A stretch of DNA of 64,000 bases from Leptospirales bacterium (GTDB lineage Bacteria; Spirochaetota; Leptospiria; Leptospirales; Leptospiraceae). The translations under genes were made by a program, and so were the position numbers. Below are positions 1 to 64,000 of the stretch, piece by piece. The stretch covers positions 1 to 64,000 of the forward strand of contig JAAFIR010000014.1 of NCBI GenBank assembly GCA_013297885.1, written 5' to 3'. The first letter of the stretch is position 1, and each line of letters starts with the position of its first letter. The notes below the pieces were generated by a model. The model did not search any database, had not been told where the DNA came from, and saw nothing but the letters and a program-made list of their open reading frames with translations.

Positions 1-21
1 TAGCAAACAAAATTCTTAAAA

Positions 22-39
22 TAATAATCGCGATTATTA
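22..39. promoter_or_regulatory. 18-bp perfect palindrome, possible operator
   Basis: A perfect palindrome centred on TCGCGA with AT-rich arms lies 140 bases before the first gene. The first 180 bases hold no open frame I can support. The palindrome could be an operator or simply chance in AT-rich DNA; nothing identifies a regulator. Confidence 0.25.
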
Positions 40-180
40 AAAGCAACAAACCTTATCTACCTAATTTTGTTTCTATTAACCCAATTTTTAAAAAATGATT
101 TGACTTTTTGAACCATAGAGTTCGCTAGTAAATAAAAAAACCACTTGCAAATTTTTAACTTATTTCAGTTAAATACAATT

Positions 181-1305
181 ATGAAATCTATAAAACTCAT
201 CCTGTTAATTTTCTTTATCTTAAACACCAACTGATATTTACATCATGCAAATGTATCTGGAGATTTGTATGGTGCAAAAAAAATTGTTTCTTTGAGAAAC
301 ACTGATTCAATTTCTAGTTTACCAATCAAATTGGAATTTGATAAAGCAAATATTAAAGTGAATAAAGATTTCCTTTTTAAAAAAGGCCAAAATGAAGATA
401 CCAGTCAAGAACCAGATCAAATTGACTTTCTAGTAAAAAATTATTATTCTGAGGAAATTTTTTCACAATTTCAAGCAAGTAAATTGTTTTTTCTAAATCG
501 AGACTCAGATATTAAAATCAGAATTGATCCTTCTTTAGATGAAGTTAAACAACCTGTTTTAAGTTTACTTCCTAATTTTTTTTCTCTGGGCTTATTCCCA
601 AAAATTACTAGAACTAATGGGAAAGTAAATTTTGAAATTTTTAGTATAAAAGAAAATAAAATCTTGAAAGTATATAAATATAAAGTTGAGCATAGAATAT
701 TTTTATCTTTACCTTCGGTTATCCTAGGTCCTATTCTTCCTTCATTCTCTGAAAGATTTGACCACTCTAAGAATCTTAAAACTTTTGCGATTATGAGAGT
801 TGCATTTGGTCAATTTGAAGAAGAGCTTGCTGAAACTTTAAAACAAGATAAAACTTTATTAGCAAAATTTTCTACATCAGAGCCTGCTGTTTACGCTTTA
901 GTTCCAGCTAAAACACAAAATCCAAAATTAAATGAATTTTCAAATGCACTTTATCAAGAACTGGAAACTTCATTTTTGGCTAGAGGAATGAAACTAGCTG
1001 AAAGAAAAAATTTAGATAAAATTTTAGATGAAGTTAAATTTTCATTGTCTGGTTTAACTGAAAGTTCAAAGAATAGAGTTGGACAACTAGCGAATGTTGA
1101 CAAATTAATTGTTATCACTGACTTAGAAGAAAATATAATTCAAAAAAAATTTAAATTTCAAATTAGATCTTTTGATGTGGTATCTGGAAAAACTTTGTGG
1201 AGCTATCCATGTGAATTCGAATCAGATATAAAACTGTTTTCAGTAAATATTCAAAATTCTATTTCAGAAACTCTTCAGACGTTAAGAAATTTAGGTGAGA
1301 TTTAG
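181..1305 (+). pseudogene. CsgG/LpoB-like lipoprotein, copy 1, broken by an in-frame TGA
   Basis: The frame starts at ATG 181 with a lysine-rich, hydrophobic signal peptide, meets TGA at 232-234, then stays open in the same frame to 1305. Alignment with the tandem copy downstream puts the TGA exactly where that copy has its lipobox cysteine (copy 2 reads NLSC then VLHH; copy 1 reads NTN, stop, YLHH). The C-terminal half (ERKNLDKILDEVKFSLSGL, then a ...VVSGKTLWS strand) resembles the CsgG/LpoB-like fold of periplasmic lipoproteins. A restart at TTG 265 would give 346 residues with no signal peptide. I read it as a recently inactivated lipoprotein gene; a base-call error is the alternative. Confidence 0.7.
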
Positions 1306-1311
1306 TTTAAA

Positions 1312-2433
1312 TTGATTAAATATTTTTTTTGCATTTTTATTTTAATCAATTTAAGTTGTGTTTTGCATCATACAAATGTTGTAGGAGATTATTATGGAAC
1401 TAAAAATCTTTTTTCAATAAGTAATATTGATCCCATTATAAAACTCCCAATTAAACTCGAATTTGATAGTTCAAGTTTAACAAAAAATTCTGAATTGATA
1501 AAATCAAAAATTTCTGAAAAATTCAATCTGTCTCAATCTATATTTAATTATTATTCTAATGATATATATTCTCTTTTTCAAACAAGTAAATTATTCGAAA
1601 TGAATAGAGAATCCAATATTAGAATTCGAGTTATTCCAAATGTGTAAGATGTTAAACCTCCAATTTTGACTATTCTGCCATACTTTTTTACTTTGGGTTT
1701 AATTCCAATGGTAACTAGAGCATCAGGAAGCATAAACTTTGAAATTTTTAGCATCAAAGAAAATCGTGTTTTAAAAGTTTTTAAATACAAAGTAAACCAT
1801 AGAGATTTTATATCAGTAATTTGCATGTTTGTTGGGCCCATTTTATATTCATTGTCAGATAGGTTAGATTCTTCATTTGATACAAGAACTGACTCAGTTC
1901 TGAAAACTACTTTAAATCAATTTGAAGAAGATTTGGCTGAAACTTTAAAAAATGATAAAATTTTATTATCAAAATTTATAGCTTCAGCACCTTCAATTTA
2001 TGCACTGATTCCAATACAACATTATTCACCTGAAGTAAAAGAAATTTTTGATGGAATTTATAAAAATTTAGAATCAACATTTTTAGAAAGAAAAATGAAA
2101 TTAGTTGAGAAAGAAAAAATTGATAAAATCAAAAATGAAATCAATTATTCAGAAAATGTTTTAACAATTGATTCCATTCGAATGATTAAAAATTCTTTAA
2201 ACCCAAATAAATTAATTTTTATAAATAATATCCAAGTTATAAAATACGATAATACTAAATTAAGTATTGATGAAATTGAATTTCAAATCAGGTTAATGGA
2301 CTTAAATACTGGTTCCATTTTATGGAATATACCATGTCGCTATTTAGTAAACGATTTCAGATCAATGGAAGAAAATATTAAATGGTCAGTACACGATGAA
2401 ATAAAAAAATTAATAGATTCAGGTGAAATCTAA
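1312..2433 (+). pseudogene. CsgG/LpoB-like lipoprotein, copy 2, broken by an in-frame TAA
   Basis: This tandem paralogue begins 6 bases after copy 1, with TTG as the only plausible start. It keeps a full signal peptide and lipobox (LINLSC, Cys at residue 16). TAA at 1645-1647 interrupts the frame, which continues at once with DVKPPILTILP, matching EVKQPVLSLLP of copy 1. The two copies stay similar throughout (for example NFEIFSIKEN in both, and the ...LETSF/LESTF block). The C-terminal part is CsgG/LpoB-like. The stop falls at an Asp or Glu position of copy 1, so a single substitution could explain it. The two neighbours carry different stop codons, which argues for decay rather than recoding. 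Confidence 0.7.
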
Positions 2434-2506
2434 TTACCCTATTAAAATGATCAAAATCCATTAAAAACGACTTGCAAGTAAGCATATTAACCGCAATTAT
2501 GACCAC

Positions 2507-3649
2507 ATGGATGTCAGAATGCTTGCTGTTACTCTTATAAAGAGTAAAAAATCGATTTTGCTGCTTGGACCAAGACAAGTTGGTAAGTCAACACTTTTAA
2601 AAAGTTTAAATCCTGATTTAATAATTAACTTAGCTTCTGAGTCTGAATATCTAAAATTTCTTTCCAATCCGAATTTATTAGTTTCACTCTTAAAAGGGAA
2701 AAAATATAAATTAGTTTTTATAAATGAAATTCAAAGAATTACTAGTTTACTAAATACAATTCAAATGATTTTGGATGATTGGAAAAATCCTCCAAAATTT
2801 TTACTATCTGGCTCCAGTGCTAGAAAACTAAAAAGAGGAAATGCAAATTTATTACCTGGTAGAATTTTCCAGTATTCACTTTCAGGATTTTCGGCAAGTG
2901 ATTTGAATTATAAATTAAATTTGGAAAAAGCATTGAAGTTTGGATTTTTACCAGAAGCGTATTTAGAAGAGGATGAAAATTCTTGTAAAAAACTTTTGCG
3001 AGATTATGCTGCTGTTTATTTAAAAGAAGAAATCCAAGCTGAATCATTTACAAGAAATATTGGGGGATTTGCAAGATTTTTAGAAGTGATTAGCGTCTCA
3101 GCTGGAAGTATATTAGATATTTCTAAAATTGCTTCAAAAGCAAAAGTTTCAAGAACATCAACTGTTCGATTTATTGAAATTTTAGAAGATACATTAATTG
3201 CTGAAAGAATAGAAAATTTTTCAGCAACAGATGCCGAAATTATTAGACATCCCAAATTATATTTTTTTGATATTGGTGTATTAAATGGACTTCTAGGAAA
3301 TTTTGAATCTTCATTAGATAGAATTGGAAATTTGTTTGAACATTTAGTGTATAACCAAATTAGAAATTCTGCATTTTCAATTGATGAGCCATATGAATTG
3401 TTTTATTTCAGAACAAGAAATGGACTAGAAGTAGATTTCATTTTAAAACTAAAAAATAAAATTTATGCAATTGAAGTAAAATCAGGTGAAGTGAATAATG
3501 GAGATTTAAGATCATTAAAAGCATTTCAAAATTATTATCCAAATTTACACAAATCAATTCTTGTTAGTTTAAAAGAAGATAAAATCAGAAAGATAGAAAA
3601 TATTCTAATTTGTGGATTAAAAGAAATGTTAAAAATTTTAGAACTATAA
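2507..3649 (+). CDS. AAA+ ATPase with DUF4143 domain
   Basis: This is a typical AAA/DUF4143 protein of 380 residues. The Walker A motif is GPRQVGKS (residues 21-28). The Walker B region is VFINEIQ, with Asn where most members have Asp. The C-terminal DUF4143 part carries a PD-(D/E)XK-like signature (EVDFIL, then AIEVKSGE). Its biological role is unknown for most members; they are common in accessory regions. The family usually begins with an IxRxY segment, and the codons just upstream of ATG 2507 read INRNYDH in frame, so translation might start at the ATT at 2486; no other start lies between the upstream stop and 2507. It stands alone between the broken lipoprotein genes and a structured repeat. 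Confidence 0.85.
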   Translation: MDVRMLAVTLIKSKKSILLLGPRQVGKSTLLKSLNPDLIINLASESEYLKFLSNPNLLVSLLKGKKYKLVFINEIQRITSLLNTIQMILDDWKNPPKFLLSGSSARKLKRGNANLLPGRIFQYSLSGFSASDLNYKLNLEKALKFGFLPEAYLEEDENSCKKLLRDYAAVYLKEEIQAESFTRNIGGFARFLEVISVSAGSILDISKIASKAKVSRTSTVRFIEILEDTLIAERIENFSATDAEIIRHPKLYFFDIGVLNGLLGNFESSLDRIGNLFEHLVYNQIRNSAFSIDEPYELFYFRTRNGLEVDFILKLKNKIYAIEVKSGEVNNGDLRSLKAFQNYYPNLHKSILVSLKEDKIRKIENILICGLKEMLKILEL

Positions 3650-3684
3650 AGTTTTATTTTACAGAAATAGTTTCACAACACAAA

Positions 3685-3809
3685 GCGAAAGTGATTGAAG
3701 CGTTTCTGAATCCTCTGACTTTAGTCAGAGGATTCAGAAGTAGCGAAAAGCACGGTTTTACAAAAGTAAGGACTTAATTCATTAAGTCTTTACTTTTGTG
3801 AAATTCGCC
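3685..3809 (+). repeat. Structured intergenic repeat, copy A
   Basis: Box 1 GCGAAAGTGATTGAAGCG is followed by hairpin 1 (arms CTGAATCCTCTGAC and its exact complement), box 2 GAAGTAGCGAAAAGCACGG, hairpin 2 (arms of about 19 bases, one G-T wobble) and box 3 TTCGCC. The terminal GCGAA pairs with TTCGC. Unlike most copies, it is read box 1 first by the upstream gene. Confidence 0.85.
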
Positions 3810-3897
3810 AAAAAAAAATTTAAAAGAAATATTCTAAGTAAATAAATTATACTTGTATAAAATTTATATCAAAACTTCTTTCTTTTTAGAGGCTTAA

Positions 3898-6207
3898 ATG
3901 AAAGACAAAAAAAAGTTTTATTGGTTTTTAGCTATTACAATTTTTCCATTTATAATTTATTTATTTTTAATTTTTTCAAAATCAACAGAAAAAAAATCAG
4001 AAACTGAACTAGTAACAAATATCAATGAAAGTATTGAAAATGATTTAATTGATATTCGCCATAAATACTTTAATCCAAATTTTAAATTTTCAGATAAAAT
4101 CATTATCCTTGATTTTGATGAAGATACTCTAAAAGCAAATAAACTCGGAACCAGAAAAGAATATGGTCGCTGGCCTTGGAGAAGAGAAGCCTATAAATCT
4201 CTTTTAGAATTTATAAATCTTGGATCACCAAGTTTAATTTTATTCGATATAATGTTTACAGAAGAATTTACAACAGATGATGGTGTTGGTGACAAAGTCC
4301 TCGGTGAAGTTACTAGAAATTTTGGAAACATTTCTCATGCCGTACTATTTAGTAATGATGTACTTTATGTAAATACTCAAGAAGAAATCAGAAAATCAAT
4401 TCCAGATTTTGTTAGACAAAACTCAATGCAAAAATTAGATCCAGTTGAATTTGAACTAAAAGTATTTAATAATTTAGATCTACCCATTAAAAATATTATA
4501 TCTAGTATTGATTCAAAAACAAAACAATTACAAACTTTAAATCATTTACATTCAGTGAGTTATTTTCAAGATTCAGACGGAGTTGCTAGAAGAATCTCAT
4601 TAGTATTTAATTATGAAGATATATATATTCCATCTCTGGCATTAAAAGGTTATCAGTCACTTTATCCTGTTAAAGAATTTAAGAAAAATGGTTCTGAATT
4701 AATTTTAACATCTGATGAGAAAATAACTAAAATTCCTTTAGAAAAAGGAAGAATGAGGCTTAATTATTACTCTGAAAAAGAAATAGAAAATATTCCACGT
4801 TTGCCAGTTGGAGATTCTATTTTAAGTTATGAAGTTATCACAGGGAAAAGAGAATTAAAAGACAAAAAAGGACAAGTTGTTCAATTTAATGATATGTCCC
4901 AGCTAGATGTAAATCCTGCTGATTTTGCTGGAAGAGTAGTCTTAGTTGGAACATCAGCTGCAGCTACTCATGATGATAAATTAACACCTTATGGTTCAAA
5001 GCCCGGAGTATTACTTCATGCTGTTGGTTTGTCAAATTTGATTGAAGGTCATTTTTTAGATTTAGCTCCAATTTATATGGAATGGATAATTCTTTTAATC
5101 ACAATTCCAGTTTGTGTATATTTAACTTTTTATTTTCAAGCAATGATCTTAAGAACAGTTCTTCCAATTTTAATTTTTGTTGGAACTACTTTTCTTGGAC
5201 TGTTTTTATTTAAGCTAAATATTCATTTTCCACTTTCTGGTTTTATCACAACTTATCCTATTGCTTTACTCGGAGCAATTGCTTATTTAAGTTTTACAGA
5301 AGGGGCTGAAAGAAGAAAGTATTCAAAAGTTTTATCAAACATGGTTGACCCTTCGATTGTCTCTGAAGCATTAAACGATTTGGAAGCTTTAAAAAAAGGT
5401 GGTGAAAAAGAAATCACTGCATTTTTTTCTGACGTAGCTGGTTTCTCAACTATTTCAGAACAATTATCTTCTGCTGATTTAGCAGCACTATTAAACGAAT
5501 ATCTTTCTGCCATGACAATTATTTTAAAACAAAATAAAGGTACATTAGATAAATACATTGGGGATGCTGTGGTTGGAATTTTTTCTGCACCAATTCATTC
5601 AGACTCACATCATTTGGAATCTGCAAAAGCTTCAATTGATATGATAGCAAAACTTGCTGATTTAAAAAAATATTGGTCAGATAATAATTTGTACATAAAA
5701 GATGCACAAGAAATGGAAGTGAGAATTGGTTTAAACACTGGAGTAGCAAAAGTTGGGTTTATGGGAACTGATGCACTTGCTTCCTACACTATGATGGGTG
5801 ACACTGTGAATTTAGCTGCTCGTTTGGAAGCTGCTGGAAAAGATTATGGTGTAAATATTTTAATTTCAGAATCCACAAATGTAAAAATCAAAGATAAATT
5901 TTTTACAAAAAAATTGGATGCTGTTCGAGTAAAAGGAAAAACCGAACCTGTAAATATTTATGAATTGATTGCTGTTCGTGGAGAAGAGTCTGAAAAAATA
6001 AATAAGTCTTCTGCACTTTATGAAGAAGCTTTTGAACTTCATCTCCAAAAAAAATTCGATGAAGCAATTAAAAAATTTAAAGAATCAATTGAAGCTCGTG
6101 GAAAAAAAGACAAAGCAGCAAATATGTTAATTGATAGATGCGAAGAATACAAACTTTCTCCTCCACCTGAAAATTGGGATGGGGCTTATACTAGAACGCA
6201 TAAATAA
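3898..6207 (+). CDS. CHASE2-domain class III adenylate cyclase with TPR-like tail
   Basis: The protein should make cAMP from ATP in response to an extracytoplasmic signal. One N-terminal membrane segment (residues about 8-25) precedes a CHASE2 sensor (about 35-380), three membrane segments (about 390-470) and a class III cyclase domain (about 500-690). The two metal-binding aspartates are visible in FSDVAGF and YIGDAV, and the transition-state Asn/Arg in GDTVNLAARLE. Lys in LDKYIGD favours adenine over guanine. The last 70 residues look like a TPR helix pair. ATG 3898 follows an AGAGG ribosome site. It is transcribed alone, after repeat copy A. Confidence 0.9.
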   Translation: MKDKKKFYWFLAITIFPFIIYLFLIFSKSTEKKSETELVTNINESIENDLIDIRHKYFNPNFKFSDKIIILDFDEDTLKANKLGTRKEYGRWPWRREAYKSLLEFINLGSPSLILFDIMFTEEFTTDDGVGDKVLGEVTRNFGNISHAVLFSNDVLYVNTQEEIRKSIPDFVRQNSMQKLDPVEFELKVFNNLDLPIKNIISSIDSKTKQLQTLNHLHSVSYFQDSDGVARRISLVFNYEDIYIPSLALKGYQSLYPVKEFKKNGSELILTSDEKITKIPLEKGRMRLNYYSEKEIENIPRLPVGDSILSYEVITGKRELKDKKGQVVQFNDMSQLDVNPADFAGRVVLVGTSAAATHDDKLTPYGSKPGVLLHAVGLSNLIEGHFLDLAPIYMEWIILLITIPVCVYLTFYFQAMILRTVLPILIFVGTTFLGLFLFKLNIHFPLSGFITTYPIALLGAIAYLSFTEGAERRKYSKVLSNMVDPSIVSEALNDLEALKKGGEKEITAFFSDVAGFSTISEQLSSADLAALLNEYLSAMTIILKQNKGTLDKYIGDAVVGIFSAPIHSDSHHLESAKASIDMIAKLADLKKYWSDNNLYIKDAQEMEVRIGLNTGVAKVGFMGTDALASYTMMGDTVNLAARLEAAGKDYGVNILISESTNVKIKDKFFTKKLDAVRVKGKTEPVNIYELIAVRGEESEKINKSSALYEEAFELHLQKKFDEAIKKFKESIEARGKKDKAANMLIDRCEEYKLSPPPENWDGAYTRTHK

Positions 6208-6326
6208 AAAACTTGTGCTTGGTGAAACTGATTTGTTTTGTTATTTGACTGATAATAAAATAAATCAGTAGAATTTGGAAAATCGAATGAGTATAATTTT
6301 GAGCTAATAATAAAAATTAAAAATTT
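6207..6326 (-). pseudogene. N-terminal remnant of a secreted-protein paralogue
   Basis: Read on the minus strand, these 40 codons give a signal peptide and start (KFLIFIISSKLYSFDFPN, then STDLFYYQ, then NQFHQAQVF) that matches the N-terminus of the interrupted gene at 8767-9822 (KFLIFIISSTLYSFDFPN, STDLYYYK, NQFNSIQVF). The similarity stops at the 3' end of the cyclase gene. It is therefore a truncated copy. The rest of the 346-base gap (6327-6553) holds no gene or structure I can name. Confidence 0.65.
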
Positions 6327-6553
6327 GATCATTGTTTTTTTTAATATTTTTAAATAATCCAAAGTTGAAATGTTGTGAATTATTGTAAGAATGCAAGAAA
6401 AATTTTTCAGTTAAATGGAATCAATTCACTAAAGCTCTTACCACAATAAAGAAATTTTAACTTTCATCTAAAACTTTTTTCAAAAAAATTTATTTTTAGT
6501 ATATTTGGACTAAGAAAGATGCTGACAAATTTTTTTATTAGAGTCTAATAAGT

Positions 6554-7162
6554 ATGAGAAAATTTTTTATTATTCTAATATTTTTTTTTATAGGTTGTGG
6601 TAGTTTGAGTAGTTATAAAGAACCCAGTTTTAAAGTCATTGAATCAAAAGAAAATATTAGCATCCGAGAATATGGAAGCTACTTAATCGCCTACACTGAA
6701 GAAAAAGGAACTAGTGATTCAAATGCAAATCCTAGTTTTAGAAAACTTTTCAAATACATACAAGGTGAAAATATTTCTAAAACAACCATACCTATGACAA
6801 CTCCAGTTATCGAAAAAGAATCTCAAAAAATTCCAATGACTGTTCCTGTTTTTGAAAAAGAAACTGCAAACTTCTATCGAATGGAATTTGTATTACCTGA
6901 AACTATGAATTTAGAAAATGCACCTAAGCCCACTAACCCAAATGTGAAATTGGAAGAAATAAAATCCAAACTTGTTGCAGTAGTGGTGTTTTCTGGTTTT
7001 ATGGGGAAAGAAAAAATTGAATCAAAGAAAAAAGAACTTTCAGAATATTTGAAAGAAAACAACTACAAACCTGTCGGTGAATTTTACCAAGCAAGATACA
7101 ACGCTCCTTTCACAATTCCTTTTTTGAGACGAAATGAAGTTTTGATCGAAGTAAAAAAATAG
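6554..7162 (+). CDS. SOUL-family haem-binding lipoprotein
   Basis: A short signal peptide ends in a lipobox (FFIGCG, Cys at about residue 15), so the product is probably a lipoprotein. The rest is a SOUL domain: FKVIESKENISIREYGSY at the start, the repeated TTIPMTTPV and KIPMTVPV strands, and a C-terminal RYNAPFTIPFLRRNEV segment. SOUL proteins bind haem or porphyrin; the bacterial role is mostly unknown. At 202 residues it is of usual length. It appears monocistronic. Repeat copy K follows about 90 bases after the stop. Confidence 0.85.
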   Translation: MRKFFIILIFFFIGCGSLSSYKEPSFKVIESKENISIREYGSYLIAYTEEKGTSDSNANPSFRKLFKYIQGENISKTTIPMTTPVIEKESQKIPMTVPVFEKETANFYRMEFVLPETMNLENAPKPTNPNVKLEEIKSKLVAVVVFSGFMGKEKIESKKKELSEYLKENNYKPVGEFYQARYNAPFTIPFLRRNEVLIEVKK

Positions 7163-7255
7163 TACAAAAAGATTTTTTTGTTTTTTTTGAATCCAATAAA
7201 TTTCCATAAATTAAATGAAAATAGTAGATAAAATTTTTTTTAAAGTGGATTTCTG

Positions 7256-7383
7256 GGGCGAATTTTTCCACTTAACTTTTATTAGCCGCAAAATGATTAT
7301 AATAAAAGTGGAAAAAGCGTGCTTTCAACTCTCATCAAAAAATTTTATGCAAAATTTTTTGATGCCGTCTCAATCACTTTCGC
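7256..7383 (-). repeat. Structured intergenic repeat, copy K
   Basis: On the minus strand it reads GCGAAAGTGATTG (box 1), a hairpin with arms near ATCAAAAAATTTT, box 2 TTGAAAGCACG, a second hairpin built on TTTTTCCACTT and AAGTGGAAAAA, and box 3 TTCGCCC. It fills the gap between two plus-strand genes and ends 28 bases before the ATG at 7412, so it may lie in that gene's leader. Confidence 0.8.
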
Positions 7384-7411
7384 TTTTGTTGAAAAAATTT
7401 GGTTTGGGTAT

Positions 7412-8170
7412 ATGAAATTTATTTTAATCTTAGCAATTATAATTCAAACTCAATGTTTTACAGTAGTTGGTCATCAATTTATAAAAGCAAACACAAAAGA
7501 TTTACCAGAAAAAGAAGTTACATGTCTTCCAAATTTTATTTATATTAAATTTGCCAAAAGTAAAAGTTTTGCAGAACAATATAGTTCATTTTATTATACT
7601 GATATTTTTGTTGGTGCAATGGGAAGTTTTTATCTTTTAGCTCAAAACTATCCTGTAATAACAACAAAGATTCTAATCCCTTCTTGGGTTTATGGAACAC
7701 TAGCATTAATATATACAGAATTTTTTGTTGGAATGGAAAATACTTTCTATTCAAGTAGAAATCATAGAGTTAGTGAATTGGATTTTAGAGACTGGGCTGG
7801 TGAGTTTAAACAAAATTGTAAAAATAATGAAAACTATTTTTATTTCTCAATTGTAAATAGTCATTATCATAGTTTGGGTCACTTTAAATTCAATAAAAAT
7901 GAAAATCAAAACTTTCAGTCAGAAAAAGAATCAGCTAAAAATATATTTAAAGAAAAAATTTTAACTAGTATTAAAACTGAAGAAAACTTTTCACAAGAAA
8001 TGGGAATTCAAAATTTTTTAGATAACGAATTTAGCTCTGTAAAAAAAGAATTTTGTAGTCCACATAACCAAGATACTTCTTACTGCCTCTATTCTTATTA
8101 TTTTGAAGGTGGAGTTTTTGAATTTCAAAAAAATTTAATCAGAATAAAATATGCTCAAAATTTTAAATAA
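7412..8170 (+). CDS. Hypothetical lipoprotein
   Basis: I do not recognise this 252-residue protein. ATG 7412 gives a clean lipoprotein signal peptide (MKFILILAIIIQTQC, Cys 15); the frame is open further upstream, but that part lies in repeat copy K. A hydrophobic stretch (residues about 65-110, with MGSFYLLA and LALIYTEFFVG) suggests membrane association. The C-terminal half is Lys/Asn/Glu-rich with three cysteines (EFCSPHNQDTSYCLYSYYF). It is probably an envelope protein of lineage-restricted distribution. Confidence 0.7.
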   Translation: MKFILILAIIIQTQCFTVVGHQFIKANTKDLPEKEVTCLPNFIYIKFAKSKSFAEQYSSFYYTDIFVGAMGSFYLLAQNYPVITTKILIPSWVYGTLALIYTEFFVGMENTFYSSRNHRVSELDFRDWAGEFKQNCKNNENYFYFSIVNSHYHSLGHFKFNKNENQNFQSEKESAKNIFKEKILTSIKTEENFSQEMGIQNFLDNEFSSVKKEFCSPHNQDTSYCLYSYYFEGGVFEFQKNLIRIKYAQNFK

Positions 8171-8212
8171 AATTCTAATTGACTATTTTTGAAAATAGGA
8201 AATCTTTTTTTT

Positions 8213-8770
8213 ATGAAACCAAACATTTTAGATAATCCTGAAATCAAAAATCATATCAGCTTAATTAGTTTGGAAAGTTATCATAAAATGTTAGAATCAG
8301 GTTTTGTGTCTGAAAAAACTGAATTAATTGAAGGAGTAATATTTGAAAAGATGACTAAAAGCCCAGAACATTCTTACTTCTCAAATTTATTATTTGAACT
8401 ATTATCAAATCTCAAACCAAAAGGAACAGTAATCGTTCGTGAAAATCCAATTTCAATATTAAACTCAGAACCTGAACCAGATATTATGGTTTTGGAAGGT
8501 AAGCTATCAGATTTTAAAAACACTAATCCAAAAACCGCAGTTCTTATAGTTGAAATTGCTAAAGCTTCACTCAGCTTAGATAGAGAAAAAATTCCTCTTT
8601 ATTCATCTGCAAATGTTTTGAATTATTGGATTTTAGATATTGATAAAATGCAAATTGAAGTGTACACGAATCCATTTGAGAATAATTATAAACAAAAAAC
8701 AATTTATAACCAAACTGAATCAATTTCAATTTTTGAGAATAGTATTGATTTGAACGAATTGTTTGGTTAA
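8213..8770 (+). CDS. Uma2-family putative endonuclease
   Basis: This is a PD-(D/E)XK-like Uma2/DUF820 protein of 185 residues. Family landmarks are ELIEGVIFEKM near residue 45, the EPEPDIMVLEG strand, LIVEIAKASLSLDREKIPLY and YWILDIDKMQIEVY. Members are abundant in cyanobacteria and other multicellular or large-genome bacteria; their function is unproven. ATG 8213 is preferred to the upstream TTG 8189 because AGGAAA lies just before it. The stop overlaps the stop of the convergent interrupted gene within a single TTAA. Confidence 0.8.
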   Translation: MKPNILDNPEIKNHISLISLESYHKMLESGFVSEKTELIEGVIFEKMTKSPEHSYFSNLLFELLSNLKPKGTVIVRENPISILNSEPEPDIMVLEGKLSDFKNTNPKTAVLIVEIAKASLSLDREKIPLYSSANVLNYWILDIDKMQIEVYTNPFENNYKQKTIYNQTESISIFENSIDLNELFG

Positions 8771-9822
8771 TCTCTCAAGACATCTTTTAAAATTTTTGTT
8801 CTTTTTTTTTCAGAAAAATCAGATAAGTTAATTTCGATTGTGAAAGCATCAACATATCTTGGAATATATAACCCTTGACTCCAATAAAGAACTAGTGAAG
8901 AGCCATCAATAGAAAATTCAATTTCTTGAATTAGCTCTTTTAACTTTTTATCAGAAGCTCTTAAATCTTGTATTCTTTTTGCTTCAATTTTTTGAAAAAT
9001 TTTTTCTAGACCTGATTCAGTTAAAAAATATTTTAAACTTAATTTCTCAGTTCAAGCTTCTTTCCCATTATAAATTAGAAAATTATCATAACTGGTATTG
9101 TATACTGAGCCATGATCATCATTCTTACAAATTACTGAAAAAAACTTTGAATTCAAAAATTTTAAATCACATTCTGAACGATTTTCTTGTTTATCATATT
9201 TTTCTTTTTCAAGCAGAAGTTCTTTTTTAGATAAAAAAACTTTTTTCTTTTCTTGTTCAATTTCTTGTAGTTTATGAAAATTATAATATTCAAATGACCT
9301 GCCAGAAAAATCATAATTTAAACTTTCAAAGCTTTCTCCAATTACTCCAACTTGTGGAAAGCATAATCCATCAAAACAATTTATATAAGCAAAAGAATGA
9401 ATTTTAAATTTCTCTTTATATTTCTTAGTTTTATTTTTAAAATTGATCTCTATAAATTTACTTTTAATAGGATAAGCCAAACTTGCTTGGAGTTTATTTT
9501 TTTGATTAGTTGAGTTAAACTGTAATTGGTTTTTTTTTGATTTTTTATATAGATTACAAAATTGATTTTTATCAAATAAACAATTTTTTAAATTTTTATC
9601 TTTTAAAACTATTTGCATTTCGATATGAATAGAGTTTTTACTTAAAACTAATTTTGTTGGAATACTATCAAATGAAAAAACTTGAATAGAGTTAAATTGA
9701 TTTTTCTTATTCTCAGATTTATAATAATACAAATCAGTAGAGTTTGGAAAATCGAATGAGTACAATGTTGAGCTAATAATAAAAATTAAAAATTTAAGTA
9801 TTCTTCCTTTTATTGCTTTCAT
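8767..9822 (-). pseudogene. Secreted hypothetical protein gene broken by an in-frame TGA
   Basis: The gene starts at 9822 (MKAIKGRILKFLIFIISS, a signal peptide; AGGATT sits just upstream). It runs 256 codons to TGA at 9052-9054 and continues in the same frame for 94 codons (TEKLSLKYFLTESGLEKIFQ onward) to TAA at 8767-8769. The tail has normal composition and ends exactly where the convergent Uma2 gene ends, which supports it being the true C-terminus. I do not recognise the family: it is Lys/Asn-rich, with paired cysteines in YINCFDGLCFPQVG. It is either a fresh pseudogene or read through at low level. An N-terminal remnant of a paralogue lies at 6207-6326. Confidence 0.7.
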
Positions 9823-9930
9823 TTTTGTAATCCTCATTTATTACTTTTTTAATTCAAAGTGAATTTAAATTACTATCTATATTTCTCTTCATACTTTTTT
9901 TTTGTTTATAAATTGGATTTGATTTCTACT

Positions 9931-10683
9931 TTATTTTAAGTAGGAATAATAATCTGTTAAGTCTATTTTTTCATATTCAGAAAAAGAATTCACTTGAATT
10001 GCAATTATCTTTTCATTTTTACAATTTGATTTATTTTCACATTTTGATAGTTCTGAATACAAACCAATTAATTTTCCAAAAAGAACTCTGCTATAGATAA
10101 AATAATTCCCATCTGGTAAATTCATTTTATAATCCTTATACTTTTCCCCATTTATTTCTGAACAATATTGTTTTTTAAAATCAGTTTGAACAGCACAAGT
10201 TTGAATACAAGCAGGTATTCCTGATGAAGGATAACTGATAGAACCTGAAATTGAACCAATACCTTCATTTAATAGTAAATCTATAGTTTCTATTTTTTCA
10301 GTTTTTAAACTTTCGATGAAACCGCTAAAAATATAGGATTGTTTATTTTCAAGTTTTAACCAATATCCTTTTTTATTTTCAAATTCACTTTCAAAACAAG
10401 TATTATCACTTATTTTGACTTTTGTTCCATATTTTAGTATTCCAATGATTTTTGAATTTGCTAATGGAGAATCTCTGATATTTAGTTTAGTTGCTATAAC
10501 ATGATAAATATTGGATTCTAAAATTTTATTCACAAATTCTTTGTTTGAAATTTTTATCATTGAGCTATTTAATTCGATTGGTTTTTTAAACTTGTATTTT
10601 GGAGTTTCAATACTTCCTTTAAAAGAATAACAATTCAAAGTGGATATTATAAAAGCTAAAATTAGAAATAAAATCTTTCTCAT
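9931..10683 (-). CDS. SH3b-domain lipoprotein
   Basis: The 250-residue product has a lipoprotein signal (LAFIISTLNC, Cys 18). A bacterial SH3 domain lies at about residues 55-125 (ATKLNIRDSPLANSKIIG, then KGYWLKLE). A C-terminal domain of about 110 residues has six cysteines and a beta pattern (GSISGSISYPSSGIPAC, LPDGNYFIYSR) like carboxypeptidase-regulatory folds. SH3b domains often bind cell-wall peptides; here that is inference. A partial second copy lies 2 kb away at 12001-12303. The two copies flank the HigBA operon. Confidence 0.75.
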   Translation of the reverse strand: MRKILFLILAFIISTLNCYSFKGSIETPKYKFKKPIELNSSMIKISNKEFVNKILESNIYHVIATKLNIRDSPLANSKIIGILKYGTKVKISDNTCFESEFENKKGYWLKLENKQSYIFSGFIESLKTEKIETIDLLLNEGIGSISGSISYPSSGIPACIQTCAVQTDFKKQYCSEINGEKYKDYKMNLPDGNYFIYSRVLFGKLIGLYSELSKCENKSNCKNEKIIAIQVNSFSEYEKIDLTDYYSYLK

Positions 10684-10698
10684 CTATTCCATTCACTT

Positions 10699-10749
10699 CT
10701 AATTTTTTTTATCATTCAAATAACCTTTTACAATTAAAACATTTTCCAT
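10699..10749 (-). other. 16-codon open frame with strong ribosome site, possible antitoxin remnant
   Basis: A strong AGAGAGGG site precedes an ATG at 10749, and the frame stops after 16 codons (MENVLIVKGYLNDKKN). The start resembles the N-terminus of small antitoxins of the DUF104/DUF2281 kind. It could be a truncated antitoxin or a leader for the SH3 lipoprotein gene 15 bases downstream. The evidence is thin. Confidence 0.25.
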
Positions 10750-10823
10750 GATTCCCTCTCTCATTTAATTTATAACTGTTTTGAGTTTTGTCAATAGATA
10801 ATCTTTTTTGTTAAAATCGAATT

Positions 10824-11249
10824 TTAATCCAACTTTTCAATGATTGCTTCAAAAATGTATTCAATATTTTCTTCTAAATCCTCAATCGTTACTTCTTGCA
10901 TTTTTTTATCACCTAAATAAATGACTCCACCCACAATTATTGAATTATATTTGTTAAGATCTGAAAACTTTACATCTTCATATTTTGAAGTAAGTAAAAC
11001 AATATCTGTTTCGATTCTATCGTTTAAAAATTTATCTTTTTGTTCTAACTGAAAAAAAATCCAATCTTGATTTAGTATTCTAATTTGATTGCAATAAAAC
11101 TCATTCTTCTTAAAAAAAGGTTCGTGGATATTTACTCTGTAGTTATATTTATTACTTGGGTGGACATTATTTGATTTGTCAGTTTCATTTATTATTTTGA
11201 AGAGAATATAAGCAATATAAACTAGAATAAAAATTATAATGAATTTCAT
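10824..11249 (-). CDS. Hypothetical membrane-anchored protein
   Basis: The 141-residue protein has one N-terminal membrane segment (MKFIIIFILVYIAYILF) and a soluble remainder ending in an acidic helix (EVTIEDLEENIEYIFEAIIE). I do not recognise it. Its ATG directly follows the stop of a 25-codon frame at 11250-11327 (TGAATG), so the two may be translationally coupled. It lies downstream of higBA on the same strand. Confidence 0.6.
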   Translation of the reverse strand: MKFIIIFILVYIAYILFKIINETDKSNNVHPSNKYNYRVNIHEPFFKKNEFYCNQIRILNQDWIFFQLEQKDKFLNDRIETDIVLLTSKYEDVKFSDLNKYNSIIVGGVIYLGDKKMQEVTIEDLEENIEYIFEAIIEKLD

Positions 11250-11327
11250 TCACGAAATGAATTGACTAATAATTTCTTTTTCTTTGGATAATAGTGAGTT
11301 GATAAATTCAGATAGAGTAAGGATCAT
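11250..11327 (-). other. 25-codon open frame between higA and the next gene
   Basis: The frame reads MILTLSEFINSLLSKEKEII and ends in TGA directly abutting the ATG at 11249. It could be a real small gene, a leader that couples translation, or the tail of a lost gene. AAAGAAAAT is its only ribosome site. Confidence 0.3.
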
Positions 11328-11344
11328 ATTTTCTTTATATAAAA

Positions 11345-11605
11345 TTATGCAGCTTTTTTTCTTGCAACTGAAAGATCATATTCAGCTTGCATCCTTACCC
11401 ATAATTCAGCTGTAGTTCCTAAGAATTTTTCTAAAACCAAAGCAAATTCAGGAGTAATGGCTCTTTTTCCATTTACTATTTCATTTATTTTGCGAGGAGA
11501 ACATTTACATTTCACAGAAAGCTGGGATTGATTCAAACCCATTTCTTTCATATATATTTCGAATAACACTTGACCTGGATGCATTGGTTTTGGATTTTTT
11601 ATCAT
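11345..11605 (-). CDS. higA: HigA-family antitoxin (XRE helix-turn-helix)
   Basis: The 86-residue protein has the HigA signature: MHPGQVLFEIYMKEMGLNQS, then a helix-turn-helix (QLSVKCKCSPRKINEIVNGK) and the C-terminal ITPEFALVLEKFLGTTAELW. It should neutralise the toxin encoded just upstream and repress the operon. It starts 2 bases after the toxin stop, the usual toxin-first order of higBA. The C-terminus ends in a basic tail. The family assignment is firm; the activity is inferred. Confidence 0.9.
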   Translation of the reverse strand: MIKNPKPMHPGQVLFEIYMKEMGLNQSQLSVKCKCSPRKINEIVNGKRAITPEFALVLEKFLGTTAELWVRMQAEYDLSVARKKAA

Positions 11606-11607
11606 AT

Positions 11608-11904
11608 TTAACCTCTGTGATAATTTTCTATTTTAACTTCTATAAATTCGCCGTTTTTAAATTGGAATGTAATACACCAAGGAAGATTCACAGTTATACT
11701 CCATTCCAATTTTCTATTTCCTTTTAGTTTATGAAGTCTAATATTTGGTGGTTGACCTTTTATTTTTAAATCATCCAAAGTAGATGTGTTATGCATAATG
11801 GTCAATAATGCTTTTGCTCTAATCCAAATTTCTCTCGGAAAATTTTTACAAGAATTTGTTTCCCATAATTCTTCAGTTGCTCTGTTTGCAAAATTTCGAA
11901 TCAT
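11608..11904 (-). CDS. higB: HigB/RelE-family toxin
   Basis: The 98-residue product matches HigB-type ribosome-dependent mRNA nucleases of the RelE superfamily: RIRAKALL-like helix (IWIRAKALLTIMHN), the PPNIRLHKLKG strand, the WSITVNLPWCITFQF core and the terminal VKIENYH with the conserved His. It is intact. It is the first gene of the pair, and a dyad lies just upstream of it. It sits between two copies of an SH3 lipoprotein gene, a typical accessory setting. Confidence 0.88.
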   Translation of the reverse strand: MIRNFANRATEELWETNSCKNFPREIWIRAKALLTIMHNTSTLDDLKIKGQPPNIRLHKLKGNRKLEWSITVNLPWCITFQFKNGEFIEVKIENYHRG

Positions 11905-11910
11905 AAACTA

Positions 11911-11933
11911 TTCCATTATGAGGTATAGTGGAA
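11911..11933 (-). promoter_or_regulatory. Candidate HigA operator
   Basis: An imperfect dyad (TTCCATTAT, 4-base spacer, TATAGTGGAA; one mismatch) lies 7-29 bases before the higB start. HigA proteins usually autoregulate through such a dyad at the promoter. The assignment rests on position and symmetry only. Confidence 0.4.
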
Positions 11934-11959
11934 ATACTGCAAGAATAATTTGAGGAAAG

Positions 11960-11973
11960 GCAAGTAGTTTTTT
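11960..11973 (+). repeat. 14-base direct repeat, left copy
   Basis: GCAAGTAGTTTTTT occurs here and again at 12775-12788. The two copies bracket the 0.8-kb segment that carries the truncated SH3 gene, the antitoxin remnant and two tiny membrane genes. It may mark the ends of an inserted or recombined segment. Confidence 0.5.
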
Positions 11974-12000
11974 GTTTCTAAATTGGATTTGATTTCTACT

Positions 12001-12303
12001 TTATTTTAAGTAGGAATAATAATCTCTTAAGTCTATTTTTTTAGTTTTTAAACTTTCGATGAAACCGCTAAAAATATAAGATTGTTTATTTTCAAGTTTT
12101 AACCAATATCCTTTTTTATTTTCAAATTCACTTTCAAAACAAGTCTTATCACTTATTTCGACTTTTGTTCCATATTTAAGTATTCCAATGATTTTTGAAT
12201 TTGCTAATGGAGAATCTCTGATATTTAGTTTAGTTGCTATAACATGATAAATATTGGATTCTAAAATTTTATTCACAAATTCTTTGTTTGAAATTTTTAT
12301 CAT
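12001..12303 (-). pseudogene. Truncated second copy of the SH3b lipoprotein gene
   Basis: From about 11978 to 12328 the sequence nearly matches the gene at 9931-10683. About 324 bases are missing inside. The deletion joins the SH3 part (ESLKTKKI) in frame to the last residues (DLRDYYSYLK), apparently between two TCTATTTTTT direct repeats. The signal peptide is also lost, because the duplicated segment begins within the gene; 100 codons can be read from an internal ATG. Substitutions are few, so the duplication is recent. A secreted product is impossible in this state. Confidence 0.75.
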
Positions 12304-12311
12304 TGAGCTAT

Positions 12312-12419
12312 TTAATTCGATTGGTTTTTTTTATTCAAATATAAAGGAAGAATTATATTTTCTTTTGGAATATAAAATTTGCCTTTAATAGCTTTTGAAA
12401 AATCATTTTCTTTTTTCAT
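12312..12419 (-). pseudogene. Beheaded RHH-type antitoxin gene
   Basis: A strong AGGAGG precedes an ATG at 12419. The first 29 residues (MKKENDFSKAIKGKFYIPKE, then NIILPLYLN) are characteristic of CopG/BrnA-like antitoxins, which normally continue with a ribbon-helix-helix. Here the frame runs into the duplicated SH3 segment and stops after six more codons. It is a toxin-antitoxin remnant, cut by the duplication boundary near 12330-12345. No partner toxin is visible. Confidence 0.6.
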
Positions 12420-12438
12420 AACTTGCCTCCTAAATTTT

Positions 12439-12615
12439 CTATTTATTTCTATATTCTTGAAACACTGCCCAAATCGAAAATAAAAAACTTGCTATTGCTA
12501 GGATATTCATAAAAGGTTCAATAAAGAATTTATAAGGTTCGTAACTAAAAACAAGTAAAATTGCACATGCAACTAATAACGATCCAAGTAAAGCTAATAG
12601 AGGATCCTTGGTCAT
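12439..12615 (-). CDS. 58-residue membrane protein
   Basis: The frame encodes two membrane segments (LLALLGSLLVACAILLVFSY, then FMNILAIASFLFSIWAVF) and a basic end (QEYRNK). Its ATG overlaps the stop of the upstream 43-codon gene by ATGA, a strong sign of coupled translation. The antitoxin remnant follows with its own ribosome site. I do not recognise it. Confidence 0.55.
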   Translation of the reverse strand: MTKDPLLALLGSLLVACAILLVFSYEPYKFFIEPFMNILAIASFLFSIWAVFQEYRNK

Positions 12616-12743
12616 TTTTCTTTTAAGAGATCCTTCATATCGTTTTTAATTCCTTTTCTAATCATACCAGATAAACCAAGTATCATAAGAAAAAGTCCAC
12701 AACTGATAACTATTATTGTTGAGATGATAAATGTTATACTCAT
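12612..12743 (-). CDS. 43-residue membrane protein
   Basis: One membrane segment (IISTIIVISCGLFLMILGL) is followed by a basic tail (MIRKGIKNDMKDLLKEK). It is the first of two overlapping small membrane genes upstream of a truncated antitoxin. The arrangement suggests a small operon; the function is unknown. Confidence 0.5.
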   Translation of the reverse strand: MSITFIISTIIVISCGLFLMILGLSGMIRKGIKNDMKDLLKEK

Positions 12744-12774
12744 AGAATAAGTATATTACATTAGAAAAAGAAAA

Positions 12775-12788
12775 GCAAGTAGTTTTTT
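12775..12788 (+). repeat. 14-base direct repeat, right copy
   Basis: This is the second copy of GCAAGTAGTTTTTT (see 11960). It lies upstream of the small membrane genes. Apart from it, 12744-12910 shows nothing I can name. Confidence 0.5.
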
Positions 12789-12910
12789 TCAGAAAAATAA
12801 CTTTCTGGGTGGCCTATTTAAAAATAAAATTTATTGTAAAAAAAAGAGTTATTACTTTTTATAAAAATAAACGAAATTAATTTTAAAAATCACCAACCTA
12901 TGAGATAATT

Positions 12911-14026
12911 ATGAAACTAATATTATTCTTTTTTTTGGTATTTTCGATTTCAGCAAAAGAAACTGAAAATATCTTTCTTGAAAATGAAAAACAATCTGAA
13001 GAATCTGCTAATGAAACTGATAAAAAGTCAGAACCAAGTGCGATACAGTATTTTGCTGCTGGAATAAACAAATTGCTTTCAGGAGATAATGAAGGAGCAA
13101 TTCAAAACTTTACAGAATCAATAAAATTAGATCCAAAATATGAGTTTGCGTTTAGTCAGCGGGGATTGGCAAAATCAAATTTAGGAAAAAAAATTGAAGC
13201 AATTGAAGATTTTAATCATGCAATTAAATTAAATCCATCTTCAATATCTTCACTAGTAACTTACATTTTAAGAGGAACTGCTAAACTAGATTTGGGTGAC
13301 AAACTTGGAGCGATTAAGGATTATTCTATAGCAATAAAGTTAAGCCCTAATTTTCTAGCTTATTACAATCGAGGTGTTGCAAAATTTCTTTTAGACAAAA
13401 AAAAAGAGGCTATAAGAGATTATAACCTCGCAATTAAGTTTAATCCCATTTATACTAATTCCTATTATGAGCGGGGCCTTGCAAATTTTTATTTAAGGAA
13501 TTATAAATCTGCTATCAAAGACTATACAAAAGTAATTCAATTAGATCCAAAATTTCTATTAGCTCATTATAATAGAGGAGTAGCAAAATATTATCTTGGT
13601 GACAAAATCGGAGCAATTTCTGATTACACTCACGAAATAAAGCTAGATCCAAAACTTCTTGTCGCTTATAGTTCAAGAGCAAATGCTTATTCAGATTTGA
13701 ATAAGCATAGAGAAGCAGCAAAGGATTATAAAAAAGTAATTGATCTAGATTCTAATAATACAAATTCATATTATCATTTTGCAAAATCAGTCTCTCAAAT
13801 AAAAAATCCTACAAAAAAAGAATTAAACTTAGGATTAAAATATGCTTTAAAGTCATTTGAATTAGATAAAGAGAGTCCATATTATTTAAATGTTTTAGCT
13901 GAAATTTATTTAAAAAGAAAAGATAAACTGAATTCAAAAAAATATAACAATTTGGCAAAAAAACTTGTAAAAGAAATAATTGATCCAATTCAAAAAAGAC
14001 AAAAGAAAATACAGGGCTTGAAATAA
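12911..14026 (+). CDS. Secreted TPR-repeat protein
   Basis: An N-terminal signal peptide (MKLILFFFLVFSISA) precedes an acidic linker and about eight TPR units between residues 45 and 340. Typical units read AIQNFTESIKLDPKYEFAFS and AIKDYTKVIQLDPKFLLAHY. TPR arrays hold protein partners; here it should act in the periplasm. The C-terminus is strongly basic. A small gene follows after 9 bases on the same strand. The specific partner is unknown. Confidence 0.85.
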   Translation: MKLILFFFLVFSISAKETENIFLENEKQSEESANETDKKSEPSAIQYFAAGINKLLSGDNEGAIQNFTESIKLDPKYEFAFSQRGLAKSNLGKKIEAIEDFNHAIKLNPSSISSLVTYILRGTAKLDLGDKLGAIKDYSIAIKLSPNFLAYYNRGVAKFLLDKKKEAIRDYNLAIKFNPIYTNSYYERGLANFYLRNYKSAIKDYTKVIQLDPKFLLAHYNRGVAKYYLGDKIGAISDYTHEIKLDPKLLVAYSSRANAYSDLNKHREAAKDYKKVIDLDSNNTNSYYHFAKSVSQIKNPTKKELNLGLKYALKSFELDKESPYYLNVLAEIYLKRKDKLNSKKYNNLAKKLVKEIIDPIQKRQKKIQGLK

Positions 14027-14035
14027 ATAAAATAA

Positions 14036-14236
14036 ATGAAATTAACAAATATACAAAATGATATTTTTTTTGAAATGGAATTCGTAGGTTTTGAAAATAC
14101 AACTGAAGATTGGTTGTTATTAAAAATTATTGTAAAACATAAAAATTTAATTTTTGAAAAAATAGACCCAAAAGTTTGCTCTAGTTTAGTTTTATCAACT
14201 TTGGAAAGTCAACTGAGCTTCCATTCTAACCAGTAA
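14036..14236 (+). CDS. Small protein resembling the WapI immunity family
   Basis: The 66-residue product starts 9 bases after the TPR gene and may be co-transcribed. The pattern (FFEMEFVGFENTTEDWLLLK, then EKIDP and a C-terminal LESQL) is like the start of WapI-type immunity proteins, which are usually about twice as long. It may be shortened. The similarity is weak and from memory of the family pattern only. Confidence 0.45.
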   Translation: MKLTNIQNDIFFEMEFVGFENTTEDWLLLKIIVKHKNLIFEKIDPKVCSSLVLSTLESQLSFHSNQ

Positions 14237-14251
14237 TACGGCTTTTCTCAC

Positions 14252-14278
14252 CTCTCTTCAAATAGTATTTGATGAGAG
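14252..14278. terminator. Hairpin between convergent genes
   Basis: CTCTCTTCAAAT and ATTTGATGAGAG form a 12-base stem with one mismatch and a 3-base loop, followed by ACTTTTAT. It lies between a plus-strand and a minus-strand gene end, so it may terminate both. Confidence 0.5.
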
Positions 14279-14313
14279 ACTTTTATATGTTTTATACTCT
14301 GTTATGCATCCTT

Positions 14314-15150
14314 TTATTTTAAATATCCCTTCTTCAAATTATTAAATCCAATTTCATACTTTTCAATTCTAGCTTTATCTTTTATAGAATTCAAGAATGG
14401 CTTTTTCTTTCCAACAATCATTATATCATGCTCACCGATTTTTTGGCCAAGCTCAATATATGGACTAAAGCTTGAACATTTTGTATTTACTAATTTTGCA
14501 GCAAGCATTGCATAATCTTTTGTTTCAAATTGATTAGATATTGAAAGTTCCTCTAAATTAATTAAAGTGCTTAATGGAGTTAAGCCATCAAATTTTACTG
14601 AAATATTCGATAAATGCAAATATAATAAATTATTAAGTTTTGAAATTGGTTCTAAATTATCAATTGAAACTTTATTCCAGATTCCCCCAGATAAAAGAAA
14701 ATATTTGAGTGTTTTGATATTACTAATATTTTTTATTGAATTTAGCCTTTTGAAATCATTTATATACAGACCCTTCAAGTTTTTGAAGTTTTCAAAATTC
14801 ATAAGACTCTTGTTTTTATTATTCCAATCAAATAAAAAATATTGAATAGATTTAAAATTTTCTAAAGATGAAAGATTTTCGATATGAAAGTTGTTTATGT
14901 ATAACATTTCAAGGTTTAAATTTAATCGACATAACTTTTCAAAATCATGGGTTTTGATATTTGTAATATATAATCTTTTTAAGTTTGTCATTTTTTGAAG
15001 ATTTGATATGTTTGAATTATTACCAAAGATATGAATATCTTCATCTATATTTTCTTTTAAAATAGTTTCTGTTATTTTAGGTTTAGTCTTAAAAAATTCA
15101 AACAAAATCATTTTTTTACCAATTCCAATTATTGAAGAATTTTTCCCCAC
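14314..15150 (-). CDS. Leucine-rich repeat protein
   Basis: The 278-residue protein contains about seven LRR-like units between residues 45 and 225, spaced 21-25 residues (examples: LQKMTNLKRLYITNI, LENFKSIQYFLFDW, LSTLINLEELSISNQ). No signal peptide is evident, so it is probably cytoplasmic. The ends (MILFEFFKTKPKITE; a basic C-terminus) match no domain I know. LRR proteins are expanded in Leptospira and generally mediate protein contact. The first ATG at 15150 lacks a clear ribosome site; a later Met (MILFEF, about residue 14) is possible. Confidence 0.75.
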   Translation of the reverse strand: MGKNSSIIGIGKKMILFEFFKTKPKITETILKENIDEDIHIFGNNSNISNLQKMTNLKRLYITNIKTHDFEKLCRLNLNLEMLYINNFHIENLSSLENFKSIQYFLFDWNNKNKSLMNFENFKNLKGLYINDFKRLNSIKNISNIKTLKYFLLSGGIWNKVSIDNLEPISKLNNLLYLHLSNISVKFDGLTPLSTLINLEELSISNQFETKDYAMLAAKLVNTKCSSFSPYIELGQKIGEHDIMIVGKKKPFLNSIKDKARIEKYEIGFNNLKKGYLK

Positions 15151-15175
15151 TTAAACCAAATTCCCCACAAGACTA

Positions 15176-15286
15176 GCGAAAGAGATTGTAGCGGAAATCC
15201 TTTTGCAGAGCAAAAGATTGGAGCGTAAAGCTCGGTTTTTTTAGTAGGTCACGCAAATAAGGGTGACCTACTAAAAAAATTCGCCC
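15176..15286 (+). repeat. Structured intergenic repeat, copy B
   Basis: Box 1 GCGAAAGAGATTGTAGCG, hairpin 1 (CTTTTGC, loop AGA, GCAAAAG), box 2 GGAGCGTAAAGCTCGG, hairpin 2 (TTTTTTAGTAGGTCAC and its exact complement, 9-base loop) and box 3 TTCGCCC. GCGAA and TTCGC pair. It lies downstream of etfA, with the box 3 end facing etfA. Hairpin 1 shares its core with copy D. Confidence 0.85.
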
Positions 15287-15304
15287 GTATAAATCCCCCT
15301 CAGT

Positions 15305-15327
15305 CCCCCTTTATGAAAGGGGGTTTT
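15305..15327. repeat. C5/G5 hairpin downstream of etfA
   Basis: CCCCCTTT, loop ATG, AAAGGGGG then TTTT. Read on the plus strand it looks like an intrinsic terminator, but the flanking genes are on the minus strand, where no U-tract follows. An outer pair (CCTCAG ... CTGAG) extends it. Such C-run/G-run hairpins recur between genes in several phyla. Confidence 0.45.
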
Positions 15328-15390
15328 AGCTGAGAGGAGATAACATTTTTAATTCATCATTTTACATTCTGAATTTGAGCGAAGCGAGAA

Positions 15391-16350
15391 CTATCCTAAA
15401 ACTTTTTTGAATTCAGAAGTGAGTGCAGGCACTACTTCAAATAAATCAGCTACAACACCATAAGTTGCAACTTTAAAAATGGGAGCTTCAGGGTCTTTGT
15501 TAATTGCTACGATGTATTTTGAAGAGCCCATTCCAGCCATGTGCTGAATAGAACCAGAAATACCACAAGCTATATAACAATTTGGAGAAACAGTTTTTCC
15601 TGTTTGACCAACTTGGTGTGAATGAGAAATCCAACCAGAATCAACAGCAGCACGAGATGCACCAAGTGCAGCACCAAGTGTATCACAAAGAGTTTGAAGA
15701 AGTGGGAAATTTTCAGGACCTTTCATTCCACGTCCACCACTCACGATGATAGATGCTTCAGTGAGTTGAACTTTGTTTCCACCAGTTAATTCCCAGCCGG
15801 TGATTTTTACTTTTGCTTCACCAGAAGCAGCAGAAATTTTTTCAACAGCACCAGCTTTAGCTGTTGTTCCAACTTCACCTGCATTTGGACGCACAGTAAA
15901 AATTTGGATATCAGTTGAAACTTTTAAATTTGCAAATGCTTTACCAGAATAAATTGGTTTTTTTGCTACAACTTTGCCACCGTCAACAGAAAGTGCAACA
16001 GCATCAGCTACAATTCCAGCACCAAGTTTCACAGCAACTCTTGGAGAATAATCTTTTCCTTGTCCAGAATGTGGCATGAGGACAACAGTTGCACCTTTTT
16101 GTTTTGCAACATCAGCGATGATATTTGCAAAAGTTTCTGGATTAAAATCCCCAGCTTCTGTTGTATAAACTTTGTCTGCACCACAAGCACCAAGCTCAGC
16201 TGCAAATCCATCTGCACCAGCACCAATTAAAAGTGCTTCCACAGTTGAAGAAGTTGCATCTGCAATTTTTCTTCCTGCAGTAACTAATTCTTTGGAGATT
16301 TTTTTTAATGCTCCGTCTTTGATTTCACCAACTACTAATACATTACCCAT
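15391..16350 (-). CDS. etfA: Electron transfer flavoprotein alpha subunit
   Basis: EtfA binds FAD and, with EtfB, passes electrons from acyl-CoA and related dehydrogenases to the membrane. The C-terminal FAD domain is clear: SGGRGMKGPENF, AVDSGW, QVGQTGKTVSPNCYIACGIS, GSIQHMAGM and INKDPEAPIFKVATYGVVAD. At 319 residues it has the usual length. It starts 10 bases after etfB and forms a two-gene operon. The G+C is visibly higher than in neighbours, in line with high expression. Confidence 0.97.
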   Translation of the reverse strand: MGNVLVVGEIKDGALKKISKELVTAGRKIADATSSTVEALLIGAGADGFAAELGACGADKVYTTEAGDFNPETFANIIADVAKQKGATVVLMPHSGQGKDYSPRVAVKLGAGIVADAVALSVDGGKVVAKKPIYSGKAFANLKVSTDIQIFTVRPNAGEVGTTAKAGAVEKISAASGEAKVKITGWELTGGNKVQLTEASIIVSGGRGMKGPENFPLLQTLCDTLGAALGASRAAVDSGWISHSHQVGQTGKTVSPNCYIACGISGSIQHMAGMGSSKYIVAINKDPEAPIFKVATYGVVADLFEVVPALTSEFKKVLG

Positions 16351-16360
16351 TTTGTTCTCC

Positions 16361-17119
16361 TTAAATAACTTTTGCTTCTTCTCTGAGAGCGGTTACTAGT
16401 TGTGATGCGAACGCATTTGCATCAGCAGCTTCTAATTTTCTTCCTGCAACTCTTGCTGGAGGAGGCTCCATTCCAACAACTTCTACTTTTGCAGTTGCAC
16501 CAAGGTCTGCACCGTTTTTAACATCAATTGGTTTTTTCTTTGCAGACATGATACCTTTTAGTGAAGGGTATCTTGGTTCATTTAAACCTTTAGTTGCAGT
16601 AACAAGAACAGGAAGAGTAGTTTCTGTTGTTGCAGTTCCACCTTCTACTTCTCTTGTAATTTTTGCAGATGTTCCGTTTAACTCTATTTTAACTGCAAGA
16701 ACCACATGTCCAATTCCAAGTCTTTCTGCGATTTGAACAGGAACTTGTGAGCTATCAGTATCAATTGCTTGACGACCTGCTAAAATAATATCTGGATTTT
16801 CTGTTTTAATAAAATTTGCAATTAATTCTGAAGTGAAACCAGAATCAAAAGTATTGTATGTGTCTACTTTTAAATGAACTGCTTTATCTGCACCCATTGC
16901 AAAAGCTGTTCTTAAAACTTCCCCAACCCTATCAGGACCAACTGCAACAGCTATTACTTCACCACCATTTTTTTCTCTGATTTTAATTCCTTCTTCAATT
17001 GCGAATTCATCATATGGAGAAATGATCCACTTTACACCTGCTTCATTTATTGCTTTATCACCGAGCTTAATATTAGTCTCTGTGTCTGGAACTTGTTTTA
17101 CAAGGACGACAACTTTCAT
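16361..17119 (-). CDS. etfB: Electron transfer flavoprotein beta subunit
   Basis: EtfB binds AMP and forms the ETF heterodimer with EtfA. Family landmarks are MKVVVLVKQVPDTE at the start, ISPYDEFAIEEGIKIRE, the LAGRQAIDTDSSQVPVQIAE segment and the C-terminal KKPI block. It is 252 residues long, as usual. It is the first gene of the etfBA operon. Partner dehydrogenases are not in the window; an enoyl-CoA hydratase lies 13 kb away. Confidence 0.97.
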   Translation of the reverse strand: MKVVVLVKQVPDTETNIKLGDKAINEAGVKWIISPYDEFAIEEGIKIREKNGGEVIAVAVGPDRVGEVLRTAFAMGADKAVHLKVDTYNTFDSGFTSELIANFIKTENPDIILAGRQAIDTDSSQVPVQIAERLGIGHVVLAVKIELNGTSAKITREVEGGTATTETTLPVLVTATKGLNEPRYPSLKGIMSAKKKPIDVKNGADLGATAKVEVVGMEPPPARVAGRKLEAADANAFASQLVTALREEAKVI

Positions 17120-17275
17120 ATATGCCTCTAATTAGTTTATTCTTAGACTATACTAATTTGAAAGTGAAGTGATTAAATTTGTAACAAATTAGTATTAATA
17201 GATACATTTTTTTTAAAAAGCTTATGAAGAAAAGTAGAAATTCCACTTAGTAATTTAATTTAATAATGAAGATTT

Positions 17276-17350
17276 GGGCGATTCGCCTGAAGGCGACCAC
17301 GCTTTCCGCTACTTCTTCGTTTCACGAAGAAACGCTACAATCGTTATCGC
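17276..17350 (-). repeat. Structured intergenic repeat, copy C (short form)
   Basis: On the minus strand: GCGATAACGATTGTAGCG, hairpin 1 (TTTCTTCG, TGAAA, CGAAGAA), box 2 GTAGCGGAAAGCGTGG, hairpin 2 (TCGCC, TTCA, GGCGA) and box 3 ATCGCCC. The terminal helix is GCGAT/ATCGC, a compensated change from copies with GCGAA/TTCGC. It lies between divergent genes. Confidence 0.85.
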
Positions 17351-17450
17351 GTTTTGCTTTTTTGAAAATAACTTTCCATATTCATAATTCTAAATTCTTA
17401 GAGAGAATGTAGTTGACTATTCAGTTTTTAACATTTGAGTATAATACTCT

Positions 17451-18326
17451 ATGGCAAAATTTTTACTTATCATAATACTTCTTGTAAATTGTTATACTCC
17501 ACAAGAGTTTGATGAACTTCCAAAAATCAATTTTGATTCCAAAACCTGTTTAGATGATTCCAAAATTTCAGTAAATTTACTTCTGGGAAATCCAAGTTGT
17601 GCTAATTTAGATAAAAATAATTTTTTATTAATTAAAAGACAATATATACTATCGTACAACGATACTACTAAGTATGCAAACTGGGTTTCATGGCATTTGT
17701 CAGAAGATTGGCTTGGGGAAACTAAAAGACAAAATGATTTTAGAGAAGACGATACTTTACCTGAAAGTTTTTACAAAGTAAAAAAATCTGATTATAAAGA
17801 TTCTGGTTTTGATAGAGGACATATTTGTCCATCAGGAGATAGAACTTTAAATGAAGAAGATAATTCAGCAACATTTCTCATGACAAATATATTACCCCAA
17901 TCACCGCGGAATAATAGAGTTACATGGAAGAATTTGGAAGAGTATGAAAGAAAAAAAACTAGAGAAGGATTTGAATTGTATATTTATGCAGGAGGTTATG
18001 GTCTTGGCGGAACAGGTAAAAAAGGTTTTCAAACAAAAATTTCAGAAAAAGTTTTAGTGCCAGAAAGAGTTTGGAAAATTTTAGTCCAAATCCCAAATGG
18101 TGATAATGATTTGGAAAGGATAAACGAAAATACAGAAATTATTTCTGTAGATATGCCAAACTCTGAAGAAATAGATTCAAATTGGAAAAATTATTTAACA
18201 TCTATCAACTCAATTGAAAAAAAAACAGGATTTAATTTTTTAACTTCTATTCCAGAAAAAATTTCTTCTATGTTAAAAAATAAAAAACAAATTTATAAGA
18301 AAAAAAATGAAGAGGGATTTGATTAA
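17451..18326 (+). CDS. DNA/RNA non-specific endonuclease, lipoprotein form
   Basis: The 291-residue enzyme belongs to the NUC1/Serratia nuclease (beta-beta-alpha metal) family. The catalytic motif DRGH is at residues 121-124 (FDRGHICPSGDRT), with the metal-binding Asn in MTNILPQSPRNNR. The signal peptide ends at LLVNC (Cys 14), so it should be a lipoprotein on the cell surface or in the periplasm. It would degrade nucleic acids for nutrition or defence. The stop interlocks with that of convergent glgA at TTAA. Confidence 0.9.
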   Translation: MAKFLLIIILLVNCYTPQEFDELPKINFDSKTCLDDSKISVNLLLGNPSCANLDKNNFLLIKRQYILSYNDTTKYANWVSWHLSEDWLGETKRQNDFREDDTLPESFYKVKKSDYKDSGFDRGHICPSGDRTLNEEDNSATFLMTNILPQSPRNNRVTWKNLEEYERKKTREGFELYIYAGGYGLGGTGKKGFQTKISEKVLVPERVWKILVQIPNGDNDLERINENTEIISVDMPNSEEIDSNWKNYLTSINSIEKKTGFNFLTSIPEKISSMLKNKKQIYKKKNEEGFD

Positions 18327-19744
18327 AAAGAAACTATTCTTTTGTAAATTTGATTGTATTCCTCTACACCTTTTTTCCAAGACCAATCTAAACTCATGAT
18401 TCTTTTTCTGATCAATGAAAATTTTTCTTTATTTTGAAATAAATTAAATGCTCGATCTAGTGCAAAATTTAAAGAATGATCTAAACCAGCTTCAAACAAA
18501 AAACCAGTTTGTTTGTCTTCTTCCCAAGTTTCAATTACAGAATCTTTAAGTCCGCCCACTCTTGACACAATTGGAATAGATCCATACCTTTGGCTATATA
18601 GTTGGTTTAATCCACAGGGCTCAAACAAAGAAGGCATTAAGAAAAAATCAGATGCTGCTTCTACTTTTCTAGCTAACGTTTCACTAAATCCTTTGAAAAA
18701 AAATAATCTTTCACTTGAATTATGTGATTCATAAAAAAAAGAATCTTCTAAATCTTTTTCACCTGTCCCCAAAATAAAATAATAAAATGGTAAATTGAAT
18801 TTTTGTCTAAATGAATTTAAAAAAGTAGAAAATCCTTTTTGAAAACTTAATCTGCTCACAATTCCAATTAAAGGTCTTTGGAGATCAATTTTTAAATCAA
18901 ACTCTTCATACAAACTAGTTTTATTTTCTTTTTTACCAATTTCTAAATCTTCAGTTTCATAATTGGAATAAATTTTTTTGTCTTGAGAAGGATTCCATTC
19001 ATCTTCATTAATTCCGTTTAATATTCCGCTAAACGAATCTGTACGTTTTTTTAATAACCAAGACAAAAAAAATCCTGTTGGTTCATTTAACACTTCATCT
19101 CTGTAACCGGGGCTAACAGTTGTTATATGGTCTGAAACTTCAATCGCAGATTTCATATAATTCATTTTATTGATATGAAATAAGTTATTTATGTTTAAAA
19201 AAAATGGATCTTGTCTTAAAAACCCACATATTTCTTCTGGATGATCTCCTTGATAGGCTAAATTATGAATTGTAAAACATGTTTTGAGTTTAGGAGAAAG
19301 ATTTTTAACAATTACATTTGTAAGAGCTGTGTGCCAATCATGAGAATGAATTACATCTACTTGTAAAACTTTAGCAAGATGATAACAAGCATAAGAAAAA
19401 ACTGCAAAATGAAAATGTTCATCTGAATTTGCATAAATGTTTGAAATTTTATCAAATAAAGCTGATTCAAAAAAATAAAGTTTTACTCCATTAAATTCTG
19501 CTTCTCTAAATCTAGAATTTTTTAAAATTTTTGAAGCTGTGGAATAAGCTGGTTCTGTTTCTGAAATTGCAGAATATACAATGCCTGTATAAGAAATTTT
19601 TTCTTTAATTGAAGAAATGTTTGGTATTGCTACTGATACATCAATCAATTTAGCTTGGGCTACTGATAACGAAGATAGCATATCCGACAATCCACCTGAT
19701 TTAATAAATGGAAAATATTCAGCAGTACAGTGTAAAATCTTCAA
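18323..19744 (-). CDS. glgA: Glycogen synthase
   Basis: This GT5 enzyme extends glycogen from ADP-glucose. The N-terminal nucleotide-sugar loop is KSGGLSDML (residues 15-23; most members have KTGGLGDV). Further landmarks are SHDWHTAL, TIHNLAYQG, GILNGINEDEWNP, VSRLSFQKG and the C-terminal MPSLFEPCGLNQLYS with RVGGLKDSV. At 473 residues the length is normal. No other glycogen gene is adjacent, so it stands alone. It ends in a shared TTAA with the nuclease gene. Confidence 0.93.
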   Translation of the reverse strand: MKILHCTAEYFPFIKSGGLSDMLSSLSVAQAKLIDVSVAIPNISSIKEKISYTGIVYSAISETEPAYSTASKILKNSRFREAEFNGVKLYFFESALFDKISNIYANSDEHFHFAVFSYACYHLAKVLQVDVIHSHDWHTALTNVIVKNLSPKLKTCFTIHNLAYQGDHPEEICGFLRQDPFFLNINNLFHINKMNYMKSAIEVSDHITTVSPGYRDEVLNEPTGFFLSWLLKKRTDSFSGILNGINEDEWNPSQDKKIYSNYETEDLEIGKKENKTSLYEEFDLKIDLQRPLIGIVSRLSFQKGFSTFLNSFRQKFNLPFYYFILGTGEKDLEDSFFYESHNSSERLFFFKGFSETLARKVEAASDFFLMPSLFEPCGLNQLYSQRYGSIPIVSRVGGLKDSVIETWEEDKQTGFLFEAGLDHSLNFALDRAFNLFQNKEKFSLIRKRIMSLDWSWKKGVEEYNQIYKRIVSF

Positions 19745-19920
19745 ATCTATCTCTCTTTAATAAAAACTAGTAGCAAAATATTTTATTGGCTAAATTTATG
19801 ATTTGAGTTTCATCGATTAATGTAAATCAATAAATTTGATGTTTTAAAATCTATTCAATCAAAATATTAAACCAATATGTTTTTCCTTGAAACCTGTTTA
19901 TTTTTGGAAATCTTGGTTTT

Positions 19921-22900
19921 ATGCCTATTCGTAAAGACATTTCTTCTGTATTAATTATTGGTTCTGGTCCAATTGTAATTGGTCAAGCTTGTGAATTTGA
20001 TTATTCAGGAACTCAAGCAGCAAAAGCATTAAAAGAAAAAGGACTGAGAACAATTTTAGTCAACTCCAATCCTGCCACCATCATGACAGATCCAAGTCTT
20101 GCAGATGCAACTTATATCGAGCCACTCACAGTTTCAATCCTCACTAAAATTATAGAAAAAGAAAAACCAGATGCAGTGCTTCCAACTGTTGGAGGTCAAA
20201 CAGCTTTGAACCTCGCGATGGCATTAGTCAAAGAAGGTGTATTAGATAAATTTAATGTGAAGTTAATTGGTGCACAAGCTGAAGCAATTAAAAAAGCTGA
20301 AGACCGAGACCTTTTCAAAAAAGCAATGTTAAAAATTGGAATCAATGTTCCAAAATCGGGACTTGCAAATAATATCGAAGAAGCAAAAGCAATCAAAGAA
20401 AAAATTGGTGTACCATTAATTGTGCGTCCTGCTTTTACACTTGCAGGAACGGGGGGGGGGCATTGTGAAACAGATGAAAAATTTGAAGAAGTAGCATTAA
20501 AAGGTTTAAACGCTTCTCCTATTTCACAAATCTTAATTGAAGAATCAGTATATGGTTGGAAAGAATATGAACTAGAAGTGATGCGTGACACAGCAGATAA
20601 TGTGGTGATTATTTGTTCAATAGAAAATATAGATCCAATGGGTGTTCACACTGGAGACTCGATCACTGTTGCACCTCAACAAACTTTGTCAGATAAAGAA
20701 TACCAAAATATGCGAGATATGTCTTTAAAAATTATTCGCGAAATTGGTGTGGAAACTGGTGGATCAAATATTCAATTTGCAGTAAATCCAAAAAACGGTG
20801 AAACAATTGTAATCGAAATGAATCCAAGGGTTTCTCGTTCTTCAGCACTTGCTTCCAAAGCAACAGGTTTTCCAATTGCAAAAATTGCAGCTTTACTAGC
20901 AATTGGTTACACTTTAGATGAAATTAAAAACGATATCACAAAAGTTACTCCAGCAAGTTTTGAACCTTCAATTGATTATGTTGTAACAAAAATTCCACGA
21001 TTTGCATTTGAAAAATTTCCCGGCTCAGACCCAACACTTGGTGTACAAATGAAAGCAGTTGGTGAGTCGATGGCAATTGGTAGAACATTTAAAGAAAGTT
21101 TTCAAAAAGCATTACGCTCTCTTGAAAATGATAGATTTGGTTTTGGCTCTGATGGTTATCTCAAAGAATTAATCGACTTACACCCATTATCCGCTGAAGA
21201 AAAAAAATCTACCATTCAAAAAATGATTTCTACTCCAACAGATAAAAGAATTTTTCAGTTAAAATTAGCTTTTGAAATTGGTCTTAGTGTAGAAGAAATT
21301 TTTTCATTTTGTAAAATTGATCCTTGGTTTCTTCGTCAAATGGAAGATTTACAAAAATCAGAATATGTTTTTGAAAAAGAAGGAATTTCTTATATTCCAG
21401 AAATGAAAAAACTTGGTTATTCCAATAGACAATTGGCTTATTTACTTTGTAAAAAAGAAATTCAAAATTTATTATCTGAAGAAAAAATTATCAGCAAATT
21501 AAAATCCAAAGTTCAAAAATTAATTTCAGAACAAGAATTAAAAATTGAATCTGAACTAAAAATTTTTCCAATATACAAAAGGATTGATACTTGTGCTGGA
21601 GAGTTTGAGGCATATACTCCCTATTTTTATTCTTCTTATGATGAAGAAGACGAAACAAATAAAACAGACAAAGACTCGGTGATGATTCTTGGTGGTGGAC
21701 CAAACAGAATTGGCCAAGGAATTGAATTTGATTATTGTTGTTGCCATGCTTCTTATTCTCTTCAAGAAATGGGAATTGAATCCATTATGGTAAATTCAAA
21801 TCCCGAAACTGTATCCACAGATTATGATACATCTGACAGACTTTATTTTGAACCACTTTGTCTTGAAGATGTAATGAACATTTACCGAAACGAAAAACCA
21901 AAAGGAGTAATTGTTCAATATGGTGGACAAACCCCTCTAAAACTTGCAGCAGAACTTGAAAAAAGAGGTGTGCCAATTCTCGGAACTAGTCCAGACTCAA
22001 TTGATAGAGCTGAAGATCGAAAAAGATTTTCTGAAGTGTTAAACAAACTTGGACTCAAACAACCTGCAAACGGTATGGCAACCACAAAAGAAGAAGCAAA
22101 AAAAATAGCGTCTAACATTGATTATCCTGTACTCGTTCGACCAAGTTATGTTCTGGGTGGAAGAGCAATGGCAATTATAAACGATGAAATTGCATTAGAC
22201 AAATACATGTCCGAAGCTGAAGAAATTTCTGAAGAAAGACCAATTCTCATCGACTCATTTTTAGACTCAGCAACTGAAGTGGATGTGGATGCAGTTTCTG
22301 ATTCGCACACAGTTTTTATTGCAGGAATTATGGAGCATATCGAAGAAGCAGGTGTACACTCAGGGGATTCAGCTTGTATGTTACCACCTCAATATATTTC
22401 CGAAAAAGTTTTAACAGAAATTAAATCTGCTACTCGCAAACTTGCTCTTGAACTAAAAGTAATTGGTCTTATCAATATTCAATTTGCTGTCAAAGACGAA
22501 GAAGTTTTTATTTTAGAAGTAAACCCTCGTGCTTCTCGCACAGTTCCATTTGTTTCAAAAGCAATTGGCAAACCAATTGTAAAAATCGCAACTAGAATTA
22601 TGCTTGGTGAAAAATTAAAAGACCTGATTCCTGAAGATGAATTTTCTGTGAAACTTGTTTTTGTAAAAGAAGCAGTTTTACCTTTCAACAAATTTCCTGG
22701 GGTAGATACAATACTTGGACCGGAGATGCGTTCCACAGGTGAGGTGATGGGAATTGCAGAAACAGTTGGTGAAGCATTTTTAAAATCTCAAATCATGGCT
22801 GGAGAAGAGCCTCCAAAAGGTGGACAAATTTTTGTGAGCATTAATGACAAAACAAAACCACTTCTTCTTCCATACTTAAAAACATTAGCTGAACTTGGTT

Positions 22901-23217
22901 ACAATCTTGTGGCTACAAAAGGCACACATAAATTTTTATCTGAAAATGGAGTTTTATCTGCGGTGATAAATAAAATTTCTGAAGGTTTCCCATCTGTTGT
23001 CGATTTTATTTCTCAAAAGAAAATCAGCTTGATTGTCAATACTCCTCTTAGTCGTGTGACTCGTGATGATGCTTTTTCTATTCGTCAAGCTGCTATTAAA
23101 TACAAAGTTCCATGCTTAACAACTGCAGAAGCTGCAATGGCATTGATAGATGGAATTTCTGAAATGGGCAATAAAGGTTTTAGCATCAGGTCTTTACAAG
23201 AGATTCATAAGAAGTAG
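19921..23217 (+). CDS. carB: Carbamoyl-phosphate synthase large subunit
   Basis: CarB makes carbamoyl phosphate for arginine and pyrimidine synthesis. It has two tandem ATP-grasp halves (about residues 1-400 and 560-940; both start with a GxGPxxIGQ motif: [17 protein letters not shown] and [16 protein letters not shown]). An oligomerisation domain lies between them, and a C-terminal MGS-like allosteric domain lies at about 955-1098. At 1098 residues it is full length. Codons 177-180 (Thr-Gly-Gly-Gly) are written as ACG GGG GGG GGG, a run of ten G. carA is not adjacent; argG lies 5 kb away. Confidence 0.97.
20451..20460. repeat. Ten-G homopolymer inside carB
   Basis: This is an uninterrupted run of ten G in a very AT-rich genome. 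It encodes the conserved glycine loop of the first ATP-grasp domain. One added or lost base would truncate CarB. GGG is rarely used for glycine in the neighbouring genes. Confidence 0.9.
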
Positions 23218-23230
23218 TTTTTAATTTTCT

Positions 23231-23377
23231 GGGCGAATTTTTAATTTGTATGTTATGCATGTATGCAAAAACCTACAAATTAAAAACCGTGCTATTCGCT
23301 GCAATCTTTTGCTATCTTTCTTAATTGATGTATTTCATTATGAAATGCAAAAGTATTTTCGCTTCTATCACTTCCGC
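23231..23377 (-). repeat. Structured intergenic repeat, copy D
   Basis: On the minus strand: GCGGAAGTGATAGAAGCG, hairpin 1 (CTTTTGC, long loop, GCAAAAG), box 2 GCAGCGAATAGCACGG, hairpin 2 (TTTTTAATTTGTA and its exact complement) and box 3 TTCGCCC. The box 3 end lies 13 bases after the carB stop. The terminal helix keeps a G-T wobble. Confidence 0.8.
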
Positions 23378-23473
23378 AAACTTCACATTATAGAGAAATT
23401 TTATTTGTAATTTGTTTTGGAATATAGTTTTCAAAATAGAATTAAAATTTATTCTGTAATCAATTAATAACCC

Positions 23474-24070
23474 ATGATTGAATTTCAATATAAAACTTTA
23501 GATGAAGAAATATTAGTTACACTCAAAACTAATATTACTGAAATTGGTACATTTCATAGAATGGCTACAGTTGTTTATACTTTGGGCTGGGATATTTTAT
23601 CAGGAGAAATTTCTACAATTATTGAAAATGGAACTGAATTTGCTATTGATACATTAAAGTTAAAATCTACTTCTGGAACAAATTCTAAAAAAGCAGTTGA
23701 AATTGGAATTTTGATGGATTCAGTTTTTTCAAAAAAAAATAATTTGGAGGAATTTTTATCTAAGTATGAATTTAAACAACCATTTGTAAAAGATTTTTTT
23801 AGAGAAAAAGCTGAGCTTATTTTTGAAGATGATGAAAATTTAAAACAAACTTGTTTTTATATTGAAGCAGATTCTGGTAGAGGTCTTTTATATCATTTAA
23901 CAAAAGTTCTAGCAGAAAACCAAATCAATATAATTTCTGGAAAAATTGAAACAGATAAATTAACTGCAAGAGCAAAAGATACTTTCTACTTACTTGATGA
24001 TAAAGGTTTTATGTTTGGAAAAACTTCTAAAGCAGATGAAATTAGAAAACAAATTTTAAAACCACTTTAA
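23474..24070 (+). CDS. Double ACT-domain protein
   Basis: The 198-residue protein carries two ACT-like domains, at about residues 10-80 (VTLKTNITEIGTFHRMATVV) and 125-195 (FYIEADSGRGLLYHLTKVLA). This layout is like the regulatory end of GlnD, without a catalytic part. ACT domains bind amino acids or nucleotides. It could sense a nitrogen metabolite; its place after carB is suggestive only. It is convergent with the kinase gene that ends 5 bases away. Confidence 0.75.
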   Translation: MIEFQYKTLDEEILVTLKTNITEIGTFHRMATVVYTLGWDILSGEISTIIENGTEFAIDTLKLKSTSGTNSKKAVEIGILMDSVFSKKNNLEEFLSKYEFKQPFVKDFFREKAELIFEDDENLKQTCFYIEADSGRGLLYHLTKVLAENQINIISGKIETDKLTARAKDTFYLLDDKGFMFGKTSKADEIRKQILKPL

Positions 24071-24074
24071 ATTA

Positions 24075-25826
24075 TTAAACTGATAGAACTTTTTTTAAAT
24101 CAACAATTGTATATGGCTTTGTTAAATAATCATTCATCCCAGAATTAATACATTTGTCTTTATATTCTTCTAGAATATTAGCAGTCAAAGCAACAATTTT
24201 TGGCTGACTTGATAAAGGCAATTCACGAATATTTAGAGTTGCTGTGATTCCATCCATTACAGGCATATTCATATCCATAAATATAAAATCATATGTTTTA
24301 TATCTAACTTTTTCAACTGCAATAAGACCATTATCTGCAATATCAAAATTAAGTTTTAATTTTTTCATAAACATTTGAAAAATAGTCTGATTGGATTTAT
24401 CATCTTCAACAAGTAAAATAGAATTGTATTTAGCTTGAAATTTATTATCTTCAGTTAATTTAAAATCAACTTTTTTTAATTCTGGTTTTTTTAAATCAAC
24501 ATAAAAACTAAACTTTGAACCTTGGCCAAATTCAGACTCAACAAAAATATCACCTTTCATTAACAAGACTAAGTTTTTCACTATAACTAAACCAAGTCCT
24601 GTACCACCATATTTTCTAGTAATACTTGAATCTTCTTGTGAAAAAATTTGGAATAAGTTTTCTTTGTTTTTAATTCCAATTCCAGTATCAACAACTTCAA
24701 ATAAAATTTTTTGTTCATCAAATCTATCTTCTAATAATTTTGCATTTATTAAAATAAAACCTTGTTCTGTAAATTTAATTGCATTACTAACTAAATTTGA
24801 TAAAATTTGGTTTAATCGAAATGAATCACCTAGAAGTGTATTTTCAATTTCTTTTTCTACATTTAGCTCTAATCGAATTGAATCATTTAAAAACTTTTTT
24901 TCAAAACTGAAACTTTCTTTTATCGTTTCTAAAATTTTATTTATTGAAATTGGTAAAGATTCTAGATGAAGATTTCCAGAATCTATTTTAGAATAATCTA
25001 ATATATCATTTACAATATTCAGAAGTAACTTGGAAGAATTTTGAATAATTTCGATAGCTTTATTTTTTTCTGATTCAGTTTTATAAGCAGGAAAAAGTTC
25101 ACTCATTGCCATAATTCCATTTAATGGGGTTCTTAGCTCATGACTCATATTTGAGACAAAATTTGATTTTATATTTGCAAGTTCTTCTGCTTTAGTTTTG
25201 GCTTTTTCTAATTCTTCATTTATTTTAATTAATTCTAATTTCTGAGATTTTAAATTTTCTCTATCTTTGTCATAATTATCTTTAAAAGTTTTTACTAGAA
25301 AAGCACTAAAAAACACAGCTGTAAATCCAGAAATTATAAAATCTAATTCTCTTTCAGTTTCAGAATTGTATTTGAGGACCATTTCAGGAAATATTTTAGA
25401 AATTATGTAAATTGAGAAAAAATTTATTGTAATAAATATAAGTAAGAAAGTTTTTTCATTTTTTTCTTTTAGTAGAAAATTGGTCAAAACTGAAACAGCT
25501 GTTAGTGTTAATACAGCACCTCCAAAAATTCCATCTGTTGTAAAGAAAAAAGAATCCACACTTAGAAACATTGTTGTAATATATGCATAAGTCAGGTATA
25601 TATGAAAACTTTTTTCAATATAAAGTTTATAACAGAAAAATGATAAAGCTAAAAGTGAAATTATTAAAACTAAATTAGTTGAAGTATAAGATTCGTTTGA
25701 AAATAAAAAAGCTAAAAAAGTAAATAGGGTAACAAATGTAGAAATAAATAATGCACTAGAATACAACCTTAGCTCTAAATCATTTTCATTAGTTAATCTT
25801 AAAAAACTTAAAATTTTAGTTTTCAT
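24075..25826 (-). CDS. Membrane hybrid histidine kinase
   Basis: Six hydrophobic segments in the first 180 residues form a membrane sensor without a large outer domain. A coiled coil (about 183-215) leads to a HisKA domain with the phospho-acceptor in MSHELRTPLNG (His 229). The ATPase domain has the N box (NQILSNLVSNAIKFTEQG) and GTGLGL. A C-terminal receiver has its acceptor Asp near 518 (FMDMNMPVMDG) and the Lys in LTKPY. No output regulator is adjacent, so the target is unknown. Confidence 0.9.
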   Translation of the reverse strand: MKTKILSFLRLTNENDLELRLYSSALFISTFVTLFTFLAFLFSNESYTSTNLVLIISLLALSFFCYKLYIEKSFHIYLTYAYITTMFLSVDSFFFTTDGIFGGAVLTLTAVSVLTNFLLKEKNEKTFLLIFITINFFSIYIISKIFPEMVLKYNSETERELDFIISGFTAVFFSAFLVKTFKDNYDKDRENLKSQKLELIKINEELEKAKTKAEELANIKSNFVSNMSHELRTPLNGIMAMSELFPAYKTESEKNKAIEIIQNSSKLLLNIVNDILDYSKIDSGNLHLESLPISINKILETIKESFSFEKKFLNDSIRLELNVEKEIENTLLGDSFRLNQILSNLVSNAIKFTEQGFILINAKLLEDRFDEQKILFEVVDTGIGIKNKENLFQIFSQEDSSITRKYGGTGLGLVIVKNLVLLMKGDIFVESEFGQGSKFSFYVDLKKPELKKVDFKLTEDNKFQAKYNSILLVEDDKSNQTIFQMFMKKLKLNFDIADNGLIAVEKVRYKTYDFIFMDMNMPVMDGITATLNIRELPLSSQPKIVALTANILEEYKDKCINSGMNDYLTKPYTIVDLKKVLSV

Positions 25827-25873
25827 TTGCTTTAATTCAAAAAGTATTTTTATAAAATTAATTTCAATAGAAA

Positions 25874-26755
25874 TTAATTTTTTCTCTCACTAATATAGAT
25901 TGGTAATAATTGAAAAAAAGAGGAAATTTTTTTCCCTTTTTCACTTAATTCATTTGCAATTTGAAATTTAATGTTTTTTGCTTTTTCAATTCCGTACAAA
26001 TTTACATAAGTGAGTTTATTTGTCTCTAAATCTTTTTTTGGAGTTTTTCCAATTTCTTCAAAACTTCCTTCAAAATCTAAAACATCATCTGAAATTTGGA
26101 ACAATAAACCTAGAGCTTTTCCATATTCCATAAAAAAGTTTTCTTTATCTTGAAAATTAGAAGCAAGTCTATTCCCAAGAAGCAGTGAAGACAAAATTAA
26201 TGCACCTGTTTTTTTTTCATGTACAGATTCCAAATTTTTATCTGAAAAATTATTTTGGTTATTTTCCATTAAAATATCTTCAATTTGACCAGATACCATT
26301 CCTTCTCCACCAGCACCTTTATGTAGAATTTCTAATAAGTCGGAACATTCTTCTTTAAATCTAGACAATAAATAAAAAGAAAAAGAATTGAGGGCATCTC
26401 CTGCTAAAATTGCAGTGGATTCAGAAAATTTTTTGTGATTTGTTAAAATTCCTCTTCTATAATCGTCATTGTCCATAGAAGGAAGATCATCATGAATTAA
26501 TGAATAAGTGTGAATACATTCAAGGCTTGCCGCTAAATAAAAAATTTCTTCTTTGTATTTGATTTCGTTTGAAGATAAATAAGATTCAATTGCTAAAATG
26601 GGTCTGATTCTTTTTCCACCAGCCTCAAGTGAATAGATACAACTTTCAGCTAATATTGGATGAAATTTTTTTTTAAAATCAGGATAGATATGAGTTTCTA
26701 AAAATTTTTCAAATTCGTTTCTACGAAGTTTTGTGTGTTCGAGAAAATTTTTCAT
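25874..26755 (-). CDS. ispA: Polyprenyl (farnesyl/geranylgeranyl) diphosphate synthase
   Basis: The enzyme condenses isoprenyl diphosphates for quinone, lipid-carrier and carotenoid synthesis. The first aspartate-rich motif is HDDLPSMDNDD (residues about 92-102), and the second is ISDDVLDFEG (about 222). The spacing with DDxxxxD in the first motif is typical of bacterial FPP/GGPP synthases. Its length of 293 residues is normal. Chain length cannot be told from the sequence by eye. It is separated from ndk-coaD-argG by repeat copy E. Confidence 0.88.
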   Translation of the reverse strand: MKNFLEHTKLRRNEFEKFLETHIYPDFKKKFHPILAESCIYSLEAGGKRIRPILAIESYLSSNEIKYKEEIFYLAASLECIHTYSLIHDDLPSMDNDDYRRGILTNHKKFSESTAILAGDALNSFSFYLLSRFKEECSDLLEILHKGAGGEGMVSGQIEDILMENNQNNFSDKNLESVHEKKTGALILSSLLLGNRLASNFQDKENFFMEYGKALGLLFQISDDVLDFEGSFEEIGKTPKKDLETNKLTYVNLYGIEKAKNIKFQIANELSEKGKKISSFFQLLPIYISERKN

Positions 26756-26769
26756 TTAACAGTGATTAT

Positions 26770-26916
26770 GCGAAAGGGATTGCAGCGTTTCCCAAGACAG
26801 CTGGTAGCTACCAGCTGTCTTGGGAAGTAGCGTAAAGCCCGGTTTTTTTGTTGGTCGTGAACGACAGGCATACCTATCAACTACGAAAAAATAAGGACCA
26901 ACAAAAAAATTCGCCC
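26770..26916 (+). repeat. Structured intergenic repeat, copy E
   Basis: Box 1 GCGAAAGGGATTGCAGCG, hairpin 1 (a 38-base perfect palindrome with arms TTCCCAAGACAGCTGGTAG and its complement), box 2 GAAGTAGCGTAAAGCCCGG, hairpin 2 (TTTTTTTGTTGGTC and its complement around a 38-base loop) and box 3 TTCGCCC. GCGAA pairs with TTCGC. Box 3 ends 3 bases from the ndk stop codon. Confidence 0.9.
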
Positions 26917-26919
26917 AAA

Positions 26920-27336
26920 TTAATTTACTAGCTCCATTCCTTTGAAAAAGAATGTAATTTCAGAAATTGCGTTTTCATCTGAATCAGAGCCATGAACTGA
27001 ATTTGCACCTTTGCTTTCTGCGTATAATGCACGGATAGTATTTGGTTTTGCTTCTTTTGGATCTGTTGCACCAATTACATCTCTCCAATGAAGAACTGCA
27101 TTTTCTCTTTCAAGTGCTGCAACTACAATTGGACCTGCTGCCATATCTTTACAAAGCTCTCCATAAAATGGACGTTCTTTGTGGACTTTGTAAAATTCTT
27201 TTGCATCAGTTTCAGCTAGTTTAGTATATTTTAATGCAAGAATTTTAAATCCTTCTTTTTCAATTCTAGCAATTATATCACCAACATGTTTGTTTCTCAC
27301 TGCATCTGGTTTAATCATTATAAATGTTTTTGACAT
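26920..27336 (-). CDS. ndk: Nucleoside diphosphate kinase
   Basis: Ndk transfers phosphate between nucleoside triphosphates and diphosphates. The active-site His is in NSVHGSDS (His 115). Other landmarks are [13 protein letters not shown] at the start, the ERPFYGEL loop and [12 protein letters not shown]. At 138 residues it is of standard length. It is the last gene of an argG-coaD-ndk operon on the minus strand, 9 bases after coaD. Confidence 0.97.
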
Positions 27337-27345
27337 TTTTTCCCT

Positions 27346-27843
27346 CTATATGCTTTGTTTAAATTTTTCTAATAAAGCCAAATTAATTTTTTCATGTACA
27401 TGACCAATTACTGATCTTCCATGACGTGCAACTTCTTTTACAATACTTGAAGATACAAATGAATATTCTGCTGATGCTATCAAAAAAACAGTTTCTACTT
27501 CTGGTGCGAGTTTTTGATTCATATGTGAAATTGCAGATTCATAATCAAAATCTGTTACTGCTCGAAGTCCACGAATTATTGCTGCTGCTTTTTTTTGTTC
27601 ACAGAAATCTACAGTGAGTCCTTCAAAAGATTCTACTAAAATTTTTCCGTCATCCATTTTTAAATCTTTTAAAACTTGGTTAGTTAGTTCAATTCTTTCT
27701 TCAACTGTGAAAAAAGATTGTTTTTTTGAATTATGTGCAATTCCAATAATTACTTGATCAAAAATGGAAGCAGCTCTTTTTACTATATCCAAATGTCCAT
27801 TTGTGATTGGATCAAATGAACCAGGATAAACTGCAATTCTCAT
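27346..27843 (-). CDS. coaD: Phosphopantetheine adenylyltransferase
   Basis: CoaD carries out the penultimate step of coenzyme A synthesis. The nucleotidyltransferase motif is [15 protein letters not shown] (residues 5-19), followed by [14 protein letters not shown] and the C-terminal SSSIVKEVA. Its 165 residues are standard. Its start overlaps the argG stop by ATGA, so the two are translationally coupled. Confidence 0.97.
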
Positions 27844-29045
27844 TTTCCTTTTCTTAACCTTGCAGTTTCTTTGGTTGGAAGTCCATAAATATTGATAAAT
27901 CCTTCTGCATCGTATTGGTTGTACAATTCTTCTTTTTCAAAAGTTGCCATTTCATGTGAATAAAGCGAAACCTGTGATTTGCGTCCAACAATTGTTGCAC
28001 TACCTTTGTAAAGTTTTACTCTCACAGTTCCTGTGACGTATCTTTGTGTTTCAGTGATATATGCTCTCATTGCTTTCATTTTATTTGAAAACCAATGTCC
28101 GTTGTAAATGAGTCTTGCAAATTCTCCACTCATATCATCTTTGTGGTGTTGAGTGTCTCGATCAAGTGTAATCGACTCTAAATCTCTATGAGCTAAATGT
28201 AATATAGTTCCACCTGGAGTTTCATATACTCCTCGAGATTTAATTCCCACTAAACGATTTTCTACAATATCAACTCTTCCAATTCCGTTTGCTCCACCGA
28301 GTTCGTTTAACTCTAACATGATTTCTAGTGGTGACATTTTTTTCTGATTGATAGCGACACAATTTCCTTCCACAAAATCTAATTCGATATAAGTGGGTTT
28401 GTCTGGTGCAGTTTCTGGAGATTTGGTTAATAAATACATTTCTTCACTTGGCTCTTTAAATGGATCTTCTAAAATTCCACCTTCAAATGAAAGATGAAGT
28501 AAATTTCTGTCCATCGAATATGGTTTTGCAGCTGTTACTGGAACAGGAATTCCTTTTGATTTTGCAAATTCAACTAAGTCAGATCTACCTTTGAAGTCCC
28601 AAGTTCTCCAAGGTGCGATGATTTTAAATTCTGGTGCAAGTGCTTTAAATCCAAGCTCAAACCGAACTTGGTCGTTGCCTTTACCAGTTGCTCCGTGCGA
28701 AAATGCATCTGCTTTTTCGAGAAGTCCAACATCTACCATTCCTTTAGCAATTAAAGGTCTAGCAAGTGAAGTTCCAAGCAAGTATCTCATTTCATAAACT
28801 GCAGTTCCTTGAATGGCTGGAAAAATAAAATCTCTTGCAAACTCTTCTCGAAGGTCTTTGATATAAACTTTTGATGCTCCTGTTTTTAAACCTTTTTCTT
28901 CAAGTCCATCTAATTCTTCTTTTTGTCCAACATCAGCACAAAACGCAACAACTTCAGAGTCATATTTTTCTTTGAGCCAAGCAAGAATTACAGAAGTATC
29001 CAAACCACCAGAATAAGCTAAAACAATTTTTTTGGGAGAAGACAT
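27840..29045 (-). CDS. argG: Argininosuccinate synthase
   Basis: ArgG joins citrulline and aspartate at the expense of ATP in arginine synthesis. The P-loop is [12 protein letters not shown] (residues 9-20). Other landmarks are [22 protein letters not shown] and [19 protein letters not shown]. At 401 residues it is complete. It heads the argG-coaD-ndk operon. It consumes the citrulline that carB ultimately supplies. Confidence 0.97.
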
Positions 29046-29122
29046 ATACTTGGCAAATTACTAAGAAAGGGCTTAAAGGCAAGCTTTTTAGGAATTAGTC
29101 GAGAATGGTTAGTGAAAAGTTT

Positions 29123-29156
29123 GGGCGAATTTTTCTTTTCTGCTTCGCTGAAAAAA
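29123..29156 (-). repeat. Structured intergenic repeat, copy F (partial)
   Basis: Only box 3 (GGGCGAA on the plus strand) and a short hairpin (TTTTTC ... GAAAAA) remain. Boxes 1 and 2 are not recognisable. The rest of the argG upstream gap (29046-29298) shows nothing I can name. Confidence 0.5.
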
Positions 29157-29298
29157 TGTGGATATTTGAACATGAGTAAAGAATTGCTTCAGAAATGAAA
29201 ATGATGAATGAATAGTCAAATGAGTTAATACTCCATTCTGAATTTTAACTTTAGAATTACAAATTTAGAAACCTCCGATTAAAACATAGATCAGACTT

Positions 29299-29700
29299 TC
29301 AAGATTCATAATTTTTTCCAATCTTTACTAAAAAATAAATTGGATAAAGTAATAAATATAAATTTGGAATCCACCAACTAAGATCAAAATCTTTTGCAAT
29401 CACCCAATAAGAAATAGCTTGAAGCCCAGAACAAAAAGTCAGCACAAGAGAAATCAAAATTAAGAACTCGGAAAGTTTTTGTTTTTTGGAAAAATAAATT
29501 GAAGTTAGTCCAGTGAGTGAAATAAAAATATCTAATGGAAAAAAAGACCAATTCCAAATTACGACGAGGTCATTTTTATAATCTTTAAATAAATATTCTT
29601 CTGGGATCAATTTAAAATAAGTGATGAACCAATAAAATATAAAACTAAAATCAGTGATAAAAAAAAGTATTTTTAAAATTTTTTTATCTAAAGAATTCAT
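29299..29700 (-). CDS. YvaD/DUF5360-like membrane protein
   Basis: The 133-residue protein has four membrane segments (about 8-27, 45-66, 74-95, 102-125). The pattern NWSFFPLDIFISLTGLTSIY matches YvaD-type proteins (DUF5360), which have no known function. Its ATG overlaps the dcd stop by ATGA, so it is the last gene of the enoyl-CoA hydratase-dcd unit. Confidence 0.7.
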   Translation of the reverse strand: MNSLDKKILKILFFITDFSFIFYWFITYFKLIPEEYLFKDYKNDLVVIWNWSFFPLDIFISLTGLTSIYFSKKQKLSEFLILISLVLTFCSGLQAISYWVIAKDFDLSWWIPNLYLLLYPIYFLVKIGKNYES

Positions 29701-30221
29701 TTAGATTCAAAGTCTTTATATAGTAAAGATGGTTGGATTCCTGAATTCGCTTGGTATTTTCCTGATTTATATTCTGTAATTTCACCTTCTACTGTGTGAT
29801 AAAATATTTGACAGATCTGTACATTTGGATAAATCACAAGTGGATGAATTACTGAAATTTCTAATGTCCAAAATCCTTTGAACCCAACATCTCCAAATCC
29901 TGCTGTTACATGAACATACATTCCAAGTCGTCCAATTGAAGAGCGTCCCTCAAGCATTGGCACAAGATTAAATGTTTCAGTATATTCTAAAGTTCTCCCA
30001 AGATATAATTTTCCAGGTTCAAGAGTGTAACCCTTTTCTGGTATAATAATTTTTTCAGTTGGATTAGGTTTTTTCATATCGAGTGGCATGGAAGTGTACA
30101 CCATTAACTCGTCATGAAGCCTGAGATTGTATGAATTTGGATTTAATAAATTTTCATCATAAGGTTTGATATTAATATCTGTTCCTAATTTTTTTTTAAT
30201 TTCTTTTCCGGTTAAAATCAA
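29697..30221 (-). CDS. dcd: dCTP deaminase family protein
   Basis: Dcd enzymes deaminate dCTP (some also cleave to dUMP) to supply dTMP. The core is MLEGRSSIGRLGMYVHVTA followed by GFGDVGFKGFWTLEIS, the Dcd/dUTPase signature with the catalytic Glu in TLE. The C-terminal YQANSGIQPS loop covers the active site. At 174 residues it is near standard. Translation starts at TTG 30221, one base after the enoyl-CoA hydratase stop and behind an AGGAG within that gene's end. Mono- or bifunctional action cannot be decided here. Confidence 0.9.
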   Translation of the reverse strand: MILTGKEIKKKLGTDINIKPYDENLLNPNSYNLRLHDELMVYTSMPLDMKKPNPTEKIIIPEKGYTLEPGKLYLGRTLEYTETFNLVPMLEGRSSIGRLGMYVHVTAGFGDVGFKGFWTLEISVIHPLVIYPNVQICQIFYHTVEGEITEYKSGKYQANSGIQPSLLYKDFESK

Positions 30222-30222
30222 T

Positions 30223-30996
30223 TTATTCTCCTATGAAGTTTGGTTTTCTTTTTTCAGAAAATGCTTTTAATGCTTCCAATCTATCTTTAGTTTCTAAAGT
30301 TTTTAAATAACATTCTCTTTCAATTGAAATCCCTTTTACAAGTTCAGTTTTTAATCCATTTTGAATTGCTTCTTTTGCTAATTTTACTGCAATTGGACCT
30401 GAAGATAAAATTTCATCTGAGATTTTATTTATTTCAGTTTCAAAATTTTCTTTAGAAAAAATATCATTTACAATTCCAAATTCTTTTGGTTTGTTTGCAC
30501 TAATTCTTCTTCCAGTAAAAATTAATTCTTTTGATTTGGATTCTCCGATTAATCTTGAAAGCCTCTGAGTTCCACCAGCCCCGGGAATAATTCCAAGTTT
30601 GGTTTCAGTTAAACCAATTTCAGAACCTTCTTTTAAGTATCTTAAATCAGTACAAAGTGCAACTTCTAATCCACCCCCAAAAGCAGATCCATTCATTTCT
30701 GCGATCGTTGGAATTTCTAAACTTTCTATTAAATAACAAGTTTCTTGGAATAAATCTAAAAATTGAATTACTTCAATTCGACTCATCAATAATCTTTCTT
30801 TTAAATCAGCTCCAGCAGAAAAAACTTTTTCGCCACTTCCTTTTATGATTAATAAATTGATTTTTGGATTTTGTTTTATTAATTTTAAATTTTGATAAAA
30901 TTCATTTAACAGTAATTTCCCGATGGAATTACTTTTTTCAGGACGATTGAGGATGATTTTTGCTAAATTATTTTCTATTTCTAAAATACATTCCAT
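30223..30996 (-). CDS. Enoyl-CoA hydratase/isomerase family protein
   Basis: This crotonase-fold enzyme of 257 residues carries the first oxyanion-hole segment FSAGADLKER and the second in NGSAFGGGLEVALCTDLRY. Both catalytic glutamates of hydratases are in place (GGLEVA and GLTETKLGIIPGAGGTQ). It should hydrate enoyl-CoA esters in fatty or branched-chain acid breakdown; the exact substrate is unclear. EtfAB in the same window fits such a pathway. It is the first gene of a unit with dcd and the YvaD-like gene. Confidence 0.9.
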   Translation of the reverse strand: MECILEIENNLAKIILNRPEKSNSIGKLLLNEFYQNLKLIKQNPKINLLIIKGSGEKVFSAGADLKERLLMSRIEVIQFLDLFQETCYLIESLEIPTIAEMNGSAFGGGLEVALCTDLRYLKEGSEIGLTETKLGIIPGAGGTQRLSRLIGESKSKELIFTGRRISANKPKEFGIVNDIFSKENFETEINKISDEILSSGPIAVKLAKEAIQNGLKTELVKGISIERECYLKTLETKDRLEALKAFSEKRKPNFIGE

Positions 30997-31041
30997 TATT
31001 TCAGTTCTATTTTTAAGTTTATTTCAGTCAAATAATTTAGA

Positions 31042-31407
31042 ATGAATTTCGAATCAGAATATTTAAGTATAAATTTAGAATCTGATTTTATTCTTTTAAC
31101 TTGGAAAAGAAGTCCAAAAGAAGAAGAATTAAAATTTGGTTTAGAAAAAGGACTTCAAATTGTTTCTGAAAATAAAATTAAAAAATGGCTAGCCAACACA
31201 AAATTAATTGGCGAAATTCCTCCCTTACAAAACGATTGGATCAATTTTGATTGGTTTCCAAGATGCCTTATTCATATTGAAAAGATGGCTGTAATCATTC
31301 CAAGTTCAGCATTAGCATTAATGTCAGTAAATCAAATCATGAGAAGAGTGGGAAAATTAGAAAATAAATATTTTGATTCAGTTGAAAAAGCAAAACTGTG
31401 GTTATAG
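31042..31407 (+). CDS. Hypothetical STAS/SpoIIAA-like protein
   Basis: The 121-residue protein is soluble. Its beta-alpha pattern (SINLESDFILLTWKRSP, KKWLANTKLIGEIPPL, HIEKMAVIIPSSALALMSV) resembles the small STAS/SpoIIAA-like proteins seen in Bacteroidetes and spirochaetes. No catalytic residues stand out. It is divergent from the enoyl-CoA hydratase gene and its stop directly abuts the convergent zinc-ribbon gene. Confidence 0.6.
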   Translation: MNFESEYLSINLESDFILLTWKRSPKEEELKFGLEKGLQIVSENKIKKWLANTKLIGEIPPLQNDWINFDWFPRCLIHIEKMAVIIPSSALALMSVNQIMRRVGKLENKYFDSVEKAKLWL

Positions 31408-31719
31408 TTTAGCACCACAGTTTTCGCAAAATTTTACATTTATGTTTTTTAATTCATAACCACATGACTTACAAGAATGAATATCAACTTTTAAGGCTTC
31501 TAATTTTTCAGTAATTGGAATACTTAAATTTTCAAATTCTTCAAAATTAATTTTTCCAGTGTCAAGTTCAGCTTTTAAATCTCTTAGATTATCCAATAAA
31601 ATTTTTCTTTCGTTATTATCAGGAATTAGTGATTTAGAAAAAATAAAATGATTTAAAAAAAAAGGAGAAACTAAAATTAAAATAAAAACTAATGAATAAA
31701 AAACTAAAAGTAAATCCAT
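31402..31719 (-). CDS. CcmI-like membrane protein with zinc ribbon
   Basis: One N-terminal membrane segment (about residues 4-27) precedes a helical segment (LLDNLRDLKAELDTGKINFE) that matches the CcmI pattern of a short coiled region after the membrane anchor. The C-terminus is a CxxC...CxxC zinc ribbon (CKSCGYELKN, then FCENCGAKL). Its start shares one base with the stop of the CcmH-like gene. Context and pattern suggest a role in apocytochrome handling; this is inference. Confidence 0.7.
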   Translation of the reverse strand: MDLLLVFYSLVFILILVSPFFLNHFIFSKSLIPDNNERKILLDNLRDLKAELDTGKINFEEFENLSIPITEKLEALKVDIHSCKSCGYELKNINVKFCENCGAKL

Positions 31720-32243
31720 TATCTTTCCAACTCATCCATAAATTTTTTTAAATTGGTATTATTTTTCAGCGTAGGTATATTTTTTTTTGAAGAAGAATTT
31801 TTCTTAAAATAAAAATAAATTAAAAATGCTCCAAGAATTGCTGAAACAATCAAAGTCAAATTTATTATAATGGAATTTGGTTCTGCTAGAATTTTTTCAC
31901 CAAAACCATAAATCACTCCATTTGCGATTGTGGTATTTGTTTCAATTAATTTTTTTAAAATTGGATCCTCATTTGCTTTATTGCCATAGCCTTTTTCTAA
32001 ACCCAAAATAATTTGTTCAGCACTATCCCCAAATCTAATTCTACTTTCTATAAATTGTTTTAGTAAAGCTGAAGGTGCACAATTATTAAACGAACAACTT
32101 TTGATTGGAAGAGAAGGCAAACAAATACAACGAATTTTTGAAGTAACTTCATGAAAAATTTCAATTTGTTTTTTATCTGTTAAATTTGTATCTACGGATT
32201 CAGAAAAAATAACTAGTGAAATAAAAAATAAAATGTATTTCAT
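31719..32243 (-). CDS. CcmH-like cytochrome c maturation protein, atypical cysteines
   Basis: CcmH reduces or holds the haem-binding cysteines of apocytochrome c. This 174-residue protein has a signal peptide, a CcmH-like helix bundle (LLKQFIESRIRFGDSAEQII, then GLEKGYG) and a C-terminal membrane anchor (IINLTLIVSAILGAFLIYFY). In place of the usual LRCxxC it reads IRCICLPSLPIKSCSFNNC, with four cysteines and no CxxC. It overlaps the EVE gene upstream by 4 bases. ccmE and ccmF lie 3.5 kb away, divergently. Confidence 0.75.
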   Translation of the reverse strand: MKYILFFISLVIFSESVDTNLTDKKQIEIFHEVTSKIRCICLPSLPIKSCSFNNCAPSALLKQFIESRIRFGDSAEQIILGLEKGYGNKANEDPILKKLIETNTTIANGVIYGFGEKILAEPNSIIINLTLIVSAILGAFLIYFYFKKNSSSKKNIPTLKNNTNLKKFMDELER

Positions 32244-32707
32244 TTTTTAGAACCAAGTTTTAAAATAAAATCATATTCTGATTTAGTAATTGGAAAAACA
32301 GAAAGTCTATTTCCTTTTTGAACGAGTCTCATATTAGCTAGTTCTTTATAAGATTTAATTTCTTCAAGAGTAATTATTTTTTGAAATTTGGATTCAAATT
32401 GAATATCCACCATGTACCACTGAGGTTTATCTAGTTTTGATTTTTCATCATAATATTCACTTTTTTTATCAAATGCAAAATGGTCAATATAGCCTTCTTT
32501 TATAATTTTAGCAGTTCCCACAACTCCTGTTGGAATTGCAGAACTATAATAAAATAAAACTTTGTCATTTAGTTTTGCAGTATCTCTCAAAAAATTTCTG
32601 GCTTGGTAATTTCTAATCCCCTCCCAAGTAGAAGTTTCATTTTTACAATTTTTTAAATCATCTATTGAAAACACTTCAGGTTCAGATTTAAACAACCAAT
32701 AGTTCAT
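32240..32707 (-). CDS. EVE-domain protein
   Basis: The 155-residue protein is a plain EVE domain, the PUA-like fold that reads modified bases. Signature segments are MNYWLFKSEPEVFSIDDL, WEGIRNYQARNFLRD, DKVLFYYSSAIPTGVVG and the C-terminal KGNRLSVFPIT. Stand-alone EVE proteins are widespread and their targets are mostly unknown. It overlaps both neighbours by 4 bases, within an operon of hybrid kinase, EVE, CcmH-like and CcmI-like genes. Confidence 0.93.
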   Translation of the reverse strand: MNYWLFKSEPEVFSIDDLKNCKNETSTWEGIRNYQARNFLRDTAKLNDKVLFYYSSAIPTGVVGTAKIIKEGYIDHFAFDKKSEYYDEKSKLDKPQWYMVDIQFESKFQKIITLEEIKSYKELANMRLVQKGNRLSVFPITKSEYDFILKLGSKK

Positions 32708-35589
32708 GAATTTTCCTTTTTTTGGAATAACAATTTTTCTAAAGTTTCAAATATTTCAATTTGTTTAAAAGGCTTTGTTATATAAGCATCCATTCCAACT
32801 CTCACTGAATTATCAATTTCATCTTTATAAACATTTGCAGAAACTGCAATAATCGGAATTTGTTTTTTATGTTTAAGTGAACGAATTATTTCTGTAGCTT
32901 TATACCCGTCTAAAATTGGCATTTGAATATCCATTAGAATTGCATCATATTGATTATCTCTGAAGTATTCGACTGCTTCTTCTCCATTATTTACAATGGT
33001 CACTTCTGCATTCATTTTGCTTAAAACTTTTTTGATCAATAATTGATTTGTTTCGTTGTCTTCAGCTACTAATAAGTTTAACTTTTTTTCAAAAAATAAA
33101 TTCTTTTTTGCTTCAGTCGTTTTTAGAATTTGATTTTTATTTATAATTCTCATTGGGAGTATAAAATAAAAATCTGAACCAACAATTTCAAAACCAGTAA
33201 ATTCATTTGAAGGACTTTGAATTTTAATTTCACCACTCATCATAGAAACTAAATATTTACTTATAGTCAAACCAAGTCCTGTTCCACCGTATTTTCGAGT
33301 CATTGAATCATCTTCTTGAGTAAAACTTTCAAATATTAATTTTTGATTTTCCTCTAAAATTCCAATTCCTGAATCAGAAACTTTAAATTCAATATTTGCT
33401 ATATTATTTTCATAATTAAGAAGTTGTACTTTAAGTTTAATTTTTCCTCTATTTGTAAATTTAATAGAATTACCAATTAAGTTGATTATAACTTGTCTGA
33501 TACGATGTGAATCTTCAAAAAAATGAATAGGTAAATTTTCATCAAACTCAAGCAATAATGTATTTCCTTTTTCATTTGCTCTGATTTGGTAAGGTATAAT
33601 TATTGAATCAACTAATTCTTTTAAATTAAATTCAATTGGAGAAAAAGCTAATTTTCCTTCTTCTATTTTACTTATATCCAAAATATCATTTAATAACTTT
33701 AACAAATTATCTCCAGAATTTTGAATTAACTCAAGATATAATTTTCTTTCAGGATTATTTTCTTTAATTAAAAGCTCTTCAGTAAAACCTAAAATTGCAT
33801 TAAGAGGAGTTCTAATTTCATGGCTCATATTTGCTAAAAATTGGCTTTTATATTTAGAAGCAACCTCAGCTTTTTCTTTTTGAATAATCAACTCTCTTTC
33901 TATTCTTTTTCTTTCAGTAATTATTCTTTGAGTTGAGATCCAATGTGTAAACCTACCTTTCTCATCAGCAATTGGAACAATGTCAAATTCTACCCAAAAC
34001 TCATTTCCCCATTTATCATAATTAATTAATTCTGCATGAACTGGTTTCCACTCTTTTAAAGCTTTTTTTACATTGGCTAGAATTTCTTTATCCGTTTTTA
34101 GTCCTTGTAAAATTCTAGGAGTTTTTCCATAAACTTCATCAAGAGTATAACCAGTTTGTTTGGTAAACGATTGGTTTACAAATACTAATTTTGGTCCATC
34201 ACCTTCAATAGGTTCAGCTTCTGTGATCAATATTGAATCTTGTGCATTTAAAACAACTGAAGTGAGAAGCCTAAGTCTTTGTTCGGAAATTCTTTCAGTT
34301 GTTATATCTTTAGCAAAAATACTTAAACCAATTACTTCTCCATTTGCATCTAAATTAATAATTTTATCGGAAGAAATACATGAAATTTCATCAATGTACT
34401 CAATTTGGTTAAATATGGAAACTTTATTCTTGATAACATTTTCAACATCTTCTTGAAATATAAATCCAACTTGGTAATTCATAACTTCAGAAACTTTTTT
34501 TCCTATCATTTCTGAAATTGGCATTTTGATGTGATTAAATTCTAATGCAAATTTATTAGCATTTAAAATTCTTCCATCTTTATCAAAAAACCAAATTATT
34601 TGTTTTGCAGATTGAAAAATTGTATCAAAATCTTGAATATATTTCTTTAGTATGCTCTCAATTTTTTTGAAAGAAGTAGTGTCTATTCCTGAGACTAAAA
34701 TTCTTTTTGGAATATTATAATTATCTAATATAGGTGTAAAACTAATTTTTAATGAATTATTTTGAGCCATAAAATTTTCTAAAACTTGGGAAGACTCATT
34801 TCCACTAACAGCTGAATCAAAATTTATTTTAAGTTCTCTGGAAAAAACATAATCGATTTGATTAAAAAAATTTTTTCCTAAAAATAGTTTCTCTTTTAAA
34901 ATTGGCTTAAATATAGAGTAAGCATTTGGATTTAAGTTGAGTATTATCCCATTTAAATCTAAAACTACAATTCCATTTTCGATTCCATCAACGATTGAAT
35001 TTAAATTAGAATTAAAAGAATCTAATTTTTCTTCGGCTCTTGATCTTAAAAATTCATTTAAAATAAAATAAAAAGTGATACAAAATATAAAACCAACTAA
35101 ATTTTTGTTTCCAAGTTCTTCTTGAACTTCGTGTGGGATTTGAAAATCAGTTTGAATATTAAACTCTGAAAATTGAATAATCAAAAAGAAAAAAGTTGCT
35201 ACTAGTAATGCTAAATATTTATAAACTTTTTCTTTATTTGTAAAAAGCAAAAAAGCTAATCCAATAAAATTAACAAAATAAATTTGGGTGTTAGAATACT
35301 TACCAAAAATAAGTGAAGAAAAAAATAAACTTAATATATTTGAAAAAATATAACAAAATTTTGCAAAAAAATATTTCCTTTTATAGTTTAATAAAAAAGC
35401 GATAAAATGAAACACCAAAGAAAAGTATTTAGAGTAAACTGCTAAGGGGTGATTTGAATAATAATTATCATAAGTAATTGCAATCACGAATAAAACAGAA
35501 ACAAGAATTAGATAATTTAATATTTCAAAATAAGGAGTCTCTTCTCTTCTAAAATATTTAAGATAAATTTTTTTTAACTTATTAAACAC
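32704..35589 (-). CDS. Multi-PAS membrane hybrid histidine kinase
   Basis: Six to seven hydrophobic segments (about residues 20-185) are followed by three PAS domains (about 195-310, 315-430, 440-560; the last has GKTPRILQGLKTD as in LOV-like PAS). HisKA contains MSHEIRTPLNAILG (His 590), the ATPase domain ends with GTGLGL, and the receiver carries ILMDIQMPILDG (Asp 887). The PAS near 470-500 reads TEAEPIEGDGPKLVFVNQSF; the cysteine of true LOV domains (GRNCRFLQG) is replaced by TPRILQG, so blue-light photochemistry is not expected. It heads an operon with the EVE and CCM genes. Confidence 0.9.
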   Translation of the reverse strand: MFNKLKKIYLKYFRREETPYFEILNYLILVSVLFVIAITYDNYYSNHPLAVYSKYFSLVFHFIAFLLNYKRKYFFAKFCYIFSNILSLFFSSLIFGKYSNTQIYFVNFIGLAFLLFTNKEKVYKYLALLVATFFFLIIQFSEFNIQTDFQIPHEVQEELGNKNLVGFIFCITFYFILNEFLRSRAEEKLDSFNSNLNSIVDGIENGIVVLDLNGIILNLNPNAYSIFKPILKEKLFLGKNFFNQIDYVFSRELKINFDSAVSGNESSQVLENFMAQNNSLKISFTPILDNYNIPKRILVSGIDTTSFKKIESILKKYIQDFDTIFQSAKQIIWFFDKDGRILNANKFALEFNHIKMPISEMIGKKVSEVMNYQVGFIFQEDVENVIKNKVSIFNQIEYIDEISCISSDKIINLDANGEVIGLSIFAKDITTERISEQRLRLLTSVVLNAQDSILITEAEPIEGDGPKLVFVNQSFTKQTGYTLDEVYGKTPRILQGLKTDKEILANVKKALKEWKPVHAELINYDKWGNEFWVEFDIVPIADEKGRFTHWISTQRIITERKRIERELIIQKEKAEVASKYKSQFLANMSHEIRTPLNAILGFTEELLIKENNPERKLYLELIQNSGDNLLKLLNDILDISKIEEGKLAFSPIEFNLKELVDSIIIPYQIRANEKGNTLLLEFDENLPIHFFEDSHRIRQVIINLIGNSIKFTNRGKIKLKVQLLNYENNIANIEFKVSDSGIGILEENQKLIFESFTQEDDSMTRKYGGTGLGLTISKYLVSMMSGEIKIQSPSNEFTGFEIVGSDFYFILPMRIINKNQILKTTEAKKNLFFEKKLNLLVAEDNETNQLLIKKVLSKMNAEVTIVNNGEEAVEYFRDNQYDAILMDIQMPILDGYKATEIIRSLKHKKQIPIIAVSANVYKDEIDNSVRVGMDAYITKPFKQIEIFETLEKLLFQKKENS

Positions 35590-35689
35590 TTCTATTTCTC
35601 TAAAGTTAGACTCTTAAATTATTCTAGATTCTCAAGTACATTATTTTTTTTGATTTTCATTTTACAATGTAATAAAAGTCTAATAATTG

Positions 35690-36079
35690 ATGAAGATAAA
35701 ATTTATAGTTTTAGTAGTCTTAATATCAAGTTCCTTAATTTCAATTGCATTTTTTTCTTCCAAAGAAACTTCTTTTTTACTTCTAGATGCAAGTGAACTT
35801 TCAGATAAATTAGAGAATTACAAAGATGAAAACCTCAGAGTCAGAGGACTTGTTAAAATTGGATCTGTGGAAAGAGAAGGCAGAGAAGCAAAATTTAAAT
35901 TGGAATTAAACGATAAAACAATTCTGGTTCATTATAACGGTAGAGAACTTCTTCCAGACGCATTTAAAGAAGGAGTCAGAGTTCGTGTGGACGGTAAACT
36001 CAAAAATGGAGTTTTGGTTTCAGATCATGTAGAAGCAAAATGTGCATCCAAATATGAGGCAGAATACAAAAATGAATGA
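35690..36079 (+). CDS. ccmE: CcmE haem chaperone, CXXXY type
   Basis: CcmE carries haem from CcmC to CcmF. The 129-residue protein has one N-terminal anchor and the OB-fold core (NLRVRGLVKIGSVEREGREA, then ILVHYNGRELLPDAFKEGVR). Classical CcmE binds haem through His in HxxxY. Here the motif is CASKY (Cys 118, Tyr 122), the CXXXY form known from archaea and Desulfovibrio. ATG 35690 is preferred to the adjacent TTG 35687. ccmF overlaps it by 8 bases. Confidence 0.92.
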   Translation: MKIKFIVLVVLISSSLISIAFFSSKETSFLLLDASELSDKLENYKDENLRVRGLVKIGSVEREGREAKFKLELNDKTILVHYNGRELLPDAFKEGVRVRVDGKLKNGVLVSDHVEAKCASKYEAEYKNE

Positions 36080-38258
36080 GCTCGGAATTTTATGTTTAAT
36101 TGCATCTCTCTCGGTTTTAAGTTTTAGCATTTTACAACTTAGTTATGGGATAATCAAAAAAAATGAACATGCAATTTTGCTTGGAAGAAATTCATTTTTA
36201 GCAAATACATTTTTTATAGCACTTGCTTTTTTTGTTTTATTAACTGCACTTTGGAGAATGGATTTAACCAATCATTATGTGGTCATGCACTCTTCTGAAC
36301 ATCTTCCATTATTTTATAGAGTGACTTCCATTTGGTCTGGTTCATCAGGCTCGTTATTGTTTTGGAGTTTACTTTTAAATCTATTTGGTTTTATTGCAAT
36401 TTGGAAAAATAGAAATTCTTCTGAAGATAGAATTCCAGTGATGTATCTTTGTCTTGCAGTGTTATCTTGGTTTTTTTCTTTTCTTGCAGTTTTTTATGAT
36501 GATGCAAAACCATTTCGTGAATTTTTTCCAAAAGCAGTTGTGGGTCGTGGACTCAATCCACTTCTTCAACACTGGGCGATGATTATTCATCCACCAATTT
36601 TGTACATTGGGTATGTTAGTTTTGCAATTCCATTTGCAGTTGCAATGTCAGCTCTTATCACAGGAAATTTATCTTCCAATTGGTTAAAGTCCATTCGTAA
36701 ATGGTCGCTATTTAGTTGGTTTTTTTTGGGAACAGGAATTTTACTCGGTTCCAAATGGGCATATGAAGAATTAGGTTGGGGCGGATATTGGGCTTGGGAT
36801 CCAGTTGAAAATGCTTCTCTTATGCCTTGGCTACTTGCATCAGCATTTATACATTCTTTAATCATACAAGAAAGAAGAGGAATGTTAAAATTTTGGAACA
36901 TGTTATTAATCATTTTAACTTTTCATTTTACATTACTTGGAACATGGATTACAAGAAGTGGTGTACTAGAAGGACCACATTCATTTTCAAAATCCACAAT
37001 TGGTACACCATTTATCATTTATATTGGTCTTAGTTTTTTTGTATTCATAGGAATTTTGATTTATAAACGAAAAGATTTAACACCAGAAAGAGATTTGGAA
37101 GCTCTCACTTCAAAAGAAGGAAGTTTTTTCCTAAACAATTTTATTTTGGTTTTAGCTTGTCTTGTAATTTTGCTTGGAGTTTTTTCCCCACTTCTATATG
37201 GAAAAGAATTTAAAGCACCCTGGTACAATTCATGGGGAATTCCTGCTGGAATATTTTTATTATTATTAATGGGCTCAGCTCCACTTCTCACTTGGAGAAA
37301 AGGAGTTGGTAAAATTTTCTTTTCCACTTTAAGTAAACCATTTCTAGTTGGAGTATTTTTTGCTGTAATTTATTCAATTTCTTACAATCGTTTTTTTGAT
37401 CGGTCTGATTACACAATTTCAGACAATCTTGCAGAAATTTATTCCATACTCACTGTTGGACTTGGCGCATTTGCAATTGCTGGTATCGTTCAGGAATACT
37501 ATCGCGGGATGAGAGCAAGAGTAATTGAATTTTCAGAAAATTATTTTCAAGCATTTTACAGAATGTTATTTAAAAATAAAAGAAGATACGGTGGATACCT
37601 TGTTCATTTTGCTGTAATATTAATTTTTCTTGGTTATGCTGGAAATGCTTTTAAACAAAAAAGCTCAATCAAATATTTTTACAAACTTCAAAATTCGACA
37701 GGAAATGAAATTATTTATTCAAGTGCAGACAAAGGTTATCTTGGAAATTATGAAATTGAAGCTGATACAATCAAATTAAAACCCATTCTTAATGGAGAAG
37801 CAAATCAATCTCCAAATTTATTTAACATCATTGTATCCCAAGAAGCAAAATACAAAATCAAAAGACATCTTGAAGTAAAAGACTCAATGACAACTGAAAG
37901 AAGATTTTATCCTCAGATCAATCATTTGACAGGAGGATTTGAAACTCATATTCCAACCTCTGAGCCAGACATTCAGTCCACACCCAAAGAAGATTTATAC
38001 ATTCAACTTGGTGCAATTGAACAATCCAATCTCAAAGATGAAAATCCAGATTTACCAATTATGTTCATGGAATATTTTTTTACTGCTAGAAGTTTTTCTG
38101 AAAAAGAAGAATTGTTTAACCGTTTCCCAAAACAAATTGTAGCGAATTTAGAGATTTGGATCAACCCACTTGTAAAATTAATTTGGCTTGGTTCTGTTTT
38201 ATTTTTTCTATCTGGACTATTTATTATCTTACCAATTGGTGAATCTGTAAAGAAATGA
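36072..38258 (+). CDS. ccmF: CcmF cytochrome c haem lyase subunit
   Basis: CcmF attaches haem to apocytochrome c at the outer face of the inner membrane. The tryptophan-rich motif is WGGYWAWDPVENASLMPWL (about residues 235-253). About 13-15 membrane segments and a large C-terminal periplasmic part (about 540-690) are visible. Conserved histidines lie in MHSSEHLP and HPPILYIGYV. At 729 residues it is somewhat longer than usual. ATG 36072 lies inside the end of ccmE, so translation is coupled. Repeat copy G follows 27 bases after the stop. Confidence 0.95.
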   Translation: MNELGILCLIASLSVLSFSILQLSYGIIKKNEHAILLGRNSFLANTFFIALAFFVLLTALWRMDLTNHYVVMHSSEHLPLFYRVTSIWSGSSGSLLFWSLLLNLFGFIAIWKNRNSSEDRIPVMYLCLAVLSWFFSFLAVFYDDAKPFREFFPKAVVGRGLNPLLQHWAMIIHPPILYIGYVSFAIPFAVAMSALITGNLSSNWLKSIRKWSLFSWFFLGTGILLGSKWAYEELGWGGYWAWDPVENASLMPWLLASAFIHSLIIQERRGMLKFWNMLLIILTFHFTLLGTWITRSGVLEGPHSFSKSTIGTPFIIYIGLSFFVFIGILIYKRKDLTPERDLEALTSKEGSFFLNNFILVLACLVILLGVFSPLLYGKEFKAPWYNSWGIPAGIFLLLLMGSAPLLTWRKGVGKIFFSTLSKPFLVGVFFAVIYSISYNRFFDRSDYTISDNLAEIYSILTVGLGAFAIAGIVQEYYRGMRARVIEFSENYFQAFYRMLFKNKRRYGGYLVHFAVILIFLGYAGNAFKQKSSIKYFYKLQNSTGNEIIYSSADKGYLGNYEIEADTIKLKPILNGEANQSPNLFNIIVSQEAKYKIKRHLEVKDSMTTERRFYPQINHLTGGFETHIPTSEPDIQSTPKEDLYIQLGAIEQSNLKDENPDLPIMFMEYFFTARSFSEKEELFNRFPKQIVANLEIWINPLVKLIWLGSVLFFLSGLFIILPIGESVKK

Positions 38259-38285
38259 TGAATTTTAAATGCTGACTTATGAATT

Positions 38286-38459
38286 GGGCGAATTTTTTTA
38301 CCTAACCCTGTTAACCTCACAAGGAAGGGGCTTAAGAAAAACTTTATTCAATATAAATAAAATTGGGTTAGGTAAAAAAACCGTGCTTTTCGCTACTTCT
38401 TCTAGTTAAGTGAGGCTTAAGTCTCACGTTACTAGAAGAAACGCTACAATCACATACGC
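38286..38459 (-). repeat. Structured intergenic repeat, copy G
   Basis: On the minus strand: box 1 GTATGTGATTGTAGCG, hairpin 1 (TTCTTCTAGT ... ACTAGAAGAA with a few mismatches inside), box 2 GAAGTAGCGAAAAGCACGG, hairpin 2 (TTTTTTTACCTAACCC and its complement around a long loop) and box 3 TTCGCCC. It lies just after ccmF, box 3 end first. Confidence 0.85.
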
Positions 38460-38560
38460 ATGCTTCGCCAGTATCAAAAAAAATTATTTTTCCTTTTTCA
38501 ATACTCTTTTGTTTTCTTCTTGAGAAACTTCAAGCCAATACTCAAGATTTTTTGCAGAGC

Positions 38561-38848
38561 TTAGTTATTGCTAAGTTCCAAAATTTTCCAAATTGATTTT
38601 GCATGTTTAGCTAATTCTTTTTGTCTTGAGGCTAATTTTTCTTCGTTCCAAGATGAATAATGCTAAGGCAAGGACTTGGTTAAATTGCAATTTGATTTTT
38701 TAAAAAAATTTACTTTTTCTGAATAAGGAAATTTTCCTGCCTCTAAGTTTAATTTTTTCTCTAATAAAGTAAAATTTCCAATTCTAAAAACAGAGCGATT
38801 TATTTCTTTATCTAATTCTTCTTTTGATGTACCTTAAATGCCTTTCAT
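38561..38848 (-). pseudogene. Remnant of a DUF1524 (GmrSD-type) HNH nuclease C-terminus
   Basis: Minus-strand codons read EINRSVFRIGNFTLLEKKLN, then a PYSEK block and, after an in-frame TAG, WNEEKLASRQKELAKHAKSI and W. This is the C-terminal pattern of DUF1524 nucleases (IGNLTLL...LN, then W...I..R...L...A..IW). An earlier in-frame TAA lies at 38834-38836. No DUF262 N-terminal part is found. It is a decayed scrap of a restriction-type gene. The remaining gap on either side (38460-38560, 38849-39072) shows nothing firm. Confidence 0.6.
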
Positions 38849-39072
38849 GAATAATTAAAAAACTTTAGTTATACTTTGTGAGATACTGTTATTTGAATTT
38901 AATTTAATGGATAAATTATTCAATACAAAAAAAATTACCCGTGATGAAAAAAACTATATAATCAGATTTTGAATCTTGTAAGGTAAAATTTCTCATAAAA
39001 ATTAATTGAACAAAAAAAAGAAATTTTTTTTAAAAATTTTTTATTTACAAACTAATTTAATACTGAGAAGAA

Positions 39073-39675
39073 ATGTCTATGGAAATTAAATCTGAAATAA
39101 AAGACGGCGTAAAAACTTTTTATGCAAAATCTAGAAAAGCTTGGAGAGATTGGCTAAGTAAAAATCATTTAAAAGAAAAATCTATTTGGTTAATTATTTA
39201 TAAAAAAGATTCTGATATTCCATCAGTTTATTATCCTGAAGCTGTTGATGAAGCACTTTGTTTTGGATGGATTGACTCAAAGCCGAATAAACGGGACGAA
39301 AAAAGCTTTTATCAGTTTTTTGCAAAACGAAACCCAAAAAGTAATTGGAGTAAAGTGAATAAAGAAAAAGTAGCTAAACTCATTCAAGAAGGTTTAATGT
39401 CAGATTCTGGTATAGGAATGATTGAACTAGCCAAGAAAACTGGCACTTGGAATGCATTAGATGGAGTAGAAAGTTTGAAAATACCAGATGATTTGCTAAG
39501 TGAGCTGCAAAAAGAGAAATTAGCCCTTGAAAACTTTGAAAAATTTCCAAAGTCTTCTAAAAGAGGAATATTAGAATGGATTTTAAATGCAAAAAAATCA
39601 GAAACAAGACTCAAAAGAGTTTTAGAAACTGTATATTTGGCAAAACAAAATATTCGAGCAAATCATCCAAAATGA
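39073..39675 (+). CDS. YdeI/OmdA-family protein
   Basis: The 200-residue protein matches the YdeI (bacteriocin-protection) family: FYAKSRKAWRDWLSKNHLKE, SIWLIIYKK, YPEAVDEALCFGWIDSKPNK and RNPKSNWSKVNKEKVAKLIQ. The C-terminal YdeI repeat (FEKFPKSSKRGILEWILNAK) is also present. The family is linked to stress and peptide resistance, but the biochemical role is not established. It is monocistronic. ATG 39073 or the second Met two codons later may be the start. Confidence 0.88.
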   Translation: MSMEIKSEIKDGVKTFYAKSRKAWRDWLSKNHLKEKSIWLIIYKKDSDIPSVYYPEAVDEALCFGWIDSKPNKRDEKSFYQFFAKRNPKSNWSKVNKEKVAKLIQEGLMSDSGIGMIELAKKTGTWNALDGVESLKIPDDLLSELQKEKLALENFEKFPKSSKRGILEWILNAKKSETRLKRVLETVYLAKQNIRANHPK

Positions 39676-39805
39676 TAGTTTCGGTAAATTTAGTTTAGAA
39701 TTTTATAGAATTTTCACTTTTTAAAAAAAACTTTTTGTATAAATTTTCCTAAACATAGAATTTGAATTGATAAGTTTAAAAAAAAAATTACTATTGTATC
39801 CTTAG

Positions 39806-41887
39806 ATGATTAATACGGTATTATCACAACTTGGTGGCTATTCTCGTTTTTTAAAAACAGAGTCTAATGCTAGAAGACTAAGTAGGCTAATACGTATTTT
39901 TCAAGATAAAAAACCTGAAATTGATCTAGCTAACGAACTATCAAATTTAATTTCTCCAGAAGTTTTAGACCGGATTTTAAAAGATTCAAATTTTTGGTTT
40001 CCTTTTGAAATTGAAAGAGATATTTTATTAAAACTAGAAAATCATATTTCTGTAAAAGAAATTTATTTTCAAATTGGAAAATTATGTTTTTCTGAGGAGA
40101 TATTTCAAATTCTACCTTCAGATAATTTACAAATTAATTTTCATGAACTTCTTTCACGACTTCCAATTTTTATAGATAATTATATACGCTATATTGAAAC
40201 TGATCTAATTGAAGTGAAAGAAAATTATTTAAAAGTAAAATTATCCTTTTTTGAACATTATCATGAAACTAATTATGATATTTATTTTCTGAGAGGAATG
40301 GTTGATGCAGCAGTAAACCTTTTCCAAGTAAAAAATTTTCAAGTTAAAGTTTTTTCCACAATGTTAAATTCAGATCAATTTGAAAAAAATTTTATATTGG
40401 ACACTGACAGTATTTTTAATTCAATAAATTCAGAATATTTTTTTTCTTGGGAAGAAAGTAAATTGCTTATTGGTAAAACAAATTATTCGAGCATCGTTCC
40501 AAAAATTGAACCTAAGATTTTTTTAGTATCTGATAAAAATGAATCCAATGAAACTGTAAGTTATTTAGATATGAACGATGTGCTTGCTAAGTCCAAAGAA
40601 CTGTTTTATGAAAATAGAGATCTAGAGGCAGCTGTAGAAGTTTTAAAAAGTTTAAAAAATGAATTAGTAATCAAACAAAAATCAATTGCTAAAGATTTAC
40701 GTATTGCTAGAAATATTCAACGTGGAATAATTCCTCAAAAAATTCCTGATTGGCAGGGACTGCAATTTGCTGTAAGTTTTATGCCTATGCAAGAAGTCAG
40801 TGGAGATTATTATGACTATTTTAATTTTGGTTCAAATAGATTAGGAATTTTACTTTGTGATGTTTCTGGACATGGTGTTCCAGCAGCATTTATTACCGCC
40901 ATTTCAAAATTACTATTTACTAATTATAAATTAGATAGTCCTTCAGAAATTTTTGGAAATGCAAATTCAGAACTTTTAGATTTAGTAAAACAACTTGGTT
41001 ATTTAACTTGTTTTTATGGAATTGTTGACTTAGACTACGAAATGACTTATTCTATCGCTGGTCATCCAAGACCAATTCTATTCAAATATCAAACAAAAGA
41101 AATAATTTCACTAGAAGGGGAAGGAACTTTTCTAGGTATGTTTGATGACGCAAGAGAACATTTTAAAGATTATAAAATTAAGTTAGAACCAGGAGATAAA
41201 TTATTCATTTATACTGATGGTCTTGTTGAAGGAATGAGCGATGAAGGAAATCAATTTGAAACAGTAGGATTGATAAAAACAATTGAAGAAACCTATGGAA
41301 TGAATGTTCAAGAATCCCTAGATTATATAATGGGAGCATTCCACAAATTCACAAGAGGAACAGACCAAGGTGATGATATAACTCTTTTATGTGTTGGTCT
41401 TAGTTTGAATATGATTGAGTTTGAAAAATACAAAGCAGATGCAGAAGTATTTTTTGAACAAGGTGAATTTGAACTTGCTGCTGAAAATCTTCATAAAGCT
41501 ATAAAAATTTTACCAAATGATTTAAATGTATTGCTCATTTTAGGAAAATGTTATGCAAAAATTCAAAATTATAAAGAAGCGATTCAATACTTAGAAGAAT
41601 ATAATAATCTTAAAACATATAATGCTGATTCTCATTTAATTCTTGGTTATTGTTATTATAAATTGGAAGATTTTGGAAAAGCTGAAATTGAACTTCAAAA
41701 ATCAGTTTCACTTAGAAGTCAAAATATACCAGCTCTACTCTATCTTGCAAGAACATTGGCTAGGCTAAATCAATTTGAAAAAGCTTTAGGAATCGTTAAT
41801 AAAATTTTATACTTTGAAAATGATAATCGTGTAGCTCATTTAATGAAAGATTTTCTAGAACAAAAAATAGCAGAAGAACAACTCTAA
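39806..41887 (+). CDS. SpoIIE-type PP2C phosphatase with TPR tail
   Basis: The 693-residue protein has an N-terminal region of about 270 residues I do not recognise, then a coiled linker and a PP2C-like SpoIIE domain (about 300-540). Metal-binding aspartates appear in EVSGDYYDYF, LCDVSGHGVPAAF and GTDQGDDITLL. The last 150 residues are TPR units. Such enzymes dephosphorylate anti-anti-sigma or other regulators. It is convergent with the fapA gene, one base apart. No switch protein is adjacent. Confidence 0.88.
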   Translation: MINTVLSQLGGYSRFLKTESNARRLSRLIRIFQDKKPEIDLANELSNLISPEVLDRILKDSNFWFPFEIERDILLKLENHISVKEIYFQIGKLCFSEEIFQILPSDNLQINFHELLSRLPIFIDNYIRYIETDLIEVKENYLKVKLSFFEHYHETNYDIYFLRGMVDAAVNLFQVKNFQVKVFSTMLNSDQFEKNFILDTDSIFNSINSEYFFSWEESKLLIGKTNYSSIVPKIEPKIFLVSDKNESNETVSYLDMNDVLAKSKELFYENRDLEAAVEVLKSLKNELVIKQKSIAKDLRIARNIQRGIIPQKIPDWQGLQFAVSFMPMQEVSGDYYDYFNFGSNRLGILLCDVSGHGVPAAFITAISKLLFTNYKLDSPSEIFGNANSELLDLVKQLGYLTCFYGIVDLDYEMTYSIAGHPRPILFKYQTKEIISLEGEGTFLGMFDDAREHFKDYKIKLEPGDKLFIYTDGLVEGMSDEGNQFETVGLIKTIEETYGMNVQESLDYIMGAFHKFTRGTDQGDDITLLCVGLSLNMIEFEKYKADAEVFFEQGEFELAAENLHKAIKILPNDLNVLLILGKCYAKIQNYKEAIQYLEEYNNLKTYNADSHLILGYCYYKLEDFGKAEIELQKSVSLRSQNIPALLYLARTLARLNQFEKALGIVNKILYFENDNRVAHLMKDFLEQKIAEEQL

Positions 41888-41888
41888 A

Positions 41889-43547
41889 TTAATTTTTCCT
41901 TTCCCCTTTTTTCATACCTTTTGACCTTGATGGGATTCCATCTAAATTATTTGCAATATAACAAGTTGAATGAAAGGCTTTGAGTTCAGAAAGATAAATT
42001 TTACCTCTTCCAAAATTAATTGTAACTTTAGGGAAAATACTTTTTTCAATTTCCACATATGCTTCCCCATCTGATTCATAAGAGTTTACAATTGTTTCAT
42101 ATTGAGTATTTGAATTTTCTAATAAACTTTTGTATTTTTTTTGAACTTCATAAAGACGTTTTAACATTTCTTTTTCATCTTTATTTAATTCTTTTCTTGG
42201 GTCTGTTAATTTTGCAATTGTGCCTTCAGCTTTTTTTAAAATTTCTTCAAATGAAATAATTTCTGCTTTCATTTTCCTTAATTCTTGTAAAATTTCGGGT
42301 GGTAATCCAACTACTAAATTTGTTTTTGTTTCAACAATTGCTCCAAGTTTTGAAACAGAAATTTTTTTACCTGCTATTGCTTCCCCACCAATCAATTCTC
42401 CTCGACCACCTTTTATTGTAATTGATTCACCGGCAACTAAGTCTGAGTGCATTGAAGCTTCTTCAATAAAAATTGATTTTCCAGCTTTGATATTTCCTTG
42501 CTCAACAAATTTTGCATATACATCTTGAAGTGATTCAATTACTCCTCCATTTCTTCCCATCACTCCACCTGAAAGAACAATATCTTTTTCTGCAAAAAGG
42601 AAAACTCTTCCAACGCTTTTTTTTATTATCAAAGAACCTTTAGTTCTAAGTGTAAAATTATCTGCTACTGTACCTTCAACAATAATTGTTCCTGGAAAAT
42701 CAACATTACCTGTTGAATAATCGACATTTTCTAAATAACATACTTCATCTACTTTGATTGTTGTATCTCTTTCTACAACAGGTCTTCCTGCGATTTTTGA
42801 AAATAACTTTCTTTTTTCATCATCTAAAAAAACATTTTCACCAAGTTTCCATTCGATTTCTTTTGGTTCATCAGGATCTATTAAATCTCCAAAAATATTT
42901 TTTCCTTTACTACCAGGCTTGGAATCAATTTTTTCAGCGATTAAAGATTCTTGTTTTACATTTTTAATCATGTTAATTTCTTTGAAGTCAACTTTTCCTT
43001 CAACGTCTTCTATCAAAGTTGGTTTATTGCTAGATTCAAAGTTTAATTTAATAAAAGAGTTTTGTGGAGGAGTGGGTTTTGTTCCAACTGCGATAATTGT
43101 TTTAAGAAAAAATTTTCCTTTCTCTATTAAATCAGAAATTAAATTTTCATTGATTCCGAATTTAATTCCATTTGCAGAAAGAAGATCCAAAACATTTTCT
43201 TTGGTTAAGTTTTTTCCACCATGCATACTTGGAGAAATTGTAATTGATGCCGAAAATTTATCCTCTGAAATTTCAATTTCTAATTTTGAATCAATAGCTT
43301 CTCCTTTTTTCCAAGAAGAAATTTCATGTGGTTTTCCATCTGCATTAGCAATAATTGCCTCTACTACACCTCTTTCATACGTTTCAATTCCAAAAAGTTT
43401 TAATCTTTGAAAAACTTCTTGTCTAGTAATTACTTTGCCACTTTTACCTGGCTTGTAAACGGTTAATATTGCTTTCCCATTTTCACCTTTTATTTCAAAT
43501 GAGCCATTTTCATTTTTGTCTAAATCTTTTAATAAATCTTCGTTCAT
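41889..43547 (-). CDS. FapA family protein (DUF342)
   Basis: The 552-residue protein has the DUF342/FapA architecture: an N-terminal Jag-N-like part, the conserved KQESLIAEKIDSKPGSKGKN and GRPVVERD segments, and a beta-helix of repeated turns (NVDFPGTIIVEGTV, GSLIIKKSVGRVFLFAEKDI, GGVMGRNGGVIES). A coiled coil follows at about 415-480. In other bacteria FapA/YvnB-type proteins are polymer-like or regulatory; the function here is unknown. It overlaps the CoA-binding gene upstream by 4 bases. Confidence 0.88.
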   Translation of the reverse strand: MNEDLLKDLDKNENGSFEIKGENGKAILTVYKPGKSGKVITRQEVFQRLKLFGIETYERGVVEAIIANADGKPHEISSWKKGEAIDSKLEIEISEDKFSASITISPSMHGGKNLTKENVLDLLSANGIKFGINENLISDLIEKGKFFLKTIIAVGTKPTPPQNSFIKLNFESSNKPTLIEDVEGKVDFKEINMIKNVKQESLIAEKIDSKPGSKGKNIFGDLIDPDEPKEIEWKLGENVFLDDEKRKLFSKIAGRPVVERDTTIKVDEVCYLENVDYSTGNVDFPGTIIVEGTVADNFTLRTKGSLIIKKSVGRVFLFAEKDIVLSGGVMGRNGGVIESLQDVYAKFVEQGNIKAGKSIFIEEASMHSDLVAGESITIKGGRGELIGGEAIAGKKISVSKLGAIVETKTNLVVGLPPEILQELRKMKAEIISFEEILKKAEGTIAKLTDPRKELNKDEKEMLKRLYEVQKKYKSLLENSNTQYETIVNSYESDGEAYVEIEKSIFPKVTINFGRGKIYLSELKAFHSTCYIANNLDGIPSRSKGMKKGERKN

Positions 43548-43936
43548 CTAGTTTCTACCATTACACAGACATTTGCAAGATAAGTTTTATTTTTACTATC
43601 AAGATAAGATAGTATTTCATCAGACTCTGCTCCAGGTTGTAGCCAAAAATTATCATAACCTTTTGAAACTAAATCTTGTATCATTAAAAAAGCAATTTTG
43701 GGAGGAACAACAAAATTTAAAATTTCAGGTTTAAAACCAAGTGCTTCAACATCTTTATAAACTGGATCACCTTCGATTGTTGAAGCTTTTGGATTAATTC
43801 CATAAACAGGAATATTTTTTGATTTTAAATCTTTATAAATAATATTTCCATATTTTGATTTATCGTTTGTGGCACCTATCAATGCAATTCTAGTTGTTTT
43901 CTCTTTTAAGAGTTGTAAAATTTTATTACCATTCAT
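43544..43936 (-). CDS. CoA-binding domain protein (YccU-like)
   Basis: The product is a single Rossmann CoA-binding domain of 130 residues. Landmarks are TRIALIGATNDKSKYGNIIY, KNIPVYGINPKAS and LNFVVPPKIA, then FWLQPGAE. Such proteins bind CoA derivatives; their role is not known. The frame is open upstream of 43936, but that part overlaps the methyltransferase gene; ATG 43936 lies one base after that gene's stop and is the better start. It sits in a methyltransferase, CoA-binding, FapA operon. Confidence 0.85.
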   Translation of the reverse strand: MNGNKILQLLKEKTTRIALIGATNDKSKYGNIIYKDLKSKNIPVYGINPKASTIEGDPVYKDVEALGFKPEILNFVVPPKIAFLMIQDLVSKGYDNFWLQPGAESDEILSYLDSKNKTYLANVCVMVETR

Positions 43937-43937
43937 A

Positions 43938-44573
43938 TTATTCTCGATAATCATAAAACTGAGTTTTAAAATCTTCACCTGCTTGAACTTCAATTCCGTA
44001 TGAAAATTCATTTACAGTAAAAGCATTTGTAACTTCCAACTTATATAGTTCTGCTAAATATTGCATTTTATCAAATGAAATTTTATCTTTAATGGATGGT
44101 CCTTCAGGGAATTCTACTTTTGCCCAGTCAATAACATATAGTTTGCCACCTTCTTTCATAGAACGAATCAAACCATCCATAGCTAGACCTGGATCTGGGA
44201 AAGTTGAAAGACACATAGACGTAAAAATTACATCTGGGATTGGAATCCAGTTTGGAAGAAGTGGGTGATCTGTTTTATCAATATGAACTGCAGTAAAGTT
44301 TTGCAAATTTTCATCTATTTTCTTTTTAAGAATATAATCCAAAATCTCTTCTTGGTAATCTATACCCCATAGATGAGCTTGTTTATTCATTTTTTTTTGA
44401 AGATAAGGAATAAAAAAACCTTTACCAATTCCAAAATCAACTACATTCATTGCACCAGATAACTGTAACTGATTCATAATTTTTTCAGGTGAAGTTACAA
44501 CTTTTCTTCTCGAGGAAAGTAAAAAATCTTGGTATTTTATATCTTCATAATAATCGATTTCTGAGTTAATCAT
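43938..44573 (-). CDS. SAM-dependent methyltransferase
   Basis: The 211-residue enzyme has a class I methyltransferase core: MNVVDFGIGKGFFIPYLQKK as motif I, WGIDYQEEIL as the acidic end of strand 2, and PDVIFTSMCLSTFPDP as motif IV. The substrate is unknown; the pattern is like UbiE/Methyltransf_11. It is first in the operon with the CoA-binding and FapA genes. Confidence 0.85.
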   Translation of the reverse strand: MINSEIDYYEDIKYQDFLLSSRRKVVTSPEKIMNQLQLSGAMNVVDFGIGKGFFIPYLQKKMNKQAHLWGIDYQEEILDYILKKKIDENLQNFTAVHIDKTDHPLLPNWIPIPDVIFTSMCLSTFPDPGLAMDGLIRSMKEGGKLYVIDWAKVEFPEGPSIKDKISFDKMQYLAELYKLEVTNAFTVNEFSYGIEVQAGEDFKTQFYDYRE

Positions 44574-44745
44574 TCTTTATGTCTTATCGGTAAAAATTTT
44601 GATTTAGTTGATAAGTAAGTTAAGAAGTAATGTTTTATCTTGCTCTGTTGCAAAATTTAAAGTTTATGTATTCATCTTTTTATTAAAACAAAAAATTACC
44701 AAAAAAACAATTTACTTTTTAGTAACAAAATTTTTTATTTTTTCA

Positions 44746-45954
44746 ATGAACATACTCAAAATTATTCATGGATTTCCACCAATTTATGAAGCTGGTTCAG
44801 AGGTTTATACAAAAAATTTAGTTGAAGAGCTAAGCTATAAACACCAAGTTATACTTTTTAGCAGATATGAAAATGAATATGAATTGGATTTTAAATTAAA
44901 AGTTAGAGAGAAAAAAAAAGTTAAACATTATCTTGTCAATATGCCTAGAAAAAAAGAAACCTATCATCACAAAGAATTGGATTTGATTTTAAATTCAATT
45001 TTGGAAAAAGAAAAAATTGATATTGCTCATATTGGTCACTTAAATCATTTATCAACAGGATTTATTGATTTATTAAAAAAAAAAAAAATTCCAATTGTTT
45101 TTACTTTGCATGATTTTTGGCTAATGTGTCCAAGAGGGCAATTTGTTCAAAGAAATTCTGATGGTAAAAATTATTATTCATTATGTAGTTCACAAAATAA
45201 TTTAAAATGTGCAAAAAATTGTTTTTCAATTTATCATGATTCTTCTAAAGAAGATTTACTTTATTGGAGAAATTGGGTAAAAAAAAGAATGCAAGTAATG
45301 AAAAGAATTGTAAAAAAAGTAAATTTGTTTATTGCTCCTTCTGAATATTTATTAAATCGGTTTATAAAAGATTTTAATGTTCCAAAAAATAAAATCATTC
45401 TCAAAAATTATGGTTTTAAAATTCCAAAAAAAATTTCCAAAATAAAAAATTCAATTTTCACCTTTGGTTATATTGGAACTCATATTCCTTCAAAAGCTGT
45501 AAATTTATTAATACAAAGTTTTAAAGAATCAAAAATTGAAGCAAGGTTATTTGTGTTTGGTGCAAAAACAAATTCAGATCAGTTTTTGGAATTAGATTCA
45601 AGAATTGAGTTTAAAGGAAATTATAAAAATGAGGATATATATAAATCTGTTTTAAATCAAATAGACTGTTTAGTGATTCCATCAATTTGGATGGAAAATT
45701 CACCTTTAGTTTGCTCGGAAGCTAGAATTGCCGGTATTCCTGTTTTAGTTGCTGATAAAGGAGGGATGAAAGAACTTTCTAGAAAAGATAAAAATATTTT
45801 TACTTTTAAACATAGGGATAATTTTGACCTAACAAAAAAAATAGAATTTATTTTTAATTTAAAAAATAAAAAATTTGCTTCTACTAAGATGAATGTGATT
45901 GATATAACTAAACACACAAATGAAATTTTGGAGATATATAAAAGCTTTTTATGA
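44746..45954 (+). CDS. GT4-family glycosyltransferase
   Basis: This GT-B enzyme of 402 residues starts at ATG 44746 (MNILKIIHGFPPIYEAGSEV); the open frame upstream is low-complexity. The C-terminal nucleotide-sugar part reads IPSIWMENSPLVCSEARIAG and VLVADKGGMKEL, with the usual E-x7-E-like spacing. Two Cys-rich segments (CPRGQF, then CSSQNNLKCAKNC) in the acceptor half may bind metal, as in some polysaccharide transferases. It overlaps the radical SAM gene by ATGA and heads a three-gene operon. Confidence 0.9.
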   Translation: MNILKIIHGFPPIYEAGSEVYTKNLVEELSYKHQVILFSRYENEYELDFKLKVREKKKVKHYLVNMPRKKETYHHKELDLILNSILEKEKIDIAHIGHLNHLSTGFIDLLKKKKIPIVFTLHDFWLMCPRGQFVQRNSDGKNYYSLCSSQNNLKCAKNCFSIYHDSSKEDLLYWRNWVKKRMQVMKRIVKKVNLFIAPSEYLLNRFIKDFNVPKNKIILKNYGFKIPKKISKIKNSIFTFGYIGTHIPSKAVNLLIQSFKESKIEARLFVFGAKTNSDQFLELDSRIEFKGNYKNEDIYKSVLNQIDCLVIPSIWMENSPLVCSEARIAGIPVLVADKGGMKELSRKDKNIFTFKHRDNFDLTKKIEFIFNLKNKKFASTKMNVIDITKHTNEILEIYKSFL

Positions 45955-46955
45955 AGAATGATTTTTTTAGAATCACACTGGATACAAATCCTGAAGACTG
46001 TAATTTAAAATGTATTATGTGTGAAGAGCATTCCCCATTTAGCAATTTTATTCCTGATTTAGAAAAAAAAACAGGTATAAGAAAAAGAAGAATGTCGATT
46101 GAATTAATTGAAAAAGTTTTTAGGGAAGTAAAAGACTTAGGTATAAAAGAAATTATTCCTTCTACGATGGGTGAGCCATTATTGTTTAAAGAGTTTGAAA
46201 AAATTATTAAGCTATGTAATTCTAATCAAATAAAACTAAATTTGACGACTAATGGAACTTTCCCAAAAAAACCAATTGAAGAATGGGCAGAAATTTTAAT
46301 ACCTATTTGTTCAGATATAAAAATTTCTTTTAATGGATTTGGAGAGATTGGTGAAAAAATTATGCTGGGAACTAATTCAGAAAAAATCATTTCAAATATA
46401 AAAAAATTTTCTAAACTTAGAAATGAATCAAACTATAACGAAAAAACTTCTCTTACTTTACAAATGACTTTTTTAAAAACAAATATTGATTTTATTAAAG
46501 ATATTTTATATTTCTGTTATGAAAATAAAATCAATCGTTTAAAGGGACACCAACTCTGGGCACATTTTAAAGAAATAGAAAATTTTGATTTGAGAAAAAA
46601 TCCTGAATTAACCAAAAGATGGAACGATTTAGTAATGGAAATTCGCGAACTAAATGAATTCTATTCTAAAAAATTTAACTTTAATGTTAAGCTTGAAAAC
46701 TTTTATAAAATTGAAAGTGCTAGTGAAGTTGATGATTCAAAAAATTGTCCGTTTTTAGGAAAAGAATTATGGATTTCTGCAACTGGGAAAATTTCTCCCT
46801 GTTGTGCTCCAGATAATTTGAGAGAATCTCTTGGTGATTTTGGGAATTTGAATAATATAAATTTATCTAATTTAATCCATTCCAAAGAATACATTCATCT
46901 TCAAAAGCATTACAAAGAATTTGAACTTTGTAAAACTTGTTTGATGAGAAAATAA
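45951..46955 (+). CDS. Radical SAM / SPASM protein
   Basis: The 334-residue enzyme has the radical SAM cluster motif CNLKCIMC (Cys 17, 21, 24), the GE-like motif MGEPLLFKEFEKII and the LTTNGT strand. A C-terminal SPASM-type cluster is present (CPFLGKELWISATG, ISPCCAPDN, ELCKTCL). SPASM enzymes modify peptides, proteins or sugars. It is coupled by ATGA overlap to the glycosyltransferase and lies 4 bases before the WG-repeat gene. The substrate is unknown. Confidence 0.92.
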   Translation: MKNDFFRITLDTNPEDCNLKCIMCEEHSPFSNFIPDLEKKTGIRKRRMSIELIEKVFREVKDLGIKEIIPSTMGEPLLFKEFEKIIKLCNSNQIKLNLTTNGTFPKKPIEEWAEILIPICSDIKISFNGFGEIGEKIMLGTNSEKIISNIKKFSKLRNESNYNEKTSLTLQMTFLKTNIDFIKDILYFCYENKINRLKGHQLWAHFKEIENFDLRKNPELTKRWNDLVMEIRELNEFYSKKFNFNVKLENFYKIESASEVDDSKNCPFLGKELWISATGKISPCCAPDNLRESLGDFGNLNNINLSNLIHSKEYIHLQKHYKEFELCKTCLMRK

Positions 46956-46959
46956 TCTA

Positions 46960-47622
46960 ATGATTTTAGATAATTTAGAAATTGAAGAATTAAATTTCAA
47001 ATTTAAAAATAAATTTGATGAATTCTTAGGATTTAATCCAGATGGATTTTCTACTGTAAAAGATTCTACAGGATGGTTTCACATAGATTCATTTGGAAAA
47101 AAAATTTATAAAAAAAGATATGAGCGTGCATTTGGGTTTTACTGTGAACTAGCAGCAGTAAAAGAAAATTTTTATTTTCATATAAATACTAAAGGTGAAA
47201 AAGTTTATAAAAATAATTTTCTTTGGGTTGGAAATTTTGTTGAAAATAGATGCTCAGTTAAACTTGAAAATCAGAATTATAAACATATTAATTTGGATGG
47301 AAGTTTTTTCTATGATGAGGAATATTTTTATGTTGGAGATTATTCAGAAGGTTTTGCAGTTGTCACATTCTCTGACTTGACTTGTAATCACATTAACTAT
47401 AATGGAAAAATTTTACATAAAAATAATTTTTTAGATCTAGGTGTATTTCATAAAGGATATGCAGTGGCTAAAGATGAATTTGGATTTTTTCATATAGATA
47501 TCAATGGAATGGAAATTTATAAAACAAGGTTTGATTTCCTTGAACCTTTTTATAATGGAATTGCATTTGCAGTTTTTAAAAATAAAAAATGTTTTATAAA
47601 TGAAAATGGTGATTTTGTTTAA
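46960..47622 (+). CDS. WG-repeat protein
   Basis: About six repeats of 35-40 residues fill the 220-residue protein. Each has the shape G-x-A-x-V...(W/F/Y)xHIDxxGKxIYKxxF (for example GWFHIDSFGKKIYKKRYERA and GFFHIDINGMEIYKTRFDFL). This is the WG_beta_rep type, with His-Ile often following the aromatic. There is no signal peptide. It is the third gene of a tight operon with the glycosyltransferase and the radical SAM enzyme, so it may be their substrate or scaffold. The stop interlocks with the convergent SelW-like gene at TTAA. Confidence 0.85.
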   Translation: MILDNLEIEELNFKFKNKFDEFLGFNPDGFSTVKDSTGWFHIDSFGKKIYKKRYERAFGFYCELAAVKENFYFHINTKGEKVYKNNFLWVGNFVENRCSVKLENQNYKHINLDGSFFYDEEYFYVGDYSEGFAVVTFSDLTCNHINYNGKILHKNNFLDLGVFHKGYAVAKDEFGFFHIDINGMEIYKTRFDFLEPFYNGIAFAVFKNKKCFINENGDFV

Positions 47623-47906
47623 ACTAAATATTGTTTTTCTGAATGACCCAAATTTTTTTCTGGAGCGATTTTGTTTCGGACAAGTTGTTTTAATTCTTTG
47701 ATGTCAGGAAATCGATTCATTTCTTTTCTTGAAAAAATCAACTCATCATTAACTCTAATTTCAAAAATTCCACCTTTACCTGGGATTATTGCAATTTCAC
47801 CGATTTCTTCATGGAATGAGGTGAATAATTCTTGAGCCATCCAAGTTGTTCTAAGCATCCAGTTGCATTGTGTACAATAAATAAATTCTATTCTTGGTGT
47901 CTTCAT
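47619..47906 (-). CDS. SelW/Rdx-family thioredoxin-like protein
   Basis: The 95-residue protein has the Rdx fold: EFIYCTQCNWMLRTTWMAQE with CxxC at Cys 11 and Cys 14, and the GGIFEIRVNDELIFSRKE strand pair. It is the all-cysteine form of selenoprotein W. Rdx proteins are thought to act on redox partners. It overlaps the SGNH hydrolase gene by 4 bases. Confidence 0.88.
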   Translation of the reverse strand: MKTPRIEFIYCTQCNWMLRTTWMAQELFTSFHEEIGEIAIIPGKGGIFEIRVNDELIFSRKEMNRFPDIKELKQLVRNKIAPEKNLGHSEKQYLV

Positions 47907-48529
47907 CTTGGATTCTGTAAAATTATTCTTTTGTATTCTTCACCAATCAACTCGTAACCAACAGAGTTCGGATGAATCGGGTCTTGAAGAGGGTAAAGAT
48001 TTACAAGACCATTTTTTCTAAATATAGTTTCTAAATCAACAATTGAATATTTTGCTTCTAAAGTTTTAATTTGAAAATTATTTTTTTTTATTATAGATTG
48101 AATACCATTTTGATTTGTTTCAGGAACAAGAGATAAAAAGATTTTTGCATTAGAACGAAGTTCAATCTCTTTAATTAAGAAATTATACTTTTCAAAGAAG
48201 TTATAATTTCCTTCAAAATATGCATCATTTGTTCCAAGCTCAATGATAATCAAGTTCGGTGCAATTTTAAAAGGTCTTGAAATATCACCTAACCAATCAG
48301 GAACATTTCTGCCAGAAATAGAATAATCATTTATTTGAAAGCTAGCACCAAGTTTTTGTTTTAATCCAAAAGAAGACGATCTTTCAGAAAGAGAATCACC
48401 AATTATGTTTAGTTGAATTATATTATTCACTGATTTAATTTTGGATAATAAAAATAAATTTGTATATTGATTTTTTTTTTCATGATAACAATTTAAAAGA
48501 AAAATAAAACTGATAAAAAAAAATTTCAA
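47903..48529 (-). CDS. SGNH/GDSL hydrolase, lipoprotein
   Basis: The 208-residue product has a lipoprotein signal (FFISFIFLLNC, Cys 13) and an SGNH esterase fold. Block I is LNIIGDSLSERSS with the catalytic Ser, block III is IIELGTNDAYF with Asn, and block V is DPIHPNSVGYELIG with Asp and His. It should hydrolyse acyl esters in the envelope. It is the first gene of a two-gene unit with the SelW-like gene. Confidence 0.9.
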   Translation of the reverse strand: MKFFFISFIFLLNCYHEKKNQYTNLFLLSKIKSVNNIIQLNIIGDSLSERSSSFGLKQKLGASFQINDYSISGRNVPDWLGDISRPFKIAPNLIIIELGTNDAYFEGNYNFFEKYNFLIKEIELRSNAKIFLSLVPETNQNGIQSIIKKNNFQIKTLEAKYSIVDLETIFRKNGLVNLYPLQDPIHPNSVGYELIGEEYKRIILQNPR

Positions 48530-48562
48530 ACTCTTAACAGCTTTATTTTTTTATTTTTTAAA

Positions 48563-49258
48563 TCAACTTATTTTTTTTGTAGCTTTCATTTGTAAAATAT
48601 CAACCACCAAAGAGAAAGCCATTGAAAAATAAATATAACCTTTTGGAATATGGAAATTTAATCCTTCTCCTAATAAAGAAACTCCAATCATCATTAAAAA
48701 ACATAATGCCAAAACTTTAAAAGAAGGATGATTTGTGATAAACTCAGAGATTGGTTTTGAGGCAAACAACATTATACCAACTGAAACTATAACTGCTGTG
48801 TACATTACCCAAAGCTGATCTACCATCCCAACAGCAGTAATAATAGAATCTACAGAAAAAACTAAATCAAGCATTATGATCTGAACTAGCATTTGCGAAA
48901 AATTAACTTGCTTAAGTTCATCAATTGTTTCATCTGAACTTTCAGTTTTAAGATAAATTTCTTTTGTTGCTTTGTATAGTAAAAATAGCCCACCTATTAT
49001 TAAAATTAAACCTTTTCCAGTGATACTAATTTCAAGAATAACAAATAATTCTTTATCTAATTTCATTATCCAACTAATTGCACCTAGAAGCAAAATTCTA
49101 AATACCATTGCTAAGCCAATTCCCCAAAATCTTAGTTTGTTTCTTTGTTCAGCAGGCAGTTTATCTGCTAAAATAGAAATAAAAATGATGTTATCCACAC
49201 CTAGCACAATTTCTAGAGCAATTAAAGAAATAAGTGGAATTAAAATTTCTTGAGTCAT
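48563..49258 (-). CDS. TerC-family integral membrane protein
   Basis: The 231-residue protein has seven membrane segments and the TerC signature EIVLGVDNIIFISILADKLP, with a second acidic site in LDLVFSVDSIITAVGM. TerC proteins are linked to metal-ion export, including manganese, during co-translational metallation. It is monocistronic. No tellurium-resistance genes are nearby. Confidence 0.93.
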   Translation of the reverse strand: MTQEILIPLISLIALEIVLGVDNIIFISILADKLPAEQRNKLRFWGIGLAMVFRILLLGAISWIMKLDKELFVILEISITGKGLILIIGGLFLLYKATKEIYLKTESSDETIDELKQVNFSQMLVQIIMLDLVFSVDSIITAVGMVDQLWVMYTAVIVSVGIMLFASKPISEFITNHPSFKVLALCFLMMIGVSLLGEGLNFHIPKGYIYFSMAFSLVVDILQMKATKKIS

Positions 49259-49311
49259 AAATTACCTTTTCGATTAGACATATAATTTTTTATTGAAGTT
49301 AGAAATTTATT

Positions 49312-50495
49312 TTACAATACTTTACTTATTAAACCGTTTTTAGATTTTTTCTTAACTTTATACATTAAAGTATCAGCTTCTTTTATAAGTTTTTCTATTG
49401 ATTCAGGTAAATTGTAAAATGTCACAAGTCCGATACTTAATGAAACAGGAAACTTTTCTTTTTTAAAAAACTTATTACATTCATATTGAAATGATTTAAC
49501 AATTGCTTTTGAAACCTCATAACTTTGATAAGGGACTAAAATTGCAAATTCATCACCACCGAGCCGAGCAAAATATCCCATTGCATCTAAATATTCTTTA
49601 CCAATTTTAGAAACTTGTATTAATATTTTATCTCCAATATGATGACCAAGATTATCATTTACCCATTTAAAATTATCAATATCAATATAGGCAAAACTGA
49701 AAGGTTCAGCATTTTCTTTTAAATATCGAATATGATTTTCTAAGAGTATCATTAGATAAGATTTGTTAATAGCTCCAGTCATATTATCTGACTTTAATAG
49801 TTGTGATTGAAAATGAATTCTTTCTTCTAACCTAACATTGAGCTCAATTATTTCTTTTTCTGTTTTAGTTCTTATTTGTAGTTGAATACTAATAATTAAA
49901 AATAATAAAATTAAAAATACAATACTAATACCAATAAAAAGAATTGATAGAAATTTAAATCTGATTAAGTCTTTTTCTGAAGTTGCTTTTCTTTTTATTA
50001 AAAGTTTTTTTTCTTCTTCAATTAAATTAACAATAATTTCTCTATATTTTTGAATTAAATTTAAATCTAGAATTTCTTTAGAATAAAGATTTTTTTTAAA
50101 TCTTTATTAAGTATAAAAAGTTTAAGGTATTTTTTTTGATCAATTAAAGTTAGAACCTGAAATTGTATTATCAATTGAAAAAATTTTTCAGTTTCAACAT
50201 TAAATTTTTTTTTTGAATTTGAAAGTTTTTCTATTTTAAATAATGAAATTTTTAGTTGATTCAAATTTTGAACTACCTGATATGTTTCTTCAATCCATCT
50301 GAAATCTTCTTTTTGCCTATTTAAATTTTTATCAAAAATTATAAAACCAAAAATCAAAAAACTAATGCTTATAAAAAATAAAATAAAAGAAATTTTTTGA
50401 TCAAATTTTGAAGAAATAAAATTTATAAGTTTAGATTTAAATTTATAAAAATATTTTAAAACAAATTCCATCTTTATTTTAGACTTATTGTACAA
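49312..50495 (-). pseudogene. Membrane diguanylate cyclase split by a -1 frameshift at A8
   Basis: The 5' part (50495-50067) has a membrane segment (SFILFFISISFLIFGFIIF) and a helical outer domain. At 50090-50097 it crosses a run of eight A and runs to a stop. A -1 shift there (TTA AAA AAA A) joins it to a long frame: a helix, a second membrane segment (SILFIGISIVFLILLFLII), a coiled coil and a GGDEF domain (ARLGGDEFAILVP, with KWVNDNLGHHIGDK). The whole would be about 393 residues, normal for a sensor diguanylate cyclase. It may be a one-base loss in the homopolymer, an assembly error, or programmed slippage on A_AAA_AAA. The GGDEF part alone starts at ATG 49782. Confidence 0.75.
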
Positions 50496-50553
50496 ATTTT
50501 TTAAAGGTTAATATTCAAAATTATAGCTAATATTGAATATTACAATGTTTTTA

Positions 50554-52731
50554 CTAAAATCCAATTGGAGATTTTTTGTTTTGTTTTTCTTCTAAATCTT
50601 GTAATATTATTTTTACTTTTTGATCCTCGGGAACTAATTGATGAAATTTAAATAAATAATTATATGATTCTTCAAATTTTCCTAGTTCATAATATGCAAA
50701 TCCCATTTGTCTCAAAACTTGTTTATGATTTGAAACTTTTTTATTTGCTTCTTCTAAATAAAACGCTCCATCTACAAAGTTTCCTATTTTAGAATAACAA
50801 ATTCCTAAATAATAATCTTTAGCAAAAGTATCATCTTTTAAACTATTTAATATTACAATAACAGATCGATAATCTTTTAGTTTAATTAAATCTGTAATCT
50901 GATTATTTAATGCTAATAAATTATTTTGATCGTAAACAAATGGTTTTGATTCTTCAATTTCTACTGGGTTAGTATTTTTAAATTCCAATCTCATCAAAGA
51001 TAAATCATCTGAAATTTCACCTTTAGTTTTAATTACATCTATTACATCTTTTAAAATTCCTTTCCCCTCTTCAATACTTCTTAGAATGATAGTTTCATCT
51101 TCATTAATAACTCTAATACCTTCAACATCTGAGCTTAAAACTAAATCATCTTTTCCATCTGAGCCACAAAAAATGACATCATTAAATTCAATTTGAAATT
51201 CAAAAATTTCCAAATGATTATTTGGTGTACCAATTTTATGAGCTCCAATACTTTGTTCTAAAAAAGTTGCAACTCCATCTCTATATAAAATTGTAAACGG
51301 ATGTTCTGCATTAAAATATAACATCTTACCAGTTGCTTCATCTATTAAACCTAAGATACAAGAAACAAACATAGCTCCATCAAAACTTTCCATTACCCTT
51401 TGAATTTCATAAAATGCTTCATAAATCCATTGTTTTGGTTCTATTGTTAGAACTTTTTTATTTGCAGCAGATCGAGCCATAATAGAATTAATAATAGAAC
51501 CTATGACTAAAGCACCACCTGCTCCTTGCATAGATTTTCCCATCGCATCTCCATTAAAAAACATGATGTGCTTTTTTCCTCTAAAGTTCAGATCTCCAAG
51601 TATACACAAATCTCCACCTAAATGTTTTTGTTTGTTTTTAAAATGAAACTTCTTTTTTTGTTCCAGATAAGAATCAATACTTAGCAAACTTGACTTTGAC
51701 CTGTTTTGTAAAAGTGGCTCAGTCAAAAGTGATGTTAAAAAATAATCTCCATCTTGTTGAACTTTGAGTTCTTGTACTTTTTCTAAGGTATTTTGAAGCT
51801 CTTGTGTTCTTTTTTTAACTTTTTCTTCTAAAGAATCATTATATTCTTTGATTTTGTTAAAACTCTCATCTAAATTTTTTGACATTAAGTTAAAACTTTT
51901 TGCGAGCTCACCTAACTCATCGTTTTGTTTTACATCGATTTTAAATTTTAAATTACCGTTGGAAACTTCTTTTGCTCCATCATTTAATTTTACAATAGGT
52001 TTAATTATAAATTTCTGAATTAAAATTCTTACAATAAAAGCAAGAACCAGACTTAATGATAAAATCAAAATCAAAGTAATTAATGAATTTCTTTTTAAAT
52101 TAATTATATGAGTTATTTCATAATCTGCAGCAATAACACCAATTATTTTATTATTAACTATTAAAGGAAAAAAAGCTGATTTAAAAGTTCCATGTTTATC
52201 TTTGTATTCCTCAGTAATTAATTTTCCTGAATCAAAAGATTTTTTAACTCCGCTTGGTGCATCATCATATACTTCAAAATAAGTATCTAAACCTGCTGGT
52301 TGGTCTGCTTTGACCATTCTTCTTTCTTCTGAAACATCACCAACATATTCAAAATGATAAGAACCATCATCTTTTTTTGTGGCTTTAACTTCAGGGTCGT
52401 CCCCAGTTTCATAAGTATAATAAAATTGACCTTTTTCATTAGGAAGTAAAATGTAAAGATATGTCAAACCAAACTTTTCTTGAACAGATCGTAATTTTTT
52501 CCACTGTGATTTATAAGTTTCGCTGAGATAACTTTCTGGGTTGAGTTTAGATAAATCTTCTCCTGAAACAAAAATATCTGTGGAGTAAATTCCATTGAGC
52601 AAATTAGTAGTAGCTCCATCCATCAAAGCTTCGGAGTACCTGAAATAAAAAATCATACCTACTGTGAGTGCGACAATTTGGATGCTTATAAAAAAAAGCA
52701 AATTTATTTTTTTACTAATACTCAATTTCAA
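50554..52731 (-). CDS. Membrane SpoIIE-type phosphatase with Cache, HAMP and TPR
   Basis: The 725-residue protein has an N-terminal membrane segment, a dCache-like outer sensor (about 40-215, with TYLYILLPNEKGQFYYTYE), a second membrane segment, HAMP (about 240-295), a coiled coil, and a SpoIIE phosphatase domain (about 330-590: KQKHLGGDLCILGD, FFNGDAMGKSMQGAGGA, ISDDLSLMRL). The end carries three to four TPRs. It should control a sigma or anti-sigma partner switch in response to a ligand. No switch partner is nearby. Confidence 0.9.
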   Translation of the reverse strand: MKLSISKKINLLFFISIQIVALTVGMIFYFRYSEALMDGATTNLLNGIYSTDIFVSGEDLSKLNPESYLSETYKSQWKKLRSVQEKFGLTYLYILLPNEKGQFYYTYETGDDPEVKATKKDDGSYHFEYVGDVSEERRMVKADQPAGLDTYFEVYDDAPSGVKKSFDSGKLITEEYKDKHGTFKSAFFPLIVNNKIIGVIAADYEITHIINLKRNSLITLILILSLSLVLAFIVRILIQKFIIKPIVKLNDGAKEVSNGNLKFKIDVKQNDELGELAKSFNLMSKNLDESFNKIKEYNDSLEEKVKKRTQELQNTLEKVQELKVQQDGDYFLTSLLTEPLLQNRSKSSLLSIDSYLEQKKKFHFKNKQKHLGGDLCILGDLNFRGKKHIMFFNGDAMGKSMQGAGGALVIGSIINSIMARSAANKKVLTIEPKQWIYEAFYEIQRVMESFDGAMFVSCILGLIDEATGKMLYFNAEHPFTILYRDGVATFLEQSIGAHKIGTPNNHLEIFEFQIEFNDVIFCGSDGKDDLVLSSDVEGIRVINEDETIILRSIEEGKGILKDVIDVIKTKGEISDDLSLMRLEFKNTNPVEIEESKPFVYDQNNLLALNNQITDLIKLKDYRSVIVILNSLKDDTFAKDYYLGICYSKIGNFVDGAFYLEEANKKVSNHKQVLRQMGFAYYELGKFEESYNYLFKFHQLVPEDQKVKIILQDLEEKQNKKSPIGF

Positions 52732-52865
52732 TTTTTTTCCTTATTTTTATTTTATATTTCTGAATTCATTTTAATTGCAATATTTTTTATGCAAGCTCAG
52801 ACTTCATAAATAAAACAAAATTTTTCTCATTTGATTATTCCAGTTTCTACTAACGCCAACCAACC

Positions 52866-52880
52866 ATGAACACTGTTCAT
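52866..52880. promoter_or_regulatory. 15-base palindrome upstream of the SpoIIE gene
   Basis: ATGAACACTGTTCAT is a perfect dyad with a single central base. It lies 135 bases before the SpoIIE-phosphatase start. It has the size of an operator. The GAAC...GTTC spacing differs from the Bacillus LexA box (3 rather than 4), so I do not assign a regulator. Confidence 0.3.
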
Positions 52881-52948
52881 TTAAAGTCAATTTTTTTTTA
52901 AAACAAAAAATCTAGCTCTATCTTGTAAAGTTTAAATTGTAAAGAATT

Positions 52949-54829
52949 TTATAAATCAAAATGTTTATTGATTGCTTGCCTTAAATTTTCAATTAGTAAA
53001 GGTTTAGTTAAAAATTCTGTAAACCCCAATTCTAATGCTTTCATTCTGACATCATTTGTAGCTGAAGCAGTTATTGCAAAAATTTTATTTTTCTTTCCAA
53101 GTTTTAAAATTTGCTTTGTAGCATGAAATCCATCAATTCCTGGCATTAGTATATCCATTAAAATTAAATCAAAATTTTTATCTGTAGCTTTTTGAATACC
53201 TTCTGATCCATCAGATGCAAGTTCAGAACCATAACCAAGTTTTTTTAACATTCGTTGAATTATTTCTTGATTTACTTTTTTATCTTCAACAACTAAAATC
53301 TTTAAAGAAGATAACTCTTTTGAGGTGTTGATTTTTTTTGGAAGAATTTCTTCTGAAATTTCTTTTAAACTAAATTTTTCTTTTTCAAAACCACATTCCA
53401 AACTTACAAAAAAAATACTTCCTAATCCAACTTTACTTTTTAAACTAATTTTTCCATTCATCAAAGTTACTAGTTTTTTACAAATTGATAGTCCAAGTCC
53501 TGTTCCACCAAATTTTTTGGTTGTTGATAAATCTGCTTGTTCAAATGGATTAAAAATTAATTCAAATTTATCATCAGGAATTCCTATTCCTGTATCTTTT
53601 ATAGAAATTTCTAAAGTACAAATTTTTTCTTTTTCAAAAATTTTTTTTACTTCAATAATTATTGAACCTTCAATTGTAAATTTTAAAGCATTACTAATTA
53701 AGTTTGTGAGAATCTGTTTTAATCTTAATTTATCTGCAAAAATTTTATTAGGAATTTCTTTATCAATTCTATATTGGAAAGTTAAATCTTTTTCAATAGC
53801 TTTTGGTATAAATAAATTCATAAGTTCTTCAAAAAAATCATTTAAAATAAATATTTCTGGATTAAGTTCTAAATGACCAGACTCAATTTTTGAAAAATCT
53901 AAAATATCATCAACAATTTCTAATAAAGAATTTCCACTAGTTATAATTGTATTGGTTAAATCTTCTTGTTCTGAATCTAAATCAGTCAACTTCAACAAAG
54001 ATGAAACTCCAAGAACCCCATTTAAAGGAGTGCGGATTTCATGACTAATCATAGCTAAAAAATCGGATTTGGTTTGATTTGCTTTTTCAGCTAGTATTTT
54101 GGAATTTATTATTTCTTGTTCAGCTTTTTTTTTCTCAGTGATGTTTCGAACTATAGTGAGTAAATTTTTATCACCTGTTAAAACAGTCCTTGCTTCATAA
54201 TAGTTTAACGATTCATTAATAACTAATTCATATTCAAAAATTTGTAATTGACCTGAATCATAAGCTAGTTCCAAATATTTAATTAGTGAATTTGCTAACT
54301 CCAAAGGAAGAACTTCTTTAACGTTTTTTCCCAAAAATAACTCAGGAGGAAGAATTAATTCTGATTCAGTATCCGCTTTAAAGTCTAAATAAACGCCTTC
54401 TTTATTGCTTAAAAACATCATATCTGGAATTGCTTTAAAAGTTGCATTAAATTTATGTTCCGCATTTTGGTTACGGCTTTCATTTATTTTTTCTAGACTT
54501 ATATCTTTAACATCATGAATAAAAAATTCTGGGTTCCCATTTTCATCGTTTAAAATTCTTATGCTTGTTCTGACTTCAATTAATTCAGCTTTTTTAGTTT
54601 TATATTTTTTTTCAAATGAGAGAGCTTCATTTGGTTTGTTTTTTAAATTTTCTATATCAAATAAAAAATCTTTATCTTCTGAAATTTCTGAATAGTTTTT
54701 ACCAATTAACTCATTTGAAGGATAACCTAATAATTTACAACAAGACTCGTTCATTTCCATAAATTTTCTATTTTTATCAGTTATAAAAACTGCAGTTGGT
54801 AAACTTTGGAAAAAAAGTTTATTAATCAT
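52949..54829 (-). CDS. PAS hybrid histidine kinase (soluble)
   Basis: Two PAS domains (about 5-115 and 125-235) precede HisKA with MISHEIRTPLNGVLG (His 263). The ATPase domain has N box NLISNALKFTIEG and GTGLGL. A receiver follows with ILMDILMPGIDG (Asp 559) and Lys in LTKPL. There are no membrane segments. It starts 5 bases after the REC-HDOD gene, so the two are probably co-transcribed and may form one pathway. Confidence 0.9.
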   Translation of the reverse strand: MINKLFFQSLPTAVFITDKNRKFMEMNESCCKLLGYPSNELIGKNYSEISEDKDFLFDIENLKNKPNEALSFEKKYKTKKAELIEVRTSIRILNDENGNPEFFIHDVKDISLEKINESRNQNAEHKFNATFKAIPDMMFLSNKEGVYLDFKADTESELILPPELFLGKNVKEVLPLELANSLIKYLELAYDSGQLQIFEYELVINESLNYYEARTVLTGDKNLLTIVRNITEKKKAEQEIINSKILAEKANQTKSDFLAMISHEIRTPLNGVLGVSSLLKLTDLDSEQEDLTNTIITSGNSLLEIVDDILDFSKIESGHLELNPEIFILNDFFEELMNLFIPKAIEKDLTFQYRIDKEIPNKIFADKLRLKQILTNLISNALKFTIEGSIIIEVKKIFEKEKICTLEISIKDTGIGIPDDKFELIFNPFEQADLSTTKKFGGTGLGLSICKKLVTLMNGKISLKSKVGLGSIFFVSLECGFEKEKFSLKEISEEILPKKINTSKELSSLKILVVEDKKVNQEIIQRMLKKLGYGSELASDGSEGIQKATDKNFDLILMDILMPGIDGFHATKQILKLGKKNKIFAITASATNDVRMKALELGFTEFLTKPLLIENLRQAINKHFDL

Positions 54830-54834
54830 AATAT

Positions 54835-56112
54835 TTAAGTAGCTTCAAAAAAAGGATGGGATTTAATATCTTCATAATAATCTTCTGAAAACAATTCAAA
54901 CAAATCACCTTTAGCTTGGTAATGTTTTGATAACGCAGTAAATACTTCCAGTTCAGAATCTGAAATTGGTACTTTAAAAATATTACGGGTGAGAATTTCA
55001 GCACATCTTAAAATACGATCTAAATCTGAAACAGAAGAAAACTCACTCATAGAAAAATTTTGATTTTTCATTATTGTTTTAAAAACTTCTGGCATATTCC
55101 ACTTTTCAAAAATAAACACTCCAACTTCTAAATGATTTAAATTGTATTCTTCTTTTTCTAAAACTGAAAGATCTGAAGGAGTAGTTTCAAAAGTAGTTAA
55201 TATATCAGTATAAGATTTTGGTGAATTTAATGCAAGAACTGTCATACCAATTTTACGCATCATTCCTGATAAAAATAATTCTTCTCTTAAAGATTTTAAA
55301 TTAAAAGGAGCAGTTAAATCAAGTGCGATTAGTGCTGTTAAAATTGGACTTTCTAATAAATGTTTTTTAAACAAATCAGAATAAGTCAAATTTCTAGATA
55401 TATGTTTTTTTGTTTGTAACATTACTATATTTTTTATAGTTTTGAGTCCCAATAAAGTAATTGCTTCTTTAATTGTTTGGATTTTTTTTGACCGACCATA
55501 ATATGCTGAATTTGATATCCTCAAAAGATCTGCGGCAATTGATTTGTCGGGTAAAATAATTTGCTCTAATTCATTACTTCCTCCAGTTGCCTCTTCTTCA
55601 AATTGTAAAATTTTTGAAGCTATACTTGGTAGAGGTGGAATACTTAATGCCTCCATTTTTATTGGTTCTTTTTTTTGAATAATTTTTGATTGTAAAATTA
55701 AATCATTTCTTCCTAGAAGTTGAATCAATTTTTCTTCTAAAATAATTTTATTATAAGGTTTTAGAATATAGGAATCTATTTTCATTTTCATCAATTCTGA
55801 AATTACTTCTTTTTCTTTATTTCCAGTTACTATTACAATTTTAATTTTTGGAAAAATTGGTTTAATTTCTTTAAGAACTTCAATAGCATTTTTGGAATCC
55901 ATTTTAAAATCTAAAAAAATTATATCTGGTACAGGACTTGAATAGTTCAAATATTCAATTACAGCTTCACCACTCGAAACATCAGCAAGCACATTAAAAT
56001 GAAGGATTTGTAAAAATTTTTTTAACAATGCTCTTTCTGAAAACGAATCTTCTGCAATTAATACATTATAACTTTGACCTGTACTTACAGTTATTCCAAT
56101 TGGTTGTGTCAT
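54835..56112 (-). CDS. Receiver-HDOD response regulator
   Basis: The 425-residue protein has an N-terminal receiver (about 15-135; acceptor Asp 68 in IIFLDFKMDS, Lys in ILKPYNK) and an HDOD domain (about 150-350; SIPPLPSIASKILQFEEEA, then AADLLRISNSAYYG). HDOD domains lack the metal site of HD phosphodiesterases and act in signalling through unknown outputs. It is the likely partner of the hybrid kinase that follows 5 bases downstream. Confidence 0.9.
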   Translation of the reverse strand: MTQPIGITVSTGQSYNVLIAEDSFSERALLKKFLQILHFNVLADVSSGEAVIEYLNYSSPVPDIIFLDFKMDSKNAIEVLKEIKPIFPKIKIVIVTGNKEKEVISELMKMKIDSYILKPYNKIILEEKLIQLLGRNDLILQSKIIQKKEPIKMEALSIPPLPSIASKILQFEEEATGGSNELEQIILPDKSIAADLLRISNSAYYGRSKKIQTIKEAITLLGLKTIKNIVMLQTKKHISRNLTYSDLFKKHLLESPILTALIALDLTAPFNLKSLREELFLSGMMRKIGMTVLALNSPKSYTDILTTFETTPSDLSVLEKEEYNLNHLEVGVFIFEKWNMPEVFKTIMKNQNFSMSEFSSVSDLDRILRCAEILTRNIFKVPISDSELEVFTALSKHYQAKGDLFELFSEDYYEDIKSHPFFEAT

Positions 56113-56314
56113 TTTGTCAAAATAATTATTTTAAAATTAATTCGCAATAGAATTAATTTTATTATTGTAAAAATTATTTTCAATTTGCATTAAATTAAAA
56201 TTTATAACTATTAGTTCGATATTGACAAAACTGTAGATATGGATTAATAAAATTTTTTAAAAGAGAATTTTTTTTATTTTAATATAAGTAATAGAGCTAA
56301 TTCAAGAGTTTGAA

Positions 56315-56422
56315 GCGATTGGGATTAGCGAAGCGGAGCTATTCTGAAAAGCCTCTGAATTTAGTCAGAGTTTTTTCAGAAGTAGCTAAAAGCCCGGTTT
56401 TTGCAATAGCAAAAAATCGCCC
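56315..56422 (+). repeat. Structured intergenic repeat, copy H
   Basis: Box 1 GCGATTGGGATTAGCG, hairpin 1 (TTCTGAAAA..CTCTGA and TCAGAG..TTTTCAGAA), box 2 GAAGTAGCTAAAAGCCCGG, hairpin 2 (TTTTTGC, AATA, GCAAAAA) and box 3 ATCGCCC. The terminal helix is GCGATT/AATCGC. The box 3 end lies 25 bases from the stop of the acyltransferase gene. Confidence 0.8.
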
Positions 56423-56446
56423 AAAACTTCTTAAGAAAGTTTTATA

Positions 56447-57724
56447 TCAAACTAGACTTTCAGTATCAAACGGTTTAACGATTGGTCTAGATAAATACAT
56501 AGAAGAATCTAAAAGCTCTTGCATATCTTTTCTTAATCGTTCCATCATTTTGTCAACAGTAGGTTTTTTTTGTGTTTTGTATTCGCCATAATACTCAGAA
56601 ATTTTAAATGGTTTTTTAAAAGTTACATAAGCTTTGCGAGGAAGATGAGTTGGCTCTCCTCCTAATGCTCTAGGAATTTTTCCAAAAATATAAGATTCAT
56701 AACGAGCAAGCCATTCATAAAATCTCTCAGGGGTTGGATTCGCAGCTAAATAATCTCCTTTGATCACTATAAAGTCAAATGCTTTGATACATTCTTTTTT
56801 GAAATATTCTGCTTCAGATTCAGACATCTTAGGAAGTTTATCATCAGTATAACCAATTGAAACAAGTTCCATCACGGCAAATAATTGTCTTAATTTTAAA
56901 ATTGCATCTTGGTCACGATTGTATGTTTTTATTGAAAAACGATCTGCAAGATTATCCAAAATTGTATGTCGAATTCTTCCAATGCGATAGTCAAAATCAT
57001 GTTTATCACCATCTTTGATATTGTATTCAGCTTCTGCTTCTTCAATCATACATCTACCAATTGTTAAAAATCTTCTTAACATATTTTTTCTGCCGGGATT
57101 GATATTATACCTAGATTCAATTTTAGAAGCAGAATCATCAAGGTCAGCAAAAATTTCTTTTTCAGTTGCATCAACTGTATATTTCATAAATGCAGGAAGA
57201 ATTAATAAATCTCCTCCTTTATCAGTTTTTAAAATATCTTCATATCCCCAAAAAGCTAATTGTGCTAAACCAGATTGAAATGGCATGAGATTATCGTTTT
57301 CACCACTTGTTGGTTCTCCTTCAGGAAACAGCACAAGCTTTCCTTCTTTGTCTGCAAGAGCTTGTCTTGCTGCTTTCAAAGATTCTCTATCTGCAATTCC
57401 AGCTATCACTGAAAAAGCTCCTATGTTTGAAATTACTTTTCCAACAATTCCAAATGACCAATCAAAAACTTGACGTGAAGCCATGTACTTAAATCTAGAA
57501 CCCATTAAGTTCGCAATATGAAATGAAATTGGAGGCTCTGCTGTTGTGGGATGATTGGAAAAAAATATCAGTCTTTCTTTTTTTAAGGAGCGAAGCATTT
57601 CTTTGTCTTCATCTGTGATAATCACTTCGTTAATATTCTGAACTGATTTTAATAAAACTGGAAGAAGTAAATCAATAGTCCAATTTAAAGCCAAATTAAA
57701 ATTTGCTGGGATAAATGCTTGCAT
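56447..57724 (-). CDS. PlsC-like acyltransferase
   Basis: The 425-residue protein carries a glycerolipid acyltransferase domain in its first 230 residues. Motif I is FFSNHPTTAEPP, where the usual HxxxxD is HxxxxE. Motif III is VLFPEGEPTSG. The C-terminal 190 residues are helical, of unknown role, and end in a motif-poor tail. The likely substrate is a lysophospholipid or a related acyl acceptor in the inner membrane. The Glu in motif I may alter activity or reflect a subfamily. Confidence 0.8.
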   Translation of the reverse strand: MQAFIPANFNLALNWTIDLLLPVLLKSVQNINEVIITDEDKEMLRSLKKERLIFFSNHPTTAEPPISFHIANLMGSRFKYMASRQVFDWSFGIVGKVISNIGAFSVIAGIADRESLKAARQALADKEGKLVLFPEGEPTSGENDNLMPFQSGLAQLAFWGYEDILKTDKGGDLLILPAFMKYTVDATEKEIFADLDDSASKIESRYNINPGRKNMLRRFLTIGRCMIEEAEAEYNIKDGDKHDFDYRIGRIRHTILDNLADRFSIKTYNRDQDAILKLRQLFAVMELVSIGYTDDKLPKMSESEAEYFKKECIKAFDFIVIKGDYLAANPTPERFYEWLARYESYIFGKIPRALGGEPTHLPRKAYVTFKKPFKISEYYGEYKTQKKPTVDKMMERLRKDMQELLDSSMYLSRPIVKPFDTESLV

Positions 57725-57858
57725 AGAAACCTCAAGTATTGATTTCTAAATCAAATTTATTTTTTGCAAGTGAAAAAAATAATTAACTCAAATTTCTTTG
57801 TTTCTATTTGAAAGATGTTCAATTTAAATAATTTTTGGAAGTCCTAGAGCCTGTCAAA

Positions 57859-57953
57859 GGGCGATTCGCTGCATGCAGCGACCGAGCTGCTTTGGACTTC
57901 ACTATCGTTTCGGTCTCTTTAAGACAGCTTCGCTTCCTCCGCATCTCTATCGC
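57859..57953 (-). repeat. Structured intergenic repeat, copy I (GC-rich subtype)
   Basis: On the minus strand: GCGATAGAGATGCGGAGG (box 1 variant), a middle section with GCTGTCTT/AGAGAC pairing, box 2 AAAGCAGCTCGG, hairpin 2 (CGCTGCATGCAGCG) and box 3 ATCGCCC. Terminal helix GCGAT/ATCGC. It is nearly the same as copy J, with a 10-base insertion. The remaining gap to 58072 shows only a 13-codon frame I do not support. Confidence 0.8.
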
Positions 57954-58072
57954 TTGTAGATTAAAAAATTAACTGAAAAGATATAACTTATTTTTTTAAA
58001 TGGCTTCAAACTCAGAAGAAACCAAATCCAAAGAAAGATAAGATATTGAAGTAAGCTAGGTAAGTAAAAGTT

Positions 58073-59002
58073 TTATAAATAAATATTAAAATTTGCTAAT
58101 AGACCAAATGTTTCAAGAATGGGAGAGTTTTCTCCTTTAACTGTTCTTGAATAAAACAAAGTATAAAAATTTCCATCTGAATCTCTGTAACCAATTGAAA
58201 ATTCTTGCCTTAGAAAACTTTCTTTTCTAGCCCAATCAGGTCTCTCAGTTGCAAGCCATCTTTGTTGTAATAAATTCTCTAAAGTTGGTCGTTGATTTGT
58301 TTGAGGTTGAACGCTCGGCGGAATCTGAGATTCATTTTGAGCAGGGTCTGCAAAAGCATAACCACCTAATGAATCTTGACCTCTATAACCTCCAACAAGA
58401 TAAAATTTTTTGAAAATGTTTTTGTACAAGAAATAGGAATACAATCTATCATCAGGAATTGGATTTTCTCTTTTGCGATGACCAATATCTCCGTAAGTCC
58501 CTAAACCATAGAAATTAAAGTCCTTCGCAAAGTAGATATTTATTTCTCCTCCGTTTGCACCATCTCCTAAAGATTGAGGTCTTCTATCATAGTCACCTTT
58601 TTTGATGCCACCAAGTCTTACTGAAATTGTTGGCATCCAATCATATTTGGAATCTGTTTCATCAAAAATTTTATAACGGATACCAAATCTAGTATCAATA
58701 AAACCATGTTTTGTTGTGCTGAGATTTTCATACTCTACTCCTGCGTAAGGATAGTAGTTCGATATTTTTGAAATCTTCCCATAACCGATTGTCATATCCA
58801 AAGTTAATCTATCTGAAATACCATATTGAAGAGCAGTTTGAAAAACCACAATACGATAAGGACTTGGTAGAAACGGGCTATTGTATTCTGATTTGATTGT
58901 AGAAGGTTGTATCCACAAAGCCTTGCCGTAAGGAGCAAATGCAGTTTGAGAATAAATAGAACTTGAGATTAAAAATAAAACTAGTAGTTTCAGAAATTTC
59001 AT
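58073..59002 (-). CDS. Putative outer-membrane beta-barrel protein
   Basis: The 309-residue product has a cleavable signal peptide (MKFLKLLVLFLISSSIYSQ). The rest shows alternating short strands with aromatic belts (RIVVFQTALQYGISDRLTL, FIDTRFGIRYKIFDETD, FYLVGGYRGQDSLGGYAF) and ends with hydrophobic residues (LANFNIYL), as outer-membrane barrels do. I do not recognise the family. It would sit in the outer membrane of a diderm. It is monocistronic. Confidence 0.7.
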   Translation of the reverse strand: MKFLKLLVLFLISSSIYSQTAFAPYGKALWIQPSTIKSEYNSPFLPSPYRIVVFQTALQYGISDRLTLDMTIGYGKISKISNYYPYAGVEYENLSTTKHGFIDTRFGIRYKIFDETDSKYDWMPTISVRLGGIKKGDYDRRPQSLGDGANGGEINIYFAKDFNFYGLGTYGDIGHRKRENPIPDDRLYSYFLYKNIFKKFYLVGGYRGQDSLGGYAFADPAQNESQIPPSVQPQTNQRPTLENLLQQRWLATERPDWARKESFLRQEFSIGYRDSDGNFYTLFYSRTVKGENSPILETFGLLANFNIYL

Positions 59003-59194
59003 TAAATGATTTTATTATACAGTTACAATACAGAAATACTTGTCTATTAATTTTGAATAGCTATATAAAATAGTGTTCAAAATAAATTTAAAATATATTC
59101 AAGTGTATTTTGATATTGATTTGAAAAAAAATTAGCAATCATTTTTAAAAAAAGATTCGCTAATTTTAGTAATATTCATAAGGTAGATTTTATT

Positions 59195-59542
59195 ATGAAG
59201 AATTTTTTTATCTTATTTATTTTTTTCAATTCAATTTACAATTATACATTTGCTTCAGGTGGATTTGGAGGTGGAGTTGAGCAAATTTCTCAAGGTAGAG
59301 ATAAGGAAAAATTTCACTTAGGCAAAAGTATATATAACATTGAAATTGAAATCTCAAAAGATGCTACAAATAAATCAGAAACTCAATTAACAAGATTAGA
59401 ATTTTTGCAAAATTCCCTTCCTAATCCTGAAAAGAAAAGAGTGAATCTTCCTAAACTTGCTGGTAAATTAACTGATAATCAATTAGATGCATTAGAGTAT
59501 TTTTTAAGTATTAGATTTAATATTCAGTTAGATAAAAAATAG
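59195..59542 (+). CDS. Small secreted hypothetical protein
   Basis: The 115-residue protein has a signal peptide (KNFFILFIFFNSIYNYTFAS) followed by GGFGGGVEQISQGRDKEKFH and a charged, helical remainder. No cysteine or catalytic residue is present. It is probably periplasmic. I do not recognise it. It overlaps the convergent glycosyltransferase gene by 19 bases. Confidence 0.6.
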   Translation: MKNFFILFIFFNSIYNYTFASGGFGGGVEQISQGRDKEKFHLGKSIYNIEIEISKDATNKSETQLTRLEFLQNSLPNPEKKRVNLPKLAGKLTDNQLDALEYFLSIRFNIQLDKK

Positions 59543-60882
59543 CATTTTTTTAAATAACATAATTCAATTATGAGAATCGAAATAAATTCTATATAAATTA
59601 TTTCTTCTGGTAAATTATAAAATCCAAACTCGCTAGAATTGTTTAAATTTATTCCTAAATTCAAATTAGTTAAATAAGCAAGTTGTGGAATTAAAATTAT
59701 TATCCAAGAAAATTTTAAAGTTGGATAAGTTAAAAAATAAAAAGGAGTTAGTATTAAAAAATACCAAGGATTAACAATTGAAGATAATTGTAAATAAATA
59801 AGAAAAGAATAAAACATCCAAATTGTACCATTCTGTTTATGAGTAAAAATTCTTTTTGAATGGATCACTGAATAGAATAAAAAACAAAACAGAATCGAAT
59901 AACAAATTACACCGGCAATTTTGTGATTGCTGAAAATTTTAATATAATGAAAGAATAATGAATTAAATTCAAATTCTTTTGCAAAAAGTAAAATCTTATC
60001 TATTCCAAAATTTCCATTCTCTTGAACGATTAAATGAAAAAGGAAATAAGGAAATACAAATCCAAACAAAATGAAAAATAATTTATAAAACATATTTAAT
60101 TTTTTAGAATGTGAATTATGAAATAAAAAATAAGGCAATAAAACAAATAAAAATATTTTTGAATGAATTGCTATTCCCAAAATAAAAAAAGAAAATTTAT
60201 ACCATTTTTTTTTAAATAAAAAAATTGCAGTTACTATAAAAAAAATACAAATGATTTCAAAATGTCCATTCAAATAAGTTTCTTTCATTATTACTGGAAA
60301 TAAAAAATAAAGGATTGCTTTTTTTGAATTTCCTATTTTTTTAATCATCAAAAAAATAGCTAAATCAAAGATTACATATCCAGCTTTTAAAAAACTAATT
60401 GATAAAGGAAAAAATATTGCAGTGACATAGAAGTAGAATTCTATAATTGGTGAATATATTGCCGACCAATCTGGATGATTGATTCTAGATAAAATCTCAA
60501 TAGATTGAAAATCATTTTGAAAATGAAAATTTTTTCCGAAGTAAAATTCAGGAGGATGTTTGTAAGGAGAAATTCCAAGTTTTATTAAATTCCCTTCCCA
60601 TAAATACCTAGCCCAATCATCTTCCCAAAGTGGATTAGAAAATGAAAAAAAAAGTTTAACTATAACTCCAAATATTACTAAGAAAAAAAAATATTTCTCA
60701 AAAAAATTTTTGTTTATACTAAATAGGAATGAATATAAAAAACAGATCATAAATAATATCATTAAGAAAAAAATAATTCCTGATTGTACATTTATAATTT
60801 CAAAAAAACAAAAAATAGAAATTAATAAAAGAGAAATACAATAGCTAAATAAAAATAGATTTTGAGTTAAATTTAATTTCAT
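59524..60882 (-). CDS. Membrane glycosyltransferase (GT-C, DUF2029/GT87-like)
   Basis: The protein (452 residues from ATG 60882) has about 11-12 membrane segments. The first loop contains WEDDWARYLWEGNLIKLG and SPYKHPPEFYFG, the DD...RY..WEG...G..PY pattern of polyprenol-phosphate-sugar dependent transferases. Such enzymes add sugars to a lipid-linked or envelope acceptor. The ORF is open further upstream, but MKLNLTQN is the better start. It is divergent from two other sugar-transfer genes. Confidence 0.8.
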   Translation of the reverse strand: MKLNLTQNLFLFSYCISLLLISIFCFFEIINVQSGIIFFLMILFMICFLYSFLFSINKNFFEKYFFFLVIFGVIVKLFFSFSNPLWEDDWARYLWEGNLIKLGISPYKHPPEFYFGKNFHFQNDFQSIEILSRINHPDWSAIYSPIIEFYFYVTAIFFPLSISFLKAGYVIFDLAIFLMIKKIGNSKKAILYFLFPVIMKETYLNGHFEIICIFFIVTAIFLFKKKWYKFSFFILGIAIHSKIFLFVLLPYFLFHNSHSKKLNMFYKLFFILFGFVFPYFLFHLIVQENGNFGIDKILLFAKEFEFNSLFFHYIKIFSNHKIAGVICYSILFCFLFYSVIHSKRIFTHKQNGTIWMFYSFLIYLQLSSIVNPWYFLILTPFYFLTYPTLKFSWIIILIPQLAYLTNLNLGINLNNSSEFGFYNLPEEIIYIEFISILIIELCYLKKCYFLSN

Positions 60883-61073
60883 TTTATGATTAACATATTT
60901 AATTAGTATCAAGTTCGATCTAACTAACAATATTACTTAATAGGTTGTTTGACCTACAACTTCTTTTTTTTAATTTTTTTAAATTTAGTATGAAGTAAAA
61001 TAACTTATTTTTTCAATAAATAAATTCAACTAATTAGTTGTAAATTCAAATAGCAATTAGAAGTTAAATTAAA

Positions 61074-61847
61074 ATGTCACCTCCTAAAAAAGATTCAATA
61101 ATTCAAGATGGTTATATCATCATACCCGCAAGAAATGAAGAAAAAAATTTACCTTTAGTAGTTCAAGGAATATTAGAAAATTTGAATATAGAAAAAGATA
61201 AAATAATTTTAGTGAATAATGCCTCAAAAGATGGAACAGAAACTATAGCAAAAAATCTTGGACTAAAAGTTATTCATGAGCCAAAAATAGGTTATGGAAA
61301 TGCTTGTCTAGCAGCTCTAACGCACATAGAAAAATCACAAATAAATCCAGAATGGATTATCATAATGGATGCTGATTTTTCTGATGATCCAATTGACTTG
61401 AATCGAATATTTTTTTCTTACAAAAATAGTAAATTTGATTTAGTGATTGGTTCAAGATTGATAAATAAAATTGAAAAAGATTCCATGACAAGTTTGCAAA
61501 TTTTTGGAAACAAACTGACTTGTTTTTTGATTCAAATTTTTTATAAAGTAAAATTTACAGATCTCGGCTCACTCAGAATTATTCGATATAATTCTCTTAA
61601 AGAAATGAACTTAAAAGATAAAACTTGGGGATGGAATATTGAAATGCAAATAAGAGCAATTCAAAAAGGATTTTCTATACTTGAAATTCCGGTGAATTAT
61701 AGAAAAAGAAAATTTGGGAAATCTAAAATCTCTGGAACAGTATTTATGGCTTTTAAAGTGGGAGTTAAAATTTTATTTATATTTTTTAAATTAGTTATTC
61801 AAGAAAAAATACAAAGCTACGTGAAATGGAAACAAAGAAAGCTTTAA
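61074..61847 (+). CDS. GT2-family glycosyltransferase
   Basis: The 257-residue enzyme is a GT-A fold transferase like dolichol-phosphate mannosyltransferase: IIPARNEEKNLPLVVQG, LVNNASKDGTETIAKNLGL, the WIIIMDADFSDDP metal-binding DxD region, and the acceptor block KTWGWNIEMQIRAI. The C-terminal basic patch with EIPVNYRKRKFGKSKISG is typical of the family. It overlaps the next gene by 22 bases. Together they resemble the paired TIGR04283/TIGR04282 genes. Confidence 0.88.
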   Translation: MSPPKKDSIIQDGYIIIPARNEEKNLPLVVQGILENLNIEKDKIILVNNASKDGTETIAKNLGLKVIHEPKIGYGNACLAALTHIEKSQINPEWIIIMDADFSDDPIDLNRIFFSYKNSKFDLVIGSRLINKIEKDSMTSLQIFGNKLTCFLIQIFYKVKFTDLGSLRIIRYNSLKEMNLKDKTWGWNIEMQIRAIQKGFSILEIPVNYRKRKFGKSKISGTVFMAFKVGVKILFIFFKLVIQEKIQSYVKWKQRKL

Positions 61848-62431
61848 TCATTTTTGCAAAAAATCCAATTTCAGGAAATGTAAAAACAAGATTAGCTATT
61901 TCTATTGGTGAAAAAAAAGCTTTAGAAATTTATAATCAACTTTTGGAAATTGTTTTCCAATACACGGTTGATCTATCTTGTGATAAAATTGTTTATTGGG
62001 ATGGTGGATTACCAATTCATCATCCTTTTGATAAAAAAATATACTTTCATAAAGAACAAGTCTCTGGAGATTTAGGGATTAAAATGAAATCAGCATTTAA
62101 AGAAGAATTTAAACTGTACAACAAAATTTGTATTATTGGTTCAGATTCTGTTGAGTTGACTAAAGAGATAATTCAAACAGCTTTTGATTCTCTTACCAAA
62201 ACAGATATTGTGATTGGTCCAGCATTTGATGGAGGTTATTATTTATTAGGAATGAATGAACTTCACGAATCTTTGTTTGAAGAAATTCAATGGAGCACTG
62301 ATAAAGTGCTAAATCAAACTTACAAAAAAATTCAAAATCTATCTCTTTCTTTTACTAGCTTACAAACTTTATCAGATATTGACACAGTTGAAGATTATAA
62401 TAAACAAAAAAATAAATTTAAATCTATATGA
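61826..62431 (+). CDS. DUF2064/TIGR04282-family glycosyltransferase
   Basis: The 201-residue protein has the nucleotidyl/glycosyl-transferase start ALIIFAKNPISGNVKTRLA, then YWDGGLPIHHPF, ICIIGSDSVELTKEI and VIGPAFDGGYYLLGMN. The family is named for arsenosugar synthesis clusters but occurs widely with GT2 partners. The overlap with the GT2 gene implies a joint role. The arsenic link is not supported here; no arsM or radical SAM arsenosugar gene is present. Confidence 0.88.
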   Translation: METKKALIIFAKNPISGNVKTRLAISIGEKKALEIYNQLLEIVFQYTVDLSCDKIVYWDGGLPIHHPFDKKIYFHKEQVSGDLGIKMKSAFKEEFKLYNKICIIGSDSVELTKEIIQTAFDSLTKTDIVIGPAFDGGYYLLGMNELHESLFEEIQWSTDKVLNQTYKKIQNLSLSFTSLQTLSDIDTVEDYNKQKNKFKSI

Positions 62432-62458
62432 TCTCATAAAATAATTTTTGAGGTGGTT

Positions 62459-62492
62459 CACCCTGAGCTTGCGTTGCACTGAGCTTGTCGAA
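62459..62492. repeat. CTGAGCTTG repeat motif
   Basis: CACCCTGAGCTTG is followed by CACTGAGCTTGTCGAA. Similar CTGAGC(T/C)TGTCGAA strings are common intergenic repeats in many unrelated bacteria. It stands directly before copy J of the structured repeat; a weaker form (GAGCCTGTCAAA) precedes copy I. Confidence 0.5.
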
Positions 62493-62501
62493 TGTGTCGA
62501 T

Positions 62502-62585
62502 GGGCGATTCGCTGCAGGCAGCGACCGAGCTGCTTCGGACTTCGGTCTCTTCGAGACAGCTTCGCTTCCTCCGCATCTCTATCGC
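62502..62585 (-). repeat. Structured intergenic repeat, copy J (GC-rich subtype)
   Basis: On the minus strand: GCGATAGAGATGCGGAGG, hairpin 1 (GTCTC, GA, AGAGAC region), box 2 GAAGCAGCTCGG, hairpin 2 (CGCTGC, CT, GCAGCG) and box 3 ATCGCCC. Terminal helix GCGAT/ATCGC. It is almost identical to copy I over 80 bases. It lies between the DUF2064 gene and the last gene. Confidence 0.85.
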
Positions 62586-62676
62586 TAGTAGAGTAGAAAT
62601 CAAACTGAACAAAATAATTCTTTAAAATTTATTTTGACTTCTTTACTTTTTAAAAATTCTTTTGATATTGGATTTT

Positions 62677-64000
62677 ATGGAAAAAATCGAAAACTTATTT
62701 CTTAAACTTAAAGAAAAAATTTTTTTATATAGCGAGAAAATTAAAACTTTAATCATTCAAAAAACAAATCTATTTTTAGAAAAATTAAAAGAATTATATA
62801 AAATCCCAAAATATAAAAATGCTTTTTTCATAATTCTTTTTTTGATTTTTGTAATACCAATCTTATCTTATTTTATATTTAGAAAATCTTATAAACTACC
62901 AAATGATTTTCAAACAGGAATTTATGCAGTTCCAGAACAAGCAGAGTATTATTTTGAAATTAAAAATGGAAAGAAATTTTATGAATTTTACCAAAACTCA
63001 ATTCTTTCAAAAAAAATTGATAGTTCTGAAGCTTGGAATAATTTTATTTCGATTTCAAATGAAAGTTTTTTTTCAGAATGGATTTATATTTTACAAATTC
63101 AAACAAACCAAATTTTTAATTTAGAAAGATTTTTTGAATTATTTCAAGAATCAATCAGTTTTATCAAAATAGAAAAAAACCAATTTGTAATTATTGCAAA
63201 AACAAATTTTAAATCTAGTTTAGGTTTAACCCTTCTTAATAGTTTTACAAATACAAAAAAAATTTCTAATTCAGAATCAAAACCAAAATATTCCAAAAAA
63301 GAAGGTGACGTGTTAAGTGGAGATGCTGAATATGAAGAAAGTTATTTTGAAGACGAGTTAAAATTAGCAAACCTAACAGTAAAAACATTTAAACTTGGAA
63401 CTAGAACAATTTATTATGTTAAGATAAATGATTTTTTATTTGTCTCAAATGAACTAGAAAGTCTTGAAAAAGTTTTAGATTCTGCTAATTCAAAAAAAAA
63501 TAAAAAGAATTTGGAAGAAGTTGGAATTTTAAATCCATACCAAGAAGAGCTTTCACTTGGAATAATGTATTATTCATTAAAAGAAAAAAATATTTTGAAC
63601 ACAATTTCAAAAACTTTTTTAAATAATTCTGATTCATTATATTTATTATTCAATCTTAAAAATGAACAATTAGAAATGAATTTATTTTCAAAAGCAAATC
63701 TAAATTCAACTGAATCAAAATTTCATGAAATATCAAAATTTTTACCAGAAAAACAAATTTTAACAGTTTATTCAGACAAACTCGGATTTGCTGAAATTTT
63801 TGAACCCATTTCTAATTTAGATAAAGCACTTAAAGAAAATATTGAATCTTTTTTTCAATTAAACAAAGTAAATTATAAAGATTATTTTGTAAATAATTCT
63901 GAATCTATTTTTTCATTTGAAAAATTTGAAAAACGTAAAGATTTACTTTATCCAGAATTTAGTTTTGGTTTTAAAACAAATTCAGATCCAGCAAATTTTT
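62677..64000 (+). CDS. Hypothetical membrane-anchored protein, cut by the window edge
   Basis: An uninterrupted frame of more than 440 codons starts at ATG 62677 (MEKIENLFLKLKEKIFLYSE) and stays open to the end. One membrane segment lies at about residues 49-68 (AFFIILFLIFVIPILSYFIF), after a basic helical N-terminus. The rest is outside, Asn/Lys/Glu-rich, with a repeated strand-helix pattern (FVIIAKTNFKSSLGLTLL; YYVKINDFLFVSNELESLEK) similar in style to DUF3352 proteins. I do not recognise it firmly. Confidence 0.75.
   Translation, partial: MEKIENLFLKLKEKIFLYSEKIKTLIIQKTNLFLEKLKELYKIPKYKNAFFIILFLIFVIPILSYFIFRKSYKLPNDFQTGIYAVPEQAEYYFEIKNGKKFYEFYQNSILSKKIDSSEAWNNFISISNESFFSEWIYILQIQTNQIFNLERFFELFQESISFIKIEKNQFVIIAKTNFKSSLGLTLLNSFTNTKKISNSESKPKYSKKEGDVLSGDAEYEESYFEDELKLANLTVKTFKLGTRTIYYVKINDFLFVSNELESLEKVLDSANSKKNKKNLEEVGILNPYQEELSLGIMYYSLKEKNILNTISKTFLNNSDSLYLLFNLKNEQLEMNLFSKANLNSTESKFHEISKFLPEKQILTVYSDKLGFAEIFEPISNLDKALKENIESFFQLNKVNYKDYFVNNSESIFSFEKFEKRKDLLYPEFSFGFKTNSDPANF

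Follow-up and report, generated by a model that had tools for sequence, protein, structure and literature searches.

Compensated ends of a repeat upstream of etfB in a Leptospirales genome and its relation to the Flavo-1 motif

The repeat found at positions 17,276 to 17,351 of the window (the whole stretch of 64,000 nucleotides analysed here) belongs to an abundant family whose two ends, as the comparison of many copies supports, pair with each other, and the compensated changes between these ends, which had been noticed in an initial annotation of the same DNA, are real. As shown by co-variation, the element folds as a three-way junction: helix P1 closes it, hairpins H1 and H2 are variable, and between these two lie a further helix (P3) and an internal loop that is conserved. 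The reading that we favour, to which a probability of about one half is given, is that of a non-autonomous, REP- or MITE-like mobile DNA repeat, which is folded and extends the Flavo-1 motif.

The copy at 17,276 and the other copies of the window

The copy in question was matched by the R2 model at 68.8 bits (E = 1.5e-16) in the genome-wide search and with E = 2e-18 in the search of the window, both of which E-values are to be read in the light of this copy being itself a member of the R2 training set. Its sequence runs GGGCGAT-TCGCCTGAAGGCGA-CC-ACG-CTTTCCGCTAC-TTCTTCGTTTCACGAAGAA-ACGCTACAAT-CGT-T-ATCGC-G, and its parts are the following (A2 being an alignment described below):

17276–17351, + strand: whole element, form 2, in the order P1-H1-P3-loop-H2 (R2 model match)
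17278–17282, + strand: 5' strand of P1, GCGAT, partnered by 17346–17350
17283–17296, + strand: hairpin H1, TCGCC TGAA GGCGA (sequence; H1 co-variation in the alignments)
17299–17301, + strand: 5' strand of P3, ACG, pairing with CGT
17302–17312, + strand: 5' side of the conserved internal loop, CTTTCCGCTAC (alignment columns mostly invariant or nearly so)
17313–17331, + strand: hairpin H2, TTCTTCG TTTCA CGAAGAA (sequence; alignment A2 contains no broken H2 pair)
17332–17341, + strand: 3' side of the conserved internal loop, ACGCTACAAT (alignment columns)
17342–17344, + strand: 3' strand of P3, CGT (alignments)
17346–17350, + strand: 3' strand of P1, ATCGC (alignments, parsed copies)

P1 is absent from the minimum-energy folds of this copy alone, since H1 has sequence in common with P1 and competes with it, and the case for P1 is therefore a comparative one. 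The element measures about 75–175 nt, and ten copies in the window, the one above included, match at least one of the two full-structure models (R1/R2) at E < 0.001, the others being:

3684–3810, − strand: copy with P1 GCGAA/TTCGC (model match, 6e-16)
7256–7384, + strand: copy with P1 GCGAA/TTCGC (model match)
15175–15286, − strand: copy of form 1 with P1 GCGAA/TTCGC (3e-18; Rfam Flavo-1 above gathering too)
23231–23378, + strand: copy of form 1 with a single A-C / G-T mispair in P1 (7e-14; Flavo-1 above gathering too)
26769–26916, − strand: copy with P1 GCGAA/TTCGC (head at 26916 by eye; model match to 26866)
38286–38460, + strand: copy with one mismatch in P1, GCGAA/TACGC (head at 38286 by eye; model match from 38370)
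56314–56422, − strand: copy with P1 GCGAT/ATCGC (model match)
57859–57954, + strand: copy of a third form with P1 GCGAT/ATCGC (model match)
62502–62586, + strand: second copy of the third form, likewise with P1 GCGAT/ATCGC (model match)

The two copies of the third form resemble each other in an unusual middle part rich in G+C (CCGAGCTGCTT..GACTTC), and their kinship appears to be recent. One H2 module (CTGAATCCTCTGACTAAAGTCAGAGGATTCAG and variants) recurs in the window copy at 3684–3810 and at three further loci (L080, L087 and L088) together with differing P1 and P3, which suggests that hairpins may be exchanged as modules.

The initial annotation had described four copies ending in GCGAA/TTCGC, four ending in GCGAT/ATCGC and one mispaired copy, a pattern that was found as described (its copy with GCGGA/TTCGC is the one at 23231–23378, read on the other strand). 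It had also taken the joint change of both ends as direct evidence of pairing, which says too much for the window: the pattern exists, but co-variation there concerns a single base pair that takes two states. Under independent ends the odds of this are 1 in 70, two of the copies (57859 and 62502) look closely related, and the window is by itself suggestive only.

Pairing of the ends across copies, an orthologous site and other genomes

At the level of the genome, two trimmed gapless alignments were made, A1 from 23 copies of form 1 (AATC-TTTT/AAAAG-GATT above the loop) and A2 from 11 copies of form 2 (TTC/GAA). H1 co-varies in both, and the covariation is lost in slid-register controls (A1, A2 and the Flavobacteriaceae-type alignment considered below). 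The observed covariation score was reached by none of 500 shuffles of either alignment, and among 73 parsed copies, the heads of which were picked by their GGG motif and their H1 stem, irrespective of whether P1 was complementary, all P1 pairs are Watson-Crick in 60 (shuffled mean 20.4, maximum 33, 10,000 shuffles) and all P3 pairs in 69 (20.5 in shuffles), all of these shuffle numbers leaving the kinship among copies in place and not being strict probabilities. The stronger argument is the number of independent P1 pair types, of which at least nine were found (GCGAA, GCGAT, GCGAG, GCGTT, GCAAA, GCAAG, GAGAA, GAGTT and GGGAA, each with its complement, e.g., GCGTT/AACGC, GAGTT/AACTC and GGGAA/TTCCC), with changes at four of the five pairs.

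The copy at 17,276 lies upstream of etfB, and in two congeners (G002 and G003) an element occupies the corresponding place with matching orientation; in four other genera of the family the etfB site is without it. P1 at this site reads TT/AA in the congeners (with one G-T in G002) versus AT/AT here, i.e., a compensated pair difference, and P3, H1 and H2 also differ between this genome and the congeners, so the site shows either a structure kept during sequence turnover or a replacement in place. A second shared site (L162 versus L014) is likely. The congeners hold 3–5 copies versus at least 230 in this genome, a contrast in which the amplification may be overstated, the congener search model having been trained on this genome (the P4 stem differs).

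Farther afield, a DNA pattern search led to one matching locus, in a Lutibacter MAG, and full-length copies are found by R1 in Flavobacteriaceae-type genomes (e.g., L030 at 71.6 bits). All five P1 pairs vary on both sides across these genomes, in an alignment that was fitted to the model and thus favours structure; head and tail pairs that can be read directly are GGGTGTT/AACAC, GGGTATT/AATAC, GGGCATT/AATGC and GGTGGTT/AACC.

Could the co-variation of the ends be an artefact of chance or ancestry, with two subfamilies differing at both ends for unrelated causes? The window alone, with its one varying pair in two states, would leave room for this, but at least nine P1 pair sets genome-wide, changes on both sides at all five P1 positions in another phylum, the failure of the slid-register controls and the compensated pair at the orthologous etfB site make such an explanation barely tenable. 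As far as comparison of copies can tell, the statement of the initial annotation that the ends pair and that the element folds as a unit therefore holds up, in the sense of a constraint on the fold as a whole, P1 and P3 co-varying genome-wide and P1 also between phyla and at the etfB site; independent variation of the two ends in a larger set of copies, which had been named as the observation that would speak against it, was looked for, and the larger set backs pairing.

Flavo-1 and the nature of the folding molecule

The Flavo-1 RNA motif (Rfam RF01705) was described from Bacteroidetes (Weinberg et al. 2010, PMC2864571). Its gathering threshold of 42 is exceeded by two matches in the window, at 15171–15241 (53.5 bits) and 23281–23379 (44.3 bits), and 86 matches were obtained in the genome at E ≤ 0.001, 71 of these above gathering; the copy at 17,276 is not matched by Flavo-1, even with the threshold relaxed to E ≤ 1, and is assigned to the Flavo-1-related set because of the common boxes and the R1 and R2 models. 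Flavo-1 has the same conserved boxes and the same H2 as the repeat described here, whereas the Rfam model covers the P3-H2 part only, without P1 and H1, is drawn on the opposite strand and is typed as sRNA; both ends of that model are unpaired flanks, so that P1 and H1 extend it. Furthermore, the description of Flavo-1 was from Bacteroidetes, whereas the present repeat occurs in a Leptospirales genome and on Paraclostridium plasmids. The element is a fuller and probably DNA-level version of this known yet unexplained family, an sRNA entry of Rfam that has had no function assigned since 2010, and P1 and H1 complete a closed fold.

Among 60 genomes of the family of the Lutibacter MAG, Flavo-1 matches are present in 41, at 0 to at least 65 copies per genome. 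The element was also found on five Paraclostridium bifermentans plasmids, three of which carry it as an inverted pair around an amidase region (L190, with L286 and L287 as further cases), distinct left and right versions of the pair being maintained between plasmids:

L190, 3982–4068, + strand: full-length copy of the plasmid pair
L190, 6810–6897, − strand: full-length copy of the plasmid pair

A tail-side pattern search of viral contigs gave no match, no phage records were found, and in literature searches on Flavobacterium, Bacteroidetes and Leptospira no repeat family with a name of its own came up beyond Flavo-1 and REP papers.

The transcript assumed by the initial annotation needs qualification, because there is neither a G-U strand preference nor a fixed orientation to genes. 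In the helices of structured RNAs, G-U is as a rule much more readily accepted than A-C. On the head-first strand the helix mispairs comprise 46 G-T and 33 A-C (p = 0.18), i.e., no G-U excess on either strand, with H2 alone showing a mild excess of G-T over A-C (27:14), as RNA would give; by this symmetry neither strand looks like a folding RNA, the mild H2 excess excepted. Of 84 copies examined for placement, 83 are intergenic, standing sense and antisense to the upstream gene in 45 and 37 cases and to the downstream gene in 48 and 33, thus without a fixed sense. Mispair symmetry and indifference to gene orientation both point toward DNA and away from RNA, and the folding molecule may be DNA.

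That Flavo-1 is nevertheless a structured RNA, an sRNA or cis-regulatory RNA as Rfam has it (RF01705 being typed sRNA), with P1 closing the fold of a transcript, agrees with the mispairs of H2, with the retention of the etfB-upstream copy in the congeners and with some Flavo-1 matches coinciding with 5' transcribed regions in the F. psychrophilum transcriptome (PMC9723704). We consider it unlikely, however, as Flavo-1 matches in that transcriptome lie sense or antisense alike and many are outside transcribed regions (PMC9723704), the copies of this genome keep no fixed orientation to their flanking genes, the overall excess of G-U over A-C is absent, and at least 230 highly diverse copies are unlike an sRNA gene. 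With a complete model and a non-Bacteroidetes genome holding that many copies, both the folding molecule and its recogniser become directly testable.

Copy number, neighbours and the explanations weighed

In the genome of 4.6 Mb, searches with models from A1 and A2 recovered at least 230 separate copies. Neighbouring copies less than 3 kb apart are inverted in 24 cases and direct in 2 (p = 1e-5), versus 68 inverted and 58 direct among those more than 6 kb apart. About nine copies are approximately 90% alike over up to 612 nt, with unrelated left flanks, and most of them sit close to contig ends; one of these (L060) carries an H1 unlike that of its sister copies. Contigs C16, C29, C30, C31, C44, C56 and C66 start or end near copies of this amplified family (L053–L060, L065), and because several contigs end beside them, the assembly has probably collapsed there.

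Like the element, REP/BIME sequences are high-copy, intergenic and palindromic, favour inverted dimers, have variable loops and are patchy among relatives (PMC3733652, PMC6006769); direct (head-tail) dimers are rare in REPs (PMC3733652) and, as the close neighbours indicate, under-represented here. The element is, however, much larger (a three-way junction). As to the REP foot (GTAG or CGTC at the stem base), the Flavo-1 strand of many copies, by impression and not by count, does contain GTAG (GATTGTAGCG), but its position is the internal loop and not a foot. With MITEs the element shares being short and non-coding, as well as a recently amplified subfamily with unrelated flanks, whereas neither terminal inverted repeats like those of known transposases nor an insertion or excision event with target duplication was seen. 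Integron attC sites, the core ends of which are not free in sequence, were dropped as candidates, P1 being free in sequence; intrinsic terminators were rejected as well, since none was found around the 17,276 copy and orientation to genes is not fixed.

A RAYT/TnpA-REP (Y1 HUH) system, of which the element would be the REP, could be envisaged, above all for the “atypical secondary structures” of the Bacteroidetes subclass 2.6, as such structures flank Y1 genes in Bacteroidetes (PMC6006769), the inverted-dimer habit is that of REPs (PMC3733652), and the single Y1 gene of this genome has an element about 560 nt upstream. This is nonetheless quite improbable: whereas REPs of RAYT systems flank Y1 genes, R1 matches nothing within about 1.5 kb of any of 31 Flavobacteriaceae-type Y1 loci, none of the 20 of these scanned against Rfam has a Flavo-1 match, the Y1 gene is absent from 10 of the 23 genomes with five or more copies, and the Y1 gene of this genome is then followed by a different palindrome family. 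Over the 60 genomes, the presence of Y1 and that of Flavo-1 are correlated (Fisher p = 0.002), a correlation for which a general load of mobile elements may be responsible; with Y1 loci lacking the element and element-rich genomes lacking Y1 in that same set, Y1/RAYT as the mobiliser is not supported. The analysis, with Y1/RAYT and DUF1564 as the candidates examined, linked no transposase or recombinase to the element. The REP palindromes that follow the genome's only Y1 gene (CAGTGGGTCAAGACCCACTG; L009 1845 and 1926) have closely similar counterparts inside H1 or H2 of two elements (L068 2899; L102 1550), as if hairpin tips were landing sites.

A folded DNA site serving the host (for a nucleoid protein, a topoisomerase, termination or strand initiation) and selected at fixed places would account for the place and orientation that the etfB copy shares between this genome, G002 and G003 despite entirely different H1 and H2, for the second likely shared site (L162 and L014) and for the plasmids with their stable inverted pair around the amidase region. 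The swing from 0 to at least 65 copies within one family, the sharp drop in the congeners and the recent amplification of one subfamily run against such a function, which we regard as rather doubtful; the retention of the etfB copy in congeners fits host function as well as it fits slow turnover.

The reading as a mobile DNA repeat is preferred because of fold co-variation, at least 230 intergenic copies without gene orientation and inverted neighbours; because of an amplified family with unrelated flanks and contig ends close by; because copy numbers differ greatly between relatives (0 to at least 65; at least 230 versus 3–5) and plasmids carry inverted pairs; and because G-U excess is lacking and hairpins are replaced (L060; the palindromes in H1/H2). 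Against it count the retention of the etfB-upstream copy, the mild G-T excess of H2, the congener contrast that may be overstated, and the negative outcome for a linked transposase or recombinase and for insertion or excision events with target duplication. The conserved loop and paired ends would then be read as folded single-stranded DNA or as a cruciform, the reader would be a DNA-processing enzyme supplied in trans, and hairpin tips might be replaced freely provided that the hairpin form stays. As a tentative and less probable proposal, the three-way junction with its exchangeable hairpins might serve, in the form of folded single-stranded DNA, as the site recognised by an undescribed DNA-processing system that moves or pairs such sites; inverted pairs on chromosomes and plasmids would then be the functional unit, and Flavo-1 would have been misfiled as an sRNA.

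DUF1564 (PF07600), a family known from Leptospira, occurs 22 times in this genome (L073–L094), by which the genome is probably that of a Leptospira relative. The element lies within 1.5 kb at 14 of these 22 loci (p = 9e-7 against density), its tail faces the DUF1564 gene in 16 of 17 cases, and the orientation is the same at four congener loci (L257, L262, L263 and L273). As a dedicated partner DUF1564 is not required, being equally expanded in relatives without Flavo-1. Its predicted fold (L091, 1453–2013, + strand; mean pLDDT 63) consists of two tandem ribbon-helix-helix units; in the PDB the model matches best to F plasmid relaxosome chains (9f0y_E and others; probability 0.99, E 0.035) and weakly to single-chain Arc.
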